Of a stretch of DNA of 64,000 nt, positions 1 through 64,000 are shown piece after piece. Within the stretch, counting starts at the first letter, position 1, and each line of letters begins with the position of its first letter. The stretch comes from Chloroflexota bacterium (lineage in GTDB: Bacteria; Chloroflexota; Limnocylindria; Limnocylindrales; CSP1-4): positions 1 to 64,000 of the forward strand of contig JACPOS010000002.1 of assembly GCA_016191395.1 (NCBI GenBank), in the 5' to 3' direction. Position numbers and translations under genes: made by a program. The notes beneath the pieces are model-generated. The model ran no database searches and had not been told where the DNA came from. It saw only the letters and a program-made list of their open reading frames with translations.

Positions 1-92
1 GCCGTCTCGAACACGAGCCGGACGGCACGCTCTCTCAGCTCCGGTGGATACCGCCGCGGGGCGGGGCGGGAGGGGTGATCGTGTTGTGCCAT
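1..92 (-). CDS. IS3-family transposase OrfA, N-terminal fragment (cut by window edge)
   Basis: Reading leftwards from an ATG at 92, the frame encodes about 30 residues including RRYPPELRERAVRLVFE. This is the typical start of the helix-turn-helix OrfA protein of IS3 elements, which binds the terminal repeats. In that family OrfA is followed by OrfB, the DDE catalytic subunit, produced by programmed frameshifting; that part lies outside the window. Whether the element is intact cannot be judged. It sits about 80 bp beyond the 3' end of the tRNA-Ser gene, in a gene-poor stretch where insertion would do little harm. Confidence 0.75.
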   Translation of the reverse strand, partial: MAQHDHPSRPAPRRYPPELRERAVRLVFET

Positions 93-141
93 GACTCCAT
101 TCTCCAAGAGATGGAGTCTCCATCGAAGTCAGTACGGTTCA
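1..141 (-). mobile_element. IS3-family insertion sequence, terminal fragment
   Basis: The left edge of the window is the end of an insertion sequence that continues outside it. The outer boundary appears to be position 141, where the minus strand begins TGAACCGTACTGAC, which resembles the TGAACCG-type terminal repeats of actinobacterial and proteobacterial IS3 elements. Between this end and the transposase start is an imperfect hairpin at 93-118 (arms GACTCCAT and ATGGAGTC). The second end, the direct target repeats and most of the transposase are not visible. The IS3 assignment rests on the transposase N-terminus plus the terminal sequence. Confidence 0.7.
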
Positions 142-223
142 GACCCGCCGATCCAGCCCAGAGTGGCGTCATCAACTATTGAAAATCCGAATCCAGAATC
201 CCGGGGTCCGATCGTCACGTATT

Positions 224-309
224 TGGCGGAGAGGGTGGGATTCGAACCCACGGGGCTTGCACCCGCCTGTTTTCAAGACAGGACCGTTCAACCGCTCCGG
301 CACCTCTCC
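224..309 (-). tRNA. tRNA-Ser (anticodon TGA)
   Basis: The minus strand folds as an 86-nt class II tRNA. The acceptor arm pairs GGAGAGG with CCTCTCC, followed by discriminator G and an encoded CCA (plus-strand TGG at 224-226). The anticodon loop CTTGAAA carries TGA, which reads UCN serine codons. The T-loop is GGTTCGAATCC, and the long variable arm expected of tRNA-Ser is present. It lies 49 bp downstream of serS in the same orientation, so the serine tRNA and its synthetase are neighbours and could share transcripts. Confidence 0.96.
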
Positions 310-358
310 ACGCCGGAGGATACCAATCGACCGGGAGCCGGCCGCCAGGTGCGGGCTT

Positions 359-1705
359 CTAGGTGCGTGCCTCGATGCGCTCCAGGCCGAGGTACGGCCC
401 GAGGACCTCGGGTACGAGGATGGAGCCGTCCGGCTGCTGGTATGTCTCGATGATCGCGGCGACGGTGCGTGCCAGCGCGAGGCCGGAGCCGTTGAGCGTG
501 TGGACCAGCTCCGCCTTGCCGCCCTTCTCCGCGCGGTAGCGAATGGCCATCCTCCGCGCCTGGTAGTCGCCGAAGTTTGAGCAGGAGCTGACCTCCAGCC
601 AGCGCTCCACGCCCGGCGCCCAGACCTCCAGGTCGTACTTGCGCGACTGGACGAAGCCCATCTCGCCGGTGGACATGAGCAGTACGCGGTAGGCAAGGCC
701 GAGCCGCTGGAGGAGGTCCTCGGCTCGACCGGTCATCCACTCGAGTGCCTGCTGGGACACCTCCGGGCGCTCTAACAGCACCATCTCCACCTTGTCGAAC
801 TGGTGGACGCGGAGGATGCCCCGCGTGTCCTTGCCGGCCGCGCCCGCCTCGCGGCGGAAGCACGGCGTGTAGGCGACGTAGTGGATCGGCAGCGTCGCGG
901 GCTCCAGGATCTCGTCACGGTGCAGGTTGGTGACCGGCACCTCCGCGGTCGGGACCAGGTACAGGTCGTCGCGGGTGACGACGTACATCTGGTCTTCCTT
1001 GTCCGGGATCTGTCCCGTGCCGCGCGCCGACGCCTGGTTGATCAGGACCGGCGGCCAGATCTCCGTGAAGCCGTTCTCGCGGGTGTGAACGTCGAGGAAC
1101 CAGGAGATCAGCGCGCGCTGCAGTGCAGCGCCGGCGCCCTTGTAGACCGGGAAGCCGGAGCCGGTGATCTTCGCCCCGCGGGGCAGGTCGATGATGTCCA
1201 GGGCCTCCGCGACGTCCCAGTGCGGCTTCCGCTCCCAGGTCTCGCCACCGCCGCGCGCATCCGCGCCGACCTCGCCATCAACCGGCTGCACGCGACCGAG
1301 CTGCTCGCCCCACGTTCGAATCGTGACGTTCGCCTCCTCGCCACCCACCGGCACGTCCGGCTCGGCGGGATTCGGGATCCGGAGCAGGAGGTCCTCGACC
1401 TGCGCCTCGATGGTCGCCAGCTCCGCCTCGAGAGCCGCCAGGCGAGCGCCGATCTCCGTGGACCTCGCGCGGAGCGCCGCGACCTCCGGCCCGTCCGGCT
1501 TCGCTCCACCCTTGATGGTCTCGCCGATCGACTTCGACGCGGTGTTGCGCTCGGCGCGGAGGCCGTCCGCCTCGCCCTGGAGCTCGCGACGGCGCGCGTC
1601 GGCGGCGAGTGCGGCATCGACCAGCGCCGGGTCCTCGCGCTTGTCGATCGCGCCCTTCCGGATCGCGTCCGGCTCCTCCCGGAGCCGCTGCAGCCCGACG
1701 CTCAT
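359..1705 (-). CDS. serS: Serine--tRNA ligase
   Basis: Class II aminoacyl-tRNA synthetase that charges tRNA-Ser with serine, 448 residues, the usual length. The N-terminal part is the coiled-coil arm that contacts the long variable arm of tRNA-Ser (DAIRKGAIDKRED, then an Arg/Glu-rich helical hairpin). The catalytic part shows class II motif 2 (TRGILRVHQFDKVEM) and motif 3 (GSGLALARTVAAIIE). An open frame extends upstream into lysS, but the ATG at 1705 (MSVGLQRLREEP) matches the family N-terminus and lies 11 nt after the lysS stop codon. It is the last protein gene of a greA-lysS-serS run and is followed by the tRNA-Ser gene. Confidence 0.95.
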   Translation of the reverse strand: MSVGLQRLREEPDAIRKGAIDKREDPALVDAALAADARRRELQGEADGLRAERNTASKSIGETIKGGAKPDGPEVAALRARSTEIGARLAALEAELATIEAQVEDLLLRIPNPAEPDVPVGGEEANVTIRTWGEQLGRVQPVDGEVGADARGGGETWERKPHWDVAEALDIIDLPRGAKITGSGFPVYKGAGAALQRALISWFLDVHTRENGFTEIWPPVLINQASARGTGQIPDKEDQMYVVTRDDLYLVPTAEVPVTNLHRDEILEPATLPIHYVAYTPCFRREAGAAGKDTRGILRVHQFDKVEMVLLERPEVSQQALEWMTGRAEDLLQRLGLAYRVLLMSTGEMGFVQSRKYDLEVWAPGVERWLEVSSCSNFGDYQARRMAIRYRAEKGGKAELVHTLNGSGLALARTVAAIIETYQQPDGSILVPEVLGPYLGLERIEART

Positions 1706-1715
1706 GCGAGCTCGC

Positions 1716-3308
1716 TCATGCCGCCAGTGTGCCCCCGCCGGCGGCCTCTCGCAGGCGGGCGATGACGAACGCGCGGTCCAGGCTCGCAAGGAGCATGCCG
1801 GCGCGCGGCCCGTTGGGCCGGCCGAGGAACGCGGCGTACAGCGCCGCGAAGGCGCGGCCGGCCGGCAGCCCACCGCTCGTCGCGGTCTCGAAGATCGCGG
1901 CCTGCCAGTCGTCGCCCGAGCGCGCCGTGGCGTCCTCCGCAAGCGTGGCGAGGAAGGCGCGCTGCTCCGCATCGAGGTTGCCGACGGCATCGGGCAGTGT
2001 GTCCTGCACGCGCATCCGTGCCCGATCGGGTGCGTAATCGTCCAGCCAGACCCTGGCGGCGGCGAGGCGCTCGTCGAGGATCGCCGCCTCGTGCGCCGTC
2101 AGGGCACTCCCCTTCTCCGTTGCCATCAGCGCGGGCACGTCCGCGCCCGGAACCTGCAGGAGGAACGCGAGGTGCGAGAAGGCGGGCCGGAACGCCGCCG
2201 CCTCGGCGTCGAGGTCGGCGTCCGGCTCGCGCAGGGCGTAGCGGAAGATCGATGCGAACCCGGGCGGCAGCTCGCCCTTGACCTCGCGGCCCGCCGTGGC
2301 GGCGCCCAACCGGTCGAACTCGTCGAACAGGCGCGGGACCGCGTCGGTCCCCTCGGGCTCGAAGTCGATCGCGCTGTTCGGCCGCGAGCGGATCATCAGG
2401 GTCCGGAGTGGCTCCGGCGGGAGCACCTCGACGATCCGGTGCGCGGCCGTCCCGCGGCCCTTCGACGTGGACATCTTCTTCCCGCCGACGTTCAGGAACT
2501 CGTATGGGACGTTGATCGGCGGCTCGCGCTCGAACACCTCGCGCGCGATCGCCTCGCTCCGGTCACGGGACCCGCCCGCGGTTGCGAGGTCCTTCCCGCA
2601 TGGCTCGATCGTGACCCCGAAGAGCGACCACTGCGCCGCCCACTCCAGGTTCCAGGGGAGCTTCGCCCGACCGCCGAACGGCGAGATCCAGCCTGAAGCG
2701 CCACAGCCGCGCGCCCAGGTCACGAGCTCCGCGCGGCACTCGTAGAACACGCGCTCGCCGTCCCACTTCGTGACGATCGTGGTGCCGACGCGGCCGCACG
2801 TCTCGCAGATGGCGAGGACCGGGTGCCACGTGTCGGGATGCTGCACGTTGGACACGCGACGGTAGAGATCGCGCACCACGTGCGCGCGCTCGAGGGCCGT
2901 CCGGATGAAGCCGTCCATCGCGCCGGTCGGGTAGATGTCGCTCATCCAGTAGTAGCGGTCCGGCTTGACCCCGAGGTCGGCGAACAGGTCGATGAACACC
3001 TGCGCGTGATGGCGTGCGTACGAGGCGTGCCCGTCGGCGAGCTGGTCGGGGATGTGGGCGAGCGGCACGCCCATGGAGCGCTCGATCGCGTCCGGCGTCA
3101 GCAGCGCCTGGGCGTCCATCGCGTCGAGGTCGTCGACGCCGTACAGGAGCGTGGTCTCGTGGCCGGCCGCGCGCAAGGCGCGGGTGATGACGTCGAGGAT
3201 GACCGGCCCGCGCAGGCTCCCAACGTGGACCGTTCCGGATGGCGTCTTCGAGTCGTTGACGACCTGGGGTCCGCTGACCCGCGCCGCCAGCTCGTCAGCC
3301 CACTCCAT
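1716..3308 (-). CDS. lysS: Lysine--tRNA ligase, class I (archaeal type)
   Basis: 530-residue class I lysyl-tRNA synthetase, unrelated in fold to the class II LysRS of most bacteria. The ATP-binding HIGH signature is present as HVGSLRG (residues 28-34) and the KMSKS signature as KKMSTSKG (residues 277-284). A cysteine pair, CETCGR (about residues 168-173), lies in the inserted region before the KMSKS loop. Class I LysRS is the rule in archaea and occurs in scattered bacteria such as streptomycetes, alphaproteobacteria and spirochaetes, so it is a useful lineage marker. It follows greA by 15 nt and precedes serS by 10 nt, consistent with one transcript. Confidence 0.94.
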   Translation of the reverse strand: MEWADELAARVSGPQVVNDSKTPSGTVHVGSLRGPVILDVITRALRAAGHETTLLYGVDDLDAMDAQALLTPDAIERSMGVPLAHIPDQLADGHASYARHHAQVFIDLFADLGVKPDRYYWMSDIYPTGAMDGFIRTALERAHVVRDLYRRVSNVQHPDTWHPVLAICETCGRVGTTIVTKWDGERVFYECRAELVTWARGCGASGWISPFGGRAKLPWNLEWAAQWSLFGVTIEPCGKDLATAGGSRDRSEAIAREVFEREPPINVPYEFLNVGGKKMSTSKGRGTAAHRIVEVLPPEPLRTLMIRSRPNSAIDFEPEGTDAVPRLFDEFDRLGAATAGREVKGELPPGFASIFRYALREPDADLDAEAAAFRPAFSHLAFLLQVPGADVPALMATEKGSALTAHEAAILDERLAAARVWLDDYAPDRARMRVQDTLPDAVGNLDAEQRAFLATLAEDATARSGDDWQAAIFETATSGGLPAGRAFAALYAAFLGRPNGPRAGMLLASLDRAFVIARLREAAGGGTLAA

Positions 3309-3323
3309 GGCTGCGAGCCCGCC

Positions 3324-3788
3324 CTACGAGATCGCGACGATCTTGTAGGCGATGTCGCCCGCGGGCACCGAGACGGTGATGTTCTCGCCCTTCTTCTTGC
3401 CGAGCAGGGCGCGACCGACCGGGCTCTCGTTGCTGATCCGGCCCTCGGTCGGCTTGGCCTCCGTGGAGCCCACGATGGTGAAGCTCTGGGCGCCGTCCGG
3501 GCCATCCACCTTCACGGTGGAGCCGATCTGGACGTGGTCGTTCGTGTGGTGCTCATCGATGAGGGTCGCGTTCTTGATGAGCGCCTCGAGCATCTGGATC
3601 CGGCCCTCCACGAAGGCCTGCTCGTTCTTGGCGTCCTCGTACTCGGCGTTCTCCGTGAGGTCGCCATGCTCCTTGGCGTCGTGGATCCGGCCGGCAATCT
3701 CCGGCCGGCGAACGGACACCATCTCCTCGAGCTCGTGGCGGAGCTTGTCGAGGCCGTCTTTGCTGATGTAGGTGGGCTTGATGTTCAC
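3324..3788 (-). CDS. greA: Transcription elongation factor GreA
   Basis: 154-residue GreA protein that inserts its coiled coil into the RNA polymerase secondary channel and stimulates cleavage of backtracked RNA. The N-terminal coiled coil contains the acidic tip region GDLTENAEYEDAKNEQ, which carries the catalytic Asp/Glu pair. The C-terminal globular domain includes SPVGRALLGKKKGE, typical of the family. The start codon is GTG at 3788; a TATGAC box lies 6 nt upstream and no Shine-Dalgarno is evident, so the message is probably leaderless. First gene of greA-lysS-serS. Confidence 0.96.
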   Translation of the reverse strand: MNIKPTYISKDGLDKLRHELEEMVSVRRPEIAGRIHDAKEHGDLTENAEYEDAKNEQAFVEGRIQMLEALIKNATLIDEHHTNDHVQIGSTVKVDGPDGAQSFTIVGSTEAKPTEGRISNESPVGRALLGKKKGENITVSVPAGDIAYKIVAIS

Positions 3789-3794
3789 GGTGAT

Positions 3795-3800
3795 GTCATA
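3795..3800 (-). promoter_or_regulatory. Predicted -10 box of greA-lysS-serS
   Basis: TATGAC on the minus strand, 6 nt before the GTG start of greA. The spacing fits leaderless transcription seen at many other genes here. The last base departs from the TANNNT pattern, so support is moderate. The upstream space to argR (3801-3919) shows no other gene. Confidence 0.45.
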
Positions 3801-3919
3801 CCCCGGAATAAGGAAAGAACCCCAGCCCCGCGGCGTCGTTCCGCGTGCTGGAGTCCGAGTCGGGCGCGAAGCCTACAACCGGCCCGGAGGGGTGTCAAAG
3901 ACGGGTCGATCGAGCGGCC

Positions 3920-4390
3920 TCACGGGCGTCCGCTGAGCGCGATGACACGGTCCCGGAGCCGTCGCAGTGAACCCTTGTCGGGCGTCGCGACGAAGACGGT
4001 GTCGTCCCCGGCGATCGAGCCGACGACCTCCGGCCAGCGTGCGCGATCCATGGCGGCAGCGATTGCGTGGGCCGATCCCGGCAGGGTCCTGATCACGAGG
4101 ATCAACGCCGCGGCGCGAACCTCCACGGGGAGATCGGCGAGCAGCCGGCGAAGCCGGTCCTCGCCGGACGCCTCCGCGTCCCGGAGGCGGGCAGGCACCA
4201 CGTACACGGAGCGTCCATCGCGGCTGCCCTTGCCGAGGCCCAGCTCCTTGACGTCCCGGCTCACGGTGGCCTGCGTGGCGCGGAACCCACGATCCCGGAG
4301 CGCCGCGGCCAGCTCCTGCTGGGTTCGAATGGGGCGCTGCTCCACCAGGTCCCGGATGGCGCGCTGGCGGACCTGCTTCATGACCTCCAT
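3920..4390 (-). CDS. argR: Arginine repressor ArgR
   Basis: 156-residue transcription factor that senses arginine and in other bacteria controls its synthesis and degradation genes. The N-terminal winged helix contains TQATVSRDVKELGLGK, the recognition segment of the family. The C-terminal oligomerisation and arginine-binding domain shows PGSAHAIAAAMD and SIAGDDTVFVATPD, matching the GSA and GDDT signatures. It begins 21 nt after the uppP stop on the same strand, so it may be the distal gene of hppA-uppP-argR. No arginine biosynthesis genes are in the window, but arginine is a building block of the cyanophycin made by the locus near 31-34 kb; regulation of that locus is only a possibility. 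Confidence 0.93.
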   Translation of the reverse strand: MEVMKQVRQRAIRDLVEQRPIRTQQELAAALRDRGFRATQATVSRDVKELGLGKGSRDGRSVYVVPARLRDAEASGEDRLRRLLADLPVEVRAAALILVIRTLPGSAHAIAAAMDRARWPEVVGSIAGDDTVFVATPDKGSLRRLRDRVIALSGRP

Positions 4391-4411
4391 CGGGTCACCG
4401 GACCTCGGCCA

Positions 4412-5248
4412 TCACCGGTCCCACAGCCCGAGCCAGGCCACGACCACGACGGCCGCGAGCACGATCCGGTAGAGCACGAACACGCCCGTGCTGTGCGTTC
4501 GGAGGTAGCGCAGCGTCGCGGCGATCGCGAGCAGGCCCGCGGCCAGGCTCGCGAGCATGCCCAGGGCGAGCGGGGCGAGCGGCACGTCCACGCCCGCCTC
4601 GCCGGTCAGGATCTTCCGGAACTCCCACAACCCGGCGCCGGCGGTGATCGGCGTGGCCATCAGGAACGAGAAGCGGGCCGCAGCCTCGCGATCGAGGCCC
4701 GCGAACAGCCCGGCGGAGATGGAGATGCCGGAACGGCTGATGCCCGGAACCAGCGCGAGCGCCTGCGCCGCGCCGATGCCAATGGCGATCGGGAACGTGA
4801 CACCATCGATCTGGCGAGTCCTGGACCCGAGGCGATCGGCAAGCCACAGGATGGCCGCGCCGATCACGAGCGTGACGGCGACCAGGCGGGGCTCACGGAA
4901 GGCCGTCTCGATGGCGTCGTTGAGCAGGACGCCGGCGATGACCGCCGGGATGGTGGACGCGACCAGCAGCCACGCGAGCTTGCGGTCCGTGTCACCCCGG
5001 AACGACCGGTCGCGGATCGCCGCGAGCCCGGCCGGGATGAGCCGTCGCCAGTCAGCCTGGAAGTACAGCAGGAGCGCCAGCAGCGTGGCCACGTGGAGCA
5101 TCACGCTGAACGCGAGGCTCTCGATGAACGGATCCGTCCAGCCAAGCAATGCCGGAACGATGATCAGGTGCCCCGAACTGGAGACCGGCAGGAACTCCGT
5201 GAGTCCCTGCACCATCCCCAGGACGATGGCCTGGATCAGTTGATCCAT
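4412..5248 (-). CDS. uppP: Undecaprenyl-diphosphatase UppP (BacA)
   Basis: 278-residue polytopic membrane enzyme that dephosphorylates undecaprenyl pyrophosphate to recycle the lipid carrier of cell-wall synthesis; overproduction gives bacitracin resistance in other bacteria. The two conserved regions are visible: GLTEFLPVSSSGHL near the N-terminus, with the catalytic Glu and Ser-rich loop, and VPGISRSGISISAG in the second half with the essential Arg. About eight hydrophobic segments are present. It lies 38 nt downstream of hppA in the same direction, so two enzymes that act on pyrophosphate bonds are probably co-transcribed. Confidence 0.95.
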   Translation of the reverse strand: MDQLIQAIVLGMVQGLTEFLPVSSSGHLIIVPALLGWTDPFIESLAFSVMLHVATLLALLLYFQADWRRLIPAGLAAIRDRSFRGDTDRKLAWLLVASTIPAVIAGVLLNDAIETAFREPRLVAVTLVIGAAILWLADRLGSRTRQIDGVTFPIAIGIGAAQALALVPGISRSGISISAGLFAGLDREAAARFSFLMATPITAGAGLWEFRKILTGEAGVDVPLAPLALGMLASLAAGLLAIAATLRYLRTHSTGVFVLYRIVLAAVVVVAWLGLWDR

Positions 5249-5286
5249 GACGTGTCAGTTCCTTCGCGGCCGCGGGCCGCCTCGCG

Positions 5287-7497
5287 CTAGCGGATGAAGA
5301 GCGGGGCGAGCACCAGCGTGATCGTGGCCAGCAGCTTGACGAGGACGTGCAGCGACGGGCCCGCAGTGTCCTTGAACGGGTCGCCGACGGTATCGCCGAC
5401 GACGGCGGCGGCGTGGGCGTCGGAGCCCTTGCCGAGGACGTTGCCGTCCGCATCCTTGAGGTGGCCTGACTCGATGTACTTCTTGGCGTTGTCCCACGCG
5501 CCACCGCCGTTGTTCAGCACCGTGGCGAGCATGACGCCCGCGATGGTGCCGACCATCAGCATGCCGGCGACAGCCTCGTAGCCGAGGAGGAGGCCGACGA
5601 TGACCGGCGTCGCGACGGCGACGAGGCCCGGCGCGACCATCTGGCGAAGGGCGGCCTTCGTCGTGATGTCCACGACCCGGGCGTAGTCCGGACGCTGGCT
5701 GTAGTCCATGATCCCGGGCATCTCCCGGAACTGGCGGCGGACCTCGACGATGATCGACTGGGCCGTGGTGCCGACCGCGCGGATCGCGAGCGAGCTGAAG
5801 AAATAGACGAGCATCGCGGCGATGAGCGCGGCGATGAACACGTCCACGTTGGCGAGGTTGACCGACTCCATGAGCGGCTTGCCCTGGCGGGCGAGGATCA
5901 GGTTGACCTTGTCGATGTAGGCGCTGAAGAGCAGGAACGCGGCGAGCGACGCCGACGCGATGGCGTAGCCCTTGGTCAGGGCCTTGGTGGTGTTCCCGAC
6001 CGCGTCGAGGCGGTCCGTGATCTCGCGCGCGCCCTTCTCGGCGCGGCTGAACTCGGCGATGCCGCCGGCGTTGTCCGTGATCGGGCCGAAGGTGTCCATC
6101 GCGAGGATGTACGCGGTGGTCATGAGCATGCCCATGGTCGCGACCGCGGTGCCGAAGATGCCGCCGACGTTGCGGCCGTCTGCGCTCACGAGGCCCGCCT
6201 GTCCGCCGAGCCAATGGCTGGCGAACAGCGCGACCCCGATCGTGATCGCGGTGACGAACGTGGTCTCGAAGCCGACCGCGGTGCCGGAGATGATGTTCGT
6301 CGCCGGACCGGTCTTGGAGGCCTCGGCGATCTCGCGGACCGGGCGGTAGGAGCCGGCCGTGTAGAACTGGGTGATATAGACGAACGCGACGCTCGTCGCC
6401 AGGCCGACGATGCCGGCCGCGAAGAAGTACATCCAGGTCGGCAGCTTGAGGAAGTCGCCGATCGCGCCGTTCGTGTTCATCATCACGTACGTCGTGATGC
6501 CCAGGCCCACAACGGACAGCAGGGTCGTGACCCAGTAGCCGCGGTTGAGCATGTTCATCGGGTTCTCCGTCTCGCTGCCGCGGACGAAGAAGATCGCGAC
6601 GATCGTGGCCAGGAGGCCGAACGCTCGGACGACGAGCGGGAAGAAGATCCACGCCGAAGGGTTCGGCCAGCCGGCCGCCTGTGCGATGACGAATGCGCCG
6701 ACGCCCAGGATCATCGCGCCGATGTTCTCGGCGGCGGTGGACTCGAACAGGTCCGCGCCTCGGCCGGCGCAGTCGCCGACGTTGTCGCCGACGAGGTCTG
6801 CCACGACGCCCGCGTTGCGCGGATCGTCCTCGGGGATGCCCTTCTCCACCTTGCCGACGAGGTCGGAGCCCACGTCAGCCGCCTTGGTGTAGATGCCGCC
6901 GCCGAGCTGGGCAAAGAGCGCCACGAACGAGGCGCCGAAGCCGTAGCCCACGATGAGGAACGGGGCCTGCCTGACGGTCTCCGGGTTCAGGCCCCCGAAG
7001 GCGACGAACATGCCGTAGACCCCGAGCAGCGACAGCGAGACGACGAGGAAGCCGGAGACGGCGCCGCCGCGCATCGCGACCTGGACCGCCTCCACGAGGC
7101 TGCGGCGCGCGGCCGCGGCGGTGCGCACGTTGGAGCGCACGCTGATGAACATCCCGATGATGCCCGAGGCCATCGAGCAGACCGCACCGACGAGGAACGC
7201 GATGCCGGTTCGAATGCCGAGCTCTGTGCCGAAGACGTCCGTGTCGGCGACGTCCTTCGTCTCGAACGCGGCGATGAGGATGCCGACCCCGACGGCACCG
7301 ACGACGGCGAGGATCGCGATCGTCGTGTACTGGCGTCGGATGAACGCGACCGCCCCTTCGAAGATCGTGCCGGCGACGTCCTGCATGGCCTGGGTGCCCG
7401 TGTCCCGTGCCAGCACGTCGCGGGCGAGGTACATGGCGAAGAGGACGGCAACGACGCCGGCGATCGGGATGATCAGTTGGAGCGTGCTCGCATCCAT
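5287..7497 (-). CDS. hppA: Membrane-bound proton-translocating pyrophosphatase, K+-independent type
   Basis: 736-residue integral membrane pump that couples hydrolysis of pyrophosphate to proton export. The pyrophosphate site is shown by DVGSDLVGKVEKGIPEDDPR and by DNVGDCAGRGADLFES. The segment GNTTKALTKGYAIASA has lysine where K+-dependent enzymes carry alanine, so this should be the K+-insensitive class. About 16 membrane segments are expected. A GGAGG site lies 13 nt before the ATG. The predicted promoter (TAGACT, 7623-7628) leaves a leader of roughly 120 nt, unusually long for this window. First gene of hppA-uppP and perhaps argR. Confidence 0.95.
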   Translation of the reverse strand: MDASTLQLIIPIAGVVAVLFAMYLARDVLARDTGTQAMQDVAGTIFEGAVAFIRRQYTTIAILAVVGAVGVGILIAAFETKDVADTDVFGTELGIRTGIAFLVGAVCSMASGIIGMFISVRSNVRTAAAARRSLVEAVQVAMRGGAVSGFLVVSLSLLGVYGMFVAFGGLNPETVRQAPFLIVGYGFGASFVALFAQLGGGIYTKAADVGSDLVGKVEKGIPEDDPRNAGVVADLVGDNVGDCAGRGADLFESTAAENIGAMILGVGAFVIAQAAGWPNPSAWIFFPLVVRAFGLLATIVAIFFVRGSETENPMNMLNRGYWVTTLLSVVGLGITTYVMMNTNGAIGDFLKLPTWMYFFAAGIVGLATSVAFVYITQFYTAGSYRPVREIAEASKTGPATNIISGTAVGFETTFVTAITIGVALFASHWLGGQAGLVSADGRNVGGIFGTAVATMGMLMTTAYILAMDTFGPITDNAGGIAEFSRAEKGAREITDRLDAVGNTTKALTKGYAIASASLAAFLLFSAYIDKVNLILARQGKPLMESVNLANVDVFIAALIAAMLVYFFSSLAIRAVGTTAQSIIVEVRRQFREMPGIMDYSQRPDYARVVDITTKAALRQMVAPGLVAVATPVIVGLLLGYEAVAGMLMVGTIAGVMLATVLNNGGGAWDNAKKYIESGHLKDADGNVLGKGSDAHAAAVVGDTVGDPFKDTAGPSLHVLVKLLATITLVLAPLFIR

Positions 7498-7622
7498 TGG
7501 GCTGGGTGATCCTCCAGGCTCATGGGTTCGTGCACGGACACCCGTGGGCAGGGCGTCGCACGTGCATGGTTCTCAGGAAAGGCGATGGCCCTTGCTCGAT
7601 TGAGCCCTCCGGGCCGCGCCGG

Positions 7623-7651
7623 AGTCTAGCACGGGGTCCCGCCCCTATACT
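7623..7651. promoter_or_regulatory. Divergent promoter pair, hppA (minus) and lepB (plus)
   Basis: A minus-strand TAGACT box at 7623-7628 faces hppA and a plus-strand TATACT box at 7646-7651 faces lepB. The 17 bp between them places each hexamer where the -35 element of the other promoter would be. TATACT is the best -10 match in the window. No TTGACA-like -35 is evident on either side. The call rests on motif match and on the same geometry at other divergent gene pairs in the window. Confidence 0.6.
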
Positions 7652-7660
7652 CCCGCTCCT

Positions 7661-7684
7661 GTGAGCCAGCGACCCCCTGCATGA
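7661..7684 (+). CDS. Seven-codon upstream ORF overlapping lepB
   Basis: A GTG at 7661 lies 9 nt after the TATACT box, the spacing used for leaderless starts in this window. It opens the frame M-S-Q-R-P-P-A followed by TGA. The TGA (7682-7684) overlaps the lepB ATG (7681) as ATGA, the standard junction of coupled genes here. lepB itself has no Shine-Dalgarno, so ribosomes may enter on this short frame and reinitiate on lepB. It is too short for any homology test; the evidence is purely positional. Confidence 0.4.
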   Translation: MSQRPPA

Positions 7685-8334
7685 AGCAACGCCCGGCATT
7701 GGGCTGCCTGTTCGAGGTGATCGAGACCCTCGTCCTGACGGTCATCATCTTCCTCGGCATCCAGACGTTCGTCGCGCAGCCGTACAAGGTCCAGCAGGGG
7801 TCGATGGAGACCACCCTCCTGCCCGACCAGTACGTCCTCGTGGACAAGCTGTCGCCGCGCTGGGCGCCCTACTCGCGTGGCGACATCGTCGTCTTCGATC
7901 CGCCCGAGACCTGGTCCTCGGGCGGTGGCGTGCCGTTCATCAAGCGGATCATCGGCGTGCCCGGTGACCGCGTCGTCCTCCGCGACGGGTTCGTGTACGT
8001 GAACGACGTCAAGCTGGACGAGCCGTACATCTTCAAGGACAACGGCGTGCCCCAGACGACTGAGCCGTCCGTCGGTGGGGCGAGCGAATGGCTCGTCGCG
8101 GACGGGCAGCTGCTGGTCATGGGCGACCACCGCGAGAACTCGGCTGATTCGCGCAGCTTCGGGCCGATCGAGGTCCGCCGCGTCATCGGGCGTGCGTGGC
8201 TGCGGTACTGGCCGTTCGAGACGTTCGGGATCCTTCCCAAGCTCAACCATCCAGAGCTCAACGGCCAGCCCGGCTCCACGCTCGGGCCAATCGCGAGCCC
8301 CACCCTCAGCCCGACGGTCAGCCCCACGCAATGA
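7681..8334 (+). CDS. lepB: Signal peptidase I
   Basis: 217-residue membrane-anchored serine protease that removes signal peptides from secreted proteins. A membrane anchor occupies about residues 13-32 (FEVIETLVLTVIIFLGIQTF region). The catalytic serine is Ser41 in QGSMETTL and the general-base lysine is Lys88 in FIKRIIGVPGDRV. The later GDHRENSADSRSFGPI box is also intact. A low-complexity Pro/Ser/Thr tail ends the protein. It is the first full gene of a plus-strand operon and overlaps the next gene by ATGA. Confidence 0.95.
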   Translation: MKQRPALGCLFEVIETLVLTVIIFLGIQTFVAQPYKVQQGSMETTLLPDQYVLVDKLSPRWAPYSRGDIVVFDPPETWSSGGGVPFIKRIIGVPGDRVVLRDGFVYVNDVKLDEPYIFKDNGVPQTTEPSVGGASEWLVADGQLLVMGDHRENSADSRSFGPIEVRRVIGRAWLRYWPFETFGILPKLNHPELNGQPGSTLGPIASPTLSPTVSPTQ

Positions 8335-9065
8335 ACCTTGCCCTGGTCGCGATCGTCCTCGCGATCGTGGCCGGCGCGGTGGTCGCGGTGTCCACCCGCG
8401 AGTCGGCCGGCGCTGCGATCGGGCTTGCCGTCTCGCTGGTTGCCGCGGCGCTGTTCTTCGATCCCCTGCCCTCCGCCGCGGTCCTCGGCGTCCGGATCGT
8501 CGCTGCGCTGCTGGCCGCCGCCCTCGTGCGCTGGGCGGGCCGGCATGGCACGCGCCAGCTCTCGGCGCTCGGCTGGCCGGGCGAGGCGCTGCTGGCCACG
8601 GCGGCGGCGGTTGCGGGGCTCGGTGTCGCCGTTGGCCTTGCGTCCATCGGAATCGGCGGCGGCGGACCCGGGGGATCCGGCGATGAAGGGGCGCCCGCAA
8701 TCCTGCAGCCCGCCTCGATCACCGCGATGGCCCTGCTGGTGGGCGCCGGCTGCGGCCTGCTTGTCCTTGGCGCGGCGCCGCTGGTGCATGGGCGGCAGAG
8801 CGTGCGTCGGGCGATCGGCCTGGTGCTCGTGACCCAGGCGGTCCTGCTCATCCGCGTCGGGCTCGCCGGCGCGGCCAGTGATCTCGAGGAGGTCGCCCGC
8901 GCCGCGCTGCTCGTCACTTCCGCGGCGAGTGGAGCCGCCCTCGCCCGGGCCGCCGCGGCGGCAGCAGCTGCGCGACGCGGCGACCGGGACGGCGACGGCG
9001 ACGCAGACGCGGACGGGGACCCGATCTCCACGACCACCGCTCGACGCCCGAGCACGTCGGCATGA
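8331..9065 (+). CDS. Integral membrane protein, possible partner of the antiporter-like protein
   Basis: 244-residue hydrophobic protein with about six or seven membrane segments, not assignable by eye to a named family. The start is the ATG at 8331, which overlaps the lepB stop as ATGA. A mid-protein loop is glycine-rich (GIGGGGPGGSGDEG) and the tail is alanine-rich, then strongly acidic (GDRDGDGDADADGD). It overlaps the next gene by ATGA, so the two are almost certainly translated together. By position it could be a small-subunit analogue (NuoJ, NuoK or HyfE type) for its neighbour, but no diagnostic motif supports that. Confidence 0.55.
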   Translation: MNLALVAIVLAIVAGAVVAVSTRESAGAAIGLAVSLVAAALFFDPLPSAAVLGVRIVAALLAAALVRWAGRHGTRQLSALGWPGEALLATAAAVAGLGVAVGLASIGIGGGGPGGSGDEGAPAILQPASITAMALLVGAGCGLLVLGAAPLVHGRQSVRRAIGLVLVTQAVLLIRVGLAGAASDLEEVARAALLVTSAASGAALARAAAAAAAARRGDRDGDGDADADGDPISTTTARRPSTSA

Positions 9066-10522
9066 CCCTCTTCCTGCTCACCTCCGTCGCCCTCGGTGCC
9101 GGGATCGCGACGATCCTGATCGGCGACGTCCGCCGGGACCTTGCCCTCGTGATCGGCTTCGTCGCGAGCGTCGTCGTGTTCGCCATCGCCCTGGCGATGC
9201 CGCCGGAGGAATCCGTCGTGGTCGGCCAGGTTGGCCTCGTGGGCACGCCCCTGGTGCGCGCGATGACCGTCGCGTGGTCCGCAAGCCTGGCGGTCGTCAG
9301 CCTCCTGGAGCTCGAGGTCGGGGGTCGCCCGACGGTGACGGGTCCGTCGCTCATCGGTCTGGCGGTCGGCGCGCTGGCACTCTCGACGCCGGACCCGGCC
9401 ATCGCCGTGACGACGCTCGCGGCCGGTGCCGTCGCAGGCGTCCTCGTGCCCGGGTTGTACGGCTGGCTGGATGGCCCCGGATCCACCACGCGGCTCCCGA
9501 CGACCAGTCGCGGCGTCCTCGCCATCCTCGGCTCCGGCCTGGTGGCCATCGTGGCCATCGCGTGGGGCGCGTCGGCGGCGGGTCCGCTCGGTGGGACCGG
9601 GCTTCTCCAGGACGGCACCGACGCGCGCCTCGCGACCGGCCTGGCCCTCGTGACGATCGTGGTGGCCGTGGCGCTTCGGACCGGGATGATCCCGTTCCAC
9701 GTGTGGGCGGCGCGGTTCATGGAGGGCGTGAGCCCCCTTGCCATCCCGGCGGCATTCACGTGGGGGACTGCAGCATTCGTCCTGGCCGCGCTCGACTGGA
9801 GCCAGGTCGCCCTCGGTCCGACGGCGGCTGGCGAGGTGGAGCGGCTGCTGATCATCGGGCTGGGTCTGGTCAGTGTCGTGCTCGGTGGGCTGGCCGCGAT
9901 GCTGCACGACGACATCGAGCACGTGCTCGGCTATTCGATCCTCGCCGACGCCGGGGTGGCGGTCCTCGCCTTCGCGTCGCTGGAGCCCGCGGCTGCCGCA
10001 GCGGCGCGTGACTGGCTCGTCGCGAGCGCGACGGTCAAGACCGCCCTCGCGGGGTGGGCCGCGGTGGTCCGCGCCATCTACGGCGGCCATCGGCTCGCCG
10101 AGCTCGGCGGCTGGGCCAGGCGCTCGCCGGTCCTGGGGCTCGCGTTCACCGGCATTCTCGTCGCCGCCATCGGCCTGCCGGGGATGGCCCTGTTCGACGC
10201 TCGCTCCACGCTCATCACCGGGGCGACCGGCGGGATCGGCGGGCTGCTCACGCTCGCAGTCGCCGCGATGCCGGCGATCTACCTCGGGCGTATCGCTCTC
10301 TCCGGGATCGCGCCGATCACCGCGGCGGTCGGCACGGGTCCGTCCGGCTGGCCAACCTGGACGGGCGGGCGCGCCGCGGGTTGGTCCGGCGGGCCGCTCG
10401 TGCAGGCGATCCGGGCAGTACCGACGGAGCTGCGCGCGAATCGGGCGCCCCTGATGGCGGTTGGTGTGGTTGCCCTCGCCGCCATGGCGCTGGCAACGGC
10501 GATGGGCGGCGCCGGCGGCTGA
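9062..10522 (+). CDS. Proton-conducting antiporter-like membrane protein (NuoN/MrpD-related)
   Basis: 486-residue polytopic protein with roughly 12-14 hydrophobic segments. RTGMIPFHVWAARFMEG corresponds to the K-x-x-x-x-PFH-x-W region of NuoL/M/N and MrpA/D proteins, with arginine where those usually have lysine. HDDIEHVLGYSILADAGV corresponds to their conserved LAYSS-x-x-x-G segment. A membrane lysine follows in SATVKTALAGW. Such proteins move protons or Na+ within complex I, Mrp antiporters or membrane hydrogenases. No other subunit of those complexes lies nearby except the preceding membrane protein, so its partner complex is unknown. Confidence 0.72.
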   Translation: MTLFLLTSVALGAGIATILIGDVRRDLALVIGFVASVVVFAIALAMPPEESVVVGQVGLVGTPLVRAMTVAWSASLAVVSLLELEVGGRPTVTGPSLIGLAVGALALSTPDPAIAVTTLAAGAVAGVLVPGLYGWLDGPGSTTRLPTTSRGVLAILGSGLVAIVAIAWGASAAGPLGGTGLLQDGTDARLATGLALVTIVVAVALRTGMIPFHVWAARFMEGVSPLAIPAAFTWGTAAFVLAALDWSQVALGPTAAGEVERLLIIGLGLVSVVLGGLAAMLHDDIEHVLGYSILADAGVAVLAFASLEPAAAAAARDWLVASATVKTALAGWAAVVRAIYGGHRLAELGGWARRSPVLGLAFTGILVAAIGLPGMALFDARSTLITGATGGIGGLLTLAVAAMPAIYLGRIALSGIAPITAAVGTGPSGWPTWTGGRAAGWSGGPLVQAIRAVPTELRANRAPLMAVGVVALAAMALATAMGGAGG

Positions 10523-10556
10523 TCAGCCGCGCACGGCCGCCGGTCGTCCCGGCCGG

Positions 10557-11018
10557 TCAGTCGCCCGGCGCGAGCACCCAGCGATCGATCTCGCGGCCGT
10601 AGTCGAGCAGCTCGCCGGGCTTGAACCACAGGGCCAGCTCGGCGGTTGCCGTCTCCGGGCCGTCAGATGCGTGGACCAGGTTCTGCGCGGTCTCCACGGC
10701 CAGGTCGCCGCGGATGGAGCCTGCCGCGGCTTCGTGCGGCCGCGTCGCGCCGACCATCGTCCTGACCGCGAGGATCGCGTTCGGTCCTTCGAGCGCCAGC
10801 GCGACGAGCGGGCCGGACGTGATGAAGTCCAGGAGGCCCTCGTAGAAGGGCTTGCCGCGATGGACGGCGTAGTGGCGCTCGGCGAGCGCCCGGTCGGCGT
10901 GGACGAGCTTCAGGCCGACGAGCTTCAGGCCGCGCTCCTCGAAGCGACCGAGGATGTGGCCGACGAGCAGGCGCTGCACGCCGTCTGGCTTGACGAGGAC
11001 GAGGGTGCGTTCGGTCAC
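10557..11018 (-). CDS. ndk: Nucleoside-diphosphate kinase
   Basis: 153-residue cytoplasmic kinase that equilibrates nucleoside tri- and diphosphates through a phosphohistidine. The N-terminus TERTLVLVKPDGVQR and the active-site region NLVHASDG, with the catalytic histidine, are diagnostic. The start is GTG at 11018, overlapping the stop of the preceding gene as GTGA. It is the last gene of an M16 peptidase-repeat protein-ndk operon and converges with the antiporter-like gene across 34 bp. Confidence 0.96.
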   Translation of the reverse strand: MTERTLVLVKPDGVQRLLVGHILGRFEERGLKLVGLKLVHADRALAERHYAVHRGKPFYEGLLDFITSGPLVALALEGPNAILAVRTMVGATRPHEAAAGSIRGDLAVETAQNLVHASDGPETATAELALWFKPGELLDYGREIDRWVLAPGD

Positions 11019-11746
11019 GGGGCCTCCAGGGTTTCAGCGGCCGCGTCGAAGGCGGCCTCGGCTTCGAGGTGTCGGCCCAGCAGGCGCTGGGCGTCGCCGC
11101 GCAGGAGCGCGGCCTCGGGTTCGCGGCGAAGGTGCAGGGCGGCAAGGACCAGGGGCGCGAGGTTGGGGTCGTGGCGGAGCACGAGGGCGAGCCGCAGGAA
11201 CGCGCGGTCGGGCCGCGACTCCAGCTCCGCGCGCGCCCGCGCCAGCTCGGCGCTGGGGTCCAGCTGGCCCTTCATGCGACGCTCGGTCCCCACGACGTGG
11301 CGGTAGACCTCGGTCGGCGTCTCGTCCTTCACGGGAGTCCGATCCACGGGACCCGCGGGCCAGAACGCACGCCGCGGCATGCCCGCGAACATCGCGTCGA
11401 GCGCGACGGCATCCGATGCCGGCAGACGGTCCATGAGGGCTCGCGCGTCGTCGGGACGGCCGTCGACGGCGGCCGCCTCTGCCACGATGCACAGCGCGAT
11501 GTCGTCCGAGCCGCCGGCGTCGATGTGAGCCTGTGCGGCGTCGGCCGCCGCGGACACATCACCGGTTCGCCAGCGGGCCTCCGCGAGGACAGCGAGGCTC
11601 GTGGTGTCGAGGAGCTCGCGGCGATGGAGGTCCTCCAGCTCCGCTCGGGCGAGCGTGAGCTGGCCCAGGCGCAGGTGAACTCGGGCAACCCGGACGTCAT
11701 CGGCGTCAGGCGCGACGCCGGGTGCGGGCGCGGAGGTCGGCGTCAT
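11015..11746 (-). CDS. Helical repeat protein, TPR-like, function unknown
   Basis: 243-residue soluble protein rich in Ala, Leu and Arg, with several helix-turn-helix units of the kind seen in tetratricopeptide repeats (ARVHLRLGQLTLARAELEDL and LLRGDAQRLLGRHLEAEAAF). No catalytic motif was seen. Both ends overlap neighbours by four bases: ATGA with the M16 peptidase upstream and GTGA with ndk downstream. Such tight coupling suggests it is made with the peptidase. A scaffolding role is the default guess. Confidence 0.6.
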   Translation of the reverse strand: MTPTSAPAPGVAPDADDVRVARVHLRLGQLTLARAELEDLHRRELLDTTSLAVLAEARWRTGDVSAAADAAQAHIDAGGSDDIALCIVAEAAAVDGRPDDARALMDRLPASDAVALDAMFAGMPRRAFWPAGPVDRTPVKDETPTEVYRHVVGTERRMKGQLDPSAELARARAELESRPDRAFLRLALVLRHDPNLAPLVLAALHLRREPEAALLRGDAQRLLGRHLEAEAAFDAAAETLEAP

Positions 11747-13011
11747 GCGGACAGTTTGAGGTGTCGGTCGAGTCCGCGGAGCGATCGCGCGGGCGCGACG
11801 ACCGCGAGCCGCAGCAGGTGCTCGCGGAACAGGGACCCGGCAATGCGCGAGAGGTCCGCCGCGGTGACCCGTTCCACCTCGCCGAGCGCCTCGTCGAGGG
11901 TCAGCACCCGGTCGTGCATCGCCTCCTGGCCGCCGATCCAGGACGCGAGGTGTCGCGTCTCCTCCATGCGCAGCTCGAGGCCCCCGGACAGGTACGCCTT
12001 GGCCTTTGCCAGCTCGTCCTCGCCGACGGCGTCGTCGCGCAGGAACCGAAGCTCGTGCAGGATCGCGTCGAGGGCGCTCCCGACCCTGCCCGGATCCACG
12101 CCCGCGGACACCTGGAGTGCCCCCGCGTCGGCGTACTCCACGACGCCCGAGGACACGTCGTACGCGAGCGCGTCGCGATCGACGAGCGAGAGGAACAGCC
12201 GGCTGCTCATCCCATCGCCCAGGATCGCGTTGAGCACCGAGAGCGCCCACGCGTCCGGATGATCGCGCGGCAGCGCGGGCACGCCGACCACGAGCTGGGC
12301 CTGGGTGGTGTCGCGGCGGCCGGTCAACACCCGCTCGCCGGCCGGGAGCGCGGGCGCGGGATCGAACCGATGGATCGCGCCGTTGCCGCGCCCGAACGTC
12401 CGGGCCGTCAGCTCCACCGCGGCGGCGTGGGCGAAGTCACCCGCGAGGGCGACCACCGTGTTCGCGGGCCGGTAGGTCGCCTGCCAGAACGCCCGGATCC
12501 CGGCCGCCGGCAGCGACCGGACGTCCGATTCCTCACCGCAGATCTCGCGACCCAGCGCGTTCGCGCCGAACATGGCCTGCTGGAACAGGATCTGGGCCAT
12601 CTCGCCGGGGTCGTCCAGGTAGCCGCGGATCTCCTCGATGATCACAGCGCGCTCGCGATCGATCTCGCCCGGATCGAGGGCCGGCCGGCAGATCAGCTCG
12701 CCGAGGACCGTCATGGCGCGCTCCGTCTCGCGGCGCGGAACGCGGACCCAGTACACGGTGGCCTCGCGGTCCGTGGCCGCATTGAACGAGCCGCCGACGC
12801 CTTCGATGGCCTCGCTGAGGGCGCGCGTGGACGGGTACGCCGCCGTCCCCTTGAACGTCAGGTGCTCCAGGAAGTGCGCCATGCCCACCTGCTCCGGCGC
12901 CTCGAGGCGCGACCCGGCCGGCACGTACGCGGCGATCGAGACCGATCGGGCGGCGGGCAGCTGTGCGGTGATCACGCGCGGCCCGTCGGCCAGCGTCGTC
13001 CGTTCGAACAT
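11743..13011 (-). CDS. M16 family zinc peptidase (processing-peptidase type)
   Basis: 422-residue peptidase of the pitrilysin/mitochondrial processing peptidase family. The inverted zinc motif H-x-x-E-H is intact as HFLEH (residues 46-50), and the distal glutamate lies in ERAVIIEEI. The length matches single-chain bacterial members (PqqL/YmxG type) that function as dimers or with a partner. No signal peptide is apparent, so it should act in the cytoplasm. The ATG at 13011 lies 7 nt after a TACCAT box, consistent with a leaderless message. Confidence 0.9.
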   Translation of the reverse strand: MFERTTLADGPRVITAQLPAARSVSIAAYVPAGSRLEAPEQVGMAHFLEHLTFKGTAAYPSTRALSEAIEGVGGSFNAATDREATVYWVRVPRRETERAMTVLGELICRPALDPGEIDRERAVIIEEIRGYLDDPGEMAQILFQQAMFGANALGREICGEESDVRSLPAAGIRAFWQATYRPANTVVALAGDFAHAAAVELTARTFGRGNGAIHRFDPAPALPAGERVLTGRRDTTQAQLVVGVPALPRDHPDAWALSVLNAILGDGMSSRLFLSLVDRDALAYDVSSGVVEYADAGALQVSAGVDPGRVGSALDAILHELRFLRDDAVGEDELAKAKAYLSGGLELRMEETRHLASWIGGQEAMHDRVLTLDEALGEVERVTAADLSRIAGSLFREHLLRLAVVAPARSLRGLDRHLKLSA

Positions 13012-13018
13012 CCCCGGG

Positions 13019-13024
13019 ATGGTA
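13019..13024 (-). promoter_or_regulatory. Predicted -10 box of the M16 peptidase operon
   Basis: TACCAT on the minus strand, ending 7 nt before the ATG of the M16 gene. It directly abuts the base of the 13025-13055 hairpin, so the hairpin occupies the whole spacer and -35 region of this promoter. Confidence 0.5.
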
Positions 13025-13055
13025 AGCGGCCGGCGCCCGAGGGGCGCCGGCCGCT
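13025..13055 (-). terminator. Hairpin between the permease and M16 peptidase genes
   Basis: A perfect 14-bp stem (AGCGGCCGGCGCCC and its complement) closes on a 3-nt GAG loop, 22 nt past the permease stop codon on the minus strand. Its strength and position fit an intrinsic-type terminator, although no run of T follows, as is common in very GC-rich genomes. Confidence 0.6.
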
Positions 13056-13077
13056 GCCGTTTCGAGATCGTCGATGG

Positions 13078-14451
13078 CTACTTGGGCAGGACGGACGGGA
13101 TCCAGTTCTGCATGAAGAACACGAGGAATGCGGCCGAGACGACCCACATGAGGGTGTGGACTTCGCTCATCTTGCCGCGGACCACCTTGATGACGACCCA
13201 CGAGATGAAGCCGGCACCGATGCCGACCGTGATGTCGTAGGTGAGTGGCATCAGGATCATGGTGAGGAGGGCCGGGAGGCCATCCTCGATGTCCGCGACG
13301 TTGATGTCCTTGACCTGCGTGAACATGAGGTAGCCCACGAGGACCAGGGCGGGCGCCGTCGCGACGCTCGGGATGATCCCGGCGAGGGGGGCGAGGAGGA
13401 TCGCGAGCAGGAACAGCACGCCGGTGGTCACCGACGCGAAGCCGGTCTTGGCACCCTCGGCGACTCCCGCGGCGCTCTCGATGTACGTCGTGTTCGAGGA
13501 AACGCCACCGAGGCCGCCGACGGCCGCCGCGATGCTGTCGACGAGGAGCACCTTGCCCACGCCGGGCACCGAGCCGTCCTCGTTCGCGAGGCCGGCCTCG
13601 GCTGCGACGCCGGTGACCGTGCCCATCGTGTCGAAGAAGTCCGTCAGCATGATCGCGAAGATCACGAGGATCGCGGTCAGGATCGGGAGCACGCTGAAGA
13701 TGTTCGTCAGGTCGAAGTGGCCCAGCGTCGAGAAGTTCGGCGTGAGGGTCATCGTCGCCGGGATCTTGGTGACGCCCGCCGCGAGGGCGACGAGCGTGGT
13801 GCCCAGGATCGAGATGATCAGGGCCGCCTTGATCTTGCGCGCCCACAGGACGATCGTGATCGCGAGGCCGAACAGGAAGATGAACTGCGCGGGCGTGGTC
13901 GGGAACGACACGGTGACGAGCGTTCCGGCGCAGACCGGGAGCGGCACGAACGGCGAGCAGCCGGATACGACGAGGCCGCCGTTCGCGAAGCCGATGAACA
14001 GGATGAACAGGCCGATGCCGGCGCCGATCGCGCGCTTGAGCGCGAGCGGGACGGCATTCATGACGGCCTCGCGGAAGCCGACGAGGACGAGCACCGTCAC
14101 GGCGAGGCCTTCGAGCACGATGACGCCCATGGCGCCGTCCGGAGTGAGGCCGCGGCCGGTGAGGCTGAACGCCACGATGGCGTTGATGCCCAGACCGGCG
14201 GCCAGCGCGAGCGGGTAGTTGGCCCACGCGCCCATCGCGATGGTCATGATCCCGGCGATGAGGGCCGTGCCCGCGGACAGGGCAATGCGCCCCGGGTCGT
14301 CGGCCGCGAGCTTGAAGCCGTCACCGAGGATGCTCGCGTTCAGGAACACGATGTAGACCATGACCATGAACGTGGTCAGGCCGCCGCGCATCTCCGTGAC
14401 GAGGTCCGTGCCCCGTTCGGAGAACTTGAAGTAGCTGGCGATCGCGCTCAC
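13078..14451 (-). CDS. NCS2/AzgA-type purine permease
   Basis: 457-residue transporter with about 12-14 membrane segments, in the xanthine/uracil permease superfamily and closest by eye to the adenine/guanine/hypoxanthine branch. Supporting motifs are LTDFFDTMGTVTGVAAEAGL and SSNTTYIESAAGVAEGAKTG. An upstream in-frame ATG exists at 14472, but GTG at 14451 is preferred because the upstream GGAGGAGGG then acts as a Shine-Dalgarno. A purine-breakdown cluster occurs at 61.8-64 kb, but nothing here links the two. The exact base transported cannot be inferred. Confidence 0.85.
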   Translation of the reverse strand: MSAIASYFKFSERGTDLVTEMRGGLTTFMVMVYIVFLNASILGDGFKLAADDPGRIALSAGTALIAGIMTIAMGAWANYPLALAAGLGINAIVAFSLTGRGLTPDGAMGVIVLEGLAVTVLVLVGFREAVMNAVPLALKRAIGAGIGLFILFIGFANGGLVVSGCSPFVPLPVCAGTLVTVSFPTTPAQFIFLFGLAITIVLWARKIKAALIISILGTTLVALAAGVTKIPATMTLTPNFSTLGHFDLTNIFSVLPILTAILVIFAIMLTDFFDTMGTVTGVAAEAGLANEDGSVPGVGKVLLVDSIAAAVGGLGGVSSNTTYIESAAGVAEGAKTGFASVTTGVLFLLAILLAPLAGIIPSVATAPALVLVGYLMFTQVKDINVADIEDGLPALLTMILMPLTYDITVGIGAGFISWVVIKVVRGKMSEVHTLMWVVSAAFLVFFMQNWIPSVLPK

Positions 14452-14559
14452 CGGATGTCTACCCTCCTCCACTGGCGCGTGTCACGCCCGGGCAAGGGGC
14501 GCGGACGCAGCTCCCTCCTCGCGAGCCCTGGGCAGGGCTCGTCAATCGCGGCGATGGTA
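14452..14559 (-). promoter_or_regulatory. Predicted promoter and structured leader of the purine permease
   Basis: A TACCAT box (14554-14559) would start transcription near 14547. The transcript would begin almost at once with a perfect 8-bp hairpin (CGAGCCCT-GGGC-AGGGCTCG on the plus strand, 14522-14541), followed by about 70 nt ending in the GGAGGAGGG ribosome site. A hairpin at the 5' end can stabilise RNA or take part in regulation. No match to a known purine riboswitch was recognised. Confidence 0.35.
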
Positions 14560-14636
14560 CGCCCGCGTCGTGTGGGATTTTCCGGATTTGCGCAGGCCCG
14601 CTCGAGACCGCGCGGCGGCGCCCGCAGGCGGACTGG

Positions 14637-15083
14637 CTACTCCTCGGCGGAGGCCGAATCGAGCCCGGAGTCGAGGCCCTGGAGCTCCATCTGGACGTAG
14701 CCGGTGGTGTCGAACGCGAGCTGCTGCGGCTCGAAGGGTGAGCCCGTGCCATCGCCGCCCGGCGTGAACTCCACGACCACCGACTCGTCGCCCTGGACCA
14801 GCGTGTAGACGAGGAGCTGGTCTGGTCGCGTCATGAAGTCGAGGTGCTCGAACGAATCGACGTTGAGCGTGATCGCGATCGGGGTGAAGTACGTGGAGAC
14901 GTCCGGCTGGTCCACCACGATCCGCTCCACCCAGCCCGTGCCATGCGCGGCGACCTCGCGCCCGCGCAGGTATCGATACGACACGGTCTGCTTGAGCAGC
15001 GGCCGCAGGAGGTTGAGCATGTCCTCGCGGCTGGAGACCACGCCCTGGTTCACGAAGAACTTGGCCGGCGGCTGGCTGGACAC
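14637..15083 (-). CDS. Conserved-looking protein of unknown function, 148 residues
   Basis: I do not recognise this protein. It is soluble, with mixed alpha/beta character and an acidic C-terminus (QGLDSGLDSASAEE). Internal text such as VSTYFTPIAITLNVDSFEHL and FMTRPDQLLVYTLVQGDE suggests a beta-rich core. An in-frame ATG at 15146 lies upstream of the likely promoter (TACCAT, 15127-15132). The GTG at 15083 has an excellent GGAGGAGGA site 5-6 nt before it, so that start is used here. It is divergent from coaX and upstream of the permease on the same strand, with 185 bp between. Confidence 0.6.
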   Translation of the reverse strand: MSSQPPAKFFVNQGVVSSREDMLNLLRPLLKQTVSYRYLRGREVAAHGTGWVERIVVDQPDVSTYFTPIAITLNVDSFEHLDFMTRPDQLLVYTLVQGDESVVVEFTPGGDGTGSPFEPQQLAFDTTGYVQMELQGLDSGLDSASAEE

Positions 15084-15126
15084 GAGCTCCTCCTCCGGGG
15101 CAGCGGGTCTGGAGGGATCGACGGCG

Positions 15127-15132
15127 ATGGTA
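15127..15132 (-). promoter_or_regulatory. Predicted -10 box of the 148-residue gene
   Basis: TACCAT on the minus strand, about 44 nt before a GTG start that has a strong GGAGGAGGA ribosome site. It represents the leadered class of promoter in this window. Confidence 0.4.
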
Positions 15133-15172
15133 GCGCGACGGTCCATCCATCGGGCGCTCGAATTCGGCCGCG

Positions 15173-15178
15173 TATGAT
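15173..15178 (+). promoter_or_regulatory. Predicted -10 box of coaX-coaBC-panB
   Basis: TATGAT, a five-of-six match to TATAAT, ending 6 nt before the coaX ATG. There is no room for a Shine-Dalgarno, so the message is probably leaderless. Confidence 0.6.
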
Positions 15179-15184
15179 CCGGCC

Positions 15185-15997
15185 ATGCTCCTTGCGGTGG
15201 ACGTCGGCAACTCCAACGTCACGATCGGGTCGTTCCGCAACGGCTCGCTCGTCGCGGTGCGGCGCGCGGCGACCCCTCGCGGCGGCACGGCCGACGAGCT
15301 GGAGCTGCTCGTCGAGGGTCTCCTGAGCCTGGACGACACGGCGTTCGCGGACGTCTCTGCGGTCGTCGTCGCGTCCGTGGTGCCGGCGGTGACCGCCGCG
15401 CTGGAAGCGGTGACGGCGCGACGCGATCGTCCGCTGCTCATCGCGGGGGCGGGCACCGTGCCGCTGCCGATCCGCGTGGACCGTCCGGGCGAGGTCGGGG
15501 CGGACCGGCTCGTGAATGCACTGGCCGTCGCGCGCCTCCATGGGACGCCCGCGGTCGTCGTGGACCTCGGGACGGCGACCACGTTCGACTGCGTCGCCGG
15601 TGACGGCGCCTTCGTCGGCGGCGCGATCGCGCCTGGCATGGAGCTCGGGCTGGACGCGCTGGCGACACGGACCGCGAAGCTGCCCCGCGTCGAGCTGCGG
15701 ACGCCGGATCGAGCCATCGGGCGAGACACGGTCTCGGCCATCCAGAGCGGGGCCGTCCTGGGCTACCAGGACCTCGTCTCGGGCCTGCTCGGGCGGATCC
15801 GGCGAGAGCTCGCGGACGCGGGCGACGTTTCCGCCGCCGACGTGCATGTCGTGCTCACGGGCGGGCTCTCGGGCATGCCCTGGGCGGACGCGCTGGAGGG
15901 CGTCGAGGCGATCGACCCCGACCTGACGCTCAAGGGCCTCGCGATCCTGCACGCTGAGGTGGCGGGAGGCCAGCCGCTCAAGCTCGAGCTCGCATGA
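15185..15997 (+). CDS. coaX: Type III pantothenate kinase
   Basis: 270-residue cytoplasmic kinase that catalyses the first step of CoA synthesis from pantothenate. The ASKHA-fold phosphate loop is seen as LLAVDVGNSNVTIGSF at the N-terminus, and the second nucleotide loop as VVDLGTATTFDCV. GADRLVNALA is also a CoaX signature. CoaX enzymes are not inhibited by CoA, unlike CoaA. The gene overlaps coaBC by ATGA, so pantothenate phosphorylation and the next two steps are translationally coupled. Confidence 0.95.
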   Translation: MLLAVDVGNSNVTIGSFRNGSLVAVRRAATPRGGTADELELLVEGLLSLDDTAFADVSAVVVASVVPAVTAALEAVTARRDRPLLIAGAGTVPLPIRVDRPGEVGADRLVNALAVARLHGTPAVVVDLGTATTFDCVAGDGAFVGGAIAPGMELGLDALATRTAKLPRVELRTPDRAIGRDTVSAIQSGAVLGYQDLVSGLLGRIRRELADAGDVSAADVHVVLTGGLSGMPWADALEGVEAIDPDLTLKGLAILHAEVAGGQPLKLELA

Positions 15998-17388
15998 CGG
16001 CGGCGGCTGCGAGCGATGCTCGCCGGCTCCGGGGGCGGCTCATCGCGCTCGGGGTCACCGGTTCGATCGCGGCGTACAAGGCCGTCGAGCTCCTCCGACT
16101 CCTGACCGCCGAGGGTGCCGACGTCGTCGTCCTGCTCTCGCCATCCGCAACGAGGTTCGTGGGGCCGCTGTCGTTCGCGGCGCTGTCGCGACACCCGGTG
16201 GAGTCGGACGTGCTGGACCTCCTGCCCGATGGCCGGATCGGGCACATCGTGATCGCGGACTCGGCGGACGTGCTCGTGGTGGCTCCGGCGACCGCGCACT
16301 GGCTCGCGGCGATGGCCACGGGCCTTGCGGGCGACGTCGTGACGGCGGCGGTGCTCGCGTCGAACGCACCGGTGGTCGTGGCGCCGGCGATGGACGGCGA
16401 CATGTGGACGCACCCCGCGACGGTCACGAACGTCGCGCGCCTGCGCGAGGGCTTCGGGTACATCGTGGTCGCGCCGGAATCGGGGCCGCTTGCGTCCGGC
16501 CAGTCCGGGGTGGGACGCCTGGCGGAGCTGCCGGCGATCGTGGACGCGGTGGTCGCCGCGGTGGCGGACCGCCCGGTGCGCCAGCCGAATCCCGATGCGC
16601 GTCCGCCGCTTGCCACCGGCATCCCGCGCGAGGCGGACCTCGTCGGGCGGCGGATCGTGATCACCGCCGGCGGCACGCGCGAGCCGATCGACCCGGTCCG
16701 GTACATCGGCAACCGCTCCACCGGTCGCATGGGCGTGGCCCTCGCCGACGCGGCGCTCGCGCGCGGAGCCGCCGTCACGCTCATCGCCGCCGCGGTCGAG
16801 GTGCCGCTCCCGGATGCCGCGGAGGTCGTGCGCGTGGAGTCGACGGCAGACCTGCAGCGTGCGCTCCGCGCCGCGATGACGCCTGACGGTGCCCCGGCGG
16901 ACGCCCTGGTCATGGCGGCCGCCGTCGCCGACTTCACTCCGGCGGTTCGGCTGGACAGGAAGATCGCCCGCGCGGACGGCCTGACGCTGCAGCTGTCCCC
17001 CACCCCTGACCTGCTCGCTGATGTCGCGGCGTCCGCGGCTTCGCGCGCCGCGGACGCCGCTGGCGGCCCCGCGACCTCGCCGATCCTCGTCGGGTTCGCG
17101 GCAGAGACCGGGAGCCTCGACCGGGCGCCGGCGAAGCTGCGCGCGAAGGGCATCGACCTCCTCGTCGCGAACGACGTGAGCGAGCCCGGATCCGGCTTCG
17201 GGACGGACACGAACCGGGTGACGATCCTCGATCGCGGAGGGTCGGTCGAGCAGCTGCCGCTCTTGAGCAAGCGCGAGGTTGCCGATCGGATCCTCGACCG
17301 GGTCGCCCTGGCGTTGGACGCCCGCGACGAGGCGGCGCAGACTGCCGATGCGCGCCCCGTGCGCGCGGAGGAGGGACGACCCGCATGA
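15994..17388 (+). CDS. coaBC: Bifunctional phosphopantothenoylcysteine decarboxylase / phosphopantothenate--cysteine ligase
   Basis: 464-residue fusion protein for two consecutive CoA steps. The N-terminal CoaC flavoprotein half shows GVTGSIAAYKAVELLRLL (residues about 20-37) and the decarboxylase-type APAMDGDMW. The C-terminal CoaB half begins near ITAGGTREPIDPVRYIGNRS, the nucleotide-binding signature, and continues with VMAAAVADFTPA. Both halves look complete. It overlaps coaX at its start and panB at its end, each by ATGA. Confidence 0.96.
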   Translation: MTAAAASDARRLRGRLIALGVTGSIAAYKAVELLRLLTAEGADVVVLLSPSATRFVGPLSFAALSRHPVESDVLDLLPDGRIGHIVIADSADVLVVAPATAHWLAAMATGLAGDVVTAAVLASNAPVVVAPAMDGDMWTHPATVTNVARLREGFGYIVVAPESGPLASGQSGVGRLAELPAIVDAVVAAVADRPVRQPNPDARPPLATGIPREADLVGRRIVITAGGTREPIDPVRYIGNRSTGRMGVALADAALARGAAVTLIAAAVEVPLPDAAEVVRVESTADLQRALRAAMTPDGAPADALVMAAAVADFTPAVRLDRKIARADGLTLQLSPTPDLLADVAASAASRAADAAGGPATSPILVGFAAETGSLDRAPAKLRAKGIDLLVANDVSEPGSGFGTDTNRVTILDRGGSVEQLPLLSKREVADRILDRVALALDARDEAAQTADARPVRAEEGRPA

Positions 17389-18311
17389 GCGCATCCGAGC
17401 AGCCCGTCAGACGCCTCACGACCTCCGACATTGGCCGGATGTACGCGGACGGCGAGCGCATCCCGATGCTCACCGCCTACGACTTCCCGACCGCGAAGAT
17501 CCTCGATGACGCGGGCATCCCGATGATCCTCGTGGGCGACTCGCTGGGCCAGGTCGCGCTCGGCTACGAGTCGACGGTGCGGGTCACGATGGACGAGATG
17601 CTCCACCACACCCGCGCCGTCGTGCGCGGGACGCGGCGCGCGCTGGTGATCGGCGACATGCCCTTCCTCTCGTACTCCACGACCGAGGAGGCGACCGAGA
17701 ACGCGGGCCGGTTCCTCCAGGATGGCGGCGCCCAGGCGGTCAAGATCGAGGGCGGCGTCCGCAGCGCCCGCATCGTCGAGGCGCTCGTGAAGTCCGGCGT
17801 GCCGGTCATGGGCCACATCGGCTGGACCCCGCAGTCGCAGCACGGCATGGGCGGCAAGGTCAAGGTCCAAGGCAAGTCTCGCGACGACGCTCGAGCCCTG
17901 CTCTCCGATGCGATCGCCATCCAGCAGGCGGGGGCGTTCGCGATCGTGCTGGAGCTCGTGCCGGAGCAGCTCGCGGCCGTGATCACCTCGCGCCTGCGCA
18001 TCCCGACGATCGGCATCGGTGCCGGTCCGGCCTGCAGCGGCCAGGTCCAGGTCATCACGGACCTGTTCGGCCTTGGTGACTTCAAGCCGAAGCACGCCCG
18101 CGCGTACGCGGATCTCCAGGGCACGCTCGCCGCGGCCACTCGAGCCTGGATGGCGGACGTCACCGCCGGCTCGTTCCCCGGGCCCGCGGAGACCGTTCGC
18201 ATGGACGATGCCGTGCTCGACGAGGCGCTCGGCCGCACTGCCGACGACCGCGCCCCCGGCGCCGTCGATCGCTCCGTCGGCTCGCTGATCCCCCTCGACC
18301 GCGACCTCTAG
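17385..18311 (+). CDS. panB: 3-methyl-2-oxobutanoate hydroxymethyltransferase (ketopantoate synthase)
   Basis: 308-residue TIM-barrel enzyme that transfers a hydroxymethyl group from methylene-tetrahydrofolate to ketoisovalerate, the first committed pantothenate step. Visible hallmarks are MLTAYDFPTAKILDDAGI, LVGDSLGQVALGYEST with metal-binding Asp, VKIEGG and PTIGIGAGPACSGQVQV. The C-terminus is about 30 residues longer than many homologues. It is coupled to coaBC by ATGA. panD and ketopantoate reductase are not in this window. Confidence 0.96.
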   Translation: MSASEQPVRRLTTSDIGRMYADGERIPMLTAYDFPTAKILDDAGIPMILVGDSLGQVALGYESTVRVTMDEMLHHTRAVVRGTRRALVIGDMPFLSYSTTEEATENAGRFLQDGGAQAVKIEGGVRSARIVEALVKSGVPVMGHIGWTPQSQHGMGGKVKVQGKSRDDARALLSDAIAIQQAGAFAIVLELVPEQLAAVITSRLRIPTIGIGAGPACSGQVQVITDLFGLGDFKPKHARAYADLQGTLAAATRAWMADVTAGSFPGPAETVRMDDAVLDEALGRTADDRAPGAVDRSVGSLIPLDRDL

Positions 18312-18314
18312 ATT

Positions 18315-18336
18315 CCGGCGCGACGCGCCACGCCGG
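18315..18336. terminator. Hairpin between convergent panB and tag
   Basis: CCGGCG and CGCCGG arms enclose an inner GGCGC-GAC-GCGCC stem in the 39-bp gap where panB and tag converge. It could terminate transcription from either side. There is no T run, so the call rests on position and symmetry. Confidence 0.4.
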
Positions 18337-18350
18337 GGCGCCTCCGCCGC

Positions 18351-18935
18351 TCAGGCGAGGGCAGCGACCTGCGCGTATCGGAAGCAGTCCGGCGCGTGGT
18401 CGTTCACGAGGCCCGTTGCCTGCATGAAGGCGTAGCACGTCGTGGGGCCCATGAAGCGGAAGCCGCGCTTCTTGAGGTCCCTGGACATCGCCTGCGACTC
18501 GGTGGTCTCCGCCGGGATCTCCCCGCCGGCAAACGTGTTCTGGAGCGCGTGTCCGCCCACGAACGACCAGACGTAGTCGACGAACGACAGGCCAATCGCC
18601 TCGAGCGACAGCAGCGCCCGGGCGTTGTCGATCGCTGACTCGATCTTGGCTCGGTTCCGGACGATCCCAGCGTCGAGCAGCAGCCGGTCGACGTCATCCG
18701 GCCCGAACGTGGCCACGCGCTCCGGCACGAACCCCGCGAACGCCGCGCGGTATCCGTCGCGCTTTCGAAGGATGGTCGACCACGAGAGGCCCGCCTGGGC
18801 ACCCTCGAGCACGAGCATCTCGAACAGGTGCCGCCGGTCGCGCGAGGGCGTTCCCCACTCGAGGTCGTGATAGGCGAGGTATGCGGGGTCTGTCCAGTCG
18901 CCCCAGCCGCAACGGATCAGTCCGCCGTTCTCCAT
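18351..18935 (-). CDS. tag: DNA-3-methyladenine glycosylase I
   Basis: 194-residue base-excision enzyme that removes 3-methyladenine from alkylated DNA. The N-terminus IRCGWGDWTDPAYLAYHD and the segment GLSWSTILRKRDGYRAAF are diagnostic, as is GFRFMGPTTCYAFMQATGLV near the C-terminus. Cys and His residues for the structural zinc are present (IRCGW near the start; VNDHAPDCFRY at the end). It stands between panB and panC on the opposite strand, with its ATG 8 nt after a TAGGAT box. Confidence 0.95.
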   Translation of the reverse strand: MENGGLIRCGWGDWTDPAYLAYHDLEWGTPSRDRRHLFEMLVLEGAQAGLSWSTILRKRDGYRAAFAGFVPERVATFGPDDVDRLLLDAGIVRNRAKIESAIDNARALLSLEAIGLSFVDYVWSFVGGHALQNTFAGGEIPAETTESQAMSRDLKKRGFRFMGPTTCYAFMQATGLVNDHAPDCFRYAQVAALA

Positions 18936-18943
18936 CGATCGGC

Positions 18944-18972
18944 ATCCTAGCCGCGGTCGATTGGCGTAGCCT
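18944..18972. promoter_or_regulatory. Divergent promoter pair, tag (minus) and panC (plus)
   Basis: TAGGAT on the minus strand (18944-18949) serves tag and TAGCCT on the plus strand (18967-18972) serves panC. They lie 8 nt and 6 nt from their start codons, so both messages should be leaderless. Each -10 falls at the -35 position of the other, the same layout as at hppA/lepB. Confidence 0.6.
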
Positions 18973-18978
18973 CACCCG

Positions 18979-19842
18979 GTGGTTACGCCCGAATCGCCCG
19001 CCGCTCACCTGCGAGTCGCCCGGACGCGCGCCGAGCTGCGAGCAGCCCTCGAGGCCGCCCCGCGACCCATTGGCCTGGTGCCGACGATGGGCTGGCTGCA
19101 CGCCGGCCATCGAGCGCTGATCGGCCGAGCCCGTGCCGAGAACGCCACGACCGTGGTCTCCATCTTCGTGAACCCGCGGCAGTTCGGCGACCCGGCCGAT
19201 CTGGAGCGATACCCTCGCAACGAAGCCCGCGACGTCGCGATCTGCGCGGAGGAGGGTGCGGACCTCGTCTTCGCGCCGTCGGTCGACGAGGTGTATCCGC
19301 CCGGCCATGACACCTCCGTCCGGGTCGGCGCCGTCTCCGCGCCACTCGAGGGAGCCGCCCGCCCCGGCCATTTCGACGGTGTGGCGACCGTCGTGGCCAT
19401 CCTGTTCAACCTTGTCGGGGCCGATCGGGCGTACTTCGGCCAGAAGGACGCCCAGCAGCTCCTCGTGATCCGCCGGATGGCGGCCGATCTGGCGATTCCG
19501 ATCGAGGTCGTCGCCCACCCGACAGTCCGGGAGCCCGACGGCCTCGCGATGTCCTCCCGGAACGTCCACCTGTCACCTGCCGAACGCGCCGCCGCATCGG
19601 TGGTGCGACGAGCGCTGCTCGTCGCACGGGAGGCCTGGTCGACCGGCGAACGCTCTGCCGATGCGCTGCGGGCAACGATGCGAGCCGAGCTGTCCCACGA
19701 GCCGCTCGCGGAGCCGGACTACGTCTCCGTCGCCGACGCGACGACGCTCGAGGAGCTCACGACGCTCGACGGCTCGGCACTCCTCTCGATGGCCGTCCGC
19801 TTCGGCTCCACCCGCCTCATCGACAACGAGCCGCTGCCCTGA
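18979..19842 (+). CDS. panC: Pantothenate synthetase (pantoate--beta-alanine ligase)
   Basis: 287-residue enzyme that condenses pantoate with beta-alanine using ATP through a pantoyl-adenylate. The nucleotidyl-transferase HIGH-like motif is PTMGWLHAGHRALI and the KMSKS-like motif is GLAMSSRNVHLSP. FVNPRQFG and YFGQKDAQQL are also canonical. Start is a GTG at 18979, chosen because TAGCCT lies 6 nt upstream and the protein length fits. It supplies pantothenate to the coaX-coaBC pathway located 1 kb upstream but has its own promoter. Confidence 0.96.
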   Translation: MVTPESPAAHLRVARTRAELRAALEAAPRPIGLVPTMGWLHAGHRALIGRARAENATTVVSIFVNPRQFGDPADLERYPRNEARDVAICAEEGADLVFAPSVDEVYPPGHDTSVRVGAVSAPLEGAARPGHFDGVATVVAILFNLVGADRAYFGQKDAQQLLVIRRMAADLAIPIEVVAHPTVREPDGLAMSSRNVHLSPAERAAASVVRRALLVAREAWSTGERSADALRATMRAELSHEPLAEPDYVSVADATTLEELTTLDGSALLSMAVRFGSTRLIDNEPLP

Positions 19843-19848
19843 GGCCCG

Positions 19849-20241
19849 TCAGTCCCGCGTAACCGCCGTGAGGTTCATCGTTACCCGCACGCCGGGCTTC
19901 GGCAGCTCGCGGACGCCGATCACTGTTCGCGCCGGCAGGTGGGCGCCCATTCGCGAGACGTACGCGGCGTTCATCGCGTCGAAGTCCGACATCTGCGCGA
20001 GGAAGACGTTCAGGTGGACGACGTGCGCCAGGTCGGAGCCCACTGATTCGAGCATGACCGCAAAGCTGTCGAGGATCCGCGCGGCCTGCGAACCGACGTC
20101 CTCGCCAGCGAGTTGACCCGTCGCTGGATCGACGCCTGCCGTGCCGCCGATCGTGATGAACTGCCCGACCCTGGCGACGTGGCTGTACGGGCCGATCGGC
20201 GTCGGCGTGCCCGGTGGCGTGCTCGTCTCGACCTTGGGCAT
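19849..20241 (-). CDS. RidA family protein (imine deaminase-like)
   Basis: 130-residue protein of the YjgF/YER057c/UK114 (Rid) family, which as trimers hydrolyse reactive enamine/imine intermediates of amino acid metabolism. Family features are TPIGPYSHVARVGQFITIGG at the N-terminus and LPARTVIGVRELPKPGVRV at the C-terminus, the latter containing the active-site Arg position. Its ATG shares one base with the stop codon of the DRTGG-domain gene (TGATG), so it is translated with that gene. A second Rid homologue is at 27.5 kb. Confidence 0.88.
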   Translation of the reverse strand: MPKVETSTPPGTPTPIGPYSHVARVGQFITIGGTAGVDPATGQLAGEDVGSQAARILDSFAVMLESVGSDLAHVVHLNVFLAQMSDFDAMNAAYVSRMGAHLPARTVIGVRELPKPGVRVTMNLTAVTRD

Positions 20242-21404
20242 CAGCTCGCTCCGAATCTCGCTTCCGTGGCGACGCCGAGGATCCGGTCGATGTCGAGGTT
20301 GGACGCGACCAGCTCCTTGATCAGCGCGATCTTCTCCCTGTCCGCGGCATGCGTCTTGACGAGGAGATCGTGGACCTCCGACGCGACCGTGTACGTGTCG
20401 TCGGGGACGAGGGTCGCGAACAGGTCCGCCCTCCTGATCGACTCGATGACGGCCTTGCGCGGCCGATAGCCGCCGGTCAGCACCAGGCCGATCGCGGCGC
20501 CGGCATGGCTGTCGTCCAGGCCGAGCGTCGGGTTCGTCAGCTCCTCCGTCGTCGCCGAGCGGGGCGTGCCCATCAGGTGCGCGGTGGTCAGCGTGAGGAT
20601 CACGTCCTCGCGATCGCCGGGGACGATCACGAGCGTCTTCGGGCCGACCCGTTCCAGCATGTGGCCGGGCTCCATCGCGCCGATCGCGACCCCGTCGATG
20701 ACGCGCTCCAGGTCCGGCCCCGGGTTCAGCGTCTCCCCCTTCACGCCCTCCAGGATCATCTCCAGCGTCGGGTTCGAGAGGAGGGGCCGGACCGGCAGGA
20801 TTCCGAGCAGCGGGATCCCGTACGGCGCGAGGCCGCGCTCCAGGACCCGCTGGATGCCCGGCTGCGACTTGACGTCGACCTTGTTGACGATCGCGCCGGC
20901 GACCTGCACGCCGCGACTCGCGAAGAGCGAGGCGTTCAGCACGATCTCGTCGATCGGCCGGCCCACGCCGCCCTCGCTGACGATGATGGCCGGAGCGCCG
21001 AGCGAGGCCGCAACCGCGGCATTGGACAGCCCGATGACCGCGCCGACGCCGGCATGTCCCGTCCCCTCGATCAGCAGCACGTCGTGATCCGCGAACCGCG
21101 CGTGGGCCCGGGCGATCTTCGCCGGCAGGTCCTCCACGACTTCACCGGCGATGTAGCTCTTGGTGAACCCACGCGGGATGTGGACCGGGCTGAGCACGGA
21201 GTACGGCTCCGAAAGCCCGAACGTCGTGCGCATGAGGACCGCATCCTCGTCCGCGGGCTCGCCGTCGTCGATGACCGTTCGCTGCCCGACGGGCTTCATG
21301 AAGCCGGCCCGGAGGCCGCGTCGGAGGAACCCATCGAGCAGGCCGAGCGAGGCCGTGGTCTTGCCGCGGTTCTGGCCGGTCGCCGCGAGGTACAGCTGGC
21401 GCAC
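20241..21404 (-). CDS. BioD-like NTPase fused to a DRTGG domain
   Basis: 387-residue protein with an N-terminal dethiobiotin-synthetase-like P-loop domain (YLAATGQNRGKTTASLGLLD; Walker A near residues 8-17) and LLIEGTGHAGVGAVIGLSNA downstream. A DRTGG-type regulatory domain follows, then a C-terminal segment resembling the N-terminal part of some phosphate acetyltransferases. It lacks the catalytic acetyltransferase domain, so it is unlikely to be a phosphotransacetylase. The family is widely conserved with no assigned function. Start GTG at 21404, with GACAAT 6 nt upstream. It is followed by ridA with TGATG overlap. Confidence 0.75.
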   Translation of the reverse strand: MRQLYLAATGQNRGKTTASLGLLDGFLRRGLRAGFMKPVGQRTVIDDGEPADEDAVLMRTTFGLSEPYSVLSPVHIPRGFTKSYIAGEVVEDLPAKIARAHARFADHDVLLIEGTGHAGVGAVIGLSNAAVAASLGAPAIIVSEGGVGRPIDEIVLNASLFASRGVQVAGAIVNKVDVKSQPGIQRVLERGLAPYGIPLLGILPVRPLLSNPTLEMILEGVKGETLNPGPDLERVIDGVAIGAMEPGHMLERVGPKTLVIVPGDREDVILTLTTAHLMGTPRSATTEELTNPTLGLDDSHAGAAIGLVLTGGYRPRKAVIESIRRADLFATLVPDDTYTVASEVHDLLVKTHAADREKIALIKELVASNLDIDRILGVATEARFGAS

Positions 21405-21465
21405 GGGTCGATTGTCGGGTGCGCGGGCGACGCGTGCGCGGCCGGCGCCGGGCGCCGGACTGGCG

Positions 21466-22071
21466 CTACTGGTGCGAGGTCGTCTTGCGCTCGATCAGCG
21501 CGACGCCGTCACGCAACCGCGTGATCGTCTCGGCATCGACCGCCTCGGATTCGAGGTACGGCCCGAGCCGATCCATGACATCTGCAACGAGGCCCAGGAA
21601 CACCGCCGCGTCGGCCACGAAGAACTGTGGCTCATTGTTGTAGCGGACGAGGGTCAGGCGGCCCTGGAGGACGCGGCGCTCCTCGACGTGCGCGATCTGG
21701 GTAGCGAAGTTGTGGCCCTGGATCCCGTCCGGGTTGTTCAGGAAGTTGAGCGCGTTGTCGATCGCGAGGCCGAAGCGGGCGCGCCACGCGACGAGCCGCT
21801 CATGCACCTCCGGCGGGATGCGCACCTCGGCGACCTCGTCGAACACCTCCGGTGCCACGGTCAGCAGCCCCACCAGCGTGGTCCCCGGCCGCGCTCCGAG
21901 CATGACCTGGAGGCTGCGCTCCAGCGTGAACACCTCGCTGTCGAAGCGCGGACTGGTGATGACGTCGGTCAGGAGGTCCTCCACGTTGTCCAGCTGGTTC
22001 GCCTCGCCCAGCGAGTTCGACAGCGTGAGGATCTCTTCCTTGAACAGGAACTTCTCTTCGTGGTCAAGCAC
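21466..22071 (-). CDS. Protein of unknown function, 201 residues
   Basis: I do not recognise a domain. The protein appears soluble, helical and acidic, with segments FKEEILTLSNSLGEANQLDN and GLAIDNALNFLNNPDGIQGH; no cysteines, membrane segments or catalytic triad are evident. Start is GTG at 22071, with TAGGAT (22078-22083) 6 nt upstream. It is followed after 61 bp by the DRTGG-domain gene on the same strand and may be co-transcribed with it and with ridA. Confidence 0.6.
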   Translation of the reverse strand: MLDHEEKFLFKEEILTLSNSLGEANQLDNVEDLLTDVITSPRFDSEVFTLERSLQVMLGARPGTTLVGLLTVAPEVFDEVAEVRIPPEVHERLVAWRARFGLAIDNALNFLNNPDGIQGHNFATQIAHVEERRVLQGRLTLVRYNNEPQFFVADAAVFLGLVADVMDRLGPYLESEAVDAETITRLRDGVALIERKTTSHQ

Positions 22072-22077
22072 GTGCCG

Positions 22078-22083
22078 ATCCTA
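22078..22083 (-). promoter_or_regulatory. Predicted -10 box of the 201-residue gene
   Basis: TAGGAT on the minus strand, 6 nt before a GTG start with no ribosome site. It is immediately downstream of the gdhA terminator hairpin. Confidence 0.5.
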
Positions 22084-22097
22084 GCAGGCCCGGAATC

Positions 22098-22127
22098 GTC
22101 GAAGCCCCGGCGAACCGGGGCTTCGAC
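22098..22127 (-). terminator. gdhA terminator hairpin
   Basis: A perfect 13-bp stem, GTCGAAGCCCCGG with its complement, closed by a CGAA loop, 25 nt past the gdhA stop codon. Stem strength and position support a terminator; no T run follows. Confidence 0.7.
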
Positions 22128-22151
22128 CTTGGGCGAGGGGTAGCGTAGGGA

Positions 22152-23417
22152 TTACGGGTAGAGGCCGCGCAGCTGCGTGGCTTCGGCGACCCGCTGGACC
22201 GCGAGGAGGTACGCGGCGGTCCGCATGTAGATCTTCTCGCGGCGGGAGATGGCCAGGGTCTCCTGGAAGGCCTTGACCATGATGCCCTTGAGCTTCTCGT
22301 TGACGACCTGCTCGCTCCAGTGGTCCCGGTTGAGGTCCTGGACCCACTCGAAGTAGCTGACCGTCACGCCGCCGGCGTTGCACAGGATGTCCGGGATCAT
22401 GAACTTCCCGGCCTTCCAGAAGATCTCGTCGGCCTCCGGCGTCGTGGGGCCGTTGGCGGCCTCGGCGATGAGCTTGGCCTTCACCTTGCCGGCGTTCTTC
22501 TCGGTAATCTGGTTCTCGAGGGCCGCCGGGATCAGGATGTCGCACTCGACTTCCAGGACCTGGGCGTTGGTGATGTCCTTGGAACCAGGGAAGCCCTGGA
22601 CCGTGCCGTGCTCCTGCTTCCACTGGATGACGCGAGCGACATCCAGGCCGTTCGGGTTGTGGATGCCGCCGGTGGAGTCGGAGACCGCGACGACGGTCGC
22701 CTTCTCGGCGGTGATGAGCGTCGCGGCGATGGACCCGGCATTGCCGAAGCCCTGGATCGCGACCTTGGCCTTGTCCAGCTCGATGCCGAGATGCCGTGCC
22801 GCCTCGACGATGCAGTAGACGGTGCCGCGCGCCGTTGCCTCGTTGCGACCCTCGGAGCCGCCGAGCGAGATCGGCTTGCCGGTCACGACGCCCGGGACCG
22901 TGTAGCCCATGTGCATCGAATAGGTGTCCATCATCCAGGCCATGATCTGGCCGTTCGTGTTGACGTCCGGCGCCGGGATGTCCTTCTCAGGGCCGACGAG
23001 GACCTCGATCTCGGTGAAGAACCTGCGGGTGAGCGCCTCGAGCTCCTTCATCGACAGCTTCTTGGGATCGACGATGACGCCGCCCTTGCCGCCGCCGTAG
23101 GGGATGCCCACGACCGCGCACTTCCAGGTCATCCACATCGCGAGGGCCTTCACCTCGTCGAGGCTCACGTCCTGGTGGTAGCGGATGCCGCCCTTGGCTG
23201 GCCCGCGACCCAGGTTGTGCTGGACGCGGTAGCCGGTGAAGACCTTGACCGACCCGTCGTCCATCTTCACGGGGAAGTGGACGGTCAGCTCACGGCGTGG
23301 CTCGCGCAGGACGCGGCGCATGCCCTCGTCCAGGTGGAGCTTCTCCGCGGCAAGGTCGAATTGCTGCTGCGCGACGGCCCATGGGTTGATGGGCGCCGCA
23401 ACGTTCTCTGTGGTCAT
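22152..23417 (-). CDS. gdhA: Glutamate dehydrogenase
   Basis: 421-residue hexameric-type enzyme that interconverts glutamate and 2-oxoglutarate plus ammonia. The active-site lysine region is [17 protein letters not shown], the substrate region [15 protein letters not shown], and the nucleotide-binding motif [12 protein letters not shown]. The length matches NAD-type bacterial/archaeal enzymes. The ATG at 23417 is preferred for length; an in-frame ATG at 23459 also lies downstream of the promoter and would add 14 residues. The likely promoter is TATACT at 23496-23501, giving a leader of about 70 nt. It sits with nitrogen-related genes (RidA, and cyanophycin farther on). Confidence 0.95.
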
Positions 23418-23495
23418 GGAAGTGCTGGGTCCCTCGGTGCGGTGTTCGACGGTACGCATGTTGCCGATCAGGCCGGTGGGCCGTTCGTGGCGGCG

Positions 23496-23501
23496 AGTAT
23501 A
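23496..23501 (-). promoter_or_regulatory. Predicted -10 box of gdhA
   Basis: TATACT on the minus strand, the same hexamer as at lepB, about 78 nt before the chosen ATG. It lies within the gap between gdhA and degV. Confidence 0.45.
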
Positions 23502-23595
23502 TCCGCGCCGGCCCAGTTGCCGGGCAGTCTCGCTACCGTGCCGCAACCGTATCGCAACCCTCGACGTGCTCCGGGGTGCCGAATGTCCCGATCCT

Positions 23596-24450
23596 CTAGG
23601 CCTCGCGGTACAGCGCGACGCCACCGACGCAGCCGGTGCCCAGGTGCGGCCCGACGGATGGCCCCACGAGATCGATGGTGACCCTGGACCTGTCGATGCC
23701 GCCGGGCACCTTGGCGAGCAGCTGCTCGGTGAACTCGTCGACGCCGGCGTCGGTCGTATGGAGGATCGAGAGCCGCTCGATGGGTCGCTGGGTGAGCAGC
23801 TCCACCAGCTTCTCCCGCGCCTTGCCGCGTGTTCGGACGCGCTCGGCGGTCTCCACCAGCCCGTGCTTGACCTCGATGATCGGCTTGACGGAGAGCAGGG
23901 TGCCGATGGCAGCCTGGGCGCCGCTGATCCGGCCGCCACGCTTGAGATACTCGAGGGTGTCCAGCGCCAGGTAGACGCCGATGTCGTCGCGCCGCCGGGT
24001 CACGACCTTGGCGATCTCCTCGGCTGCGACGCCCATGCCCGCCATCTGGACGGCGAGCTCGGCGAGGACGCCCTCGCCCATCGACGCCGACATGGAGTCC
24101 ACGACGTGGATCTCCTTGTCCTTGAACATCGCCCTGCCGATCTCGGCGGCCTTGATGGTGCCCGACAGCGTGCCGGCGACGTGGATCGAGACGATCGCGT
24201 CGGCACCCTCGTCGAACGCCTTCTGGTAGGCGAGCTGGAAGTCGCCCGGGCTGCACGCGGCCGTGGTGGGGAACGGCGCGTCGGGCGCGGTCATGCGCGC
24301 CCAGAACTGGTCGGTGGTCAGGTTCACGCCAGCGGAGAACGTCTCCGCGCCGAAGCTCACGATCAACGGGACGATCGCGATGCCGAGCGAGGCGGCCCTC
24401 GCCGGATCGAGGTCGGACGCGGAATCGGTGACGACCGCAACACGGCTCAC
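23596..24450 (-). CDS. DegV family fatty-acid-binding protein
   Basis: 284-residue DegV protein. Members bind a fatty acid, and in fatty acid kinase systems (FakB) present it to a FakA kinase; no FakA gene is in view. The N-terminus VSRVAVVTDSASDLD, the segment SIHVAGTLSGTIKAAEIGRA and VVDSMSASMGEG carry the conserved lipid-head-binding Ser/Thr positions. GTG at 24450 was chosen over an ATG at 24495 because it has a GAGGGAGGG site and because the -10 box TATGAT (24491-24496) overlaps that ATG. Confidence 0.9.
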   Translation of the reverse strand: MSRVAVVTDSASDLDPARAASLGIAIVPLIVSFGAETFSAGVNLTTDQFWARMTAPDAPFPTTAACSPGDFQLAYQKAFDEGADAIVSIHVAGTLSGTIKAAEIGRAMFKDKEIHVVDSMSASMGEGVLAELAVQMAGMGVAAEEIAKVVTRRRDDIGVYLALDTLEYLKRGGRISGAQAAIGTLLSVKPIIEVKHGLVETAERVRTRGKAREKLVELLTQRPIERLSILHTTDAGVDEFTEQLLAKVPGGIDRSRVTIDLVGPSVGPHLGTGCVGGVALYREA

Positions 24451-24490
24451 GGGTAGCCCTCCCTCAACTGCTGCCCTGAGTGGTCTGGGG

Positions 24491-24496
24491 ATCATA
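24491..24496 (-). promoter_or_regulatory. Predicted -10 box of degV
   Basis: TATGAT on the minus strand, about 40 nt before a GTG that has a strong ribosome site (GAGGGAGGG). Leadered class. Confidence 0.45.
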
Positions 24497-24562
24497 CGGG
24501 CGCGGTCCAGCCGTGATGGCGTCCCGCCGCGACCGGGCCCGGTTGCGCCCCATCCGCGCCGC

Positions 24563-24568
24563 TACCCT
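24563..24568 (+). promoter_or_regulatory. Predicted -10 box of the MFS gene at 24576
   Basis: TACCCT, 7 nt before the ATG with no ribosome site between them. Leaderless class. Confidence 0.45.
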
Positions 24569-24575
24569 TCCGGCG

Positions 24576-25874
24576 ATGGATCGCTCGCTCTGGTCGGTGC
24601 TGTTCGGGACGTTCACGCTCCGGTTCAGCACGGGCCTCACCGGCGCCATGCTCACGACGTACCTCGCGAAGCTCCCCGCCTACCATCCCGAGGCTCCGCC
24701 GATCGACGCGCTGACCGTCGGGGTCTTCGCCGCGACGTTCTACCTCGCCGAGCTCGTGCTCTCGCCCTTCTTCGGGATCCTCTCCGACCGCCTGGGCCAC
24801 CACCGCGTGATGCTCTGGGGTCCGCTGTTCGGGGCGGTCGCCGTCGTGATGACGGCTCTCACCGGCAACCTCGTCGTGCTCGGCGCCACGCGCCTCCTGG
24901 AGGGCAGCTCCACGGCGGCATCGATCCCGTCGATCCTCGGCTACATAGCGATCGCGACGGCCGGAAACGAGGCGCTGCGTGGCCGCGCGGCGTCGCGGTT
25001 CGAGGCCGCCACGCTGGCCGGGCTGGGGATGGGATTCATCATCGCGCCGAAGCTGTTCGAAGCGCTCGGACCAACGGCGTTCCTCCTGAACGCGGTGTTC
25101 TACGGCGGCTCGTTCGCGATCTACTTCTTCGGCGTCAAGGACCCGAGCGGCGAGAAGGAGGCCGTCACCCGTGAGCACACGTCGCTCAAGCGGTACGCGG
25201 AGCTCGTCCAGCATTCCGGGGTCCGGCTCCTCGCCCCCACGTGGATCGCGGTCAACGGTGCCATCGGGCTGTGGTTCAGCCAGTCCCTCTTCCAGTTCCA
25301 GCGCGCCGACCCGCGCTTCCCGGACCAGTGGCTCCTGCAGGGCTTCAGCGCGAACCAGATCACGATCGGCGCCCTCGCCATCGCGGTCATCTTCGGCGCC
25401 GGCATCTTCTGGTGGGGCAATCGCTTCGAGCGCTACCGGCGGACCACGATCATTCTCCTCGGCGTCCTCGGTGGGATCGCGCTCGCCGCCGCCGGGATGG
25501 TCGTGAACCACACGGCCTTCGGCGCCGGTACCAGCGTGGTCCAGGCGGGCCTCGTCGTCGCCGCGGTGCTCGTGGTCGCGGGCGGCCTGTTCGTCCTGGC
25601 GGGCGCGACGCCCGCGGCCGTCGGCCTCCTCGCCGACGTGTCCGAGCAGTTCCCGGGCGATCGCGGGGCGATCATGGGCCTCTACTCGGTGTTCCTCGGG
25701 ATCGGGCAGATCGGCGGCGCGCTGCTTGGCGGCATCGCCGCGGAGTGGCGCGGCATGGATGGCCTGATGCTGGGCACCGGCGCCATCCTCGCCCTCGCGC
25801 TGCTGCCCCTGAGGCAGCTGCGCCGGACCGAGCACTACGATGCGGGGCCGGGCGCCCCGGCCAGTCTCGACTAG
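24576..25874 (+). CDS. Major facilitator superfamily transporter
   Basis: 432-residue protein with about 12 membrane segments. The loop between segments 2 and 3 reads GILSDRLGHHRVMLWGP, the G-x-x-x-D-R-x-G-R-R-like MFS signature. A central hydrophilic loop (GVKDPSGEKEAVTREHTSLK) divides the two halves. The start at 24576 (MDRSLWSVLFGTFTLRFS) is supported by TACCCT 7 nt upstream and removes a basic extension. The substrate is unknown; the fold is closest to drug-efflux-type MFS proteins. Confidence 0.8.
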   Translation: MDRSLWSVLFGTFTLRFSTGLTGAMLTTYLAKLPAYHPEAPPIDALTVGVFAATFYLAELVLSPFFGILSDRLGHHRVMLWGPLFGAVAVVMTALTGNLVVLGATRLLEGSSTAASIPSILGYIAIATAGNEALRGRAASRFEAATLAGLGMGFIIAPKLFEALGPTAFLLNAVFYGGSFAIYFFGVKDPSGEKEAVTREHTSLKRYAELVQHSGVRLLAPTWIAVNGAIGLWFSQSLFQFQRADPRFPDQWLLQGFSANQITIGALAIAVIFGAGIFWWGNRFERYRRTTIILLGVLGGIALAAAGMVVNHTAFGAGTSVVQAGLVVAAVLVVAGGLFVLAGATPAAVGLLADVSEQFPGDRGAIMGLYSVFLGIGQIGGALLGGIAAEWRGMDGLMLGTGAILALALLPLRQLRRTEHYDAGPGAPASLD

Positions 25875-26013
25875 GCGTCCACCGGCCCGGACGGAGCCTC
25901 GTGGACGGCTGGACGCGCGTGGAAAAGGTGCAATACTCCCCGGCACCGGTGGCGCGCCGCGCTCACACGAAGCCGTCACCGGCCTTCCACCTCTCGTTCG
26001 ACCGGAGAACCGC

Positions 26014-26286
26014 GTGACCTCGAACGTCGGGCAGAACTACCCCTACTCCAGCGAGACCGAGGCCGACCGCGCGGCGCGGATCGGGTCGCTCGTCGGCGCG
26101 CAGGCGGGCCTCGCCGACAAGCTCGCCGCCGAGACGACGCCGCTGGACGAGCGCGAGCGCTGGTGGACCTGGAAATGCCCCACGGCGGGCTGCGCCGGCA
26201 TCCTCCATGTCGCCGGCTACGCCCGCGATCTGCACGCCGTCTACGTCATCTGCGACGGGACCTGCGCGAAGTCGTTCCTCCGATAG
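26014..26286 (+). CDS. Small four-cysteine protein, 90 residues, function unknown
   Basis: Small soluble protein with cysteines arranged as CPTAGC (C-x4-C) and, about 30 residues later, CDGTC (C-x3-C). They could bind a metal as a zinc ribbon, or form disulfides. Tryptophans precede the first pair (ERWWTWKCP). Start is GTG at 26014 with GGAGA 5 nt before it. A CAATACT box near 25931-25937 could be its promoter, giving a leader of about 70 nt. No known family was recognised. Confidence 0.5.
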   Translation: MTSNVGQNYPYSSETEADRAARIGSLVGAQAGLADKLAAETTPLDERERWWTWKCPTAGCAGILHVAGYARDLHAVYVICDGTCAKSFLR

Positions 26287-26357
26287 CGCCGGGCCGCCCC
26301 TCGGCCGCTCCCGATTCGTAACCAATGACCGGTCTGCCAGCGGTTAGTGTTGACCCG

Positions 26358-27167
26358 ATGACCGCCGGGACGATGGACCTCCGCGCCTCCCGCCGGCAGC
26401 TGCTCAGGGACTCGCTGGGGATCATGGTCTCCGCCGGCGGCTTCGGACTCGTATACGGCCTGAGCGCTCGCGCCGCCGGCTTCTCCCCGCTCGAGGCCGG
26501 CGCGATGAGCCTGTTCGTGTTCGCCGGTGCGTCGCAGTTCGTCGCCGTGGGCTACGTGCTGGGCGGCTTCTCGTGGCTCGCCATCGTGGGCCTTACCGCG
26601 TTCATCAACGCCCGGCATTTCCTGTACGGCGCGGCCTTGTCGCCGTACCTCGCGGGCGTGCCGCGCCTCCAGCGGGTGCTCATGGCGCACGTCCTCACCG
26701 ACGAGGCGTTCGCGCTCGCCATCGCCCATTTCCGGCGCATCGGCCGCGCCGATCCGCGTGGCTACTGGATCGGCGCGATCGTGAGCACCTTCATTCCGTG
26801 GAACCTCGCCACGCTGGCCGGTGTGACGATCGGCGGGAGCATTCCCGACCCCACCCGGTTCGGCCTCGACGTGATCTTCCCGGCCGCCATGGGTGGCCTA
26901 GCCGTGGGGCTGATCACCGGCCGCCGCGAGCTCGTGTCCGCCATCGCCGGCGCGGTCATCGCGGTCGGCGTCGCGCTCGCGTGGGATCCCGCGGCGGGGA
27001 TCATCGGCGGCGGGGTCATCGGGCCGCTGCTCGGGATGCTCGTCAAGCCTGGAGCGACCGAGCACGTCCACGAGGCGCAGATCGTCTTCGGGCCAGACGA
27101 GCACGAGCTGTCGTTCTTCCCGGCGAAGGGCAGTGAGCCGATCGATCTCCCCGGGGCGCCGCGATGA
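26358..27167 (+). CDS. azlC: AzlC-type branched-chain amino acid exporter, large subunit
   Basis: 269-residue membrane protein of the AzlC/YgaZ family, which exports branched-chain amino acids or similar compounds with a small AzlD partner. Characteristic text is LGIMVSAGGFGLVYGLSARA, AGASQFVAVGYVLGG and GLTAFINARHFLYGAALSP. It extends about 35 residues past the usual end with an acidic tail. The ATG at 26358 lies 7 nt after TAGTGT, which decides it over an upstream ATG at 26325. It overlaps azlD by ATGA. Confidence 0.88.
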   Translation: MTAGTMDLRASRRQLLRDSLGIMVSAGGFGLVYGLSARAAGFSPLEAGAMSLFVFAGASQFVAVGYVLGGFSWLAIVGLTAFINARHFLYGAALSPYLAGVPRLQRVLMAHVLTDEAFALAIAHFRRIGRADPRGYWIGAIVSTFIPWNLATLAGVTIGGSIPDPTRFGLDVIFPAAMGGLAVGLITGRRELVSAIAGAVIAVGVALAWDPAAGIIGGGVIGPLLGMLVKPGATEHVHEAQIVFGPDEHELSFFPAKGSEPIDLPGAPR

Positions 27168-27508
27168 GCGTGGCGCTCGTACCGCTCGCGATCCTGATGG
27201 GTCTCGCGACGTATCCGTTCCGGGCGGTGCCGCTCCTGGCGCCCGGCATGCATCGGCTGCCGGCGCGGGTCCGGCTGTACCTCCGCCTCGTGGGACCGGC
27301 CGTCCTCGCCGCCCTGGCAGCGGTCGACACGATGGTCATCATCGATGCCAGCACCCGCCAGCCGCAGTTCCACATCGGCGCGGAGTGGCTCGCGGTGAGC
27401 CTGTGCATCGCGGTCGTCGCGCTGCGCCGGAGCCTCTTGATCGGGCTCGTCCTGGCGGCGGCGGTCATCTCGATCCTGCGGGCGACGGGGTTCGCGACGC
27501 TCCCCTAG
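27164..27508 (+). CDS. azlD: AzlD-type branched-chain amino acid exporter, small subunit
   Basis: 114-residue membrane protein with about four hydrophobic segments, the size and pattern of AzlD/YgaH. The N-terminus VALVPLAILMGLATYPFRAV fits the family. Its ATG overlaps the azlC stop. Its last four bases overlap the end of the convergent Rid-family gene (27505). Confidence 0.85.
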   Translation: MSVALVPLAILMGLATYPFRAVPLLAPGMHRLPARVRLYLRLVGPAVLAALAAVDTMVIIDASTRQPQFHIGAEWLAVSLCIAVVALRRSLLIGLVLAAAVISILRATGFATLP

Positions 27509-27903
27509 CCCCGCCGCGCGTCCGCCTCGATCTCGACCAGCAGGCTCGGCTCGATGAGCGCCTTGACCACGAGCGCCACAGAGGCCGGCCGAACGTCGCG
27601 GAAGACCTCGCCATGGACCTCCGCGACGGGCGCGATGTTGCCGACCTCCGTCACGTACATGCGCGTCCGGACGACGTCGGCGATGTCGAACCCGGCCTCC
27701 ACCAGGGCCCGCTCGATGATCTGGAGCACCGCCCGCGCCTGCGCCGCCGGGTCACCTGGGTGGAGCGAGCGGCCATCGGGGCCGGCGTCTGTCGTCCCGG
27801 AGACGTGGCACATGTCGCCGGCGACGATCGCGCGGCTGTAGCCGAAGCGAGCCTCCCATGGCCCGCCGCTGGAGACTCGCTGCCGCGCCCCGCCAGCGCT
27901 CAC
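27505..27903 (-). CDS. Second RidA family protein
   Basis: 132-residue Rid-family protein, more divergent than the copy at 19.8 kb. EARFGYSRAIVAGDMCHVSG aligns with the family N-terminus, and VRTRMYVTEVGNIAPVAEVH with the central helix. The C-terminal Arg-containing loop is less clear (PEVIxVR-like text is replaced by RPASVALVVKALIEP), so it may belong to a non-archetypal Rid subgroup. The GTG start at 27903 directly follows four 14-bp repeats that connect it to the M20 peptidase gene; in a repeat-free ancestor the two would overlap by GTGA. Confidence 0.8.
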   Translation of the reverse strand: MSAGGARQRVSSGGPWEARFGYSRAIVAGDMCHVSGTTDAGPDGRSLHPGDPAAQARAVLQIIERALVEAGFDIADVVRTRMYVTEVGNIAPVAEVHGEVFRDVRPASVALVVKALIEPSLLVEIEADARRG

Positions 27904-27959
27904 GACGCGGCGCTCACAACGCGGCGCTCACAACGCGGCGCTCACGACGCGGCGCTCAC
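27904..27959 (-). repeat. Four 14-bp tandem repeats forming a chain of coupled mini-ORFs
   Basis: Reading on the minus strand there are four units of GTGAGCGCCGCGTC or GTGAGCGCCGCGTT (starting at 27959, 27945, 27931 and 27917), and a fifth partial unit forms the start of the Rid gene (27903). Each GTG opens a five-codon frame (M-S-A-A-S/L) whose TGA overlaps the next GTG as GTGA. The M20 stop codon is the TGA of the first unit, and the Rid start is the GTG of the last. The distance between ancestral stop and start is exactly 4 x 14 bp. Confidence 0.9.
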
Positions 27960-29215
27960 GACGCGGCTGGAGTGGCCCGCCAGCTCGCGACCTCGGGGTC
28001 GCGCGACACCTCCAGCAGCAGCGCAGCGAGGAGTGCCGTCCGGGGCACGATCGAGTCCACCTCGAGGAACTCGTCCGGTGAGTGGTCCAGCCCTCCGACC
28101 GGCCCCAGCCCGTCGATCGATGGGACGCCCATGCCCGAGGTGGTGTTCGCGTCCGACGCGCCGCCCGTCGACACGTCCTTGGTCTCGAAGCCGAGGCGCG
28201 CGGCCAGCGCGATGACGTGATCCGCGAGCCGGCCCGATCGCTCCAGCTTCTCCATCGGCGCCCACGTGTGCATCATCTCGACGTCGACCGAGACGTCCGG
28301 CACGCCCGGTGCCGCGGCGAGATCCCGGATGGCGCCGATCGCCGAATCGAGCGGCCCAGCGGCCATCGCGCGCACGTCGATCTGGAGCTCCGCCTGGTCG
28401 CACACGATGTTCGGGCGGGTCCCGGCCTTGAACACGCCCACGTTCGTGGTAACGGCAGGCCAGCGGCCGTTGAGCTCGTGGATGCCCTTGACGATCTCGG
28501 CGCCGGCGAGGATCGCACTGCGGCCCTTCTCCGGCTCCACGCCTGCGTGCGCGGCGCGGCCATTGATCGTCAGCCGGATGTCGGCCATGCCCTTGCGCGC
28601 GGACACGAAGTCACCGTTTGCCCGCGCGCACTCGAGCACGAACGTGGCGTCCGCGGTGGCCGCGATCTCCTTGATGTGCGGCGTGGACGACGGCGAGCCG
28701 ATCTCCTCGTCCGGGTTCGCGACGAACGTCAACTGCTCGAACGGCAGCCTGCTCGGTCCGCTGCCGACGCCCAGCGCCCGGACAGCCGCGATGGCCCGCA
28801 GCCCGGCGAGGAGGCCGGCCTTCATGTCGCTGACACCTGCGCCATGGGCGATCGAGCCGTCGATCCGGAACGGCCGCTTCGCCACCGTCCCCTCGGAGAA
28901 CACCGTGTCCATGTGGCCGATGAGCAGGACCCGCGGACCCGATCCACGCGCGCCCTCGAACGTTCCGATCACCGTGTCGCCGTACCGGCCCCTCGGGTCG
29001 GGCCGGCGCTCGACCGTCGCACCCATCGACGCCAGCTCGGCCGCCACCAGGTCGCCGATCTGGTTCACCCCGGCCGGCGTGTAGCTGCCGCAGTCGATGT
29101 TGCACATGTGCTCGAGGTCGGCGAGGAAGGCCGGGAGCCCCTCCTCGACGGTGGCACGGAGGGTGTGGAGCTCAGCGTCGGTGATGTCGTTGCCAGGGGC
29201 AGTCAAGGTGGTCAC
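27956..29215 (-). CDS. M20 family metallopeptidase (carboxypeptidase G2-like)
   Basis: 419-residue di-zinc peptidase. Metal and catalytic residues are present in order: LIGHMDTVF (His ligand and Asp), GAGVSDMKAG (bridging Asp), NPDEEIGS (catalytic and ligand Glu) and LDHSPDE (C-terminal His ligand). Members remove C-terminal amino acids or cleave dipeptides in the cytoplasm. It is divergent from the Mur ligase gene, next to cyanophycin synthetase and cyanophycinase, so cleavage of the beta-Asp-Arg dipeptide released by cyanophycinase is an attractive but unproven role. The GTG start at 29215 lies 6 nt after CATACT. Confidence 0.88.
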   Translation of the reverse strand: MTTLTAPGNDITDAELHTLRATVEEGLPAFLADLEHMCNIDCGSYTPAGVNQIGDLVAAELASMGATVERRPDPRGRYGDTVIGTFEGARGSGPRVLLIGHMDTVFSEGTVAKRPFRIDGSIAHGAGVSDMKAGLLAGLRAIAAVRALGVGSGPSRLPFEQLTFVANPDEEIGSPSSTPHIKEIAATADATFVLECARANGDFVSARKGMADIRLTINGRAAHAGVEPEKGRSAILAGAEIVKGIHELNGRWPAVTTNVGVFKAGTRPNIVCDQAELQIDVRAMAAGPLDSAIGAIRDLAAAPGVPDVSVDVEMMHTWAPMEKLERSGRLADHVIALAARLGFETKDVSTGGASDANTTSGMGVPSIDGLGPVGGLDHSPDEFLEVDSIVPRTALLAALLLEVSRDPEVASWRATPAAS

Positions 29216-29221
29216 GGTCGA

Positions 29222-29248
29222 AGTATGCCCGTTGCCCGTTGCTATCCT
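29222..29248. promoter_or_regulatory. Divergent promoter pair, M20 peptidase (minus) and Mur ligase (plus)
   Basis: CATACT on the minus strand (29222-29227) is 6 nt before the M20 GTG. TATCCT on the plus strand (29243-29248) is 9 nt before the Mur ligase GTG. The two start codons are only 43 bp apart. The hexamers occupy approximately each other's -35 position. Confidence 0.55.
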
Positions 29249-29257
29249 CGCCGGACC

Positions 29258-30979
29258 GTGCGCCTGATCGAGATTCGACCGCTGGATGGACCGAACGTGT
29301 ACCGGCTGGAGCCGGTGCTGAAGCTCGAGGTCGCGATCGGGCGGCGGCGGACCTGGTTCGGGCAGCGGGATCCCGCGCCGTACAACCTCGTGCGACTCGG
29401 CGCGAACGTGCCGCGATCCGCCCGGCACGTGCGCATCGCGGCGCTCGCCGACTGGATTCGCAGGCTCCGGCGCGAGCATCCGGACGGCGCGACCGGCGCC
29501 GTGACGGTCCACCAGTCATCCGATCCCGGCTACTGGATCCTCGCCTGGCCCTGGGCGCTGGAGGACCGCGCCCGAGCGATCGCCGAGGCCGCGTTGACGC
29601 TGATCGAGAAGGACGTCCGGCCGGGCTCGAAGGAACGGCTCACCCCGCGCCAGCAGCGCCTCGTCGAGAACCTTGGCGCGCGCATCGAGGGCGCGACCGG
29701 CCCGGCCCCGAGCTGGATCCGCGACGCGGACCGCCACCTGCCCGTCGTGTCGATCACCGGCACGAACGGCAAGACCACCACGACCCGGCTGATCGCCCAC
29801 ATCCTTCGCCAGGCAGGCATGCGCGTCGGCGCGACGACGTCCGACGGGATCGTGGTGGGCGCCGAGATGGTGGAGCCGGGCGACTGGACCGGGCCCGGAG
29901 GCGCACACGCCATCCTCGGCCGCGATGACCTGGACGTGGCCGTGCTGGAGACCGCCCGAGGCGGAATCCTCCTGCGCGGCATGGGCTACGAGTCCAACGA
30001 GGCGAGCGTCATCACCAACGTCTCCTCGGACCACATGGACCTCCAGGGCATCCACACGCTCCCGGAGCTGGCGGAGGTCAAGGCCACCGTCGCGCGGATC
30101 ACGAAGCCCGACGGCTGGGTGGTCCTCAACGCCGACGACCGGTACGTGGCGGACATCGCTCACCGGGTGCGGGCCAGAGTCGCCTACTTCAGCCTCGAGG
30201 GTGATCGGTCACCGCTCATCCGCCGCCACCTGCGCGCCGGTGGCCGCGCGTACCTGGTTCGAGACGGTGGCATCGGCGAGGCCGAGGGCGATCGATGGCG
30301 GGACATCACGGCGCTCGCATCCGTACCGATCGCGCTCGGTGGCGTGGCGCGGCACAACGTCGCGAATGCCCTTGCGGCGGCAGGCGCGTCCCGGGCGATG
30401 GGCGTCTCGCTGGACGCCCTTCGGCGCGGGCTCCGATCGTTCGTCCCGACCACCGACGCATCGCGCGGCCGGCTGAACGTGTTCCGCGACGCCAACAGGA
30501 TCGTGATCGTGGACTTCGCCCACAACGAGGCGGGCGTCGCCGTCCTGCTGGACGTCGCGGAGTCGATGGCCCGCACCGCCGGCAGACAGCAGCCTGCCCC
30601 GATTACCGCGATCGTTGGCCTCGCCGGTGACCGGCCGGACGACACGCTTCGCGGCGTCGGGCGGATCATCGCGGGCCGCGTTGACCGGCTCGTGCTGAAG
30701 GAGATGCTCCACTACCTCCGCGGTCGGAGCCGCGAGTCCGTGATCGGCGAGATCAGTGCCGGCGCCAGGGAGGGCGGCTGGCACGACGAGCTGCCCCTGT
30801 ACGGCTCAGAGGTGGAGGCGATGGCCGCAGAGCTGGATCGGACGTCCGAAACCCGCGGCGTAGAGGTCATCGTCCTGCTCTGCCACGAGCAGCGCGAGGA
30901 GATCTTCCAGCTGCTGGCCGAGCGCAGCTTGCGCCCGATCGATGCCCCCGCGGAGCTTGCCCGGCTGGTGGCCGGGTAG
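29258..30979 (+). CDS. Cyanophycin-synthetase-like Mur ligase lacking the ATP-grasp domain
   Basis: 573-residue protein. Residues about 1-130 resemble the N-terminal domain of cyanophycin synthetase (IRPLDGPNVYRLEPVLKLEV compared with LDTRVLRGANYWSRQPVVKM in the neighbouring CphA). A Mur-ligase-type ATP-binding domain follows directly, with SITGTNGKTTTTRLIAHILR, DGIVVGAEMVEPGDWTGPGG, LETARGGILLRGMGY and VITNVSSDHMDLQGI. The middle ATP-grasp domain of CphA is absent. In CphA the Mur part attaches arginine to the aspartate side chain, so this protein may perform a side-chain ligation alone. Its 3' end converges with cphA, 9 bp apart. Start GTG at 29258. Confidence 0.8.
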   Translation: MRLIEIRPLDGPNVYRLEPVLKLEVAIGRRRTWFGQRDPAPYNLVRLGANVPRSARHVRIAALADWIRRLRREHPDGATGAVTVHQSSDPGYWILAWPWALEDRARAIAEAALTLIEKDVRPGSKERLTPRQQRLVENLGARIEGATGPAPSWIRDADRHLPVVSITGTNGKTTTTRLIAHILRQAGMRVGATTSDGIVVGAEMVEPGDWTGPGGAHAILGRDDLDVAVLETARGGILLRGMGYESNEASVITNVSSDHMDLQGIHTLPELAEVKATVARITKPDGWVVLNADDRYVADIAHRVRARVAYFSLEGDRSPLIRRHLRAGGRAYLVRDGGIGEAEGDRWRDITALASVPIALGGVARHNVANALAAAGASRAMGVSLDALRRGLRSFVPTTDASRGRLNVFRDANRIVIVDFAHNEAGVAVLLDVAESMARTAGRQQPAPITAIVGLAGDRPDDTLRGVGRIIAGRVDRLVLKEMLHYLRGRSRESVIGEISAGAREGGWHDELPLYGSEVEAMAAELDRTSETRGVEVIVLLCHEQREEIFQLLAERSLRPIDAPAELARLVAG

Positions 30980-30988
30980 CGCCTGGCG

Positions 30989-33874
30989 TCAGCCTTCGGG
31001 CGCCTCGAGCTCGCCGGGGTCGGCGAAGGCGGTCTGGCCCTCGCGCTGGCCGGCACTGGCCATGGCCTCGCGATAGACCGCGATGGAGTCGTCCACGCAC
31101 ATCACGACCAGGTCGCCGGGATTGGCGCGTCGCAATGCGTTCTTCACCGCCGCCAGCTCGTCCAGGATCTTGTCGACGCGCACGGTCCGGCCCGTGCCTT
31201 CCTCGCGCGCCCGCCGGACGCCGTCCGCGACGAGGTTCGCGGACACCCCGGGCTCGCGGCCGCGGAGGTTGCGGTCCTCGCGGATGATGATCTCGTCGAA
31301 CGCGCCGGCCGCGTAGGCCCCGTAGTCGCGCATGTCCTCGTCCCGGCGGTCGCCGGGCATGCCGATGACCCCGAGCGCGCGGCCCGTGCGGCCGGTGGAG
31401 CCGTCGCCGTCGCCGTTCATGCGGCGCGCGAAGTCCGCAAGATTGCGCATGCCGTCGACGTTGTGGCAGTAGTCGATGACGACCCGAACCCCGCCGACCT
31501 CCAGGTAGTTGAGCCGGCCCGGGGCCTGGAAGAAGCTCGTCGTGAACGTGCGCAGGCCCTGCCGGATGTCATGCAGGTGCGCGCCGGCGGCCCACGCGGC
31601 CGCGGACGCCGCGAGCGCGTTGGCCACGTTCATCCGTGCGCGGCCCCCGAACGTCGCCGGCACCAGGTGCGTGTACAGCACGGGCATCGTCCGCGGACCG
31701 TGGCGCAGGACGATCTGGTCGCCATCGGGCGTGTGCCGGATGACGAACGCGGCGCCCCCGCGCCCGCAGTAGCCATCCACGCGGTCGAAGCCGGGCTGGC
31801 CCTTCTCGGTCTCCATCGAGAACAGGATCACCGTGCCGCGGCACTCGGACGACAGGCGTGCGACGTACGGGTCGTCGGCGTTCAGGACGGCGGTGCCGGT
31901 GCGCGGCACGGCCTGGACGAGCACCCCCTTCACGTCCGAGAGCTGGCGCAGCGTGTCGATGCCGCCCAGGCCCAGGTGATCCGCGGTCACGTTGGTGACC
32001 ACGGCAACGTCCGCGCGGTCGAAGCCGAGGCCCTCGCGCAGGATCCCGCCCCGCGCCACCTCGAACACGCCCGTGTCCACGGTGGGGTTCTGGAGGATCA
32101 TCCGCGCCGACTTGGGCCCGGACATGTCGCCGCGCCGGATCGTCCGCCCATCCACGACGATGCCGTCGGTGGAGGTCATGCCCACGCGCCGGCCCATCAG
32201 CTTCAGGACGTGGGCGATCATCCGGACGGTCGTGGTCTTCCCGTTCGTGCCGGTGACCGCGATGATCGGGATCCTGGCGGGCGCGCCCGGCGGGAAGAGC
32301 AGGTCGATGACCGGCTTGGCGACGTACTGCGGCTCGCCCTCGGTCGGGTGCGTGTGCATCCGGAAGCCGGGCGCCGCGTTGACCTCCACGATCGCGCCGC
32401 CGGTCTCGCGGACGGGCACGGTGATGTCCGGGCAGATGAAGTCGATGCCGGCGACGTCCAGGCCAACGACGCGGGCGGCCATCTCGGCGATCTCGACGTT
32501 GTCGGGGTGGGCCTCCAGCGTCCGATCGATCGACGTGCCGCCGGTGGACATGTTGCCGGTCAGCGCGAGCTTGACCCGCTCGCCCTTGGGCGGCACGGTA
32601 TCCAGGTCGAAGCCCTGAACCCGGACGAGGGCGGCGGCGGCGTCATCGACCTTGATCCGGGTGAGCACCTTCTCGTGCCCGATGCCGCGGCGCGGGTCCG
32701 CGTTCGTCTGGTCCACGAGCTCGCGGACCGTCTTGCGCCCATCGCCGACCACGGATGCGGGCACGCGCTCCGCGATCGCCGCGACCTTCCCGCCGATGAC
32801 CAGGCAGCGGTAGTCGTTGCCGGTCACGAACGTCTCGACCACGAGGTCGCCACTGCGGCTCTCTCGACGTGCCGCCTCGAACGCGGCGCGGATCTCGTCC
32901 TCGGTCCGGAGGTTCAGGTTGACGCCGCGCCCGTGGTTGCCGTCGAGCGGCTTGACGACGCACGGCAGCCCGACGCGCTTGGCCGCCGCCAGGGTGGCAT
33001 CAGCGGTCGTGACGACCTCCGACTTGGGCACCGGCAGGCCGGCCGAGTCGAGGAGGCGGTTGGTGAGGTTCTTGTCGCTGGCGATGTCGACGGCGATCCC
33101 CGAGGTCTGCGAGGTCATCGTGGCCCGGATCCGCTGCTGGTGGACGCCGTGGCCCAGCTGGACGAGGGAGTGGCGGTCCAGGCGCAGGGACGGGATGTCG
33201 CGAGAGGCCGCCTCGTCGAGGATCGCCTGGGTGGACGGGCCGTAGGCATGGCGCTCGGCGAGCCGGATCAGCCGCTCCAGCTCCTCGATGTAGTCCAGGG
33301 CCTGCTCGGGATCCGAGGGGGCGACAAGGTGGTTCACCAGCCGAACCGCGAGGACGCCGGCCTCCAGCCCGACGGCCTCCTCGCCGTACTCGTAGATGAC
33401 GTTGTACTGGCCCGCCGCGCCGGCGCCCCGCGTCTTGCCGTGCCGTACGGGCGTGCCGGCAAGGTTCTGCAGCTCCAGCGCGATGTGTTCGGCGACGTGC
33501 CCCACCCACGTCCCGTCCTTCAGCCGTGTCACGAAGCCGCCGCGGCGGTTCAGGGAGCAGGCGTGGTCCTCGAGCGATGGCATCCACGCCAGCAGCCCGT
33601 CGACGAACCCCGGGATCTTCGTCGTCGGGAACTGCTCGAGCACACCGAGGTCCACGAGCATCTTCACGACCGGCTGCCGCGACCAGTAGTTGGCGCCGCG
33701 CAGGACGCGCGTGTCGAGGATCCTCAGGGTCGGGAGTGGTCCCGCCGCGCCCTTGGCCGTGCGCGCGCCGGCGCCGTTCCGTTTCGAGGCGCGGGCGGCG
33801 ACCGCCTTCGCTGCCTTGGCCGTCGTCGTCTTCGTGTCGGGCGACGCCTTGGACGTCGCAGCGACCTTCGCCAA
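30989..33874 (-). CDS. cphA: Cyanophycin synthetase
   Basis: 961-residue enzyme that builds multi-L-arginyl-poly-L-aspartate, a nitrogen reserve. After an Ala/Lys-rich extension of about 45 residues come the N-terminal domain (ILDTRVLRGANYWSRQPVV), the ATP-grasp domain that extends the aspartate backbone (LPCVVKPLDGNHGRGVNLNL; AGIDFICPDITVPVRETGG) and the Mur-ligase domain that adds arginine (IAVTGTNGKTTTVRMIAHVL; FEVARGGILREGLGFD). The domain set is complete. The start codon is TTG at 33874 with AGGGGAGAGCAGG before it and a TAGGCT box at 33928-33933. The extension could dock to the polymer or be disordered. Confidence 0.95.
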   Translation of the reverse strand: MAKVAATSKASPDTKTTTAKAAKAVAARASKRNGAGARTAKGAAGPLPTLRILDTRVLRGANYWSRQPVVKMLVDLGVLEQFPTTKIPGFVDGLLAWMPSLEDHACSLNRRGGFVTRLKDGTWVGHVAEHIALELQNLAGTPVRHGKTRGAGAAGQYNVIYEYGEEAVGLEAGVLAVRLVNHLVAPSDPEQALDYIEELERLIRLAERHAYGPSTQAILDEAASRDIPSLRLDRHSLVQLGHGVHQQRIRATMTSQTSGIAVDIASDKNLTNRLLDSAGLPVPKSEVVTTADATLAAAKRVGLPCVVKPLDGNHGRGVNLNLRTEDEIRAAFEAARRESRSGDLVVETFVTGNDYRCLVIGGKVAAIAERVPASVVGDGRKTVRELVDQTNADPRRGIGHEKVLTRIKVDDAAAALVRVQGFDLDTVPPKGERVKLALTGNMSTGGTSIDRTLEAHPDNVEIAEMAARVVGLDVAGIDFICPDITVPVRETGGAIVEVNAAPGFRMHTHPTEGEPQYVAKPVIDLLFPPGAPARIPIIAVTGTNGKTTTVRMIAHVLKLMGRRVGMTSTDGIVVDGRTIRRGDMSGPKSARMILQNPTVDTGVFEVARGGILREGLGFDRADVAVVTNVTADHLGLGGIDTLRQLSDVKGVLVQAVPRTGTAVLNADDPYVARLSSECRGTVILFSMETEKGQPGFDRVDGYCGRGGAAFVIRHTPDGDQIVLRHGPRTMPVLYTHLVPATFGGRARMNVANALAASAAAWAAGAHLHDIRQGLRTFTTSFFQAPGRLNYLEVGGVRVVIDYCHNVDGMRNLADFARRMNGDGDGSTGRTGRALGVIGMPGDRRDEDMRDYGAYAAGAFDEIIIREDRNLRGREPGVSANLVADGVRRAREEGTGRTVRVDKILDELAAVKNALRRANPGDLVVMCVDDSIAVYREAMASAGQREGQTAFADPGELEAPEG

Positions 33875-33927
33875 CCTGCTCTCCCCTGCCCGCTCGTGCC
33901 TTCGAGCGCTCGACCGGCGCTCCGCGC

Positions 33928-33933
33928 AGCCTA
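33928..33933 (-). promoter_or_regulatory. Predicted -10 box of cphA
   Basis: TAGGCT on the minus strand, about 54 nt before the TTG start with its GGGGAGA ribosome site. It lies in the 99-bp gap after cphB, so cphA may be transcribed both with and without cphB. Confidence 0.4.
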
Positions 33934-33973
33934 CCCGATCGGTCGCGCCCGGCGGCTCACGCCCGGTCGGGCG

Positions 33974-34846
33974 TCAGCTCGAGGCGATCGGCTCCACGAT
34001 GCCGCCGGGCAGCGCCTTGAGCGGCGAGGTCGCGATGCGGCGGCGGTGGCGCAGGTCGAACATGTAGCCCGACGGGAGCGCGTGGAGGACGACGCCGCTG
34101 ATCATCACGGGGCGGTGGCCGTGGACCTCCCAGGCATCCGTCTCGGCGCTTGCGCCGTCGATGATCGTGACGCTGCCGCGGCCGATGACCTCCATGACGC
34201 CGTCCGGCCCGACCACCCCGGCCGTGTCCTCATCGACGCCGAGTCCCAGGAGGCTCGGGTTCTGGGCGATCACGGAGAGCAGCCTGCCGTAGCGGTTCCG
34301 CTGCTGGAAGTGCTGGTCGACGATGACACTCGGCAGCACACCCAGTCCCGCGGCGAGCGCCGCCATCCGGTGCTTGGGCGTCCCGCCCGAGGCCCCGAAG
34401 GCGATCATGTGGCTGGACATCGCAGACGCGCCGGCAGACGTGCCGGCCACCACGGCGCCGGCCCGGAAGCGGTCCATCACCGCGTCCGCGAGGAGCGTCC
34501 CACCCACCGTGGATGACAGGCGCAGCTGGTTGCCGCCGGTGAGGAAGATCCCGGTCGCGTCATCCAGCTGGCCGACGTACGAGGGGTCGTTGGCCTGCGC
34601 GCGCGACATCGCGTGCAGCGGCCGGACCGTCCCGATGCCCAGGCCCGTGAAGATCTCGCGGTACCGCTCGCCTGCCTCGAACCCCAGCGAGGACGCGGTG
34701 GAGATCACGACGACGACCCCGTCCGCGCCACTCGCGAGCGAGCAGAAGCGGTTCAGGATGACGCGGTCGCGGATCTTGTCCTCGGCCCCGCCGATGACCA
34801 TGACCGTTCCGTCGGTCGCGACGCGACCGCTGCGTCTGGGTGGCAC
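33974..34846 (-). CDS. cphB: Cyanophycinase
   Basis: 290-residue serine exopeptidase of the S51 family that degrades cyanophycin to beta-Asp-Arg dipeptides. The nucleophile lies in VVAGTSAGASAMS. Other family features are GGAEDKIRDRVILNRF near the N-terminus, IFLTGGNQLRLSS, and VIVDQHFQQRNRYGRLLSVI with the histidine. Start GTG at 34846, 10 nt after TATCCT (34857-34862). It precedes cphA on the same strand, so polymer synthesis and breakdown are encoded in one block, as in many cyanophycin loci. Confidence 0.94.
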   Translation of the reverse strand: MPPRRSGRVATDGTVMVIGGAEDKIRDRVILNRFCSLASGADGVVVVISTASSLGFEAGERYREIFTGLGIGTVRPLHAMSRAQANDPSYVGQLDDATGIFLTGGNQLRLSSTVGGTLLADAVMDRFRAGAVVAGTSAGASAMSSHMIAFGASGGTPKHRMAALAAGLGVLPSVIVDQHFQQRNRYGRLLSVIAQNPSLLGLGVDEDTAGVVGPDGVMEVIGRGSVTIIDGASAETDAWEVHGHRPVMISGVVLHALPSGYMFDLRHRRRIATSPLKALPGGIVEPIASS

Positions 34847-34856
34847 GTTGCGCGAG

Positions 34857-34862
34857 AGGATA
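34857..34862 (-). promoter_or_regulatory. Predicted -10 box of cphB
   Basis: TATCCT on the minus strand, 10 nt before a GTG start without ribosome site. Leaderless class. Confidence 0.45.
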
Positions 34863-34917
34863 CCGAACGGCGGGCCTCCGCGGATGCCCTCGATCGTACG
34901 GGGGCCGCGGATGGGCC

Positions 34918-36267
34918 TCAGGCAGCCGGGAGCGCGATCTCGTCGTGCAGGCGGCCATGGTGCGGCGTGGCGTCGACGCGCCGCAGGAAGAACGCGGCGA
35001 GGACGAACAGCCCGATCGCAGCCGCGAACGCAGCCCTGGGTCCGTCACCGGACCGCACCGCACCGCCGAAGAAGAACAGCAGCGTCCCGCCGATGACCGA
35101 GGCGAACGGTCCGCCGGCAACCACGGCGATGTTGCTGATCCCCATGTACCGCCCCGAGGAGGCCTTCGGGATGATGTCGGTCATGAGTGCCCAGTCCACC
35201 GCCAGGAAGGTGCCGGATGCCACGCCGATGGCGATGACGCCGAGGACGAAGACCTCGATCGAGGGCGCCACCGCGGTCACGGCCATCCCGATCGCGCCGA
35301 TCGCGCAGGCGGCGTAGATCACGGGCTTCCGCCCGACCCGATCCGAAAGCCGGGCCGACGGGATCGTCGCGATGAGCGTCAGCAGAGCGACCGTTCCCGA
35401 GGTCACCGGGATCCAGAAGCCCTGCTGGTCCGTGCCGATGAGCAGGGACCGCTCCATGAACAGGATGTAGAAGCCAAGCAGCATGTTGACGCCCGCGAGG
35501 AACATCAGCCGCGAGAGCACGAGGTTGAGGAAGCTCCTCTCCGCGAGGATGTCCGTACCCCAGGCGGAGCGGGCGATCGTGCGCCACGAGCGACCCTTCC
35601 GGTCGCGCGCCCGCCGACCCTCCTGCACCCACAGGATCGTGCCGACGGCGGTCGCGAGCTCGATGAGCCCAAGGAACACCAGCGGGATGAGGTAGTCCTG
35701 CGTCGTCACGCCGTAGGTGATGACGATCGTCCCGAGCACGAAGCCGGCGGTCTGCATGATCCCCACGAGCGCGCTCGCGAACGCGACCTGCTTCTGCGGC
35801 ACGAGGTCGGGCACGAAGCCCTGGAACGGCCCTTGGGCGAAGTTCGAGCTGAACTGGACCAGGACGAGGAACGTCACCAGGGTGACGTACGAGTTCGACA
35901 GCCCGATGCCGATCAGGAACAGGACGTCGAGGGTCGCGCCGATGGCGATATATGGCTTGCGCCGGCCCCAGCGACTGACGGTGTAGTCGCTCAGCATCCC
36001 GATGGTCGGCTGGATCGCCGCGGCCATGAGCATCGTGACGATGCTCTGGAGCGCGATCGCGGGGCCGTCCCACGGGGCTGCAACGAGCGCGGGGATGCGC
36101 TTCTGCACGACGACGCCGAGGCCGCCCATGATCGTGTTGATGCCCAGCCAGTAGATCGACAGCTGGAACAGCTGGCGGAGCGGGAGCCGCTCCGTCGGGC
36201 GGGCGCCTCCGTCGTCATCCGGGACGCCCGGAACCATCGGGGCGGTCGCGATGCCGTCGAGCGCCAA
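34918..36267 (-). CDS. MFS transporter, sugar-porter-like (GPH/SLC45 type)
   Basis: 449-residue protein with 12 predicted membrane segments. After segment 2 it carries SDYTVSRWGRRKPYIAIGAT, typical of the glycoside-pentoside-hexuronide and SLC45 groups. A second basic loop, LSDRVGRKPVIYAAC, follows in the second half. The start is TTG at 36267, preceded by GAGGGAGG at 7-8 nt. It ends 71 bp from cphB on the same strand. Substrate unknown; a sugar is the family default, and a link to cyanophycin is not supported. Confidence 0.78.
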   Translation of the reverse strand: MALDGIATAPMVPGVPDDDGGARPTERLPLRQLFQLSIYWLGINTIMGGLGVVVQKRIPALVAAPWDGPAIALQSIVTMLMAAAIQPTIGMLSDYTVSRWGRRKPYIAIGATLDVLFLIGIGLSNSYVTLVTFLVLVQFSSNFAQGPFQGFVPDLVPQKQVAFASALVGIMQTAGFVLGTIVITYGVTTQDYLIPLVFLGLIELATAVGTILWVQEGRRARDRKGRSWRTIARSAWGTDILAERSFLNLVLSRLMFLAGVNMLLGFYILFMERSLLIGTDQQGFWIPVTSGTVALLTLIATIPSARLSDRVGRKPVIYAACAIGAIGMAVTAVAPSIEVFVLGVIAIGVASGTFLAVDWALMTDIIPKASSGRYMGISNIAVVAGGPFASVIGGTLLFFFGGAVRSGDGPRAAFAAAIGLFVLAAFFLRRVDATPHHGRLHDEIALPAA

Positions 36268-36383
36268 GCTCGTCCTCCCTCATCCCCCGATGCGACGTGC
36301 ACCGTGCGGCTGGAGGACGCCGAAGTCAACGGGTTGTGACGAGCAGGCTGCCTCGGCCCGTTGCCGGCCGCGCCCACAGCCGG

Positions 36384-37070
36384 CTAGATGGACGCCGTCT
36401 GCTCGAAGGGGACGAGCCTGCGGTTGGTCGCCTCGGGGACCACGTACTTGAAGACCGAGCGATCCAGCGAGTACATCCCCGTGCAGGCGAGGCGGATCTC
36501 GCCGATGTCGAAGGTGAACACGGGGTTCTCGTCGTTGCCGGCGTAGTGGTGGCCCTGGCCGTCCCGGGTGAGGACGGCGAGGTTCGCGTGCCCGCCGAAG
36601 GTGTCGTGGAGCGTGTTCAACGCACCTGGAACCGAGGCCGCCTCAGTCCAGTGGTCCTCCAGCCAGCGGGCGCCCACCTCCGTGTCCGCCTTGCCGAGGA
36701 GCCGGCCCGCCTCGCGATATCGGCTGCGGAAGACCTTATGGTGCTCCAGGTCGCCGTTGTGGCTGAACGCGTAGCGGCCGGCCGGGTCGTCGAACGGCTG
36801 CGTGTCCGGGTACCCGATGGTCGAGAACTTCGATGGGCGTCTCAGGTGCATCAGCAGGGCGCGCGTCGTTATCCCGCCGATCTCCGCGCGCCGCGGGTCG
36901 TCGCGGAATGTGCCGAGGTCGCGGTACGACTGCAGCGTGCCGTCCGCGGCGAGCCACGTTGCGCCCCAGCCGAACCCCGCGATCCCGAACTTCTCCAGGC
37001 GCTCCGTGAACGGCCACAGCGCATCGAGCCGGAACGGCGTCGCCGCGATGGCGACGTACTGCTCGCACAT
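36384..37070 (-). CDS. Class II glutamine amidotransferase-like protein
   Basis: 228-residue protein beginning MCEQ, so removal of Met would expose Cys as the N-terminal nucleophile. RYAFSHNGDLEHH contains the F-x-HNG signature of class II amidotransferases, and ALLMHLRRPSKFSTIGYPDT is the region expected to bind the glutamine carboxylate. There is no acceptor domain, so it resembles the stand-alone YafJ/EgtC-like branch. It follows nei by 2 nt in the lhr-nei operon. Its acceptor substrate is unknown. Confidence 0.78.
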   Translation of the reverse strand: MCEQYVAIAATPFRLDALWPFTERLEKFGIAGFGWGATWLAADGTLQSYRDLGTFRDDPRRAEIGGITTRALLMHLRRPSKFSTIGYPDTQPFDDPAGRYAFSHNGDLEHHKVFRSRYREAGRLLGKADTEVGARWLEDHWTEAASVPGALNTLHDTFGGHANLAVLTRDGQGHHYAGNDENPVFTFDIGEIRLACTGMYSLDRSVFKYVVPEATNRRLVPFEQTASI

Positions 37071-37072
37071 GG

Positions 37073-37942
37073 CTAGCGCTTCGCGGCGGCCTTGGCCTTG
37101 CCCTTCGCGGCCGGCGCGCCGGCGGGCGCCTGGCAGCTGGGGCACCAGTAGGTGGTCCGCGGCAGCTCCGAGCCCTGCGGGCCGGCGAGGATCAGCGTGC
37201 CGCAGCGGTGGCAGGGACGGCCGGCGCGGTCGTAGACCCACAGGCGCGACGGCGCGAGCCGCGCGCCGGTCTTGAGGTCGATCGTGGTCGTCCGGCCAGC
37301 CGCGGCCTCCGGGCGCGCATTGTCCTTCAGCAGCTCGCGGGCGGTCGAGACGATCCGCTCGACCGTTGCCTCGTCCAGGGTCCCCACGGTCGCGAACGGG
37401 TCCACCCGTTCCATGAACAGGACCTCGCTCTTGAACACGTTGCCGATGCCCGCGAGCGCGCGCTGGTCCATGACGGCCTCGCCGATCGAAGTGTCTGCTC
37501 GCGACGGATCGCGGAGGCGGCGGACTGCCTCCGCCATGTCGAACTCGGGGGCGACGAGGTCGGGGCCGAGCATCGAGATCGTGGGGTGGACGACCTCCGC
37601 CCGCCGCTCGAACAGCTCCACGACCGGGGCATCGAAGCAGACGGCGATTGCCCCGGGCACCTCGATGACGAGCGCAGCCCGGGATGGCGGCCGGCGCCAC
37701 GTCTCGCCCGGGCGGTAGCGATGCCAGGATCCGTGCAGGCCCAGGTGCGTCCGCAACTCCAGCCCGCCGTCGAACTTGATCAGCAGGTTTTTCCCTGCGG
37801 CGTCCACCGCGTCGATCTTCTGGCCGACGATGCGCGAAACCTGCGGTCCCGGCAGGCGCGCGCGAGCCCCCGTGACGACGCGCCCGGCCAGGTATGGCCG
37901 CAGCGCGACGGCGATTCTTGCGAGCGTGTCCCCTTCCGGCAT
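37073..37942 (-). CDS. nei: Fpg/Nei family DNA glycosylase (endonuclease VIII-like)
   Basis: 289-residue bifunctional glycosylase/AP lyase for oxidised bases. The N-terminus MPEGDT is that of Nei rather than Fpg (MPELPE); Pro1 (after Met removal) is the nucleophile and Glu2 the catalytic acid. The helix-two-turn-helix region reads QRALAGIGNVFKSEVLF. The C-terminal zinc finger is C-x2-C...C-x2-C (CHRCG and CPSC). An Ala/Lys-rich tail ends the protein. Its ATG shares one base with the lhr stop (TGATG), so the repair helicase and glycosylase are coupled. Confidence 0.92.
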   Translation of the reverse strand: MPEGDTLARIAVALRPYLAGRVVTGARARLPGPQVSRIVGQKIDAVDAAGKNLLIKFDGGLELRTHLGLHGSWHRYRPGETWRRPPSRAALVIEVPGAIAVCFDAPVVELFERRAEVVHPTISMLGPDLVAPEFDMAEAVRRLRDPSRADTSIGEAVMDQRALAGIGNVFKSEVLFMERVDPFATVGTLDEATVERIVSTARELLKDNARPEAAAGRTTTIDLKTGARLAPSRLWVYDRAGRPCHRCGTLILAGPQGSELPRTTYWCPSCQAPAGAPAAKGKAKAAAKR

Positions 37943-40900
37943 CAGGCGATCATCGCCGAGACGCGCTCTTTCCGCATGACGACCCCGCGATAGCCCTGGA
38001 TGAAGCCCGCATTGAGCAGGGCTTGATACCAGGGAGATCGTCCCACGGGTTCGCCATCGACGCGGCTGACGACCAGCTCGCGGCGGCTTCCGTCTGCCAG
38101 GAGACCCTTGAGCGCACCCAGGGCTGCCGTCGCGACGGCAGCGTCATCGAAGGCCGGCAGTGTCTGGAGCGAGCTCCCGCCGCGGTCCAGGTAGAGGGCG
38201 GCCAGGCCATCGACCAGGACGACCGAGGCGCCAGCCGCGCGCTGGAACGGGCGCCGGTCCCCCTCGCCGCGGCGCGGCCAGGGGACGGCGGCGCCGTACG
38301 GGTTCGCAGGGTCCGCGGCCGCGAGCAGGTGGACGTCCGGCGCGTCGCCGGTCGCCGAGGTCTGCTCGCGGACGGTGCGCAGGCGGTCCAGGGCGCCCGC
38401 GAGGGCGAATTGTGCGGCGCCCAGGCCGGCGACGAAGTAGCCCCGCCGGATTCGGCCGGCCTCCTCGAGGGCGCGAAGCATCGGGTAGATGGCGGAGAAG
38501 CCGCCCTCGAGTCCCTCGGCCATGACCGCCTCGCGGACGAGCACGCCATGGCGGTCCAGCAGGGCGAGCGCCAGCTGGTGGAGCCGCTCGGTGGGGCTCG
38601 CGGGCGGGGCGGATGCCTCCCAGATCCCGCTCCCGACCAGCGACCAGCGGCCCGCCGCCTCCGGCGGCCCGAGCGACGTGAGCCGCCCCGGTCGCGGCGC
38701 GCGCGGCGCGGTCGAGCGTGCCGGACGCTTCCAGCGCAGCGCCCGCAGGGGCGCGAACGTGTCGTTCGTGACCTCGCCCGCCCAGACGAGGTCCCAGAGG
38801 GCGTCGAGGACCTCGCGCTCCGCGCTGCCGGAGCGTCCGGCGGCCGCCTGGACGGCCCGGAAGAATGAGGCACCGCGGGTCCGGAGGTGCTCCCGGATCG
38901 CCTCGTGGAGCGGCGAGTCCGGCCGTGGCCCGGCATCGGTGACCTGGCCGGGGAGCAGCAGCTCGCGACCAGGCCGGTGGAGGACCACGCGGCCGTCGTC
39001 GCGGCCCAGGCTGCCGTGGCCCACCCACGCGACCTCGCCCAGGGCGCCAAGCTCGTCCAGCAGGCGCGGCTGGTAGCCCGGGATGCGCGCCGGCAGGACG
39101 TCGCGCTCCAGCACGGAAGCGGGAATCGGCACGCCCGAGAGCTGGTCCACGACCTCCGCGAGGCGCTCCAGGGCCGCGCTGCCGCGCAGCGGCGCCGGGT
39201 TGGCACCAACCGGCGCGACACCCTGCCACGCCGGGAGGAACCGCCCGAGCGTCTCCGGGTCCACCGGCTCCACCTCGCGGCGGAGCCGCGCGAGCGACCG
39301 GCGCCGGAGCATGCGCAGGACCTCCGGGTCGCACCACTCGCGCTCCGTGCCCGACGGCCGGAACTCGCCGCGGAGGATCGTGCCGGCCGCAGCGAGCCGC
39401 GCCAGCGCGTCCTCGACGACCCCGAGCGGCAGCCCCCAGCGCGAGGCGGGATCCGTGGCCAGGAACGGGCCGTGGCTGCGTGCCCACCGGGCCAGCAGGG
39501 AATCCAGCGCTCCGGTCACGCGCACGAGGAACGCCTCCGGCACGCCGCGTGGCGGTGAGGCGCCCACGCCGTCCCGGTACCTGCCCGCATCCTCGATGGC
39601 GACCCAGCGATCGTCGCCCCCGATGCGCATCGAGACCGCACGCCGAGTGGCTTCGAGCTCTCCAAGCCACGGCTCGGCAGCGGCGACCCCGCCCTCGACC
39701 CGGGCCGCCGCCTCCGCGGTGGTGAGATCGCCCACCCGCCGGAGCAGGTCGTGCAGGTGCTCCAGGGTGTCCGCCCGGCGATCGTCGCTGAGCGACTGCA
39801 GCGTCAGCTCCAGGTCCGCCAGCGCCTCCGGATCCAGGAGCTCGCGGAGCTCCTCCTGGCCCAGCAGCTCGCGGAGCAGGTCGCGGTCGAGCGCCAGCGC
39901 GCCCGCGCGCCGCTCTGCCAGCGGGGCATCGCCCTCGTACATGTACGCGGCCACGTAGTCGAACAGGAGGGACGACGCGAACGGCGACGCCTTCACGGTC
40001 TCGACGCCATGGATCGCGATCTCCCGCCGCTCGATCCCGCCGAGGACCTCGCGCAGGGCATCGAGGTCGAACACGTCGGACAGGCATTCCCGGTACGTCT
40101 CGACGAGGATCGGAAAGCTGCCGTAGCGCGACGCGACCTGGAGGAGGTCCGCGGCTCGCTGGCGCTGCTGCCAGAGCGGCGTGCGCGCGCCCGGGCGCCG
40201 GCGCGGGAGCAGGAGCGCCCTTCCCGCGTTCTCGCGGAAGCGCGACGCGAACAGCGCCGATCCGCCGACCGCCTCGACCACCAGGTCCTCGATCTCGTCA
40301 GGCGCAGGGAACAGGAGCGCCTCGATCTCGGCGAGGCGCCGTGAATCGCCGTCGCCCTCGCCCTCGGGCAGTCGAACGGCGATGCCGTCGTCGGACCAGA
40401 TCGTCTGCGCCTCGATGCCCAGCCGCTCGCGCAACCGCGCCTCGATGGCGAGGGTCAGCGGCGCGTGGACGCGCCCGCCGAACGGGCTGAGGATCACGAG
40501 CCGCCAGTCGCCCAGCTCATCGCGGAACCGCTCGACGACGAGGCGCCTGTCGGTCGGCAGCGCGCCGGCGACCTCGCGCTCCTCGTCCAGGTAGGCGACT
40601 AGGTTGTTGGCAGCGAGCTCATCGAGATCGTGCTCGCTTCGGAGGCGCTTCGTGAGCGAGCGGTGGCCACGCTCGCCGCGCGCCAGCTCGGGCTCCGCCT
40701 CGCGGAGGAACGCACCGATCGCCCGGCCCAGCTCCACCGGCCGCCCCACCGAGTCGCCCTTCCAGAAGGGCAGCTTGCCCGGCACGCCCGGTGCCGGCTC
40801 CACGATCACGCGGTCCGGCGTGATGTCCAGCACGCGCCAGCTGCTGGCGCCGAGGACCACCACGTCGCCGTGCATCCCGGCTCGCAGCTCGTAGACCATC

Positions 40901-42573
40901 TCCTCGTCGAGCTCGCCGACGCGGCGCCCCGGCGTGCCAGTCTCCCCGGCGAGGAAGACGCCGAAGAGGCCGCGATCCGGGATCGTGCCGCCGCTGGTCA
41001 CCGCGACGACCCGCGCGTCGCGCCGGCCCTCGACGACGTCCGTGACGCGGTCCCAGACGACCCGCGCCTTCAGCTCCGCGAACTCGTCCGACGGATACGC
41101 GCCCGCGAGCATGCCGAGCACGGCTTCCAGGGCCTCGCGCGAGAGGGTCTCGAACGGTGCCGCACGAGTAACGGTCTCCAGCAGCTCCGCGACCGTCCAG
41201 CGATCCATCACCGCCATCGCGACGAGCTGCTGCGCGAGCACGTCCAGCGGGTTGCGCGGCATGACCGTCGTCTCGATCGCGCCGTCGTGCATCCGCCTGA
41301 CGACCACCGCGGCCTCCAGCAGGTCGCCCCGGAACTTGGGGAAGAGCACGCCCTTCGACGGCTCACCCACCTGGTGCCCGGCACGGCCAACGCGCTGGAG
41401 TCCGGAGGCGACGCTCGTGGGCGATTCGACGAGGACCACGAGATCCACGGCGCCCATGTCGATGCCCAGCTCCAGGGACGACGTGGCGACGAGTGCCGGC
41501 ACGCGCCCTGCCTTCAGGTCCTCCTCGATCTGGAGGCGCTGCTCGCGCGCAATGGAGCCGTGGTGCGCGCGCACGAGCTCCTCGCCGGCCAGCTCGTTCA
41601 GGCGCTGCGCCAGCCGCTCGGCGAGCCGGCGCGAGTTGGTGAACACGATCGTGCTGCGATGCGCCCGGATGAGCTCCAGCAGGCGCGGGTGGATGGCGGG
41701 CCAGATGCTGTTCCGGAGGTCGCCGCGACCGACGGCGCCACCCGGCTGCTCGTCCGGCGGGAGCACCTCGCCGAGCCGGGACATGTCCTCGACAGGGACG
41801 ATGACCTCCAGCTGGAGCGCCTTGCGACTGCCCGCATCGACGATCCGCACCTCGCGGCCGGGGCCCGTCCCGCCGAGGAACCGTGCGATCGTCTCCAGGG
41901 GGCGCTGCGTCGCGGACAGGCCGATGCGCTGCATCGGCGGTGCGTCAGACGGACGCAGACGCTCCAGTCGCTCCAGCGAGAGGGCCAGATGCGCCCCGCG
42001 CTTGGTGCCCGCGATCGCGTGGACCTCGTCGACGATGACGGTCTCGACGCCGCGCAGCGTCTCGCGTGCCGCGCTAGTCAGCAGCAGGTACAGGCTCTCG
42101 GGCGTCGTGACCAGGATGTCCGGCGGCCGCTTGGCGAGCTCCCGGCGCTGCTCCTGCGGCGTGTCCCCGGTTCGCCCGGCGATCGAGATCCGAGGCTCCG
42201 GCTGGCGCAGGCGCCGCGCCGCGAGACCGATCCCGTGGAGCGGGGCACGCAGGTTGCGTTCCACGTCATAGGTGAGCGCCTTCAGCGGCGAGACGTACAG
42301 GACGCGAACGCTGCCCGGGGCGGCCTTCGACGGTACCGGCGATGGGTTCCGCGCCAACCGGTCCAGGCACCACAGGAACGCGGCAAGGGTCTTGCCGCTG
42401 CCAGTGGGCGCGTGGATCAGCGTGTTGCGTCCGGTCGAGATGGATGCCCAGCCGCCGACCTGCGCAGGCGTTGGCGCCTCGAACGCGGATTCGAACCAGG
42501 CCCGCACGGCGGGCGAGAACGGCGCGAGCGGATCGCTCGCGGGGGACGCGGCGGGGCGACTGGTCGCGCTCAC
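37942..42573 (-). CDS. lhr: ATP-dependent helicase Lhr
   Basis: 1543-residue superfamily 2 helicase, the full length of Lhr proteins, which translocate 3' to 5' and are linked to DNA repair. Walker A is HAPTGSGKT (residues 54-62), the Walker B box is VDEVHAIAGTKRGAHLALSL, and motif VI lies in GLQRVGRAGHQVG. The long C-terminal Lhr-specific region (about residues 880-1540) is intact. GTG start at 42573, 9 nt after TAGACT. First gene of lhr-nei-amidotransferase. Lhr-nei adjacency also occurs in actinobacteria. Confidence 0.94.
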   Translation of the reverse strand: MSATSRPAASPASDPLAPFSPAVRAWFESAFEAPTPAQVGGWASISTGRNTLIHAPTGSGKTLAAFLWCLDRLARNPSPVPSKAAPGSVRVLYVSPLKALTYDVERNLRAPLHGIGLAARRLRQPEPRISIAGRTGDTPQEQRRELAKRPPDILVTTPESLYLLLTSAARETLRGVETVIVDEVHAIAGTKRGAHLALSLERLERLRPSDAPPMQRIGLSATQRPLETIARFLGGTGPGREVRIVDAGSRKALQLEVIVPVEDMSRLGEVLPPDEQPGGAVGRGDLRNSIWPAIHPRLLELIRAHRSTIVFTNSRRLAERLAQRLNELAGEELVRAHHGSIAREQRLQIEEDLKAGRVPALVATSSLELGIDMGAVDLVVLVESPTSVASGLQRVGRAGHQVGEPSKGVLFPKFRGDLLEAAVVVRRMHDGAIETTVMPRNPLDVLAQQLVAMAVMDRWTVAELLETVTRAAPFETLSREALEAVLGMLAGAYPSDEFAELKARVVWDRVTDVVEGRRDARVVAVTSGGTIPDRGLFGVFLAGETGTPGRRVGELDEEMVYELRAGMHGDVVVLGASSWRVLDITPDRVIVEPAPGVPGKLPFWKGDSVGRPVELGRAIGAFLREAEPELARGERGHRSLTKRLRSEHDLDELAANNLVAYLDEEREVAGALPTDRRLVVERFRDELGDWRLVILSPFGGRVHAPLTLAIEARLRERLGIEAQTIWSDDGIAVRLPEGEGDGDSRRLAEIEALLFPAPDEIEDLVVEAVGGSALFASRFRENAGRALLLPRRRPGARTPLWQQRQRAADLLQVASRYGSFPILVETYRECLSDVFDLDALREVLGGIERREIAIHGVETVKASPFASSLLFDYVAAYMYEGDAPLAERRAGALALDRDLLRELLGQEELRELLDPEALADLELTLQSLSDDRRADTLEHLHDLLRRVGDLTTAEAAARVEGGVAAAEPWLGELEATRRAVSMRIGGDDRWVAIEDAGRYRDGVGASPPRGVPEAFLVRVTGALDSLLARWARSHGPFLATDPASRWGLPLGVVEDALARLAAAGTILRGEFRPSGTEREWCDPEVLRMLRRRSLARLRREVEPVDPETLGRFLPAWQGVAPVGANPAPLRGSAALERLAEVVDQLSGVPIPASVLERDVLPARIPGYQPRLLDELGALGEVAWVGHGSLGRDDGRVVLHRPGRELLLPGQVTDAGPRPDSPLHEAIREHLRTRGASFFRAVQAAAGRSGSAEREVLDALWDLVWAGEVTNDTFAPLRALRWKRPARSTAPRAPRPGRLTSLGPPEAAGRWSLVGSGIWEASAPPASPTERLHQLALALLDRHGVLVREAVMAEGLEGGFSAIYPMLRALEEAGRIRRGYFVAGLGAAQFALAGALDRLRTVREQTSATGDAPDVHLLAAADPANPYGAAVPWPRRGEGDRRPFQRAAGASVVLVDGLAALYLDRGGSSLQTLPAFDDAAVATAALGALKGLLADGSRRELVVSRVDGEPVGRSPWYQALLNAGFIQGYRGVVMRKERVSAMIA

Positions 42574-42582
42574 GGGTCCGAA

Positions 42583-42588
42583 AGTCTA
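42583..42588 (-). promoter_or_regulatory. Predicted -10 box of the lhr operon
   Basis: TAGACT on the minus strand, 9 nt before the lhr GTG. Same hexamer as at hppA. Leaderless class. Confidence 0.5.
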
Positions 42589-42652
42589 CTCCGCCCGCTC
42601 GCTTTCGATCAGATGTTCGATGCCATCTGTGGGCCGCAGGTCCCGACGCGAT

Positions 42653-42827
42653 GGTGCCAACCGGCCCTTCGGGGGCCTTGCGCACCGGGCGATGCTGTGC
42701 GCAACCGGAGCCCGTTGCGGGTGAAGGGACCCGCTGACGCGCCGATCGTCCGGCAGGAAGGTTGGTCTGCACCGACACCGGCCTCCCTCGCTCCACCGAT
42801 CGCCCGGGCTTCGGCCCGGGCGATCGG
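42653..42827 (+). ncRNA. Candidate structured RNA ending in a strong hairpin
   Basis: The 270-bp gap between lhr and the deacetylase gene has no ORF I can support but is rich in nested pairing. GGTGCCAACC (42653-42662) can pair with GGTTGG...CACC (42760-42773), enclosing stems such as GGCCC-TTCG-GGGCC, GCGCA...TGCGC and GCGGGT...ACCCGC. About 20 nt later a perfect 14-bp stem with a TTCG loop (42796-42827) is followed by CTTTCC, terminator-like on the plus strand. It could instead be only the terminator of the minus-strand deacetylase gene. No known RNA family was recognised. Confidence 0.3.
42796..42827. terminator. Perfect 14-bp TTCG hairpin downstream of the deacetylase gene
   Basis: CCGATCGCCCGGGC, loop TTCG, then the exact complement. 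It lies 17 nt past the stop codon of the minus-strand deacetylase-like gene and can end its transcription. On the plus strand it is followed by CTTTCC. Confidence 0.65.
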
Positions 42828-42843
42828 CTTTCCGCCGCGTGCC

Positions 42844-44004
42844 TTACTGCTTCGGCAGCAGGCCGAGCGCCTGCTCCAGGACGGCCACAGCAGACGCGAT
42901 CGCGCGGTCGTCGAGCCGGTCGTCGAGCACGCTGCGCGGCACGCCCGCATTCGGCTCGTCCTCGAAGGTCGTTGGGATCGGCGCCTGGCCGTAGTGCTCG
43001 GCACCGGCGGCCCATCGGTCGCGCCAGGCTTCCGGGATCGAGGCCGGGACTTCGCGGTGCGCCGCCGCGAGCCACACCAGCGACCAGGTCCGCGGCACGA
43101 CGCGGTACACGTCGTACCCGCCACCGCCGGTCGACAGCCAGCGGCCACCCGCGTGTCTGTGCGCGAGCCTGTCGATGAGGCGCGCGGCGGCGCCCATCGC
43201 GGTCGTCGTGATCCGGAGATGTGCCAGCGGATCGAAGGCGTGGGCATCCGCGCCGTGCTGCGACACGATCACCTCCGGCCTGAACTGGTCGGCGAGCTCG
43301 GGGAGGACCAGCTCCAGCGTCGCGAGCCAGCCGCGCTCGCCCGTGCCCGCGTCGAGGGGCAGGTTGACCTTCGTCCCGAGCGCCGCCGCCCCGCCGACCT
43401 CGTCCGCGAACCCGGTGCCGGGGAACAGCGTTCGTCCTGACTCGTGGATCGAGAAGGTGAGCACGCCCGGGTCGGCCCAATGGATCGCCTGGACACCGTC
43501 GCCATGGTGGACGTCGAGGTCCACGTACATCACCCGCAGGCCATCCCGCCGAGCCCGGGCGATCGCGAGCGCCGGGTCGTCGTAGATGCAGAAGCCCGAT
43601 GCTCGCGCCGGCATCGCGTGGTGCAGTCCCCCGCCGGGATGGAACGCGTGGAGGACTTCGCCGCGCAGGATCGCCTCCATCGCCCGCAGCGAGCCGCCGG
43701 CGACGGCCGCCGAGGCCTCGTGCATGCCTGCGAACGGTGGCGTGTCGCCCGGCCCGATCCCGGCCCGGTGGTCGGCGAACGGCTGGCGCGAGAACGCTTT
43801 GACCACCTCGACGTACCGAGCCTCGTGGATCCATTCGAGCTCGTCGTCGGTCGCGGGCTCGGGAGCGAGATTCGGCACTGCCCCGAGCGCCTCCAGGAGC
43901 GAGACGCCTGTCCCGAACCGGCGCGGGGTCAGCGGGTGCGCCGGCCCAAAGTCGTACGCCGTGGAGCGCGGCCCGTACACCAGCAGCGGGAGGTCGGTGA
44001 CCAC
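42844..44004 (-). CDS. Histone deacetylase family protein (AcuC-like)
   Basis: 386-residue zinc deacetylase-fold protein. The catalytic histidine pair is in FHPGGGLHHAMP, zinc ligands in YVDLDVHHGDGVQ, and the tyrosine loop in STGGGGYDVYRV. Bacterial members deacetylate acetyl-CoA synthetase (AcuC) or polyamines. The C-terminal region (WAAGAEHYGQAPIPTTFED) is of the AcuC type. GTG start at 44004, 7 nt after TATCGT; a longer upstream frame would overlap tatA. It is divergent from tatA. Confidence 0.88.
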   Translation of the reverse strand: MVTDLPLLVYGPRSTAYDFGPAHPLTPRRFGTGVSLLEALGAVPNLAPEPATDDELEWIHEARYVEVVKAFSRQPFADHRAGIGPGDTPPFAGMHEASAAVAGGSLRAMEAILRGEVLHAFHPGGGLHHAMPARASGFCIYDDPALAIARARRDGLRVMYVDLDVHHGDGVQAIHWADPGVLTFSIHESGRTLFPGTGFADEVGGAAALGTKVNLPLDAGTGERGWLATLELVLPELADQFRPEVIVSQHGADAHAFDPLAHLRITTTAMGAAARLIDRLAHRHAGGRWLSTGGGGYDVYRVVPRTWSLVWLAAAHREVPASIPEAWRDRWAAGAEHYGQAPIPTTFEDEPNAGVPRSVLDDRLDDRAIASAVAVLEQALGLLPKQ

Positions 44005-44011
44005 GTCCGGC

Positions 44012-44039
44012 ACGATAGCCCGTCCGCGGGGCGTACCAT
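44012..44039. promoter_or_regulatory. Divergent promoter pair, deacetylase (minus) and tatA (plus)
   Basis: TATCGT on the minus strand (44012-44017) and TACCAT on the plus strand (44034-44039) each lie 7 nt from a GTG start. Start codons are 43 bp apart, the same spacing as at M20/Mur ligase and close to tag/panC. Confidence 0.55.
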
Positions 44040-44046
44040 CCGGTGC

Positions 44047-44229
44047 GTGAGTGACCTGCTTCTCGTCCTGATCGTGGTCCTGATCATCGTCGTGATCATG
44101 CGGGGCCCCAAGACGATCCCCGAGATCGGGAGGATGTTCGGCCGCGGCGTCCGCGAGGCCCGCATCGAGGCATCCAGGCTCCGCTCCACCGACGAGCAAC
44201 CGAAGGACGGCGCCGCACCCGGCGGCTGA
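44047..44229 (+). CDS. tatA: Sec-independent translocase protein TatA
   Basis: 60-residue protein with one N-terminal membrane helix (LLLVLIVVLIIVVIM), then the hinge RGPKTIPEIGRMFGRGVRE that begins the amphipathic helix, and a charged tail. This is the TatA/B architecture that forms the twin-arginine export pore. The F-G motif at the hinge of typical TatA is replaced by R-G-P. tatC is not in the window. GTG start at 44047. It converges with the DUF255 gene, 23 bp apart. Confidence 0.85.
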   Translation: MSDLLLVLIVVLIIVVIMRGPKTIPEIGRMFGRGVREARIEASRLRSTDEQPKDGAAPGG

Positions 44230-44252
44230 ATTCCGCCTCGGCCGCGCCCGTC

Positions 44253-46352
44253 CTAGGCGAGGGTGGTCGCTTCGGCGAGCTGGTCGCGCAGGGCCTCAGG
44301 GTCGGTGACGGGCATGCGACATGCGAAGTCGCGGCAGATGTATGCCGTGGGCCGGTCGTCGACCCGCACGCGTCCTTCGAGCAGCGGGATCGCGGAGCTC
44401 GCGTCTACGTCGCGCTTGAGGGCGACGACGCGGTTCGGCTCGTACCCGCCGGAGGCGATCACGAGCAGGGCGCGCGTGGCCTCGTCACTCGGGTCGCCGA
44501 CGATCGCGATCTCGGCCACGGGCGCGACCGTGAAGTCAGCCGCCTGCAGCCACATTGCGAACGCGGTCGGGTAGCGGGTCGTGTAGGCGGTGACCGTGGC
44601 GAGCGCACGCTCGGCAGCCGCTCGGTAGCGAGCCTCGCCCGTGAACGCCGCCAGCCGGAGCAGGACGATGGTCGCCACGGCGCCGCCCGACGGCGTCGCG
44701 TTGTCCTGGATGTCCTTCGGCCGCGTGATGAGGCGCTCGTGGTCCGAGGCAGTGTCGAAGAAGCCCCCGTCGGGATCGGTGAACCGTTCGAGGATCGCAT
44801 CCGCGAGCGAGCGTGCCGTCGTGAACCAGCGCTCGTCGAACGTCGCCTCGTACAGGGCGAGCAGGCCCTCGGCGAGATTCGCGTAGTCCTCCAGGACGCC
44901 CTGCCCGGTCGATCGGCCGTCCTTCCATGATCGACCGAGTCGCCCGTCGGGCGATAGCAGGCCTCCCACGATCGCGTCGGCCGCGCGGATCGCGGCGGCG
45001 AGGTAGCGACGGGCGAGCCCATCCAGGCCGGCAATTCGAAGCAGCCGAGCCGCGTCCGCAAGCGCCCCGATCGTGAGGCCGTTCCATGCCGCGAGCGCCT
45101 TGTCGTCGCGGGCGGGCTGGGGGCGCCGGCGGCGTTGGAGCAGGAGGCGCTCCCGAGCGGCGCCCAGGCGCGAGTCCACCTCCGCAGGCGAGAGGCTGTA
45201 GAGCGTGGCGAGCTCCGCGGTGGGGCGGACCCGGGACAGGATCGCCCTGCCCTCCCAGTTGCCGCGCTCGGTGACCCCGTACGCCGTCGAGAACATGGCG
45301 GCGTCGTCGCCAAGGCCCTCGCGGATCTCCTCCGCGGTCCATGTGAACGTCGCTCCCTCGACGCCCTGCGTGTCCGCATCCTGGCTCGCCGCAAACGCAC
45401 CAGCATCGGTTGTCAGCTCGCGGAGGATGTACGTCAGCGTGCCCGTCGCGACATCCCGATAGCGCTCGTCGCCCGTGAACGCCCAGGCGTGCAGGTACAC
45501 CCGGGCAAGCTGCGCGTTGTCGTAGAGCATCTGCTCGAAGTGGGGCACGAGCCAGATCGCATCGGTGGCGTACCGATGGAACCCGCCGCCGAGCTGGTCG
45601 CGCAGCCCCCCATCGGCCATCCGGTCCAGGGTCCGCCGAGCCATCGGAAGGGCTCGCGGGTCGCGGGCCACCGCCCGCCGGAGCAGGAACTCGATCGTCA
45701 TCGGCTGCGGGAACTTGGGCGCGCCGCCCCAGCCGCCGTTCGTCGCATCGAAGCCCCGCTCGATCAGCCCGACGGCCGTGTCGAGCAGCGCCGGCGTCGG
45801 CGCCGCGCCACCGGCGGCGTTCCGCGATGCCGAGGCGATCTGGCCCACCAGCTGGGCCGCCGACTGCTCGAGGTCGGCGCGCTGCTCGCGCCAGGCCCGG
45901 TCGATGCCCTCGAGCAGCTGCCGGAAGCTCGGCAGCCCGTGCGCGGGTACCGGCGGGAAGTAGGTGCCGCCATAGAACGGCCGGCCGTCGGGCGTCAGGA
46001 AGACGGACATCGGCCAGCCGCCACCGCCGGTCAGCGTCTGCACGGCACTCATGTAGATCTGGTCCAGGTCCGGCCGCTCCTCGCGGTCCACCTTGATCGC
46101 AACGAACCGCGCGTTCAGGTACGTCGCGGTCGCCTCGTCCTCGAACGACTCGCGCTCCATCACGTGGCACCAGTGGCACGCCGCGTAGCCGATGGACAGG
46201 AAGATCGGCCGGTCCAGCAGCTTCGCGCGTGTCAGCGCGTCGGGGCCCCATGGGAACCAGTCGACGGGGTTGTTCGCGTGCTGGAGGAGGTACGGGCTGG
46301 TCTCGCCAGCCAGGCGGTTCGTGTGCTTCGGCGTCGGTGCGTCGGCGGCCAT
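44253..46352 (-). CDS. Thioredoxin domain protein, DUF255 (YyaL/SSP411 family)
   Basis: 699-residue protein. The N-terminal thioredoxin-like DUF255 domain (about residues 10-170) begins NRLAGETSPYLLQHANNPVD and carries the redox motif C59-H-W-C62. The remainder is an alpha-alpha toroid of the glycosidase-like or N-acylglucosamine epimerase-like type. The molecular function is unknown, though conserved from bacteria to mammals (spermatogenesis-associated SPATA20). The ATG at 46352 lies 6 nt after TACCCT (46359-46364), which argues against the very long upstream open frame. Confidence 0.9.
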   Translation of the reverse strand: MAADAPTPKHTNRLAGETSPYLLQHANNPVDWFPWGPDALTRAKLLDRPIFLSIGYAACHWCHVMERESFEDEATATYLNARFVAIKVDREERPDLDQIYMSAVQTLTGGGGWPMSVFLTPDGRPFYGGTYFPPVPAHGLPSFRQLLEGIDRAWREQRADLEQSAAQLVGQIASASRNAAGGAAPTPALLDTAVGLIERGFDATNGGWGGAPKFPQPMTIEFLLRRAVARDPRALPMARRTLDRMADGGLRDQLGGGFHRYATDAIWLVPHFEQMLYDNAQLARVYLHAWAFTGDERYRDVATGTLTYILRELTTDAGAFAASQDADTQGVEGATFTWTAEEIREGLGDDAAMFSTAYGVTERGNWEGRAILSRVRPTAELATLYSLSPAEVDSRLGAARERLLLQRRRRPQPARDDKALAAWNGLTIGALADAARLLRIAGLDGLARRYLAAAIRAADAIVGGLLSPDGRLGRSWKDGRSTGQGVLEDYANLAEGLLALYEATFDERWFTTARSLADAILERFTDPDGGFFDTASDHERLITRPKDIQDNATPSGGAVATIVLLRLAAFTGEARYRAAAERALATVTAYTTRYPTAFAMWLQAADFTVAPVAEIAIVGDPSDEATRALLVIASGGYEPNRVVALKRDVDASSAIPLLEGRVRVDDRPTAYICRDFACRMPVTDPEALRDQLAEATTLA

Positions 46353-46364
46353 CGGATCAGGGTA

Positions 46365-46690
46365 GTCGCGTCGCGTCGTTCCACGCGTGAGCAGGACCGG
46401 GGGCCGGTCCGTGGTCGTTGCCGGGAGCGCTCCTCTTCCCGAGCCCGTCGGTGAGGGCGACTGGAATCGGCGATCAGATCGACATCTGGTCGGCCTGGGC
46501 GACCGGCACGACCGGATCTGGCCCCCCCAGACGGCCAGACGACACAACACTGTCGACAGGGTCGCCCCGAGCGACCGTCGCGACCGCGCGTCGCCGAAAC
46601 CAGTCGGTGCGAACGACGAGCTGAATGCGAACGATCCCATCGAACGGGACGCGGGCGGCTGTCCTGGCAGACGGGACCCGGAGGTCGGGC
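46365..46690. other. Gap of about 330 bp without a supported gene
   Basis: Between the divergent DUF255 and C39-like genes. Open frames here are extensions or shadows without start signals. The sequence contains a CCCCCCC tract near 46520 and short inverted repeats, but no recognisable tRNA, riboswitch or mobile element. It holds the promoters of both neighbours at its ends. Confidence 0.5.
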
Positions 46691-46696
46691 TACGCT
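46691..46696 (+). promoter_or_regulatory. Predicted -10 box of the C39-like gene
   Basis: TACGCT, 7 nt before the ATG at 46704, without a ribosome site. Leaderless class. Confidence 0.4.
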
Positions 46697-46703
46697 CGTC
46701 GCC

Positions 46704-47345
46704 ATGCCGTCCAACGCGGTGCCGGGGTTCCTGCCGTCTCGGTTCGGCTTTCGATTCGCGAATCGGTGGCCATCGAATCCAGCGCGCCGGTTCGGGATCG
46801 GGCGGCTCAGCATCCCGATCGGCGACACGGCCCGCGGCCTGTGCGGGGGGATGGCCTTCGCCGCCCGCGACAGGTTCCAGCGCGGCGAGGATGCGCCGGC
46901 GGACATCGCGCCTCCGGCGCCCGGCGAGGGGTTGTTCAAGGAGATCGTGGACCGGCAGTTCGACTCGTTCGGGCGCCTGTTCGTCGTGCCGCTGCGGTTC
47001 TGGCTCGCGGTTGCAGGCAGCCAGGCGCGGCGCGATCGCGGGACGGTTCGCGATGCCTGGCCCGCGATCAAGGCCGCTGTCGACAACGGTGAGCCACCGA
47101 TGGTGGGGCTCGTGCGCCTCGCCAGCTGGAACCCGCTTGCGGTGAGGCTGGGGCATCAGGTGGTCGCGTTCCGCTACGACGAGTCGGCGACCGGTATCAC
47201 CATCTGGATCTACGACCCGAACCACCCGGGCGACGATGACGTCCGGCTGACCGTCGAGCGGCGCGCCGACGGGACGTTCGCGATGGGTCAGTCGACCGGC
47301 GAAGCCCTCATCGGCCTGCTGTCGCTGCCGTTCCGACGGGCGTGA
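46704..47345 (+). CDS. Possible C39-like cysteine-peptidase-fold protein
   Basis: 213-residue protein. GLCGGMAFAARDRF looks like the active-site cysteine helix of papain-like peptidases, GHQVVAFRYDE supplies a histidine strand, and IWIYDPNHPGDDD an Asp/Asn in the following strand. Together these give a plausible Cys-His-Asp/Asn set at about residues 47, 151 and 171. No signal peptide is obvious. The family was not recognised with certainty, and the protein could be an inactive relative. It is convergent with the MFS gene, whose C-terminus lies inside its last 38 bases. Confidence 0.55.
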   Translation: MPSNAVPGFLPSRFGFRFANRWPSNPARRFGIGRLSIPIGDTARGLCGGMAFAARDRFQRGEDAPADIAPPAPGEGLFKEIVDRQFDSFGRLFVVPLRFWLAVAGSQARRDRGTVRDAWPAIKAAVDNGEPPMVGLVRLASWNPLAVRLGHQVVAFRYDESATGITIWIYDPNHPGDDDVRLTVERRADGTFAMGQSTGEALIGLLSLPFRRA

Positions 47346-48588
47346 CCGGCTTCGTGGGCCGCATCGTGCGGCCGCGGAGCAACGTGATGGCGCCGAGGCC
47401 GGTGAGCAGGCTCGCGGCCCCACCCAGCCCGATGGCGATGGCCGCCCCGAAGCTGGACGCGATGGCGCCGGACACGAGCCCGCCGACCGGCGTGGAGCCC
47501 GCGAACACGGTCGTATAGACGCTCAGCACGCGGCCGCGCAGCTGATCGGGCACGTTCAGCTGGATCACGGTGTTCGCGGTCGCCGCCATGCCGATGCCGC
47601 CGACGCCGGCAAGGAACATGGACACGAGGGCGACGGCGAACGACCCCGAGAGGCTCATGACCACGAGGGCCGCGCCCAGCGTCGCTGCGCCCAGCCCGAT
47701 CACGATGGGCTGCGTCCGGCCGGAGAACGCGATCGTGAGCGCCGAGATGATGGAGCCGACACCGGTGGCCGCCATCAGGAACCCATACCCGGTCGCGTCC
47801 GAGTGCAGCACCGTCTTCACCAGCGGCGGGATGACCACCGTGAAGTTCATGCCGAACGTGGAGACCAGGCCGATCACCGCGGTCGCGATGAGGACGACCT
47901 TGGTTCGCCGGACGTAGCTGAGACCCTCCCGCAGGTGGACGACGGCGGCGGCGACGGACTCCGGCCGGGCAATGCCCGGACGCACGTGGAGGTCGGGCTC
48001 GCGCATGGCCAGCAACGCCACGATCACCGCGAGGTACGACAGGGCATCGAGCAGGAACGCCGGGCCAACCCCGAACACTCCGATCGTCAGGCCGGCCACC
48101 GCCGGGCCGATCACGCGGGCGCCGTTGAACATCGCCGAGTTGAGCGCCACGGCGTTGCTGATGTCCTCGCGCCCCACCATCTCCACGACGAACGCCTGCC
48201 GGGTAGGCATGTCGATGGCGTTCCGGCAGCCCAGCAGGAACGCGATGACGAGCACGTGCCAGACCTGCACCGCGTTCGAGAAGACGAGGGCCGACATGAT
48301 CAGCCCGAGGACCATCGCGAAGCCCTGCGTCGCGACGAGCGTGCGGCGCTTGGGCAGCGAATCCGCGATCAGCCCGCCGAACAGGCCCAGCACGAGCACC
48401 GGCGCGAACTGCACCGCGGCGACAACGCCGAGATCGAACGGATCCCCGGTCAGCTGGAGCACGAGCCAGCCCTGGGCGACGGTCATCATCCACGTCCCGA
48501 TGAGCGAGACGAGCTGGCCGCTGTAGAAGAGGCGGTAGTTCCGGTGGCGCAGCGCGCGCCAGCCCTGGAATCCCGCGATTCGGTTCAT
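47308..48588 (-). CDS. MFS exporter (EntS/MFS_3-like)
   Basis: 426-residue transporter with about 12 membrane segments. The N-terminus FQGWRALRHRNYRLFYSGQL and the segment MMTVAQGWLVLQLTGDPF are typical of enterobactin-exporter-like MFS proteins; GLIADSLPKRRTLVATQG is the MFS loop. Start is ATG at 48588, 7 nt after TAACCT. Its 3' end overlaps the convergent C39-like gene by 38 bp. Substrate unknown. Confidence 0.82.
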   Translation of the reverse strand: MNRIAGFQGWRALRHRNYRLFYSGQLVSLIGTWMMTVAQGWLVLQLTGDPFDLGVVAAVQFAPVLVLGLFGGLIADSLPKRRTLVATQGFAMVLGLIMSALVFSNAVQVWHVLVIAFLLGCRNAIDMPTRQAFVVEMVGREDISNAVALNSAMFNGARVIGPAVAGLTIGVFGVGPAFLLDALSYLAVIVALLAMREPDLHVRPGIARPESVAAAVVHLREGLSYVRRTKVVLIATAVIGLVSTFGMNFTVVIPPLVKTVLHSDATGYGFLMAATGVGSIISALTIAFSGRTQPIVIGLGAATLGAALVVMSLSGSFAVALVSMFLAGVGGIGMAATANTVIQLNVPDQLRGRVLSVYTTVFAGSTPVGGLVSGAIASSFGAAIAIGLGGAASLLTGLGAITLLRGRTMRPTKPVTPVGTAATAGR

Positions 48589-48595
48589 CGCCCGC

Positions 48596-48619
48596 AGGTT
48601 AAGCGGATCGCCGTACGAT
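48596..48619. promoter_or_regulatory. Divergent promoter pair, MFS exporter (minus) and LLM protein (plus)
   Basis: TAACCT on the minus strand (48596-48601) and TACGAT on the plus strand (48614-48619), each 7 nt from its ATG. Start codons are 39 bp apart, the tightest of the back-to-back pairs. Confidence 0.55.
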
Positions 48620-48626
48620 GCCCGCC

Positions 48627-49502
48627 ATGGACTACGGACTGGTGCTTCCGTCGCTCGGCGACGACGCAAACCTCGGGGGCATGGTCGCGGCATTGCAGCT
48701 CGCCGAAACCCACGGCTTCACCGACGTCTGGGCCACGGACCATATCCTCGTCGATCACTCCGCGAAAGAGGACTATGGCCGGATCTACGAAGCTGTCACG
48801 ACCCTCGCCTGGGCGGCGGGGCGCTCGAGCGAGATTCGCCTTGGGGCCAGCGTGATCGTCGCGCCGATGCGCAACGCGGTGGTCATCGCGAAGGAGCTGG
48901 CGACCATCGATGCGCTCTCCGGCGGGCGACTCATCGCCGGCTTTGGCGTGGGCTGGAGTCCCGCGGAGTTCGCGAACGTGGCCGTGGCGGATCGGTTCGC
49001 GGACCGCGGCGCGTACACGGAGGAGACGGTCAACCTCTGCCGGCACCTCTGGTCGGGCAGCACGGCGCCCTTCCACGGCCGGTTCCACCAGTTCGACGAC
49101 TTCGTCTTCGGTCCCCTGCCCGCCCAGGGCGGCGATGTCCCGATCTGGCTCGGCGGACGCGACGAGCGCGCGCTGCGCCGGGTCGGCCGGCTGGCGGACG
49201 CCTACCACGCATCGGCGACCTCACCGGCAACGCTGGCAACGCGCATTCCCGTCATCCGGAGCGCTGCCGAGTCGGCCGGGCGACCGATGCCCCGGTTATC
49301 CGGCCGCGCCCGAGTGGAGCTGGACGCCGCCGCGGAGTCCTTCTACACGATGCACGGCTCGCCAGCGGAGGTGGCCGCCGAGATCCGCGCGTTCGCGGCG
49401 CTCGGCGTTGACCACCTCGCGCTGGCGTTCCCCCCGCGCGACGCGGCCGGTCTCACGCGCGTCGTCGAACGGTTCTTCGCGGAGGTCGTCCCGCTCGTCT
49501 GA
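48627..49502 (+). CDS. LLM-class flavin/F420-dependent oxidoreductase
   Basis: 291-residue luciferase-like TIM-barrel protein. Signature text: LQLAETHGFTDVWATDHILV, ATIDALSGGRLIAGFGVGWS and VPIWLGGRDERALRRVGRLA. Such proteins use FMN or coenzyme F420 in hydride transfers on varied substrates. By general pattern the F420-type subgroup is likely, but the cofactor cannot be proven. ATG at 48627 chosen over one at 48618 that overlaps the TACGAT box. Confidence 0.85.
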   Translation: MDYGLVLPSLGDDANLGGMVAALQLAETHGFTDVWATDHILVDHSAKEDYGRIYEAVTTLAWAAGRSSEIRLGASVIVAPMRNAVVIAKELATIDALSGGRLIAGFGVGWSPAEFANVAVADRFADRGAYTEETVNLCRHLWSGSTAPFHGRFHQFDDFVFGPLPAQGGDVPIWLGGRDERALRRVGRLADAYHASATSPATLATRIPVIRSAAESAGRPMPRLSGRARVELDAAAESFYTMHGSPAEVAAEIRAFAALGVDHLALAFPPRDAAGLTRVVERFFAEVVPLV

Positions 49503-49516
49503 GCTGCTGGCTGATC

Positions 49517-50158
49517 TCAGCCGACGGGCTGGCGAAGGACCGTTCGAAGCCGGCTCGGATCCGTCCGGCGCGGATCGCCCAGGTAGATCTCGTGGTGCGG
49601 GCCGCAGGGCGCCAGCCCCGCGTCCATCGCGAGCTCGTGCATCTTCGCGATGGTCTCGGGCTCGGCGTCGTAGGGACCGATGTGCATCGCCTCCACCACC
49701 AGGCCCTCGCCCAGCATCATCGGATGGAGATTGGCGAGCGCCGGCGATGGGCGCTTCCGCCGAGCCACGGCGAGCGCGGCGGCGACGTCCTCGTCGGTCG
49801 CCTCGTCGGGCACGCCGATGAACAGCGTCCAGCGCCAGGCCCTCGGCTCGAAGGCAACGGCCCCCTCGACCCAGGCCGGCGCGCCATCGGTGCGCTCCCA
49901 GAGCGCCTCGGGCGGCCCGATCGTCGCCTCGATCCCTCGATCGCGCAGCAGGAAGTGGAGGCTGTACGCCGCGCTGTAGAGCGCCGCCATCGCCGCCTGG
50001 AACGCCCGCCCGCCTGGGGCCGACAGTCCATCGATGGCGAGGCAGTTCCTGTCCGGGACCGTCACGATCCGGATGCGATGGGCCCGCGGGTAGCCGCTGG
50101 CGACGGGGAACGGCGCCGGTTTGGTGGCCGTCGGATGGTGCGCGAGCGTCATGGTCAT
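49517..50158 (-). CDS. GyrI-like small-molecule-binding domain protein
   Basis: 213-residue protein with the GyrI-like fold: IVTVPDRNCLAIDGLSAPGG opens the domain, and LHPMMLGEGLVVEAMHIGPY with DAGLAPCGPHHEIYLGDPRR form its second half. Such domains bind hydrophobic compounds and a conserved glutamate is used for hydrolysis in some members. There is no DNA-binding domain. ATG at 50158 with GGAGG 7 nt upstream. It lies just downstream of ligD's 3' end on the same strand, after a pyrimidine-neutral 87-bp spacer, and converges with the LLM gene. Confidence 0.8.
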   Translation of the reverse strand: MTMTLAHHPTATKPAPFPVASGYPRAHRIRIVTVPDRNCLAIDGLSAPGGRAFQAAMAALYSAAYSLHFLLRDRGIEATIGPPEALWERTDGAPAWVEGAVAFEPRAWRWTLFIGVPDEATDEDVAAALAVARRKRPSPALANLHPMMLGEGLVVEAMHIGPYDAEPETIAKMHELAMDAGLAPCGPHHEIYLGDPRRTDPSRLRTVLRQPVG

Positions 50159-50245
50159 GCTTCGCCTCCGACCCGGAACGGTACGTACGCCCGGGACTGA
50201 TCGCCAGAGTCGGAGGGCCCGCCGGTACGGGACCGCCGGCACGGT

Positions 50246-53035
50246 TCAGAGCGGCGGGAGCACCTGGAGGTCGGTCTGCGCGGGCGCGAACAGGTCGCCA
50301 ACCTGTTCCACTCGCTCGACGACGGTGCGGACCGTCCAGCGGTCGCTGCGCAGGTCCGGGTCGTCAAGCTCGTCCCAGGTGATCGGCGTGGAGACGGGCG
50401 CGCCGTCGGCGGGTCGGACCGCATATGGCGCTACGAGGGTCTTGATGTACGTGTTCTGGGTGTAGTCCAGGCGCGCCCTGCCGCCCCGTCGGCTCTTTGC
50501 CCACTCCCACGACACGAGATCGGGCACCGTCGCCCCGACAGCACGAGAGAGCTTCTCGACCCAGTCGCTCGTCTCGCGGAACGTATATCTCGACTCGACC
50601 GGGATCCAGACCTGGATGCCGCGCTTGCCGGTCGTCTTCGGGTAGCCGCGGACCGCCAGGTGCCCGAGCGCCGTGCGATAGAGGCGCGCCAGGGTCAGGG
50701 TCTCCTGCCAGGTGGTGTCGGTGCCCGGGTCGATGTCGATGAGCGCGAACGTCGGCGTCATCGGGTCGCCGAGCCGTGAGGTCCATGCGTGCACCTCGAA
50801 CGCCGCCTGGTTGCCAAGCCACGAGAGTGACGCGACACGATCGGCGATCAGGTGCTCGTTCGCGTCACGCGCCTCGGCGCCGACCTCACGCCAGCGGCGC
50901 AGCCACGAGGGCGCGGTCTCGGGAATGTCCTTCTGCCAGAAGCTGGGACCGTCGGCGCCGTTCGGGAAGCGCTGCAGGTTCAGCGGTCGCTCCTCGAGGT
51001 GCGTGAGCATGGCGGGTGCGATCCGCGTGAAATAGCGGACCAGCTCCCGCTTCGTCACGGGCGACGGCAGGTCGCCCTTCGCCTTCGAGCCATCGGGCTC
51101 AGGGTCACCTGGCTTCGGCTTGAACAGCACCTTGTCAAGGTTCGTCAGCTTCAGCTCGAAGCCGCCGACCGACCAGGTGCCGTCCTTCGTCATCTCCTCC
51201 AGGGCAGACAACTCGTCGGCGGTGGCGGACCAGGCGAAGGGACGTGACGGATCGGCGGACGGCGCGCCCGGGGCGGCGGCCGAAGCGACCGTCGCACGCG
51301 CAGCGGGCGTGGGTCGCGAGGACGTCGACCGGGTCGCGGCGGCCATGTGCCCATGATCCTCTTCGACATCCCGCACCGTCGACGCGGCTGCGACGGGGCG
51401 CTCGCGCACGACGTCGGTGGGCTTCTTGCCGCCCTCGTCGAAGCCCTTGAACGCGGCCTGCCGGACGATGTCGTCCCGGCTCCAGCCACCGAGCTCCGCC
51501 CTGATCACGACCTCCGGCTTCACCCACACCACGTTCCTGAGCTCGCCGCCCCATCGCCCCTTGTAGTCGCGCGGCGGCGGCGGGTCGAAGGGTGATTCGG
51601 CCGTCTCGAGCGCCGCAAGCCGCTCGCGGAGCCGCCGGCGCGTGGCCGCGGTGAATCCGGAGCCGACCTTCCCGGCGAACCGGAGCTTGCGATTCCGGCC
51701 CTCCTGCGCGTAGACGCCGACGACGACGGCGCCGAGGTCCTTCGCGGCTCCCTCGCCCGGCGTCCAGCCGCCGACGACGAGCTCCTGCTCCGGCCGGATC
51801 TTGATCTTGAGCCACGACCGCGAGCGCCTGCCCGGTTCGTAGACGGAGCGCCGGTGCTTCGCGATCACGCCCTCCAGGCCCTTGCCCTTCGCAGCCTCGA
51901 AGAACGCCAGGCCTTCGCCGATCACGTGGTCCGCGAAGCGCACACGTCGGTCGTCCGCGCGCAGGACGGAGCGGAGCAGCTGCTTGCGGCTCTCGAGAGG
52001 CACGCTCAGCAGGGACCGTCCGTCGAGGTGCAGCAGGTCGAATGCCTGGTACACGAACCTCGTCGACCCACCGCCGGTCGCCTCCTGGAGGAGGCCGAAG
52101 TCGGGCAGCCCATCCGCCCCCACCGCGATCACCTCGCCGTCGACGATCGCCTCGCGGGCGTCGATCCAGGTCGCCTTGGTGAGCAGCTTCGGGAAGTACG
52201 TCTCCGCGTCGTTGCCGTTGCGCGTGAACGTCTTCGCCACGCCATCGCGCACGATGGCCTCCACCCGGTAGCCGTCCCACTTGATCTCGAACAGCCAGTC
52301 GTCGTCGCGGAACGCCCTGTCCGTGGGCGTTGCGGCCATCGGCTCCACGAAGGTCGGGAGCTGCGCCTCCCTCGCCGCGCTGAGGTCGATCTCCGCGACC
52401 GCGGCGGGTGCGTGGCTGATCCAGATCGCGTCGCGGTCGGCCTTCACCTCATCGTTGGTGCGGCCGGTCTTGACGCTCTGCGGGTGATCCTCGGCGTCCC
52501 AGCCCGGCACGGCTGCGACGTCGCGTTTGTGAATGAGCAGCCACTGCTCACCGCCGTCGTCGTCGCGTACCCGCTCGCGGCCACGGGCGCCGCGACCGTA
52601 TGTGCGGACGATCGTGAATCGGCCACGGAGCTTCTCGCCGGCGAGCGTGAACTTGAGCTCGCCGTCATCGACACCGCGCCTGCCATCCGGCGTCTCCGAT
52701 TCCGCGGCCCAGGTGCCCCAGTCCCAGACGATCACGTCACCGCCGCCGTACTCGCCCTTCGGGATCACGCCCTCGAAGTCGAGGTACTCGATGGGATGGT
52801 CCTCCACGTGTACGGCCATCCGGCGGGCGCTCGCGTCGAGCGTGGGGCCCTTCGGGACGGCCCACGAGACCAGCACCCCGTCGATCTCCAGCCGGAAGTC
52901 GTAATGGAGCCGCGTCGCGCGGTGGCGCTGAACCACGAAGCGCCCGGCGCGCGACGTGGCTTCCGCGACCGGGCCGCCGGCCGGCTCCGACGTCTTCCGG
53001 AAGTTGCGCTTTCGCTGGTATTCCTCGAGCGGCAC
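50246..53035 (-). CDS. ligD: NHEJ DNA ligase LigD (phosphoesterase-ligase-polymerase)
   Basis: 929-residue multidomain enzyme of bacterial non-homologous end joining. Domain order is 3'-phosphoesterase (about 1-180; FVVQRHRATRLHYDFRLEID), ATP-dependent ligase (about 225-530; nucleophile Lys252 in EIKWDGYRVEA) and AEP primase-polymerase (about 630-929; metal site FALIDIDPGTD). This PE-LIG-POL order is that of Pseudomonas LigD rather than Mycobacterium (POL-PE-LIG). GTG at 53035 is the likely start (PLEEYQRKRNF), 6 nt after CACACT. Ku is encoded 6 kb away on the same strand. Confidence 0.94.
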   Translation of the reverse strand: MPLEEYQRKRNFRKTSEPAGGPVAEATSRAGRFVVQRHRATRLHYDFRLEIDGVLVSWAVPKGPTLDASARRMAVHVEDHPIEYLDFEGVIPKGEYGGGDVIVWDWGTWAAESETPDGRRGVDDGELKFTLAGEKLRGRFTIVRTYGRGARGRERVRDDDGGEQWLLIHKRDVAAVPGWDAEDHPQSVKTGRTNDEVKADRDAIWISHAPAAVAEIDLSAAREAQLPTFVEPMAATPTDRAFRDDDWLFEIKWDGYRVEAIVRDGVAKTFTRNGNDAETYFPKLLTKATWIDAREAIVDGEVIAVGADGLPDFGLLQEATGGGSTRFVYQAFDLLHLDGRSLLSVPLESRKQLLRSVLRADDRRVRFADHVIGEGLAFFEAAKGKGLEGVIAKHRRSVYEPGRRSRSWLKIKIRPEQELVVGGWTPGEGAAKDLGAVVVGVYAQEGRNRKLRFAGKVGSGFTAATRRRLRERLAALETAESPFDPPPPRDYKGRWGGELRNVVWVKPEVVIRAELGGWSRDDIVRQAAFKGFDEGGKKPTDVVRERPVAAASTVRDVEEDHGHMAAATRSTSSRPTPAARATVASAAAPGAPSADPSRPFAWSATADELSALEEMTKDGTWSVGGFELKLTNLDKVLFKPKPGDPEPDGSKAKGDLPSPVTKRELVRYFTRIAPAMLTHLEERPLNLQRFPNGADGPSFWQKDIPETAPSWLRRWREVGAEARDANEHLIADRVASLSWLGNQAAFEVHAWTSRLGDPMTPTFALIDIDPGTDTTWQETLTLARLYRTALGHLAVRGYPKTTGKRGIQVWIPVESRYTFRETSDWVEKLSRAVGATVPDLVSWEWAKSRRGGRARLDYTQNTYIKTLVAPYAVRPADGAPVSTPITWDELDDPDLRSDRWTVRTVVERVEQVGDLFAPAQTDLQVLPPL

Positions 53036-53097
53036 GGAGGCAGTGTGGCCGGGCCCTCGGGCGGGTGTCCACCCTCGGCCCACTGGACCGCGCGCGA

Positions 53098-53103
53098 TAG
53101 AAT
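53098..53103 (+). promoter_or_regulatory. Predicted -10 box of the macroglobulin-like gene
   Basis: TAGAAT, a good TANNNT match, 39 nt before the ATG at 53143. It lies in the gap divergent to ligD. Confidence 0.4.
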
Positions 53104-53142
53104 CAGGGAGGCGCGCCGGAGGACTGCGGCCCCCACCGCAAC

Positions 53143-56100
53143 ATGTCCCGGCAGCACGCGTCCCAATGGCACAGCCGGTCGGCCCAGACCGGTGATCGCG
53201 TGGGATGTGGCATGGACCCGCTTGCAGGACCAGTGCGTCCCAACCCCCGCCAGCTGCGCCTGGTCGTGGTCGTCACCGCGTTCGCCGTCGTGGCGATCGT
53301 GGCTTCACTGCTGATCGGCACCAGGCCGGGACCTGCCCCTTCGTCCAGCCCGATTGCCGCGGCGACGTCCACGACTCCTCCCGGGGGCGCCACGCCGACC
53401 CCGCCGAGCGAGGCCTGGCAGCCCCTCGCGCTCCTCCCGATCGTTCCGATCGCGAACCTCAAGCCCGAAGCCGCCGACGATGCGGGAATCCGACCGAACA
53501 CCAGGTTCGTCCTGGAGAGCCTGACCGCACGCCCGGCAGCGGACCTGGCGCAGCGCCTCGAGGTCGTGCCGGCCACAGGCGTCGAGGTGTCCGCCGGTGT
53601 GGACGCCATGCATGCCACCCTGAGACCGAAGGCGCCGCTGACGGTGGGCGGCGTCTACCGGTTCGTCCTGCGCGACGCCGATGGCGCGCTCGCCGGGCAA
53701 TGGGCCTTCCGGGTGCGCGGCCCGCTCCGGGTCGTCGGCACGCTGCCCTCCGATCGGACGACCAACGTCCCGGTCGCGACCGGGATCGAGGTCACGTTCG
53801 ATCAGGAAGGCGCCGCAGACATCGCGCCATTCTTCTCGATCGATCCCGCCGTCACCGGCCGCTTCGAGCGGCACGGGCGGACGCAGGCGTTCGTGCCATC
53901 GAAGCTCGATCCAGCCACCGTCTATACGGTCACGATCAAGGCCGGCGTCGCGCGAACCGGGACCGACCTCAAGCTGGAGCAGGACGTCGTGTTCCGCTTC
54001 GAGACCGCGGCGGTCACTGGCCAGGCGCTGCGATGGATCGTTGGACGTGACGTCATCGAGACCAGCCCGTCCGAGGCGCCGATCATCGGACTGGTCGCCC
54101 GCAACCTCGAGGATGCAACCGGCGAGGCGAGGCCCCTGCCGACGACGGCGGACCTCAAGGTGTACAAGTTCGAATCAGAAGCTGCGGCCGTCGGCGCGCT
54201 GCGGGCGTTCCTCGCTGCACCGCGCTGGGCGGAGCAGTCGGGCCCGACCCTGCCGGTTGCGGGCCTGCCCTTGGCCGTCGCGTTCACGGCGACGCTGGAG
54301 CCGCTTCCAGACCAATACAGCGAGACGCCACGGTCCGCTGCTGTCAGATTCCCGGCCAAGCTCGCGCGCGGCTGGTACGCCGTCAAGGTCGAAGGCTCCG
54401 TACCCGCGTATGCATTCCTCCAGGTCACGCGCGTATCTGCCTGGGTCACGGTGCTGACGGACCGGACGGTCATCTGGGTGAACGACGTCGTCGCGCATCA
54501 GCCGATCTCCGGCGCGACCGCGGCGCTGTCGGGCAAGACGGCCTTCGGCACGTCGGCCGCCAATGGCGTCCTCAATGCCCGGACGCCCTCGGCGCTGCTC
54601 CCCGCGGCCATCGCGGGCAGCGCGGTCGCGGCGCCCATCGTGGTCGTGCGCAAGGGCAGCGATGCGCTCCTGCTGGCCTTCGATGCCGCCTCCGACGACT
54701 CGCTGTATCGCGGGGAGTGGTGGGAGAACTGGGGCTCCGGCGACGAGACCTACTGGTCGCTGCTGTTCACGGACCGCTGGCAATACCGGGCGACGGACAC
54801 GATCGCGATCTGGGGCTACCTCCGCACCCGGGCCGGAAACGCCGTCCCGGCGAACGTGGACGTGCGGGTTGTCTCGCAGGCGTCCACGAGTCCTGTGGAA
54901 GCTCCAGCCCAGGCGTCGGCTCGTGTGCAGCCGGACGCCCGCGGAGTGTTCAGCGTCAGGCTATCGATCGATCAGGCCGCCCTCGGTCCGTACGTCGTCG
55001 TGGCAGTCGTCAACGGCCGGGTCGTGGCATCCAGGTACCTCGATGTCACGGTCGTCCGCAAGCCCGAATACCAGCTGCAGCTCTCCACGGACCACCTCGC
55101 CGTCATCGCGGGCACCAAGGTGCGGATCGCCGCGACCGCGACGTTCTTCGATGGAACGCCAGTGCCCGGGATCCAGCTGCAGCTCGGCACCAACGAGCAG
55201 GGCTTCGGGCCGACCGACGGCGCCGGCGCTGCGTCGATCGACTGGGCCGCCGTGAGCGAGGACGACGAGACGGCCAACGGCTTCTACCTCTACGTGTCGC
55301 CGACCGGTCCCGAGCTCGGCGACGCCTCCGCCGACACGTCTGTCGTCGTCTTCCCGGCATCGGAGCAGCTCGACGCGACCGGTGACGTCACGAGCGGCCG
55401 CCTGAAGGCGAGCGCGCGGCTGCGAGCCGTGGACCTCGCGGCGGTCGAGCGCCAACTGGCTGCGGGGACCTGGAGCGGCGATCCGGGAGGTCAAGGGATC
55501 GCCGGGCGGAGGGTCGCGGTCGTGGTCACCGAGCTCGCGCCGGTCAAGAAGCAGATCGGCACCCGCTATGACTTCATCGAGAAGGTCGTCGTGCCAATCT
55601 ACCAGTACGACATCCAGCGCAAGGTCGTGTCGACGACCGGGATCGTCTCCGGAACCGACGGCCGCTTCGCGATCGACATCGCCGTCCCATCGTCATCGCA
55701 CGAGTACGAGGTCAAGCTCTCGACGACGGATCCGGCGGGCCGCGTGGTGCAGCGGACGACCAGGGCCGGAGCTCCGCTCCGGGACTTCCCCGACGATGCC
55801 GTCACCTTCTCGACCCCAAGCGGCGGCTATGCCGGCGAGAAGGGCTACGGCGTCGGCGAAGCCTTCGCGTGGACGATGCGGACGACCGCCGGCATCCTGC
55901 CGTCCAGCGCGCCGAACCGCTACCTGTACGTCGTGGCCCAACGCGGCGTGGTGAGCGTCCAGACGAGCGACTCCCCGACGTTCAAGCGCACGTTCGGCGC
56001 GTCCGACGCGCCGGGCATCTTCGTGATCGGCGTGCGGTTCACCGGGGTCACGTACGCACCGAAGGCCGCCGCATGGGCGGACATCGACATGGCGACGCGC

Positions 56101-58311
56101 CGGATCGACGTCACCGTCACGGCAGACCGCGACAGCTACCGCCCGGGCGACGACATCACGCTCCGCGTTCGCGCCGTGGACCCCGGCGGCAAGCCGGTCG
56201 CTGCCGACGTCGTGCTCCAGGCCGTCGACGAGAAGCTGTACGCGATGGGCGCGGCAGCCACCCCGGACCCGCTCGACGAGCTGTACCGGCGCGTGGACAG
56301 CGGCATCGTCCGGATCGCCTCGACGCACCAGGTCCCGACGGCGTCCGGCGGGGAGGGCGAGGGCGGCTCCGGCGGCGGGGAGCCACCGCGCTCCGACTTC
56401 CGCGACATGCTCGCGTTCGTCCGCCTCCGCACGAACGCGGACGGGATCGCGACCACGACGTTCAAGGCATCGGACGACCTCACGGCGTGGCACGTCGCGG
56501 CCAGCGCGCTCACCGCGGATCTCCGCACGGGCGTCGGCGAGCTGCTCGTCCATGTCGGCCTGCCACTCTTCGCGAGCGTCACCGTTGCCGACGAGTACCT
56601 CGTGACCGATCGACCGTTCGTGCGCCTCCGGACGTTCGGGCTCGACGTGAAGGCCGGCGACGTCGTCGTCTACACCGTCTCCTCACCCGGCATCGGGATG
56701 GCGGCCACCACGGTCACGTCGAAGGCCTTCACCGATGCGTGGCTCAGCCTCCCTGCGCTGCGCCTCGGACGCCAGTCACTCGACGTCGCCGTCGTCGCAC
56801 CCGACCGGAAGGACGCGGCAGGCAAGCCGCTCGCCGACCACCTCGTCGTTTCGTTCGACGTGATCGAGTCGCGGCTGCTCGTGCCTCGGACAGGCTACGG
56901 CAAGCTGGGTGCGCAACTGCCGGCCGTGCCTGCGTCTGTCCCGGCGACGTACACGTTCACCGACGCAGGGCGCGCACGCTACCTGCCGATGCTCGAGGAC
57001 CTCCTCGCATCGACGAGCGTCCGTCTCGACCGCGCATTCGCCGCATCGATGGCGCGATCGATGCTGCTCGCGACGTTCCGCAGCGACCCCGCCACGCTCC
57101 AACCGGACACCTTCGATCCCTCGCTGTACCAGATCGAAGGGCCGGTTGAAGCCGGGGCTGTCGTGCACATCAGCGACTGGGAGCACGTGGGGATCGCGCT
57201 CATGCCGTACGGCGGCACCGATCCGTGGCTCGCCGCGCGGGTCGCGATCACCGACCCCGGGAACGCGCGGGCAGGCGAGCTGCGTTGGCTCCTCCAGGCA
57301 ATCCGCGACGACGTGTCCCGGCCGAGGGAGCTTCGCGTTGCCGCGATCGCAGGCCTCGCGGCCCTGTGTGCCCCTGTCTTCGGCGACATCGCGACGCTCC
57401 GTGCGGAGCCAGACCTCACCCCATTCGAGCTGATCAACCTCGGGCTCGCCGCGGCGGCGTTCGGCGACGATGCGACGGCTCGCTCGATCGAGCACGACCT
57501 CGCGGCCGCGTTCGGCCAGCGGCTCGGCCCGTGGGTCCGCCTGTCGGCGAGCTCCAGCCGGGACGACGTCGCGGAGATGACGGCCCTCTTCGCCGTTCTC
57601 GCCGCGCGCGTCGCCGACCCGCTCGCGCCGGCGATGCTGGACTTCGTGAGCGCGCACCCCTCGGCCGAGACAAGCCACGCGCTCGAGACGGCCGCGACGG
57701 TCGCGGCCCTCCTCGATCGAACGCCCGCCTCGGCAACCTCGTTCGCCTACACGGTCGATGGCAAGCGAACCGTGGTCGAGCTCGCCGCGGGCGAGTCGAT
57801 GACCATCGCGCTCACCGGCCCACAGCACGCAACGCTCACCGTGGAGACGATCGCAGGCGACGTCGGCGTCGCGGTCGCGTGGCGCCAGCCCACCGATGTC
57901 GGCGCGATCGTCCGAGACTCGACCATCGCCCTGACCCGAACGGCTCCCGCCGCGGTGCCGACCGATCGGCTGGTCACCGTGGACCTCCAGACGACATTCA
58001 ACGCGAGCGCGCTGGATTCCGGGTGCTACTCGGTCGTGGAGCAGGTCCCGAGTGGCCTCGTCCCGCTCGCCGGCATGGTCGCCCATGAGACGAATACCTC
58101 GATCATCTGGCCCAGCGAGGTCGTCGGCCAGCAGGTGACGTTCTGCGTGCCGCATGACCGGGTCAACAACGCGACATCCGCAAACCTCCGGTACCTCGCA
58201 AGGGTCGTGTCCGCCGGCACCTTCACCTGGGAGCCGGCCCTGATGACGATCGAGGGCGTGCCCGAGGTCGTCACCGTGACCGATGCAACGTCGGTGCGGA
58301 TCGGCGACTAG
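53143..58311 (+). CDS. Alpha-2-macroglobulin-like membrane-anchored protein without thioester
   Basis: 1722-residue protein, largest in the window. A single membrane segment at about residues 39-60 anchors it, followed by a Pro/Thr/Ser linker, an SbsA-type Ig-like domain (LPSDRTTNVPVATGIEVTF) and macroglobulin domains (YRATDTIAIWGYLRTRAG; VTADRDSYRPGDDITLRVRA). The alpha-2-macroglobulin core is marked by TFKASDDLTAWHVAASALTA. The C-terminal receptor-like domain is also clear. The CGEQ thioester motif is absent, so it cannot trap proteases covalently. ATG at 53212 (24 residues later) would put basic residues directly before the membrane helix and is an alternative start. Confidence 0.85.
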   Translation: MSRQHASQWHSRSAQTGDRVGCGMDPLAGPVRPNPRQLRLVVVVTAFAVVAIVASLLIGTRPGPAPSSSPIAAATSTTPPGGATPTPPSEAWQPLALLPIVPIANLKPEAADDAGIRPNTRFVLESLTARPAADLAQRLEVVPATGVEVSAGVDAMHATLRPKAPLTVGGVYRFVLRDADGALAGQWAFRVRGPLRVVGTLPSDRTTNVPVATGIEVTFDQEGAADIAPFFSIDPAVTGRFERHGRTQAFVPSKLDPATVYTVTIKAGVARTGTDLKLEQDVVFRFETAAVTGQALRWIVGRDVIETSPSEAPIIGLVARNLEDATGEARPLPTTADLKVYKFESEAAAVGALRAFLAAPRWAEQSGPTLPVAGLPLAVAFTATLEPLPDQYSETPRSAAVRFPAKLARGWYAVKVEGSVPAYAFLQVTRVSAWVTVLTDRTVIWVNDVVAHQPISGATAALSGKTAFGTSAANGVLNARTPSALLPAAIAGSAVAAPIVVVRKGSDALLLAFDAASDDSLYRGEWWENWGSGDETYWSLLFTDRWQYRATDTIAIWGYLRTRAGNAVPANVDVRVVSQASTSPVEAPAQASARVQPDARGVFSVRLSIDQAALGPYVVVAVVNGRVVASRYLDVTVVRKPEYQLQLSTDHLAVIAGTKVRIAATATFFDGTPVPGIQLQLGTNEQGFGPTDGAGAASIDWAAVSEDDETANGFYLYVSPTGPELGDASADTSVVVFPASEQLDATGDVTSGRLKASARLRAVDLAAVERQLAAGTWSGDPGGQGIAGRRVAVVVTELAPVKKQIGTRYDFIEKVVVPIYQYDIQRKVVSTTGIVSGTDGRFAIDIAVPSSSHEYEVKLSTTDPAGRVVQRTTRAGAPLRDFPDDAVTFSTPSGGYAGEKGYGVGEAFAWTMRTTAGILPSSAPNRYLYVVAQRGVVSVQTSDSPTFKRTFGASDAPGIFVIGVRFTGVTYAPKAAAWADIDMATRRIDVTVTADRDSYRPGDDITLRVRAVDPGGKPVAADVVLQAVDEKLYAMGAAATPDPLDELYRRVDSGIVRIASTHQVPTASGGEGEGGSGGGEPPRSDFRDMLAFVRLRTNADGIATTTFKASDDLTAWHVAASALTADLRTGVGELLVHVGLPLFASVTVADEYLVTDRPFVRLRTFGLDVKAGDVVVYTVSSPGIGMAATTVTSKAFTDAWLSLPALRLGRQSLDVAVVAPDRKDAAGKPLADHLVVSFDVIESRLLVPRTGYGKLGAQLPAVPASVPATYTFTDAGRARYLPMLEDLLASTSVRLDRAFAASMARSMLLATFRSDPATLQPDTFDPSLYQIEGPVEAGAVVHISDWEHVGIALMPYGGTDPWLAARVAITDPGNARAGELRWLLQAIRDDVSRPRELRVAAIAGLAALCAPVFGDIATLRAEPDLTPFELINLGLAAAAFGDDATARSIEHDLAAAFGQRLGPWVRLSASSSRDDVAEMTALFAVLAARVADPLAPAMLDFVSAHPSAETSHALETAATVAALLDRTPASATSFAYTVDGKRTVVELAAGESMTIALTGPQHATLTVETIAGDVGVAVAWRQPTDVGAIVRDSTIALTRTAPAAVPTDRLVTVDLQTTFNASALDSGCYSVVEQVPSGLVPLAGMVAHETNTSIIWPSEVVGQQVTFCVPHDRVNNATSANLRYLARVVSAGTFTWEPALMTIEGVPEVVTVTDATSVRIGD

Positions 58312-58341
58312 GCCCGAAGCTGCCTCGGGGCGTCAGGCCCG

Positions 58342-58347
58342 TACGAT
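58342..58347 (+). promoter_or_regulatory. Predicted -10 box of the DUF2993 gene
   Basis: TACGAT, 10 nt before the ATG at 58358, without ribosome site. It suggests independent transcription from the macroglobulin-like gene 46 bp upstream. Confidence 0.35.
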
Positions 58348-58357
58348 TGCGCCCTCC

Positions 58358-59071
58358 ATGCGCAGCCTCCTCGGGTTCATCGCATTCGTCACCGTCGTCA
58401 TCGTGCTGGTCGCGGCACTTGCGATCCCGGCGATCGTGGCGCCGATGGTCGCCTCGGCGGTTCGCGCCGCGTCACCGTTCGGGACCCAGCCGCTCGACGT
58501 CACCGTCGACGTCAACGTGCTCGGCCTCATCCGTGGGTTCGTGAGCGAGATCCGGATCTCCGGCACGAACCTCTCGCGCGACGAGGTCAAGATCGGGTCG
58601 CTGGGGCTGACGGTGCGCGGGACCGGCATCGGGGACCACGCCTTCTCCGAGGTGCTCGGCGGACTGGATTCCGTCGCGATCCCGCTGGGGGACGGCGCGT
58701 CGGTCGACGTCGACCGAATCGCCCTGTCGGGCTCGTCCTCGGCGCTGACCGGCACGGCATCGTTGGATCGGATCGCCGCGCTCGCGTTCATCAACCGTTC
58801 CTTCGCCGATCAGGGCGTGGCCGTCTCCGACGTCACCCTGACCAACGGCGGTGTCTCGGTCGTCATCCTCGACCAGCGCGTCCAGCTTGCGATCGGCGTT
58901 GCCGACGGGGCCCTCGTCGTGCCGGACATGCTGGGCGCCGGAACACTGGAGCTCCTCGCCCCGCAGCCGGACGATCCGTGGCGGCTCACCGGCGTCACCG
59001 TCACGACGAGTGGCATGACCATTGTCGCGTCGATCGATGCGGATCGGGTGCTGGCCCTACCGACGAGGTAG
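58358..59071 (+). CDS. LmeA/DUF2993-like phospholipid-binding protein
   Basis: 237-residue exported or membrane-anchored protein. An N-terminal hydrophobic helix (about residues 3-32) is followed by a beta-rich domain in which VDVNVLGLIRGFVSEIRISG and VKIGSLGLTVRGTGI resemble the repeated strands of DUF2993. The mycobacterial member LmeA binds phospholipids in the periplasm. It follows the macroglobulin-like gene on the same strand, so both may act at the envelope. Confidence 0.65.
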   Translation: MRSLLGFIAFVTVVIVLVAALAIPAIVAPMVASAVRAASPFGTQPLDVTVDVNVLGLIRGFVSEIRISGTNLSRDEVKIGSLGLTVRGTGIGDHAFSEVLGGLDSVAIPLGDGASVDVDRIALSGSSSALTGTASLDRIAALAFINRSFADQGVAVSDVTLTNGGVSVVILDQRVQLAIGVADGALVVPDMLGAGTLELLAPQPDDPWRLTGVTVTTSGMTIVASIDADRVLALPTR

Positions 59072-59130
59072 CTGGAGGCGAGCTCGACACCGACCCGGTG
59101 GATCCCGGGGGCGCGATCTCGGGCAAGGTG

Positions 59131-60069
59131 CTACGCGGTCTTGCGGCGGCGCGCGGGACGCTCGCCCTCAGCGTCGCCCGTCTTGAAGGCGGCCTTGGTC
59201 TCCTTCGCGGCTGCCTTGCCCTTGGCGGCTCGCTGCTCCTTGGCCTCGGTGACAGAAACCGGCCTGCCGGTCCTCGCCTCGCGCGCGGAGGTGGCCGCGT
59301 TGACGCTCGCCTGGAGCGCGGCCATCAGGTCCACGAGCTTCGTCGGCTCTTCGGCCGGCGCGACCTCGACGGTCTCGCGGCCCTCGATCTTGGACTCGAT
59401 CACCTGCATCAGGGCCTCGCGGTACTCATCGCGGTAGGCGGCGGGGTCGAACGTGCCGGTCATCGCCTCGATGAGCTGGGCGGCCATCTGCTTCTCGGCC
59501 GGCTTCAGCTCGATCTCCTCGGTGGGGATGTCCAGCTCACCCAGCGCACGAATCTCGTCCGGCCAGTACAGCGTTGAGAGCAGCATCGTGTTGTCGAACG
59601 GATCGAGCGCGGCGAGGACCTCGCGGTCGCGGATCACGATCTTGCAGATCGCCGTGAGGCCCTTGTCGGCGAGGACGTCCTTGAGCAGCGCGAACGCCTT
59701 GCGGCCGACCCGATCGGGCTCCAGGTAGTAGGCCTGCTTGACGAATCGCGTCTGGCTCTCCGCCTCCGCCGAGTCGACGAACTGCTCGATCTCGATCGAG
59801 CGAACGGTCTTGAGCGGGAGCTTCTCCAGGTCCTCGTCGGTGATCACGACGTACTTGTCGGGGGCGTATTCGTAGCCCTTGACCGTGTCGGTCCGCGAGA
59901 TGATCTCGTCCTCGACCGGACAGAAGATCTTCATCTGGATCCGGGACAGGTCCTCGGCATGGAGCATGTTGAAGCTCACGCCGGGGCGAGATTCAGTGGC
60001 CAGGTACAGCTTGACCGGGATGGTCACGAGGCCGAACTGGATGGCCCCTTTCCACATGGAGCGCGCCAC
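59131..60069 (-). CDS. ku: Ku protein (non-homologous end joining)
   Basis: 312-residue bacterial Ku that forms a homodimeric ring on DNA ends and recruits LigD. Text typical of the family: MWKGAIQFGLVTIPVKLYLA, GYEYAPDKYVVITDEDLEKL, KQAYYLEPDRVGRKAFALL and FDNTMLLSTLYWPDEIR. The C-terminal 60 residues are Lys/Ala-rich (AKGKAAAKETKAAFK), as in Ku proteins that use a basic tail for DNA binding. GTG start at 60069 with GAGGGAGA before it; TAGAGT at 60117-60122 is the probable promoter. Confidence 0.95.
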   Translation of the reverse strand: MARSMWKGAIQFGLVTIPVKLYLATESRPGVSFNMLHAEDLSRIQMKIFCPVEDEIISRTDTVKGYEYAPDKYVVITDEDLEKLPLKTVRSIEIEQFVDSAEAESQTRFVKQAYYLEPDRVGRKAFALLKDVLADKGLTAICKIVIRDREVLAALDPFDNTMLLSTLYWPDEIRALGELDIPTEEIELKPAEKQMAAQLIEAMTGTFDPAAYRDEYREALMQVIESKIEGRETVEVAPAEEPTKLVDLMAALQASVNAATSAREARTGRPVSVTEAKEQRAAKGKAAAKETKAAFKTGDAEGERPARRRKTA

Positions 60070-60116
60070 GGATCTCCCTCAGGTTCGCGCTCGCATGCTC
60101 GCACGAGCGGAGCGCG

Positions 60117-60122
60117 ACTCTA
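60117..60122 (-). promoter_or_regulatory. Predicted -10 box of ku
   Basis: TAGAGT on the minus strand, about 48 nt before a GTG with a GGGAGA ribosome site. Leadered class. Confidence 0.4.
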
Positions 60123-60181
60123 CCACCGCCCCGCAAACGCCCGGACCTACGGCACCACCTCCGGGGCGTGTCGAATCCGCT

Positions 60182-60451
60182 TCAGACGCGCCTGGTGTCG
60201 GTCTCCACGACGGGCCACTGCTCGATCCGCTTGTCCAGCTTCTCCGCGTAGGCGTTGATCGGAACAATCTTGCGCCCGGTGCCCGACCGCGACCAGAACA
60301 ACCCGGTTGGATCCCAGCGCACGAGCAGCACCATGACGATCCCGGGCGCGAACCCGAGGACCCAAGGCATGTCCATGAGCCCGACGATCAACCCGCCTGC
60401 CTGCCAGCCGGCCAGGAACCACAGGATGCTGGCGAGATTGCGCTTGTTCAT
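60182..60451 (-). CDS. Small membrane protein, 89 residues
   Basis: Two hydrophobic segments (ASILWFLAGWQAGGLIVGLM and PWVLGFAPGIVMVLLVRW) with a basic N-terminus, followed by a soluble tail ending in TDTRRV. No known family recognised. ATG at 60451, with CATTCT 6 nt upstream. It lies between ku and the PD-(D/E)XK-like gene, all on the minus strand, but with separate promoter signals. Confidence 0.55.
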   Translation of the reverse strand: MNKRNLASILWFLAGWQAGGLIVGLMDMPWVLGFAPGIVMVLLVRWDPTGLFWSRSGTGRKIVPINAYAEKLDKRIEQWPVVETDTRRV

Positions 60452-60509
60452 GCCCCGAGAATGCGCGGCCCCGTTGCGCCCTGCGAGCCGTACCTTCGTA
60501 CCGGCCTGA

Positions 60510-61766
60510 TCAGCGAGTCGGCGCGAGCTCCCGCTCTGCGCGGCTGATCCACGCGAGCACGGCTTCGCGGAGCTTGTCCAGCCCCGCAGACACTGCGGCT
60601 GACGTGGAGCCGATGTTCGAGAGCTGCACCTTGAGGCTGCGAATCGCCTCGAGCGCCTCGCGAATGGCGGTGAGCGACGCCTGGACCTCGCCGAGGTCAA
60701 CCTCTGCCTCCGATTCGCGGAGCGTCGCGAGCGCGAGCAGCCGAGCCAGCCGGACCGCGGCCAGGAGGGTGGCCGGATCCGGGTCCGCCGGGTCGATGAC
60801 CGCGTAGACGTCACCCGCACGGATATCGAACGGCGCGATGCCCGTGGGTGCGTGCTCCGGGGTGAACACGACAAGGGCGGCCGCCGCGTCGCGGTTCGTC
60901 TTCGCGGCGCGGAGCTCGTCGCGCATCTCGCGGCCCGACATGCGACGGTCCTTCGCCTCGATGACCACGCGCAGGTCGCAGCCGCGGGCGAGGTCCGGGT
61001 CCAACGTCAGGACGAAGTCGCCCTTCTTGGAGCGCCCCGCGTCGCCCGCGTCCGTCCCGGTCCGTTCCAGCAGGTCATTCGCGCCCCGCGCGATGTCGCC
61101 GAGCATGCCCTCCAGCAGATCCTCGAAGTCCGCGCCCTTGGCCGCAGACCTGGAGCGCTCGCCCGCGCGCGCCGCCTGTGCTGCCTCGATGGCGACGAGC
61201 TTCTCGTGGAGCGCCTTGAAGCCGTTGTCCACCTCCATGCGGAACTGGTGGAGCGGCGAGTTCATGCGGGTTGGGTCCAGGAGCTGCGCGAGGCGCGAGC
61301 CATCGCCGTCGAAGTAGGTCTCCAGCATGGTGCCGATGCGGCCGATGGCGGAATCGCGCCGGCGCGGGTCGAACAGCTCGTCCACCATCGACCTGAGCTT
61401 GCCGCGGTCGCCCAGGAACGCCTCCAGCGTGCGCGGCAGGCGCCCACCGTCGTCGCCGAAGTTGGCCCGGAGCACCTGCTCCAGCGCGGCCGCGGCCTGC
61501 TCGTTCGCGGCCCGACTCTGGTCTGCGAACCGGTCGAACTCCGCGCGCACCGCGTCCACGTTCAGCGTCACGCCGACACTCTGGAGCGCCGTGAGGCCGA
61601 TGCGCAGGGCGCGCTCCACGAGGATGGCGTGGTCGTCCATCGGCTGGGCGCCGAGCCAGGCGGCCAGCGTGCCGTCGGTCAGCTGCAGCCGCTCGACATC
61701 GATGCGGTCGCCCGCCACGCGAACGGCCGGCTGGGCGCTCGGGAAACTGACGATTCGGGCTTCCAT
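60510..61766 (-). CDS. PD-(D/E)XK nuclease-like protein with helical N-terminus
   Basis: 418-residue protein. Residues about 40-205 are helical and partly coiled-coil-like. A nuclease-fold signature follows: Glu215 in GADFEDLLEGML, Asp250 in KKGDFVLTLD, and Glu270-x-Lys272 in VVIEAKDRRMS. This fits the E...D...E-x-K core of PD-(D/E)XK enzymes, with a later helix MRDELRAAKTNRDAAAALVV. A second helical stretch ends the protein. Architecture recalls RmuC-type proteins, but I do not claim that family. An alternative GTG start at 61796 adds 10 residues. It is separated from ku by a small membrane-protein gene. Confidence 0.65.
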   Translation of the reverse strand: MEARIVSFPSAQPAVRVAGDRIDVERLQLTDGTLAAWLGAQPMDDHAILVERALRIGLTALQSVGVTLNVDAVRAEFDRFADQSRAANEQAAAALEQVLRANFGDDGGRLPRTLEAFLGDRGKLRSMVDELFDPRRRDSAIGRIGTMLETYFDGDGSRLAQLLDPTRMNSPLHQFRMEVDNGFKALHEKLVAIEAAQAARAGERSRSAAKGADFEDLLEGMLGDIARGANDLLERTGTDAGDAGRSKKGDFVLTLDPDLARGCDLRVVIEAKDRRMSGREMRDELRAAKTNRDAAAALVVFTPEHAPTGIAPFDIRAGDVYAVIDPADPDPATLLAAVRLARLLALATLRESEAEVDLGEVQASLTAIREALEAIRSLKVQLSNIGSTSAAVSAGLDKLREAVLAWISRAERELAPTR

Positions 61767-61812
61767 GACGGCAACCTTGGGCGCCGCCTGTGACACCTAC
61801 GCTGTCACGACC

Positions 61813-62298
61813 TCAGGGCCGCCGCTCCTTGATCGCCGTCGATGAGAAGACGATCTCGCCGCCGACGCGCGACTCGATGCGAACCGGGGCGCCGGGCCGC
61901 GACATGGCGAACCAGAAGGTGTCGACGGTGTCGCCGCCCACCCGTGTGTACCGCCGTCCCTCGAACCTGCCCATCGGGATCTCGACCTCGACCGGATCGA
62001 TCGTCGTCGCATCGGTTGGCATCGATGCGTGGTCCTGCAGCTCGAGCCAGGTCGCGCGGGCCTGTTCTCGCTCCGTCAGCGCCACGCCCTCGGGTGACTC
62101 GGTCCAGACCTCGTACGCGCCGCCCTCGGCGTTGGCGGACAGGTTCCTTCGGACGAAGACGTACGGCTCGGCACCCGCGCGGGTGATGAGCGATCGAACC
62201 TCGAGGCCCGGCGCGAAGGCATCGCGAATCTCGGCGGCACTGAACGGCGTCGGGTGGTGATCCGGCCGGAGCCGGTGGCCATCCGGATCTTCGGCCAC
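61813..62298 (-). CDS. Unknown protein encoded with HIU hydrolase, 161 residues
   Basis: Starts with GTG 4 nt after the uraH stop codon, so it is surely co-translated with uraH. It has no membrane segment and appears beta-rich (GGAYEVWTESPEGVAL; MGRFEGRRYTRVGGDTVDTF; APVRIESRVGGEIVFSSTAI). It does not resemble OHCU decarboxylase or uricase, the enzymes that would flank HIU hydrolase in urate breakdown. No family recognised. Spacing to the PD-(D/E)XK-like gene downstream is about 46 bp. Confidence 0.6.
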   Translation of the reverse strand: MAEDPDGHRLRPDHHPTPFSAAEIRDAFAPGLEVRSLITRAGAEPYVFVRRNLSANAEGGAYEVWTESPEGVALTEREQARATWLELQDHASMPTDATTIDPVEVEIPMGRFEGRRYTRVGGDTVDTFWFAMSRPGAPVRIESRVGGEIVFSSTAIKERRP

Positions 62299-62302
62299 GC
62301 GC

Positions 62303-62665
62303 TCAGCTGCCCCGATAGGTCGTCATCGAGTACGGGGCGAGGAGCAGCGGCACGTGATACGAGCGGGACACGTCGTCGACCCGCAGGTCGAGGGTGATGC
62401 GCCGGAAGAATCGATCGTCTTCAGCCTCGGCGACCGTCCGACCCGACAGGATGAACTCGAGGCGGTAGTCGCCCGGCGACATCGGTCGATCGAGGAGATC
62501 GCGGATCCGGCCGTCTGCGTCGGTGAGCGCCTGCGTCAGGCGGATCGGGCGGGCATCCTCACCGAGCTTGAACAGCGACACGTGGACGCCGACTGCCGGC
62601 ATTCCCGTCTCGGTGTCGAGCACGTGCGTCGAGATCGTGGGTGTTCCCGCGGCGGCGTCGGCCAC
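62303..62665 (-). CDS. uraH: 5-hydroxyisourate hydrolase
   Basis: 120-residue transthyretin-related enzyme that hydrolyses 5-hydroxyisourate, the product of uricase, to OHCU. The N-terminal motif [14 protein letters not shown] with catalytic His, the central [12 protein letters not shown] with Arg, and the C-terminal signature YRGS are all present. GTG at 62665 has AGGAGG 5 nt upstream. It is divergent from the DUF3830 gene with only 14 bp between start codons. Confidence 0.95.
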
Positions 62666-62666
62666 C

Positions 62667-62672
62667 TATCCT
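62667..62672 (+). promoter_or_regulatory. -10 box of the DUF3830 gene overlapping the uraH ribosome site
   Basis: TATCCT on the plus strand, 7 nt before the DUF3830 ATG. Its complement AGGATA forms part of the AGGAGGATAG ribosome site of uraH on the other strand. The same bases thus appear to carry two functions on opposite strands. Confidence 0.5.
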
Positions 62673-62679
62673 CCTGCGC

Positions 62680-63102
62680 ATGAGCCAACTGAAGATCAGC
62701 GTCGGCGACCTGCACTTTAGCGCCCGCTGGGAGCCCGGGGCACCGCAGACGATCGAGGCGATCCGGCGGATGCTGCCGATCGACTCGAAGCTGATCCACT
62801 GCCGCTGGTCCGGCGAGTCCACGTGGATCCCGTACGGGGAGTTCCGCCCGGGCATCGACTACGAGAACCACACCTCGCATCCGGCGCCGGGCATGCTGGC
62901 GATGTATCCCGGCGGGATCAGCGAGTGCGAGATCTTCTTCCCGTACGGCGCGTGCACGACGTCGTCCAAGGTCGGGCAGCTTGCCGCCAACCATTTCGCG
63001 TCGATCGTCCCGGATGACGGTTGGGCCGATCGATTGCGCGAGGTCGGTCGTCGCGCTCTCTGGGAGGGCGCCCAGCCGATCCGTATCGAGGAAGTCGCCT
63101 GA
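62680..63102 (+). CDS. DUF3830 family protein (cyclophilin-like fold)
   Basis: 140-residue protein with [40 protein letters not shown] and [15 protein letters not shown], matching DUF3830 by recall. The family is assumed to have a cyclophilin-like fold and often lies next to hydantoinase or amidohydrolase genes in nitrogen-ring catabolism. No reaction is known. ATG at 62680 supported by TATCCT. It overlaps the next gene by one base (TGATG). Confidence 0.75.
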
Positions 63103-63284
63103 TGGAGATGTTCGTGGCGATCGGCCTGGCGATCGTCGTCCTGGTGGTCCTGCTGAGGCAGGGTCGCCGAGGCAGCGGCGGTCCGGATGCGCTGACCCGG
63201 GGCCTGCCCGATGACCTCCGCGACAAGAACACGGGGCTAGGCAGCCTGCCCAACGATGGCCGCCCCTGGGGCGGAGGCAACTGA
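63102..63284 (+). CDS. Small protein with one membrane helix, 60 residues
   Basis: The N-terminal half is a membrane helix (MFVAIGLAIVVLVVLL), then a basic stretch RQGRRGSGG and a Gly/Pro/Asp/Asn-rich tail (GLGSLPNDGRPWGGGN). No known family. It is coupled to the DUF3830 gene by TGATG and to the hydantoinase gene by CTGA, so it is made with both. It could anchor or regulate its neighbours; nothing else supports a function. Confidence 0.55.
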   Translation: MEMFVAIGLAIVVLVVLLRQGRRGSGGPDALTRGLPDDLRDKNTGLGSLPNDGRPWGGGN

Positions 63285-64000
63285 TCGACCTCGTCGTTCG
63301 CGGCGGGACGGTCGTCAACGCGACGGGAGCGCGCCGCGCGGACATCGGGATCCGCGCGGGGTCCATCGTCGCGGTGGAGACGAACCTCGGCGCGCTCGCA
63401 GCCGGCGGCGCGGTCAAGGTGATCGATGCGACGGGGCTGCTCGTGCTGCCGGGCGCCGTCGACGTCCATACGCACACGCGCGTGGCCACCGACGCGGAGC
63501 CGGACCGGTTCTTCCAGGACTCGATGGCGGCGGCGTACGGAGGCACGACGACGTTCCTCGCGTTCAACAACCCCGGCACCGGATCGTCGCCCGCCGCGGA
63601 GCGGTCGCTCCTCGCCGGTTTGCGCGAGTGGCGGGCGGCCACGGCGCGGGATTCGGCGATCGACTACTCGGTGAGCCTCGCCATCAGCGGGCATATGGAC
63701 GACCCGATCGCCGAGCTGCCCGCGATGGTCGACGAGGGCGTCGCGACCGCGAAGGCATTCATGGTCTTCGACTTCCGGCTCGACGAGCGACGGATCTACG
63801 AGGCGATGCGGGTCCTTGGCTCGCGCGGCGGGATGCTGCAGGTCCATTGCGAGGATCCCGTGCTCATCGACACCGCGGTCGCCGACGCGCTCGCCCGCGG
63901 TGATACCGCGCCCCAGTTCCACGCCTCGACACGCTCGACCGAGGCGGAGGCCGTCGCGACGCACCGCGTCATGGCGTTCGCGCGCGCCGCCGACGTGCCG
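63281..64000 (+). CDS. Hydantoinase / dihydropyrimidinase family amidohydrolase (3' end outside window)
   Basis: At least 240 residues of a zinc amidohydrolase that opens cyclic amides. DLVVRGGTVVNATG opens the fold, LVLPGAVDVHTHT contains the H-x-H metal motif, VATAKAFMVF the lysine expected to be carbamylated, and MLQVHCEDP a further His. No ATG, GTG or TTG occurs in frame between an upstream stop and residue 1; the only close candidates are CTG at 63281 (overlapping the preceding stop as CTGA) and CTG at 63266. A substrate such as allantoin, hydantoin or dihydropyrimidine is possible; the uraH neighbour favours the purine route. Confidence 0.85.
   Translation, partial: MIDLVVRGGTVVNATGARRADIGIRAGSIVAVETNLGALAAGGAVKVIDATGLLVLPGAVDVHTHTRVATDAEPDRFFQDSMAAAYGGTTTFLAFNNPGTGSSPAAERSLLAGLREWRAATARDSAIDYSVSLAISGHMDDPIAELPAMVDEGVATAKAFMVFDFRLDERRIYEAMRVLGSRGGMLQVHCEDPVLIDTAVADALARGDTAPQFHASTRSTEAEAVATHRVMAFARAADVP

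Follow-up and report, generated by a model that had tools for sequence, protein, structure and literature searches.

Whether a ribosome that has just terminated scans for its next start or restarts immediately is still debated. Gene pairs whose stop and start codons overlap by -4 nt, as ATGA or GTGA, are coupled by termination-reinitiation (PMC6728339, PMC10666635). Specifically, reporters in E. coli and Haloferax indicate that coupling is strongest at overlaps, that 80-100% of it is lost at +38 nt, and that 15 nt from the end of the upstream gene are enough to establish it (PMC10666635). Short tandem units that can change in number by slippage are, in turn, characteristic of the phase-variable simple sequence repeats of contingency loci. 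Mycobacterial interspersed repetitive units (MIRUs), of about 46-101 bp, occur as tandem repeats in the senX3-regX3 operon. A MIRU is a short ORF-carrying repeat that sits at a gene start with a -4 nt overlap, and its insertion need not uncouple genes (PMC12548453).

The junction between an M20 metallopeptidase gene and a RidA gene in a 64,000-nt stretch of Chloroflexota DNA (contig JACPOS010000002.1, positions 1 to 64,000; hereafter the window) shares features with each of these systems and departs from all of them. As in the -4 overlaps (PMC6728339, PMC10666635), the chain at this junction is built throughout from -4 nt stop/start overlaps, and one such overlap is what joined M20 and RidA ancestrally; in the window, however, the one overlap has become five in series, with five-codon ORFs of tandem origin between them. 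As in MIRUs, the repeat has an ORF that is joined to the neighbouring gene by a -4 nt overlap, but MIRUs form one dispersed, apparently mobile family, whereas a search of the 2.42-Mb assembly for the two-unit pattern returned the window array only, and each of the arrays described here has a sequence of its own, made from the junction at which it lies, in units of 11-32 bp. The likeness to translated leaders and upstream mini-ORFs (PMC12548453) is that the sole role of a very short ORF may be to hand the ribosome to the next start; the window differs in holding several near-identical mini-ORFs in series between two full operon genes. Unlike the repeats of contingency loci, a change in unit number here alters neither protein and shifts no gene out of frame. 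A literature search that reached few subscription papers found no described case of tandem repeats at coupled junctions except MIRUs. As such, a locally grown tandem relay would be a variant on -4 overlap coupling and on MIRUs, itself apparently undescribed in the literature searched: a junction array with a closed stop-restart chain, which in the window reaches the downstream frame through mini-ORFs of [5,5,5,5] codons.

Architecture of the M20-RidA junction

Four 14-bp units lie head to tail between the M20 and RidA genes, as is read directly from the minus strand (Table 1). The unit is GTGAGCGCCGCGTC/T, and the units vary at this one C/T site only, in the order C, T, T, C. Five GTGA overlaps make up the chain: the first GTGA contains the M20 stop TGA (27956-27958), which has bases in common with the first GTG, the units meet one another through the same motif, and the last TGA of the array overlaps the RidA GTG (27901-27903). 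The first-pass annotation had described a relay of four GTGA-coupled five-codon ORFs on the minus strand, and a reading of the units, mini-ORFs and overlaps confirms it. Its figure of 56 bp from the M20 stop to the RidA start holds for the length of the array, which takes in the M20 stop; the stop-to-start gap itself is 52 nt. The accompanying argument that stop/restart closure keeps a chain of 14-bp units intact is also sound, within a rule somewhat wider than was stated: a unit length of 2 mod 3 makes the chain self-closing, one of 0 mod 3 would give an in-frame fusion, and one of 1 mod 3 permits closure only where the number of units is even.

Table 1 Features of the M20-RidA junction in the window, relays at the same junction in relatives, and arrays at other gene borders (bracketed figures, codons per mini-ORF)
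Feature	Coordinates	Strand	Details
M20-family metallopeptidase gene	27956..29215	-	GTG start at 29215; Pfam Peptidase_M20 2.6e-25, M20_dimer 1.4e-20
RidA gene (Rid family, Ribonuc_L-PSP)	27505..27903	-	GTG start at 27903; Pfam 9.6e-23
Relay unit 1	27946..27959	-	GTGAGCGCCGCGTC, ends GTC; mini-ORF VSAAS*; GTG overlaps M20 stop
Relay unit 2	27932..27945	-	GTGAGCGCCGCGTT, ends GTT; mini-ORF VSAAL*; sequence read
Relay unit 3	27918..27931	-	GTGAGCGCCGCGTT, ends GTT; mini-ORF VSAAL*; sequence read
Relay unit 4	27904..27917	-	GTGAGCGCCGCGTC, ends GTC; mini-ORF VSAAS*; TGA overlaps RidA GTG
14-bp repeat, full extent	27896..27967	-	5.1 copies, 96% matches; TRF score 130
Array as RNA: long imperfect predicted hairpin including RidA start	27880..27975	-	-58.6 kcal/mol, z -2.5
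M20-RidA relay, window (four-unit array)	27904..27959	-	gap 52 nt; [5,5,5,5]
M20-RidA relay, L046			gap 28 nt; [11] VRGRLARACAP*
M20-RidA relay, L065 (CSP1-4)			gap 24 nt; [3,7] MNA* VSRRVNR*
M20-RidA relay, L066			gap 16 nt; [7] VTVRTAP*
Array L317			two ABC permease subunits, PotB-like/PotC-like; named from reading sequence
Array L299			cysteine desulfurase / kinase-like protein; named from reading sequence
Array L297			FeS-assembly protein / cobalamin adenosyltransferase; Pfam
Array L315			cyclophilin-like protein / class-V aminotransferase-like protein; named from reading sequence
Array L233			Obg / NadD, three perfect 11-bp units; named from reading sequence
Array L348	G013:C248:12004-12119		MTHFR-family gene / DinB-like gene, eight 16-bp units; Pfam

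The array is far above chance. By TRF, the repeat extends slightly into both genes, over the last M20 codons and the first RidA codons, and no other tandem array in the window scores as high, the next one reaching 62. Among the arrays listed for 1.6 Mb of the genus with at least 2.8 copies and a period of at least 5 bp, it ranks second by score, and first among those at a gene junction.

The window comes from the draft genome of an uncultured Chloroflexota (2.42 Mb in 31 contigs, about 90% complete), probably a metagenome bin, and the related loci include CSP1-4 and Limnocylindrales bins. The M20 gene has a PRK06133-like NCBIfam match below cut-off. At E<1e-25, 13 of the 15 genus genomes hold a RidA ortholog, which adjoins an M20 gene in all except G007, and a second, distant RidA paralogue (C26, 34% identity) lies elsewhere in the genome. 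Downstream, RidA overlaps by four bases the end of a convergent AzlC-AzlD pair. On the other side of the M20 gene, the window encodes on the plus strand (29222-30976) a protein that has just the Mur-ligase half of cyanophycin synthetase, convergent with a minus-strand gene (30992-33874) for a full cyanophycin synthetase-like protein (Pfam Cyanophycin_syn 4.5e-40).

A Shine-Dalgarno motif was sought in the array units and is found in none of them; such motifs are present in about 35% of genes in the genus, against a background of about 15%. As RNA, the array is predicted to fold into a hairpin whose stability is matched by 4 of 200 shuffles and which strengthens with unit number.

The same junction in relatives

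The comparison set comprised 40 distinct junctions at which M20 and RidA are adjacent. The two genes join by a -4 overlap in 23 of them and by a -1 overlap in two, and the remainder are mostly within 11 nt or unclear. Because 23 of the 40 are joined by one 4-nt overlap, the array in the window is best read as the expansion of an ancestral single overlap, which bears out what the first-pass annotation had proposed. It had also called for a comparison of unit number across related genomes; the array is absent from the relatives' M20-RidA junctions, and in a set with one genome per species the copy numbers seen differ only between species.

A gap of more than 11 nt occurs at four junctions only, the window and three relatives (Table 1), and all four are closed stop-restart relays of unrelated sequence. 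Judged from these sequences, the M20-RidA junction seems to lengthen only in ways that close the chain.

Relays and arrays at other gene junctions

Relays are not confined to this gene pair. A survey of 1.6 Mb from three congeners, examined as 20-kb stretches, contained 938 same-strand junctions, with 239 direct overlaps and 27 relays whose mini-ORFs are mostly of 5-8 codons. A junction is compatible with a relay if its stop and start are both restartable and the frame fits; 18 junctions combine these features, where shuffling them gives an expectation of 9.9 (permutation p = 0.004). A second survey covered GTGA triplets in 107 family genomes at the frame-closing period 14 and at the non-closing periods 13 and 16. 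Complete gene-to-gene relays were found at 10 of 27 period-14 loci and at 0 of 28 loci of periods 13 and 16 (Fisher p = 0.0003). Period 17 gives 2 of 22, and pooling it with period 14 gives 12/49 versus 0/28 (p = 0.003); for near-perfect arrays alone, again with period 17 pooled, the counts are 5/27 and 0/21 (p = 0.06). These comparisons were made post hoc, on genes called by a home-made finder.

Across the same 107 genomes, arrays with units of 11, 14, 16, 17 and 32 bp recur at unrelated gene borders (Table 1). The orthologous Obg/NadD and MTHFR/DinB junctions of relatives are without arrays: at the former the genes join by a single overlap or in some other short form, in some cases through one mini-ORF, and at the latter by a single overlap in several relatives. 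A fixed spacing of 14 nt was considered as the key feature and discarded, as single relays use 2-19 codons (mode 5-8) and closed arrays use all five of the unit lengths above. The notion that all GTGA arrays are relays was likewise dropped, most period-11 arrays being non-coding.

For a frame-agnostic test of closure, TRF was run on all collected loci and arrays between two coding frames were kept, which yielded 29 gene-to-gene arrays. In eight of these the upstream stop is CTGA or TAG, and a relay cannot begin. Where the upstream stop is NTGA, the chain could be walked to the downstream frame in 21/21 arrays with none open, a count that includes L214 and L255 as trivial in-frame or direct cases and that is not to be converted into a probability, because the test was post hoc, with a home-made gene finder, and the loci had mostly been gathered with period-11/14/17 patterns, which biases them toward closed chains. 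Two arrays carry special weight because their periods should not close. Specifically, the eight 16-bp units of L348 close at every second unit, as [11,11,11], into the DinB-like gene, so that one added unit would shift the frame of the chain and two might not; in L320, with 13-bp units, a 1-nt insertion brings the total to 53 nt, which is 2 mod 3, and one 18-codon ORF closes the chain. The recurrence of unbroken chains at unrelated borders suggests that ribosomes hop along them from gene to gene.

Weighing the explanations

The available data are compatible with a model, which we regard as probable, in which slippage expanded the M20-RidA GTGA overlap into a relay that persists because it keeps RidA coupled. 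Slipped-strand duplication would have turned the ancestral 4-nt GTGA overlap into four extra 14-bp copies, each of them a complete stop-restart module because 14 is 2 mod 3 and the unit has a GTGA and no other in-frame stop. A ribosome ending M20 would restart at the overlapping GTG, read five codons, stop at the next TGA/GTG and repeat this cycle until it enters RidA, opening the predicted hairpin over the RidA start as it arrives. Since coupling is mostly abolished by +38 nt, the 52-nt gap is expected to uncouple RidA largely unless something spans it, as five-codon ORFs with -4 overlaps plausibly could; the expansion would thus have persisted because the relay keeps RidA translationally coupled. 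We infer that ribosomes use the relay, that its closure is under selection and that it attenuates RidA modestly at most. The closure of all four long M20-RidA gaps and of the 21 restartable arrays supports, indirectly, a role of the chain in RidA translation. Several observations weigh against such a relay, namely the eight gene-to-gene arrays whose CTGA or TAG stop cannot start one, the non-coding GTGA arrays L139, L199 and L201, which indicate that repeats also form without a coupling role, and the possibility that serial short GTG minicistrons shed ribosomes at each step. The units also have no Shine-Dalgarno motif, though only about a third of genes here carry one.

It is possible, if rather unlikely, that the expansion is neutral, a passing tandem duplication harmless to both proteins in which the relay is an automatic by-product of copying 14 bp around a GTGA and RidA is started independently, by its own initiation or by post-termination scanning. 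Any duplication of 2 mod 3 across a GTGA yields a relay for free, arrays do arise in non-coding sequence, the paralogue C26 is present in the genome, and the units of the array, which vary at one C/T site only, give no indication that purifying selection acts within it. Neutral slippage, however, predicts neither that arrays of the wrong period should be missing or compensated at gene-to-gene junctions nor that 4/4 long M20-RidA gaps should be closed by different sequences. The first-pass annotation had raised the possibility of a phase-variable rheostat, in which frequent changes of unit number within the population would set the RidA level stepwise. We consider this improbable, and such behaviour could also hold on top of the coupled relay favoured above. 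The array is perfect enough for slippage, gain or loss of units would leave both proteins unchanged and more units would strengthen the predicted hairpin over the RidA start, but the known relatives are without any array, and RidA and M20 are housekeeping-type enzymes rather than typical contingency genes. The hairpin also speaks for a role of the repeat as DNA or RNA, either as a protein-binding array or as a fold that masks the RidA start until opened by a ribosome. For a repeat of such high GC content, however, its z-score is modest; arrays elsewhere differ in sequence and have only the stop-restart frame logic in common, and a search around the array returned no Rfam family, promoter or terminator; a protein or RNA element was rejected on these last grounds, and we judge this reading very improbable. 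An assembly or binning artefact is the most improbable of all. In a draft assembly the unit count of a 72-bp repeat could be miscounted, but the array is shorter than a typical read, its C/T variants are ordered, the two orthologous genes that it precisely separates are intact, and many assemblies made independently contain arrays like it.

Outlook and further observations

Arrays of this kind present a natural experiment on scanning versus restart, as they seem to survive between genes only if every stop meets a restart, a pattern that points to ribosomes hopping through as many as four mini-ORFs in a row. The arrays also offer ready-made constructs, with 0-6 identical units, for determining the efficiency of reinitiation per step. 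For annotators, the rule that an inserted total equals 2 mod 3, or adds up from steps of that kind, could flag coupled junctions that now look like unexplained gaps of 20-120 nt. A more general proposition is that stop-start junctions let repeats grow as long as the chain stays closed, that the relays of 4-18-codon ORFs recurring in the family are a sign of serial reinitiation in vivo, and that their unit number adjusts how much of one neighbouring protein is made relative to the other; we advance it as speculative and think it unlikely in this full form.

Further repeats and relays were seen within the window and beyond it. Near position 1716 on the minus strand, a gene junction holds a one-step relay, ATGAGCGAGCTCGC ATGAGCG, with period 14 and a five-codon mini-ORF, and near 4412 on the same strand there is a two-step relay with six-codon mini-ORFs (GTGATGGCCGAGGTCCG GTGACCCGATGGAGGTC ATGA), its downstream start being uncertain. 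L139 (G010:C38:7522-7623) repeats the 14-bp unit GTGAATCGGCGGGC eight times perfectly in non-coding sequence, and L199, L200, L201, L228 and L234 are intergenic 11-bp GTGAnnnnCGG-like arrays, some well diverged, that lie outside gene-to-gene relays. A scan of 1302 starts for duplicated start contexts produced convincing cases only in the window and at L284, where a response-regulator start is duplicated as a 17-bp ATGA array (7526-7575; MKTNLR* MKSNLR* MKTILVVDD...). The L284 array has no close upstream gene and a TAGACT box lies just ahead of it; the response-regulator gene is perhaps leaderless.
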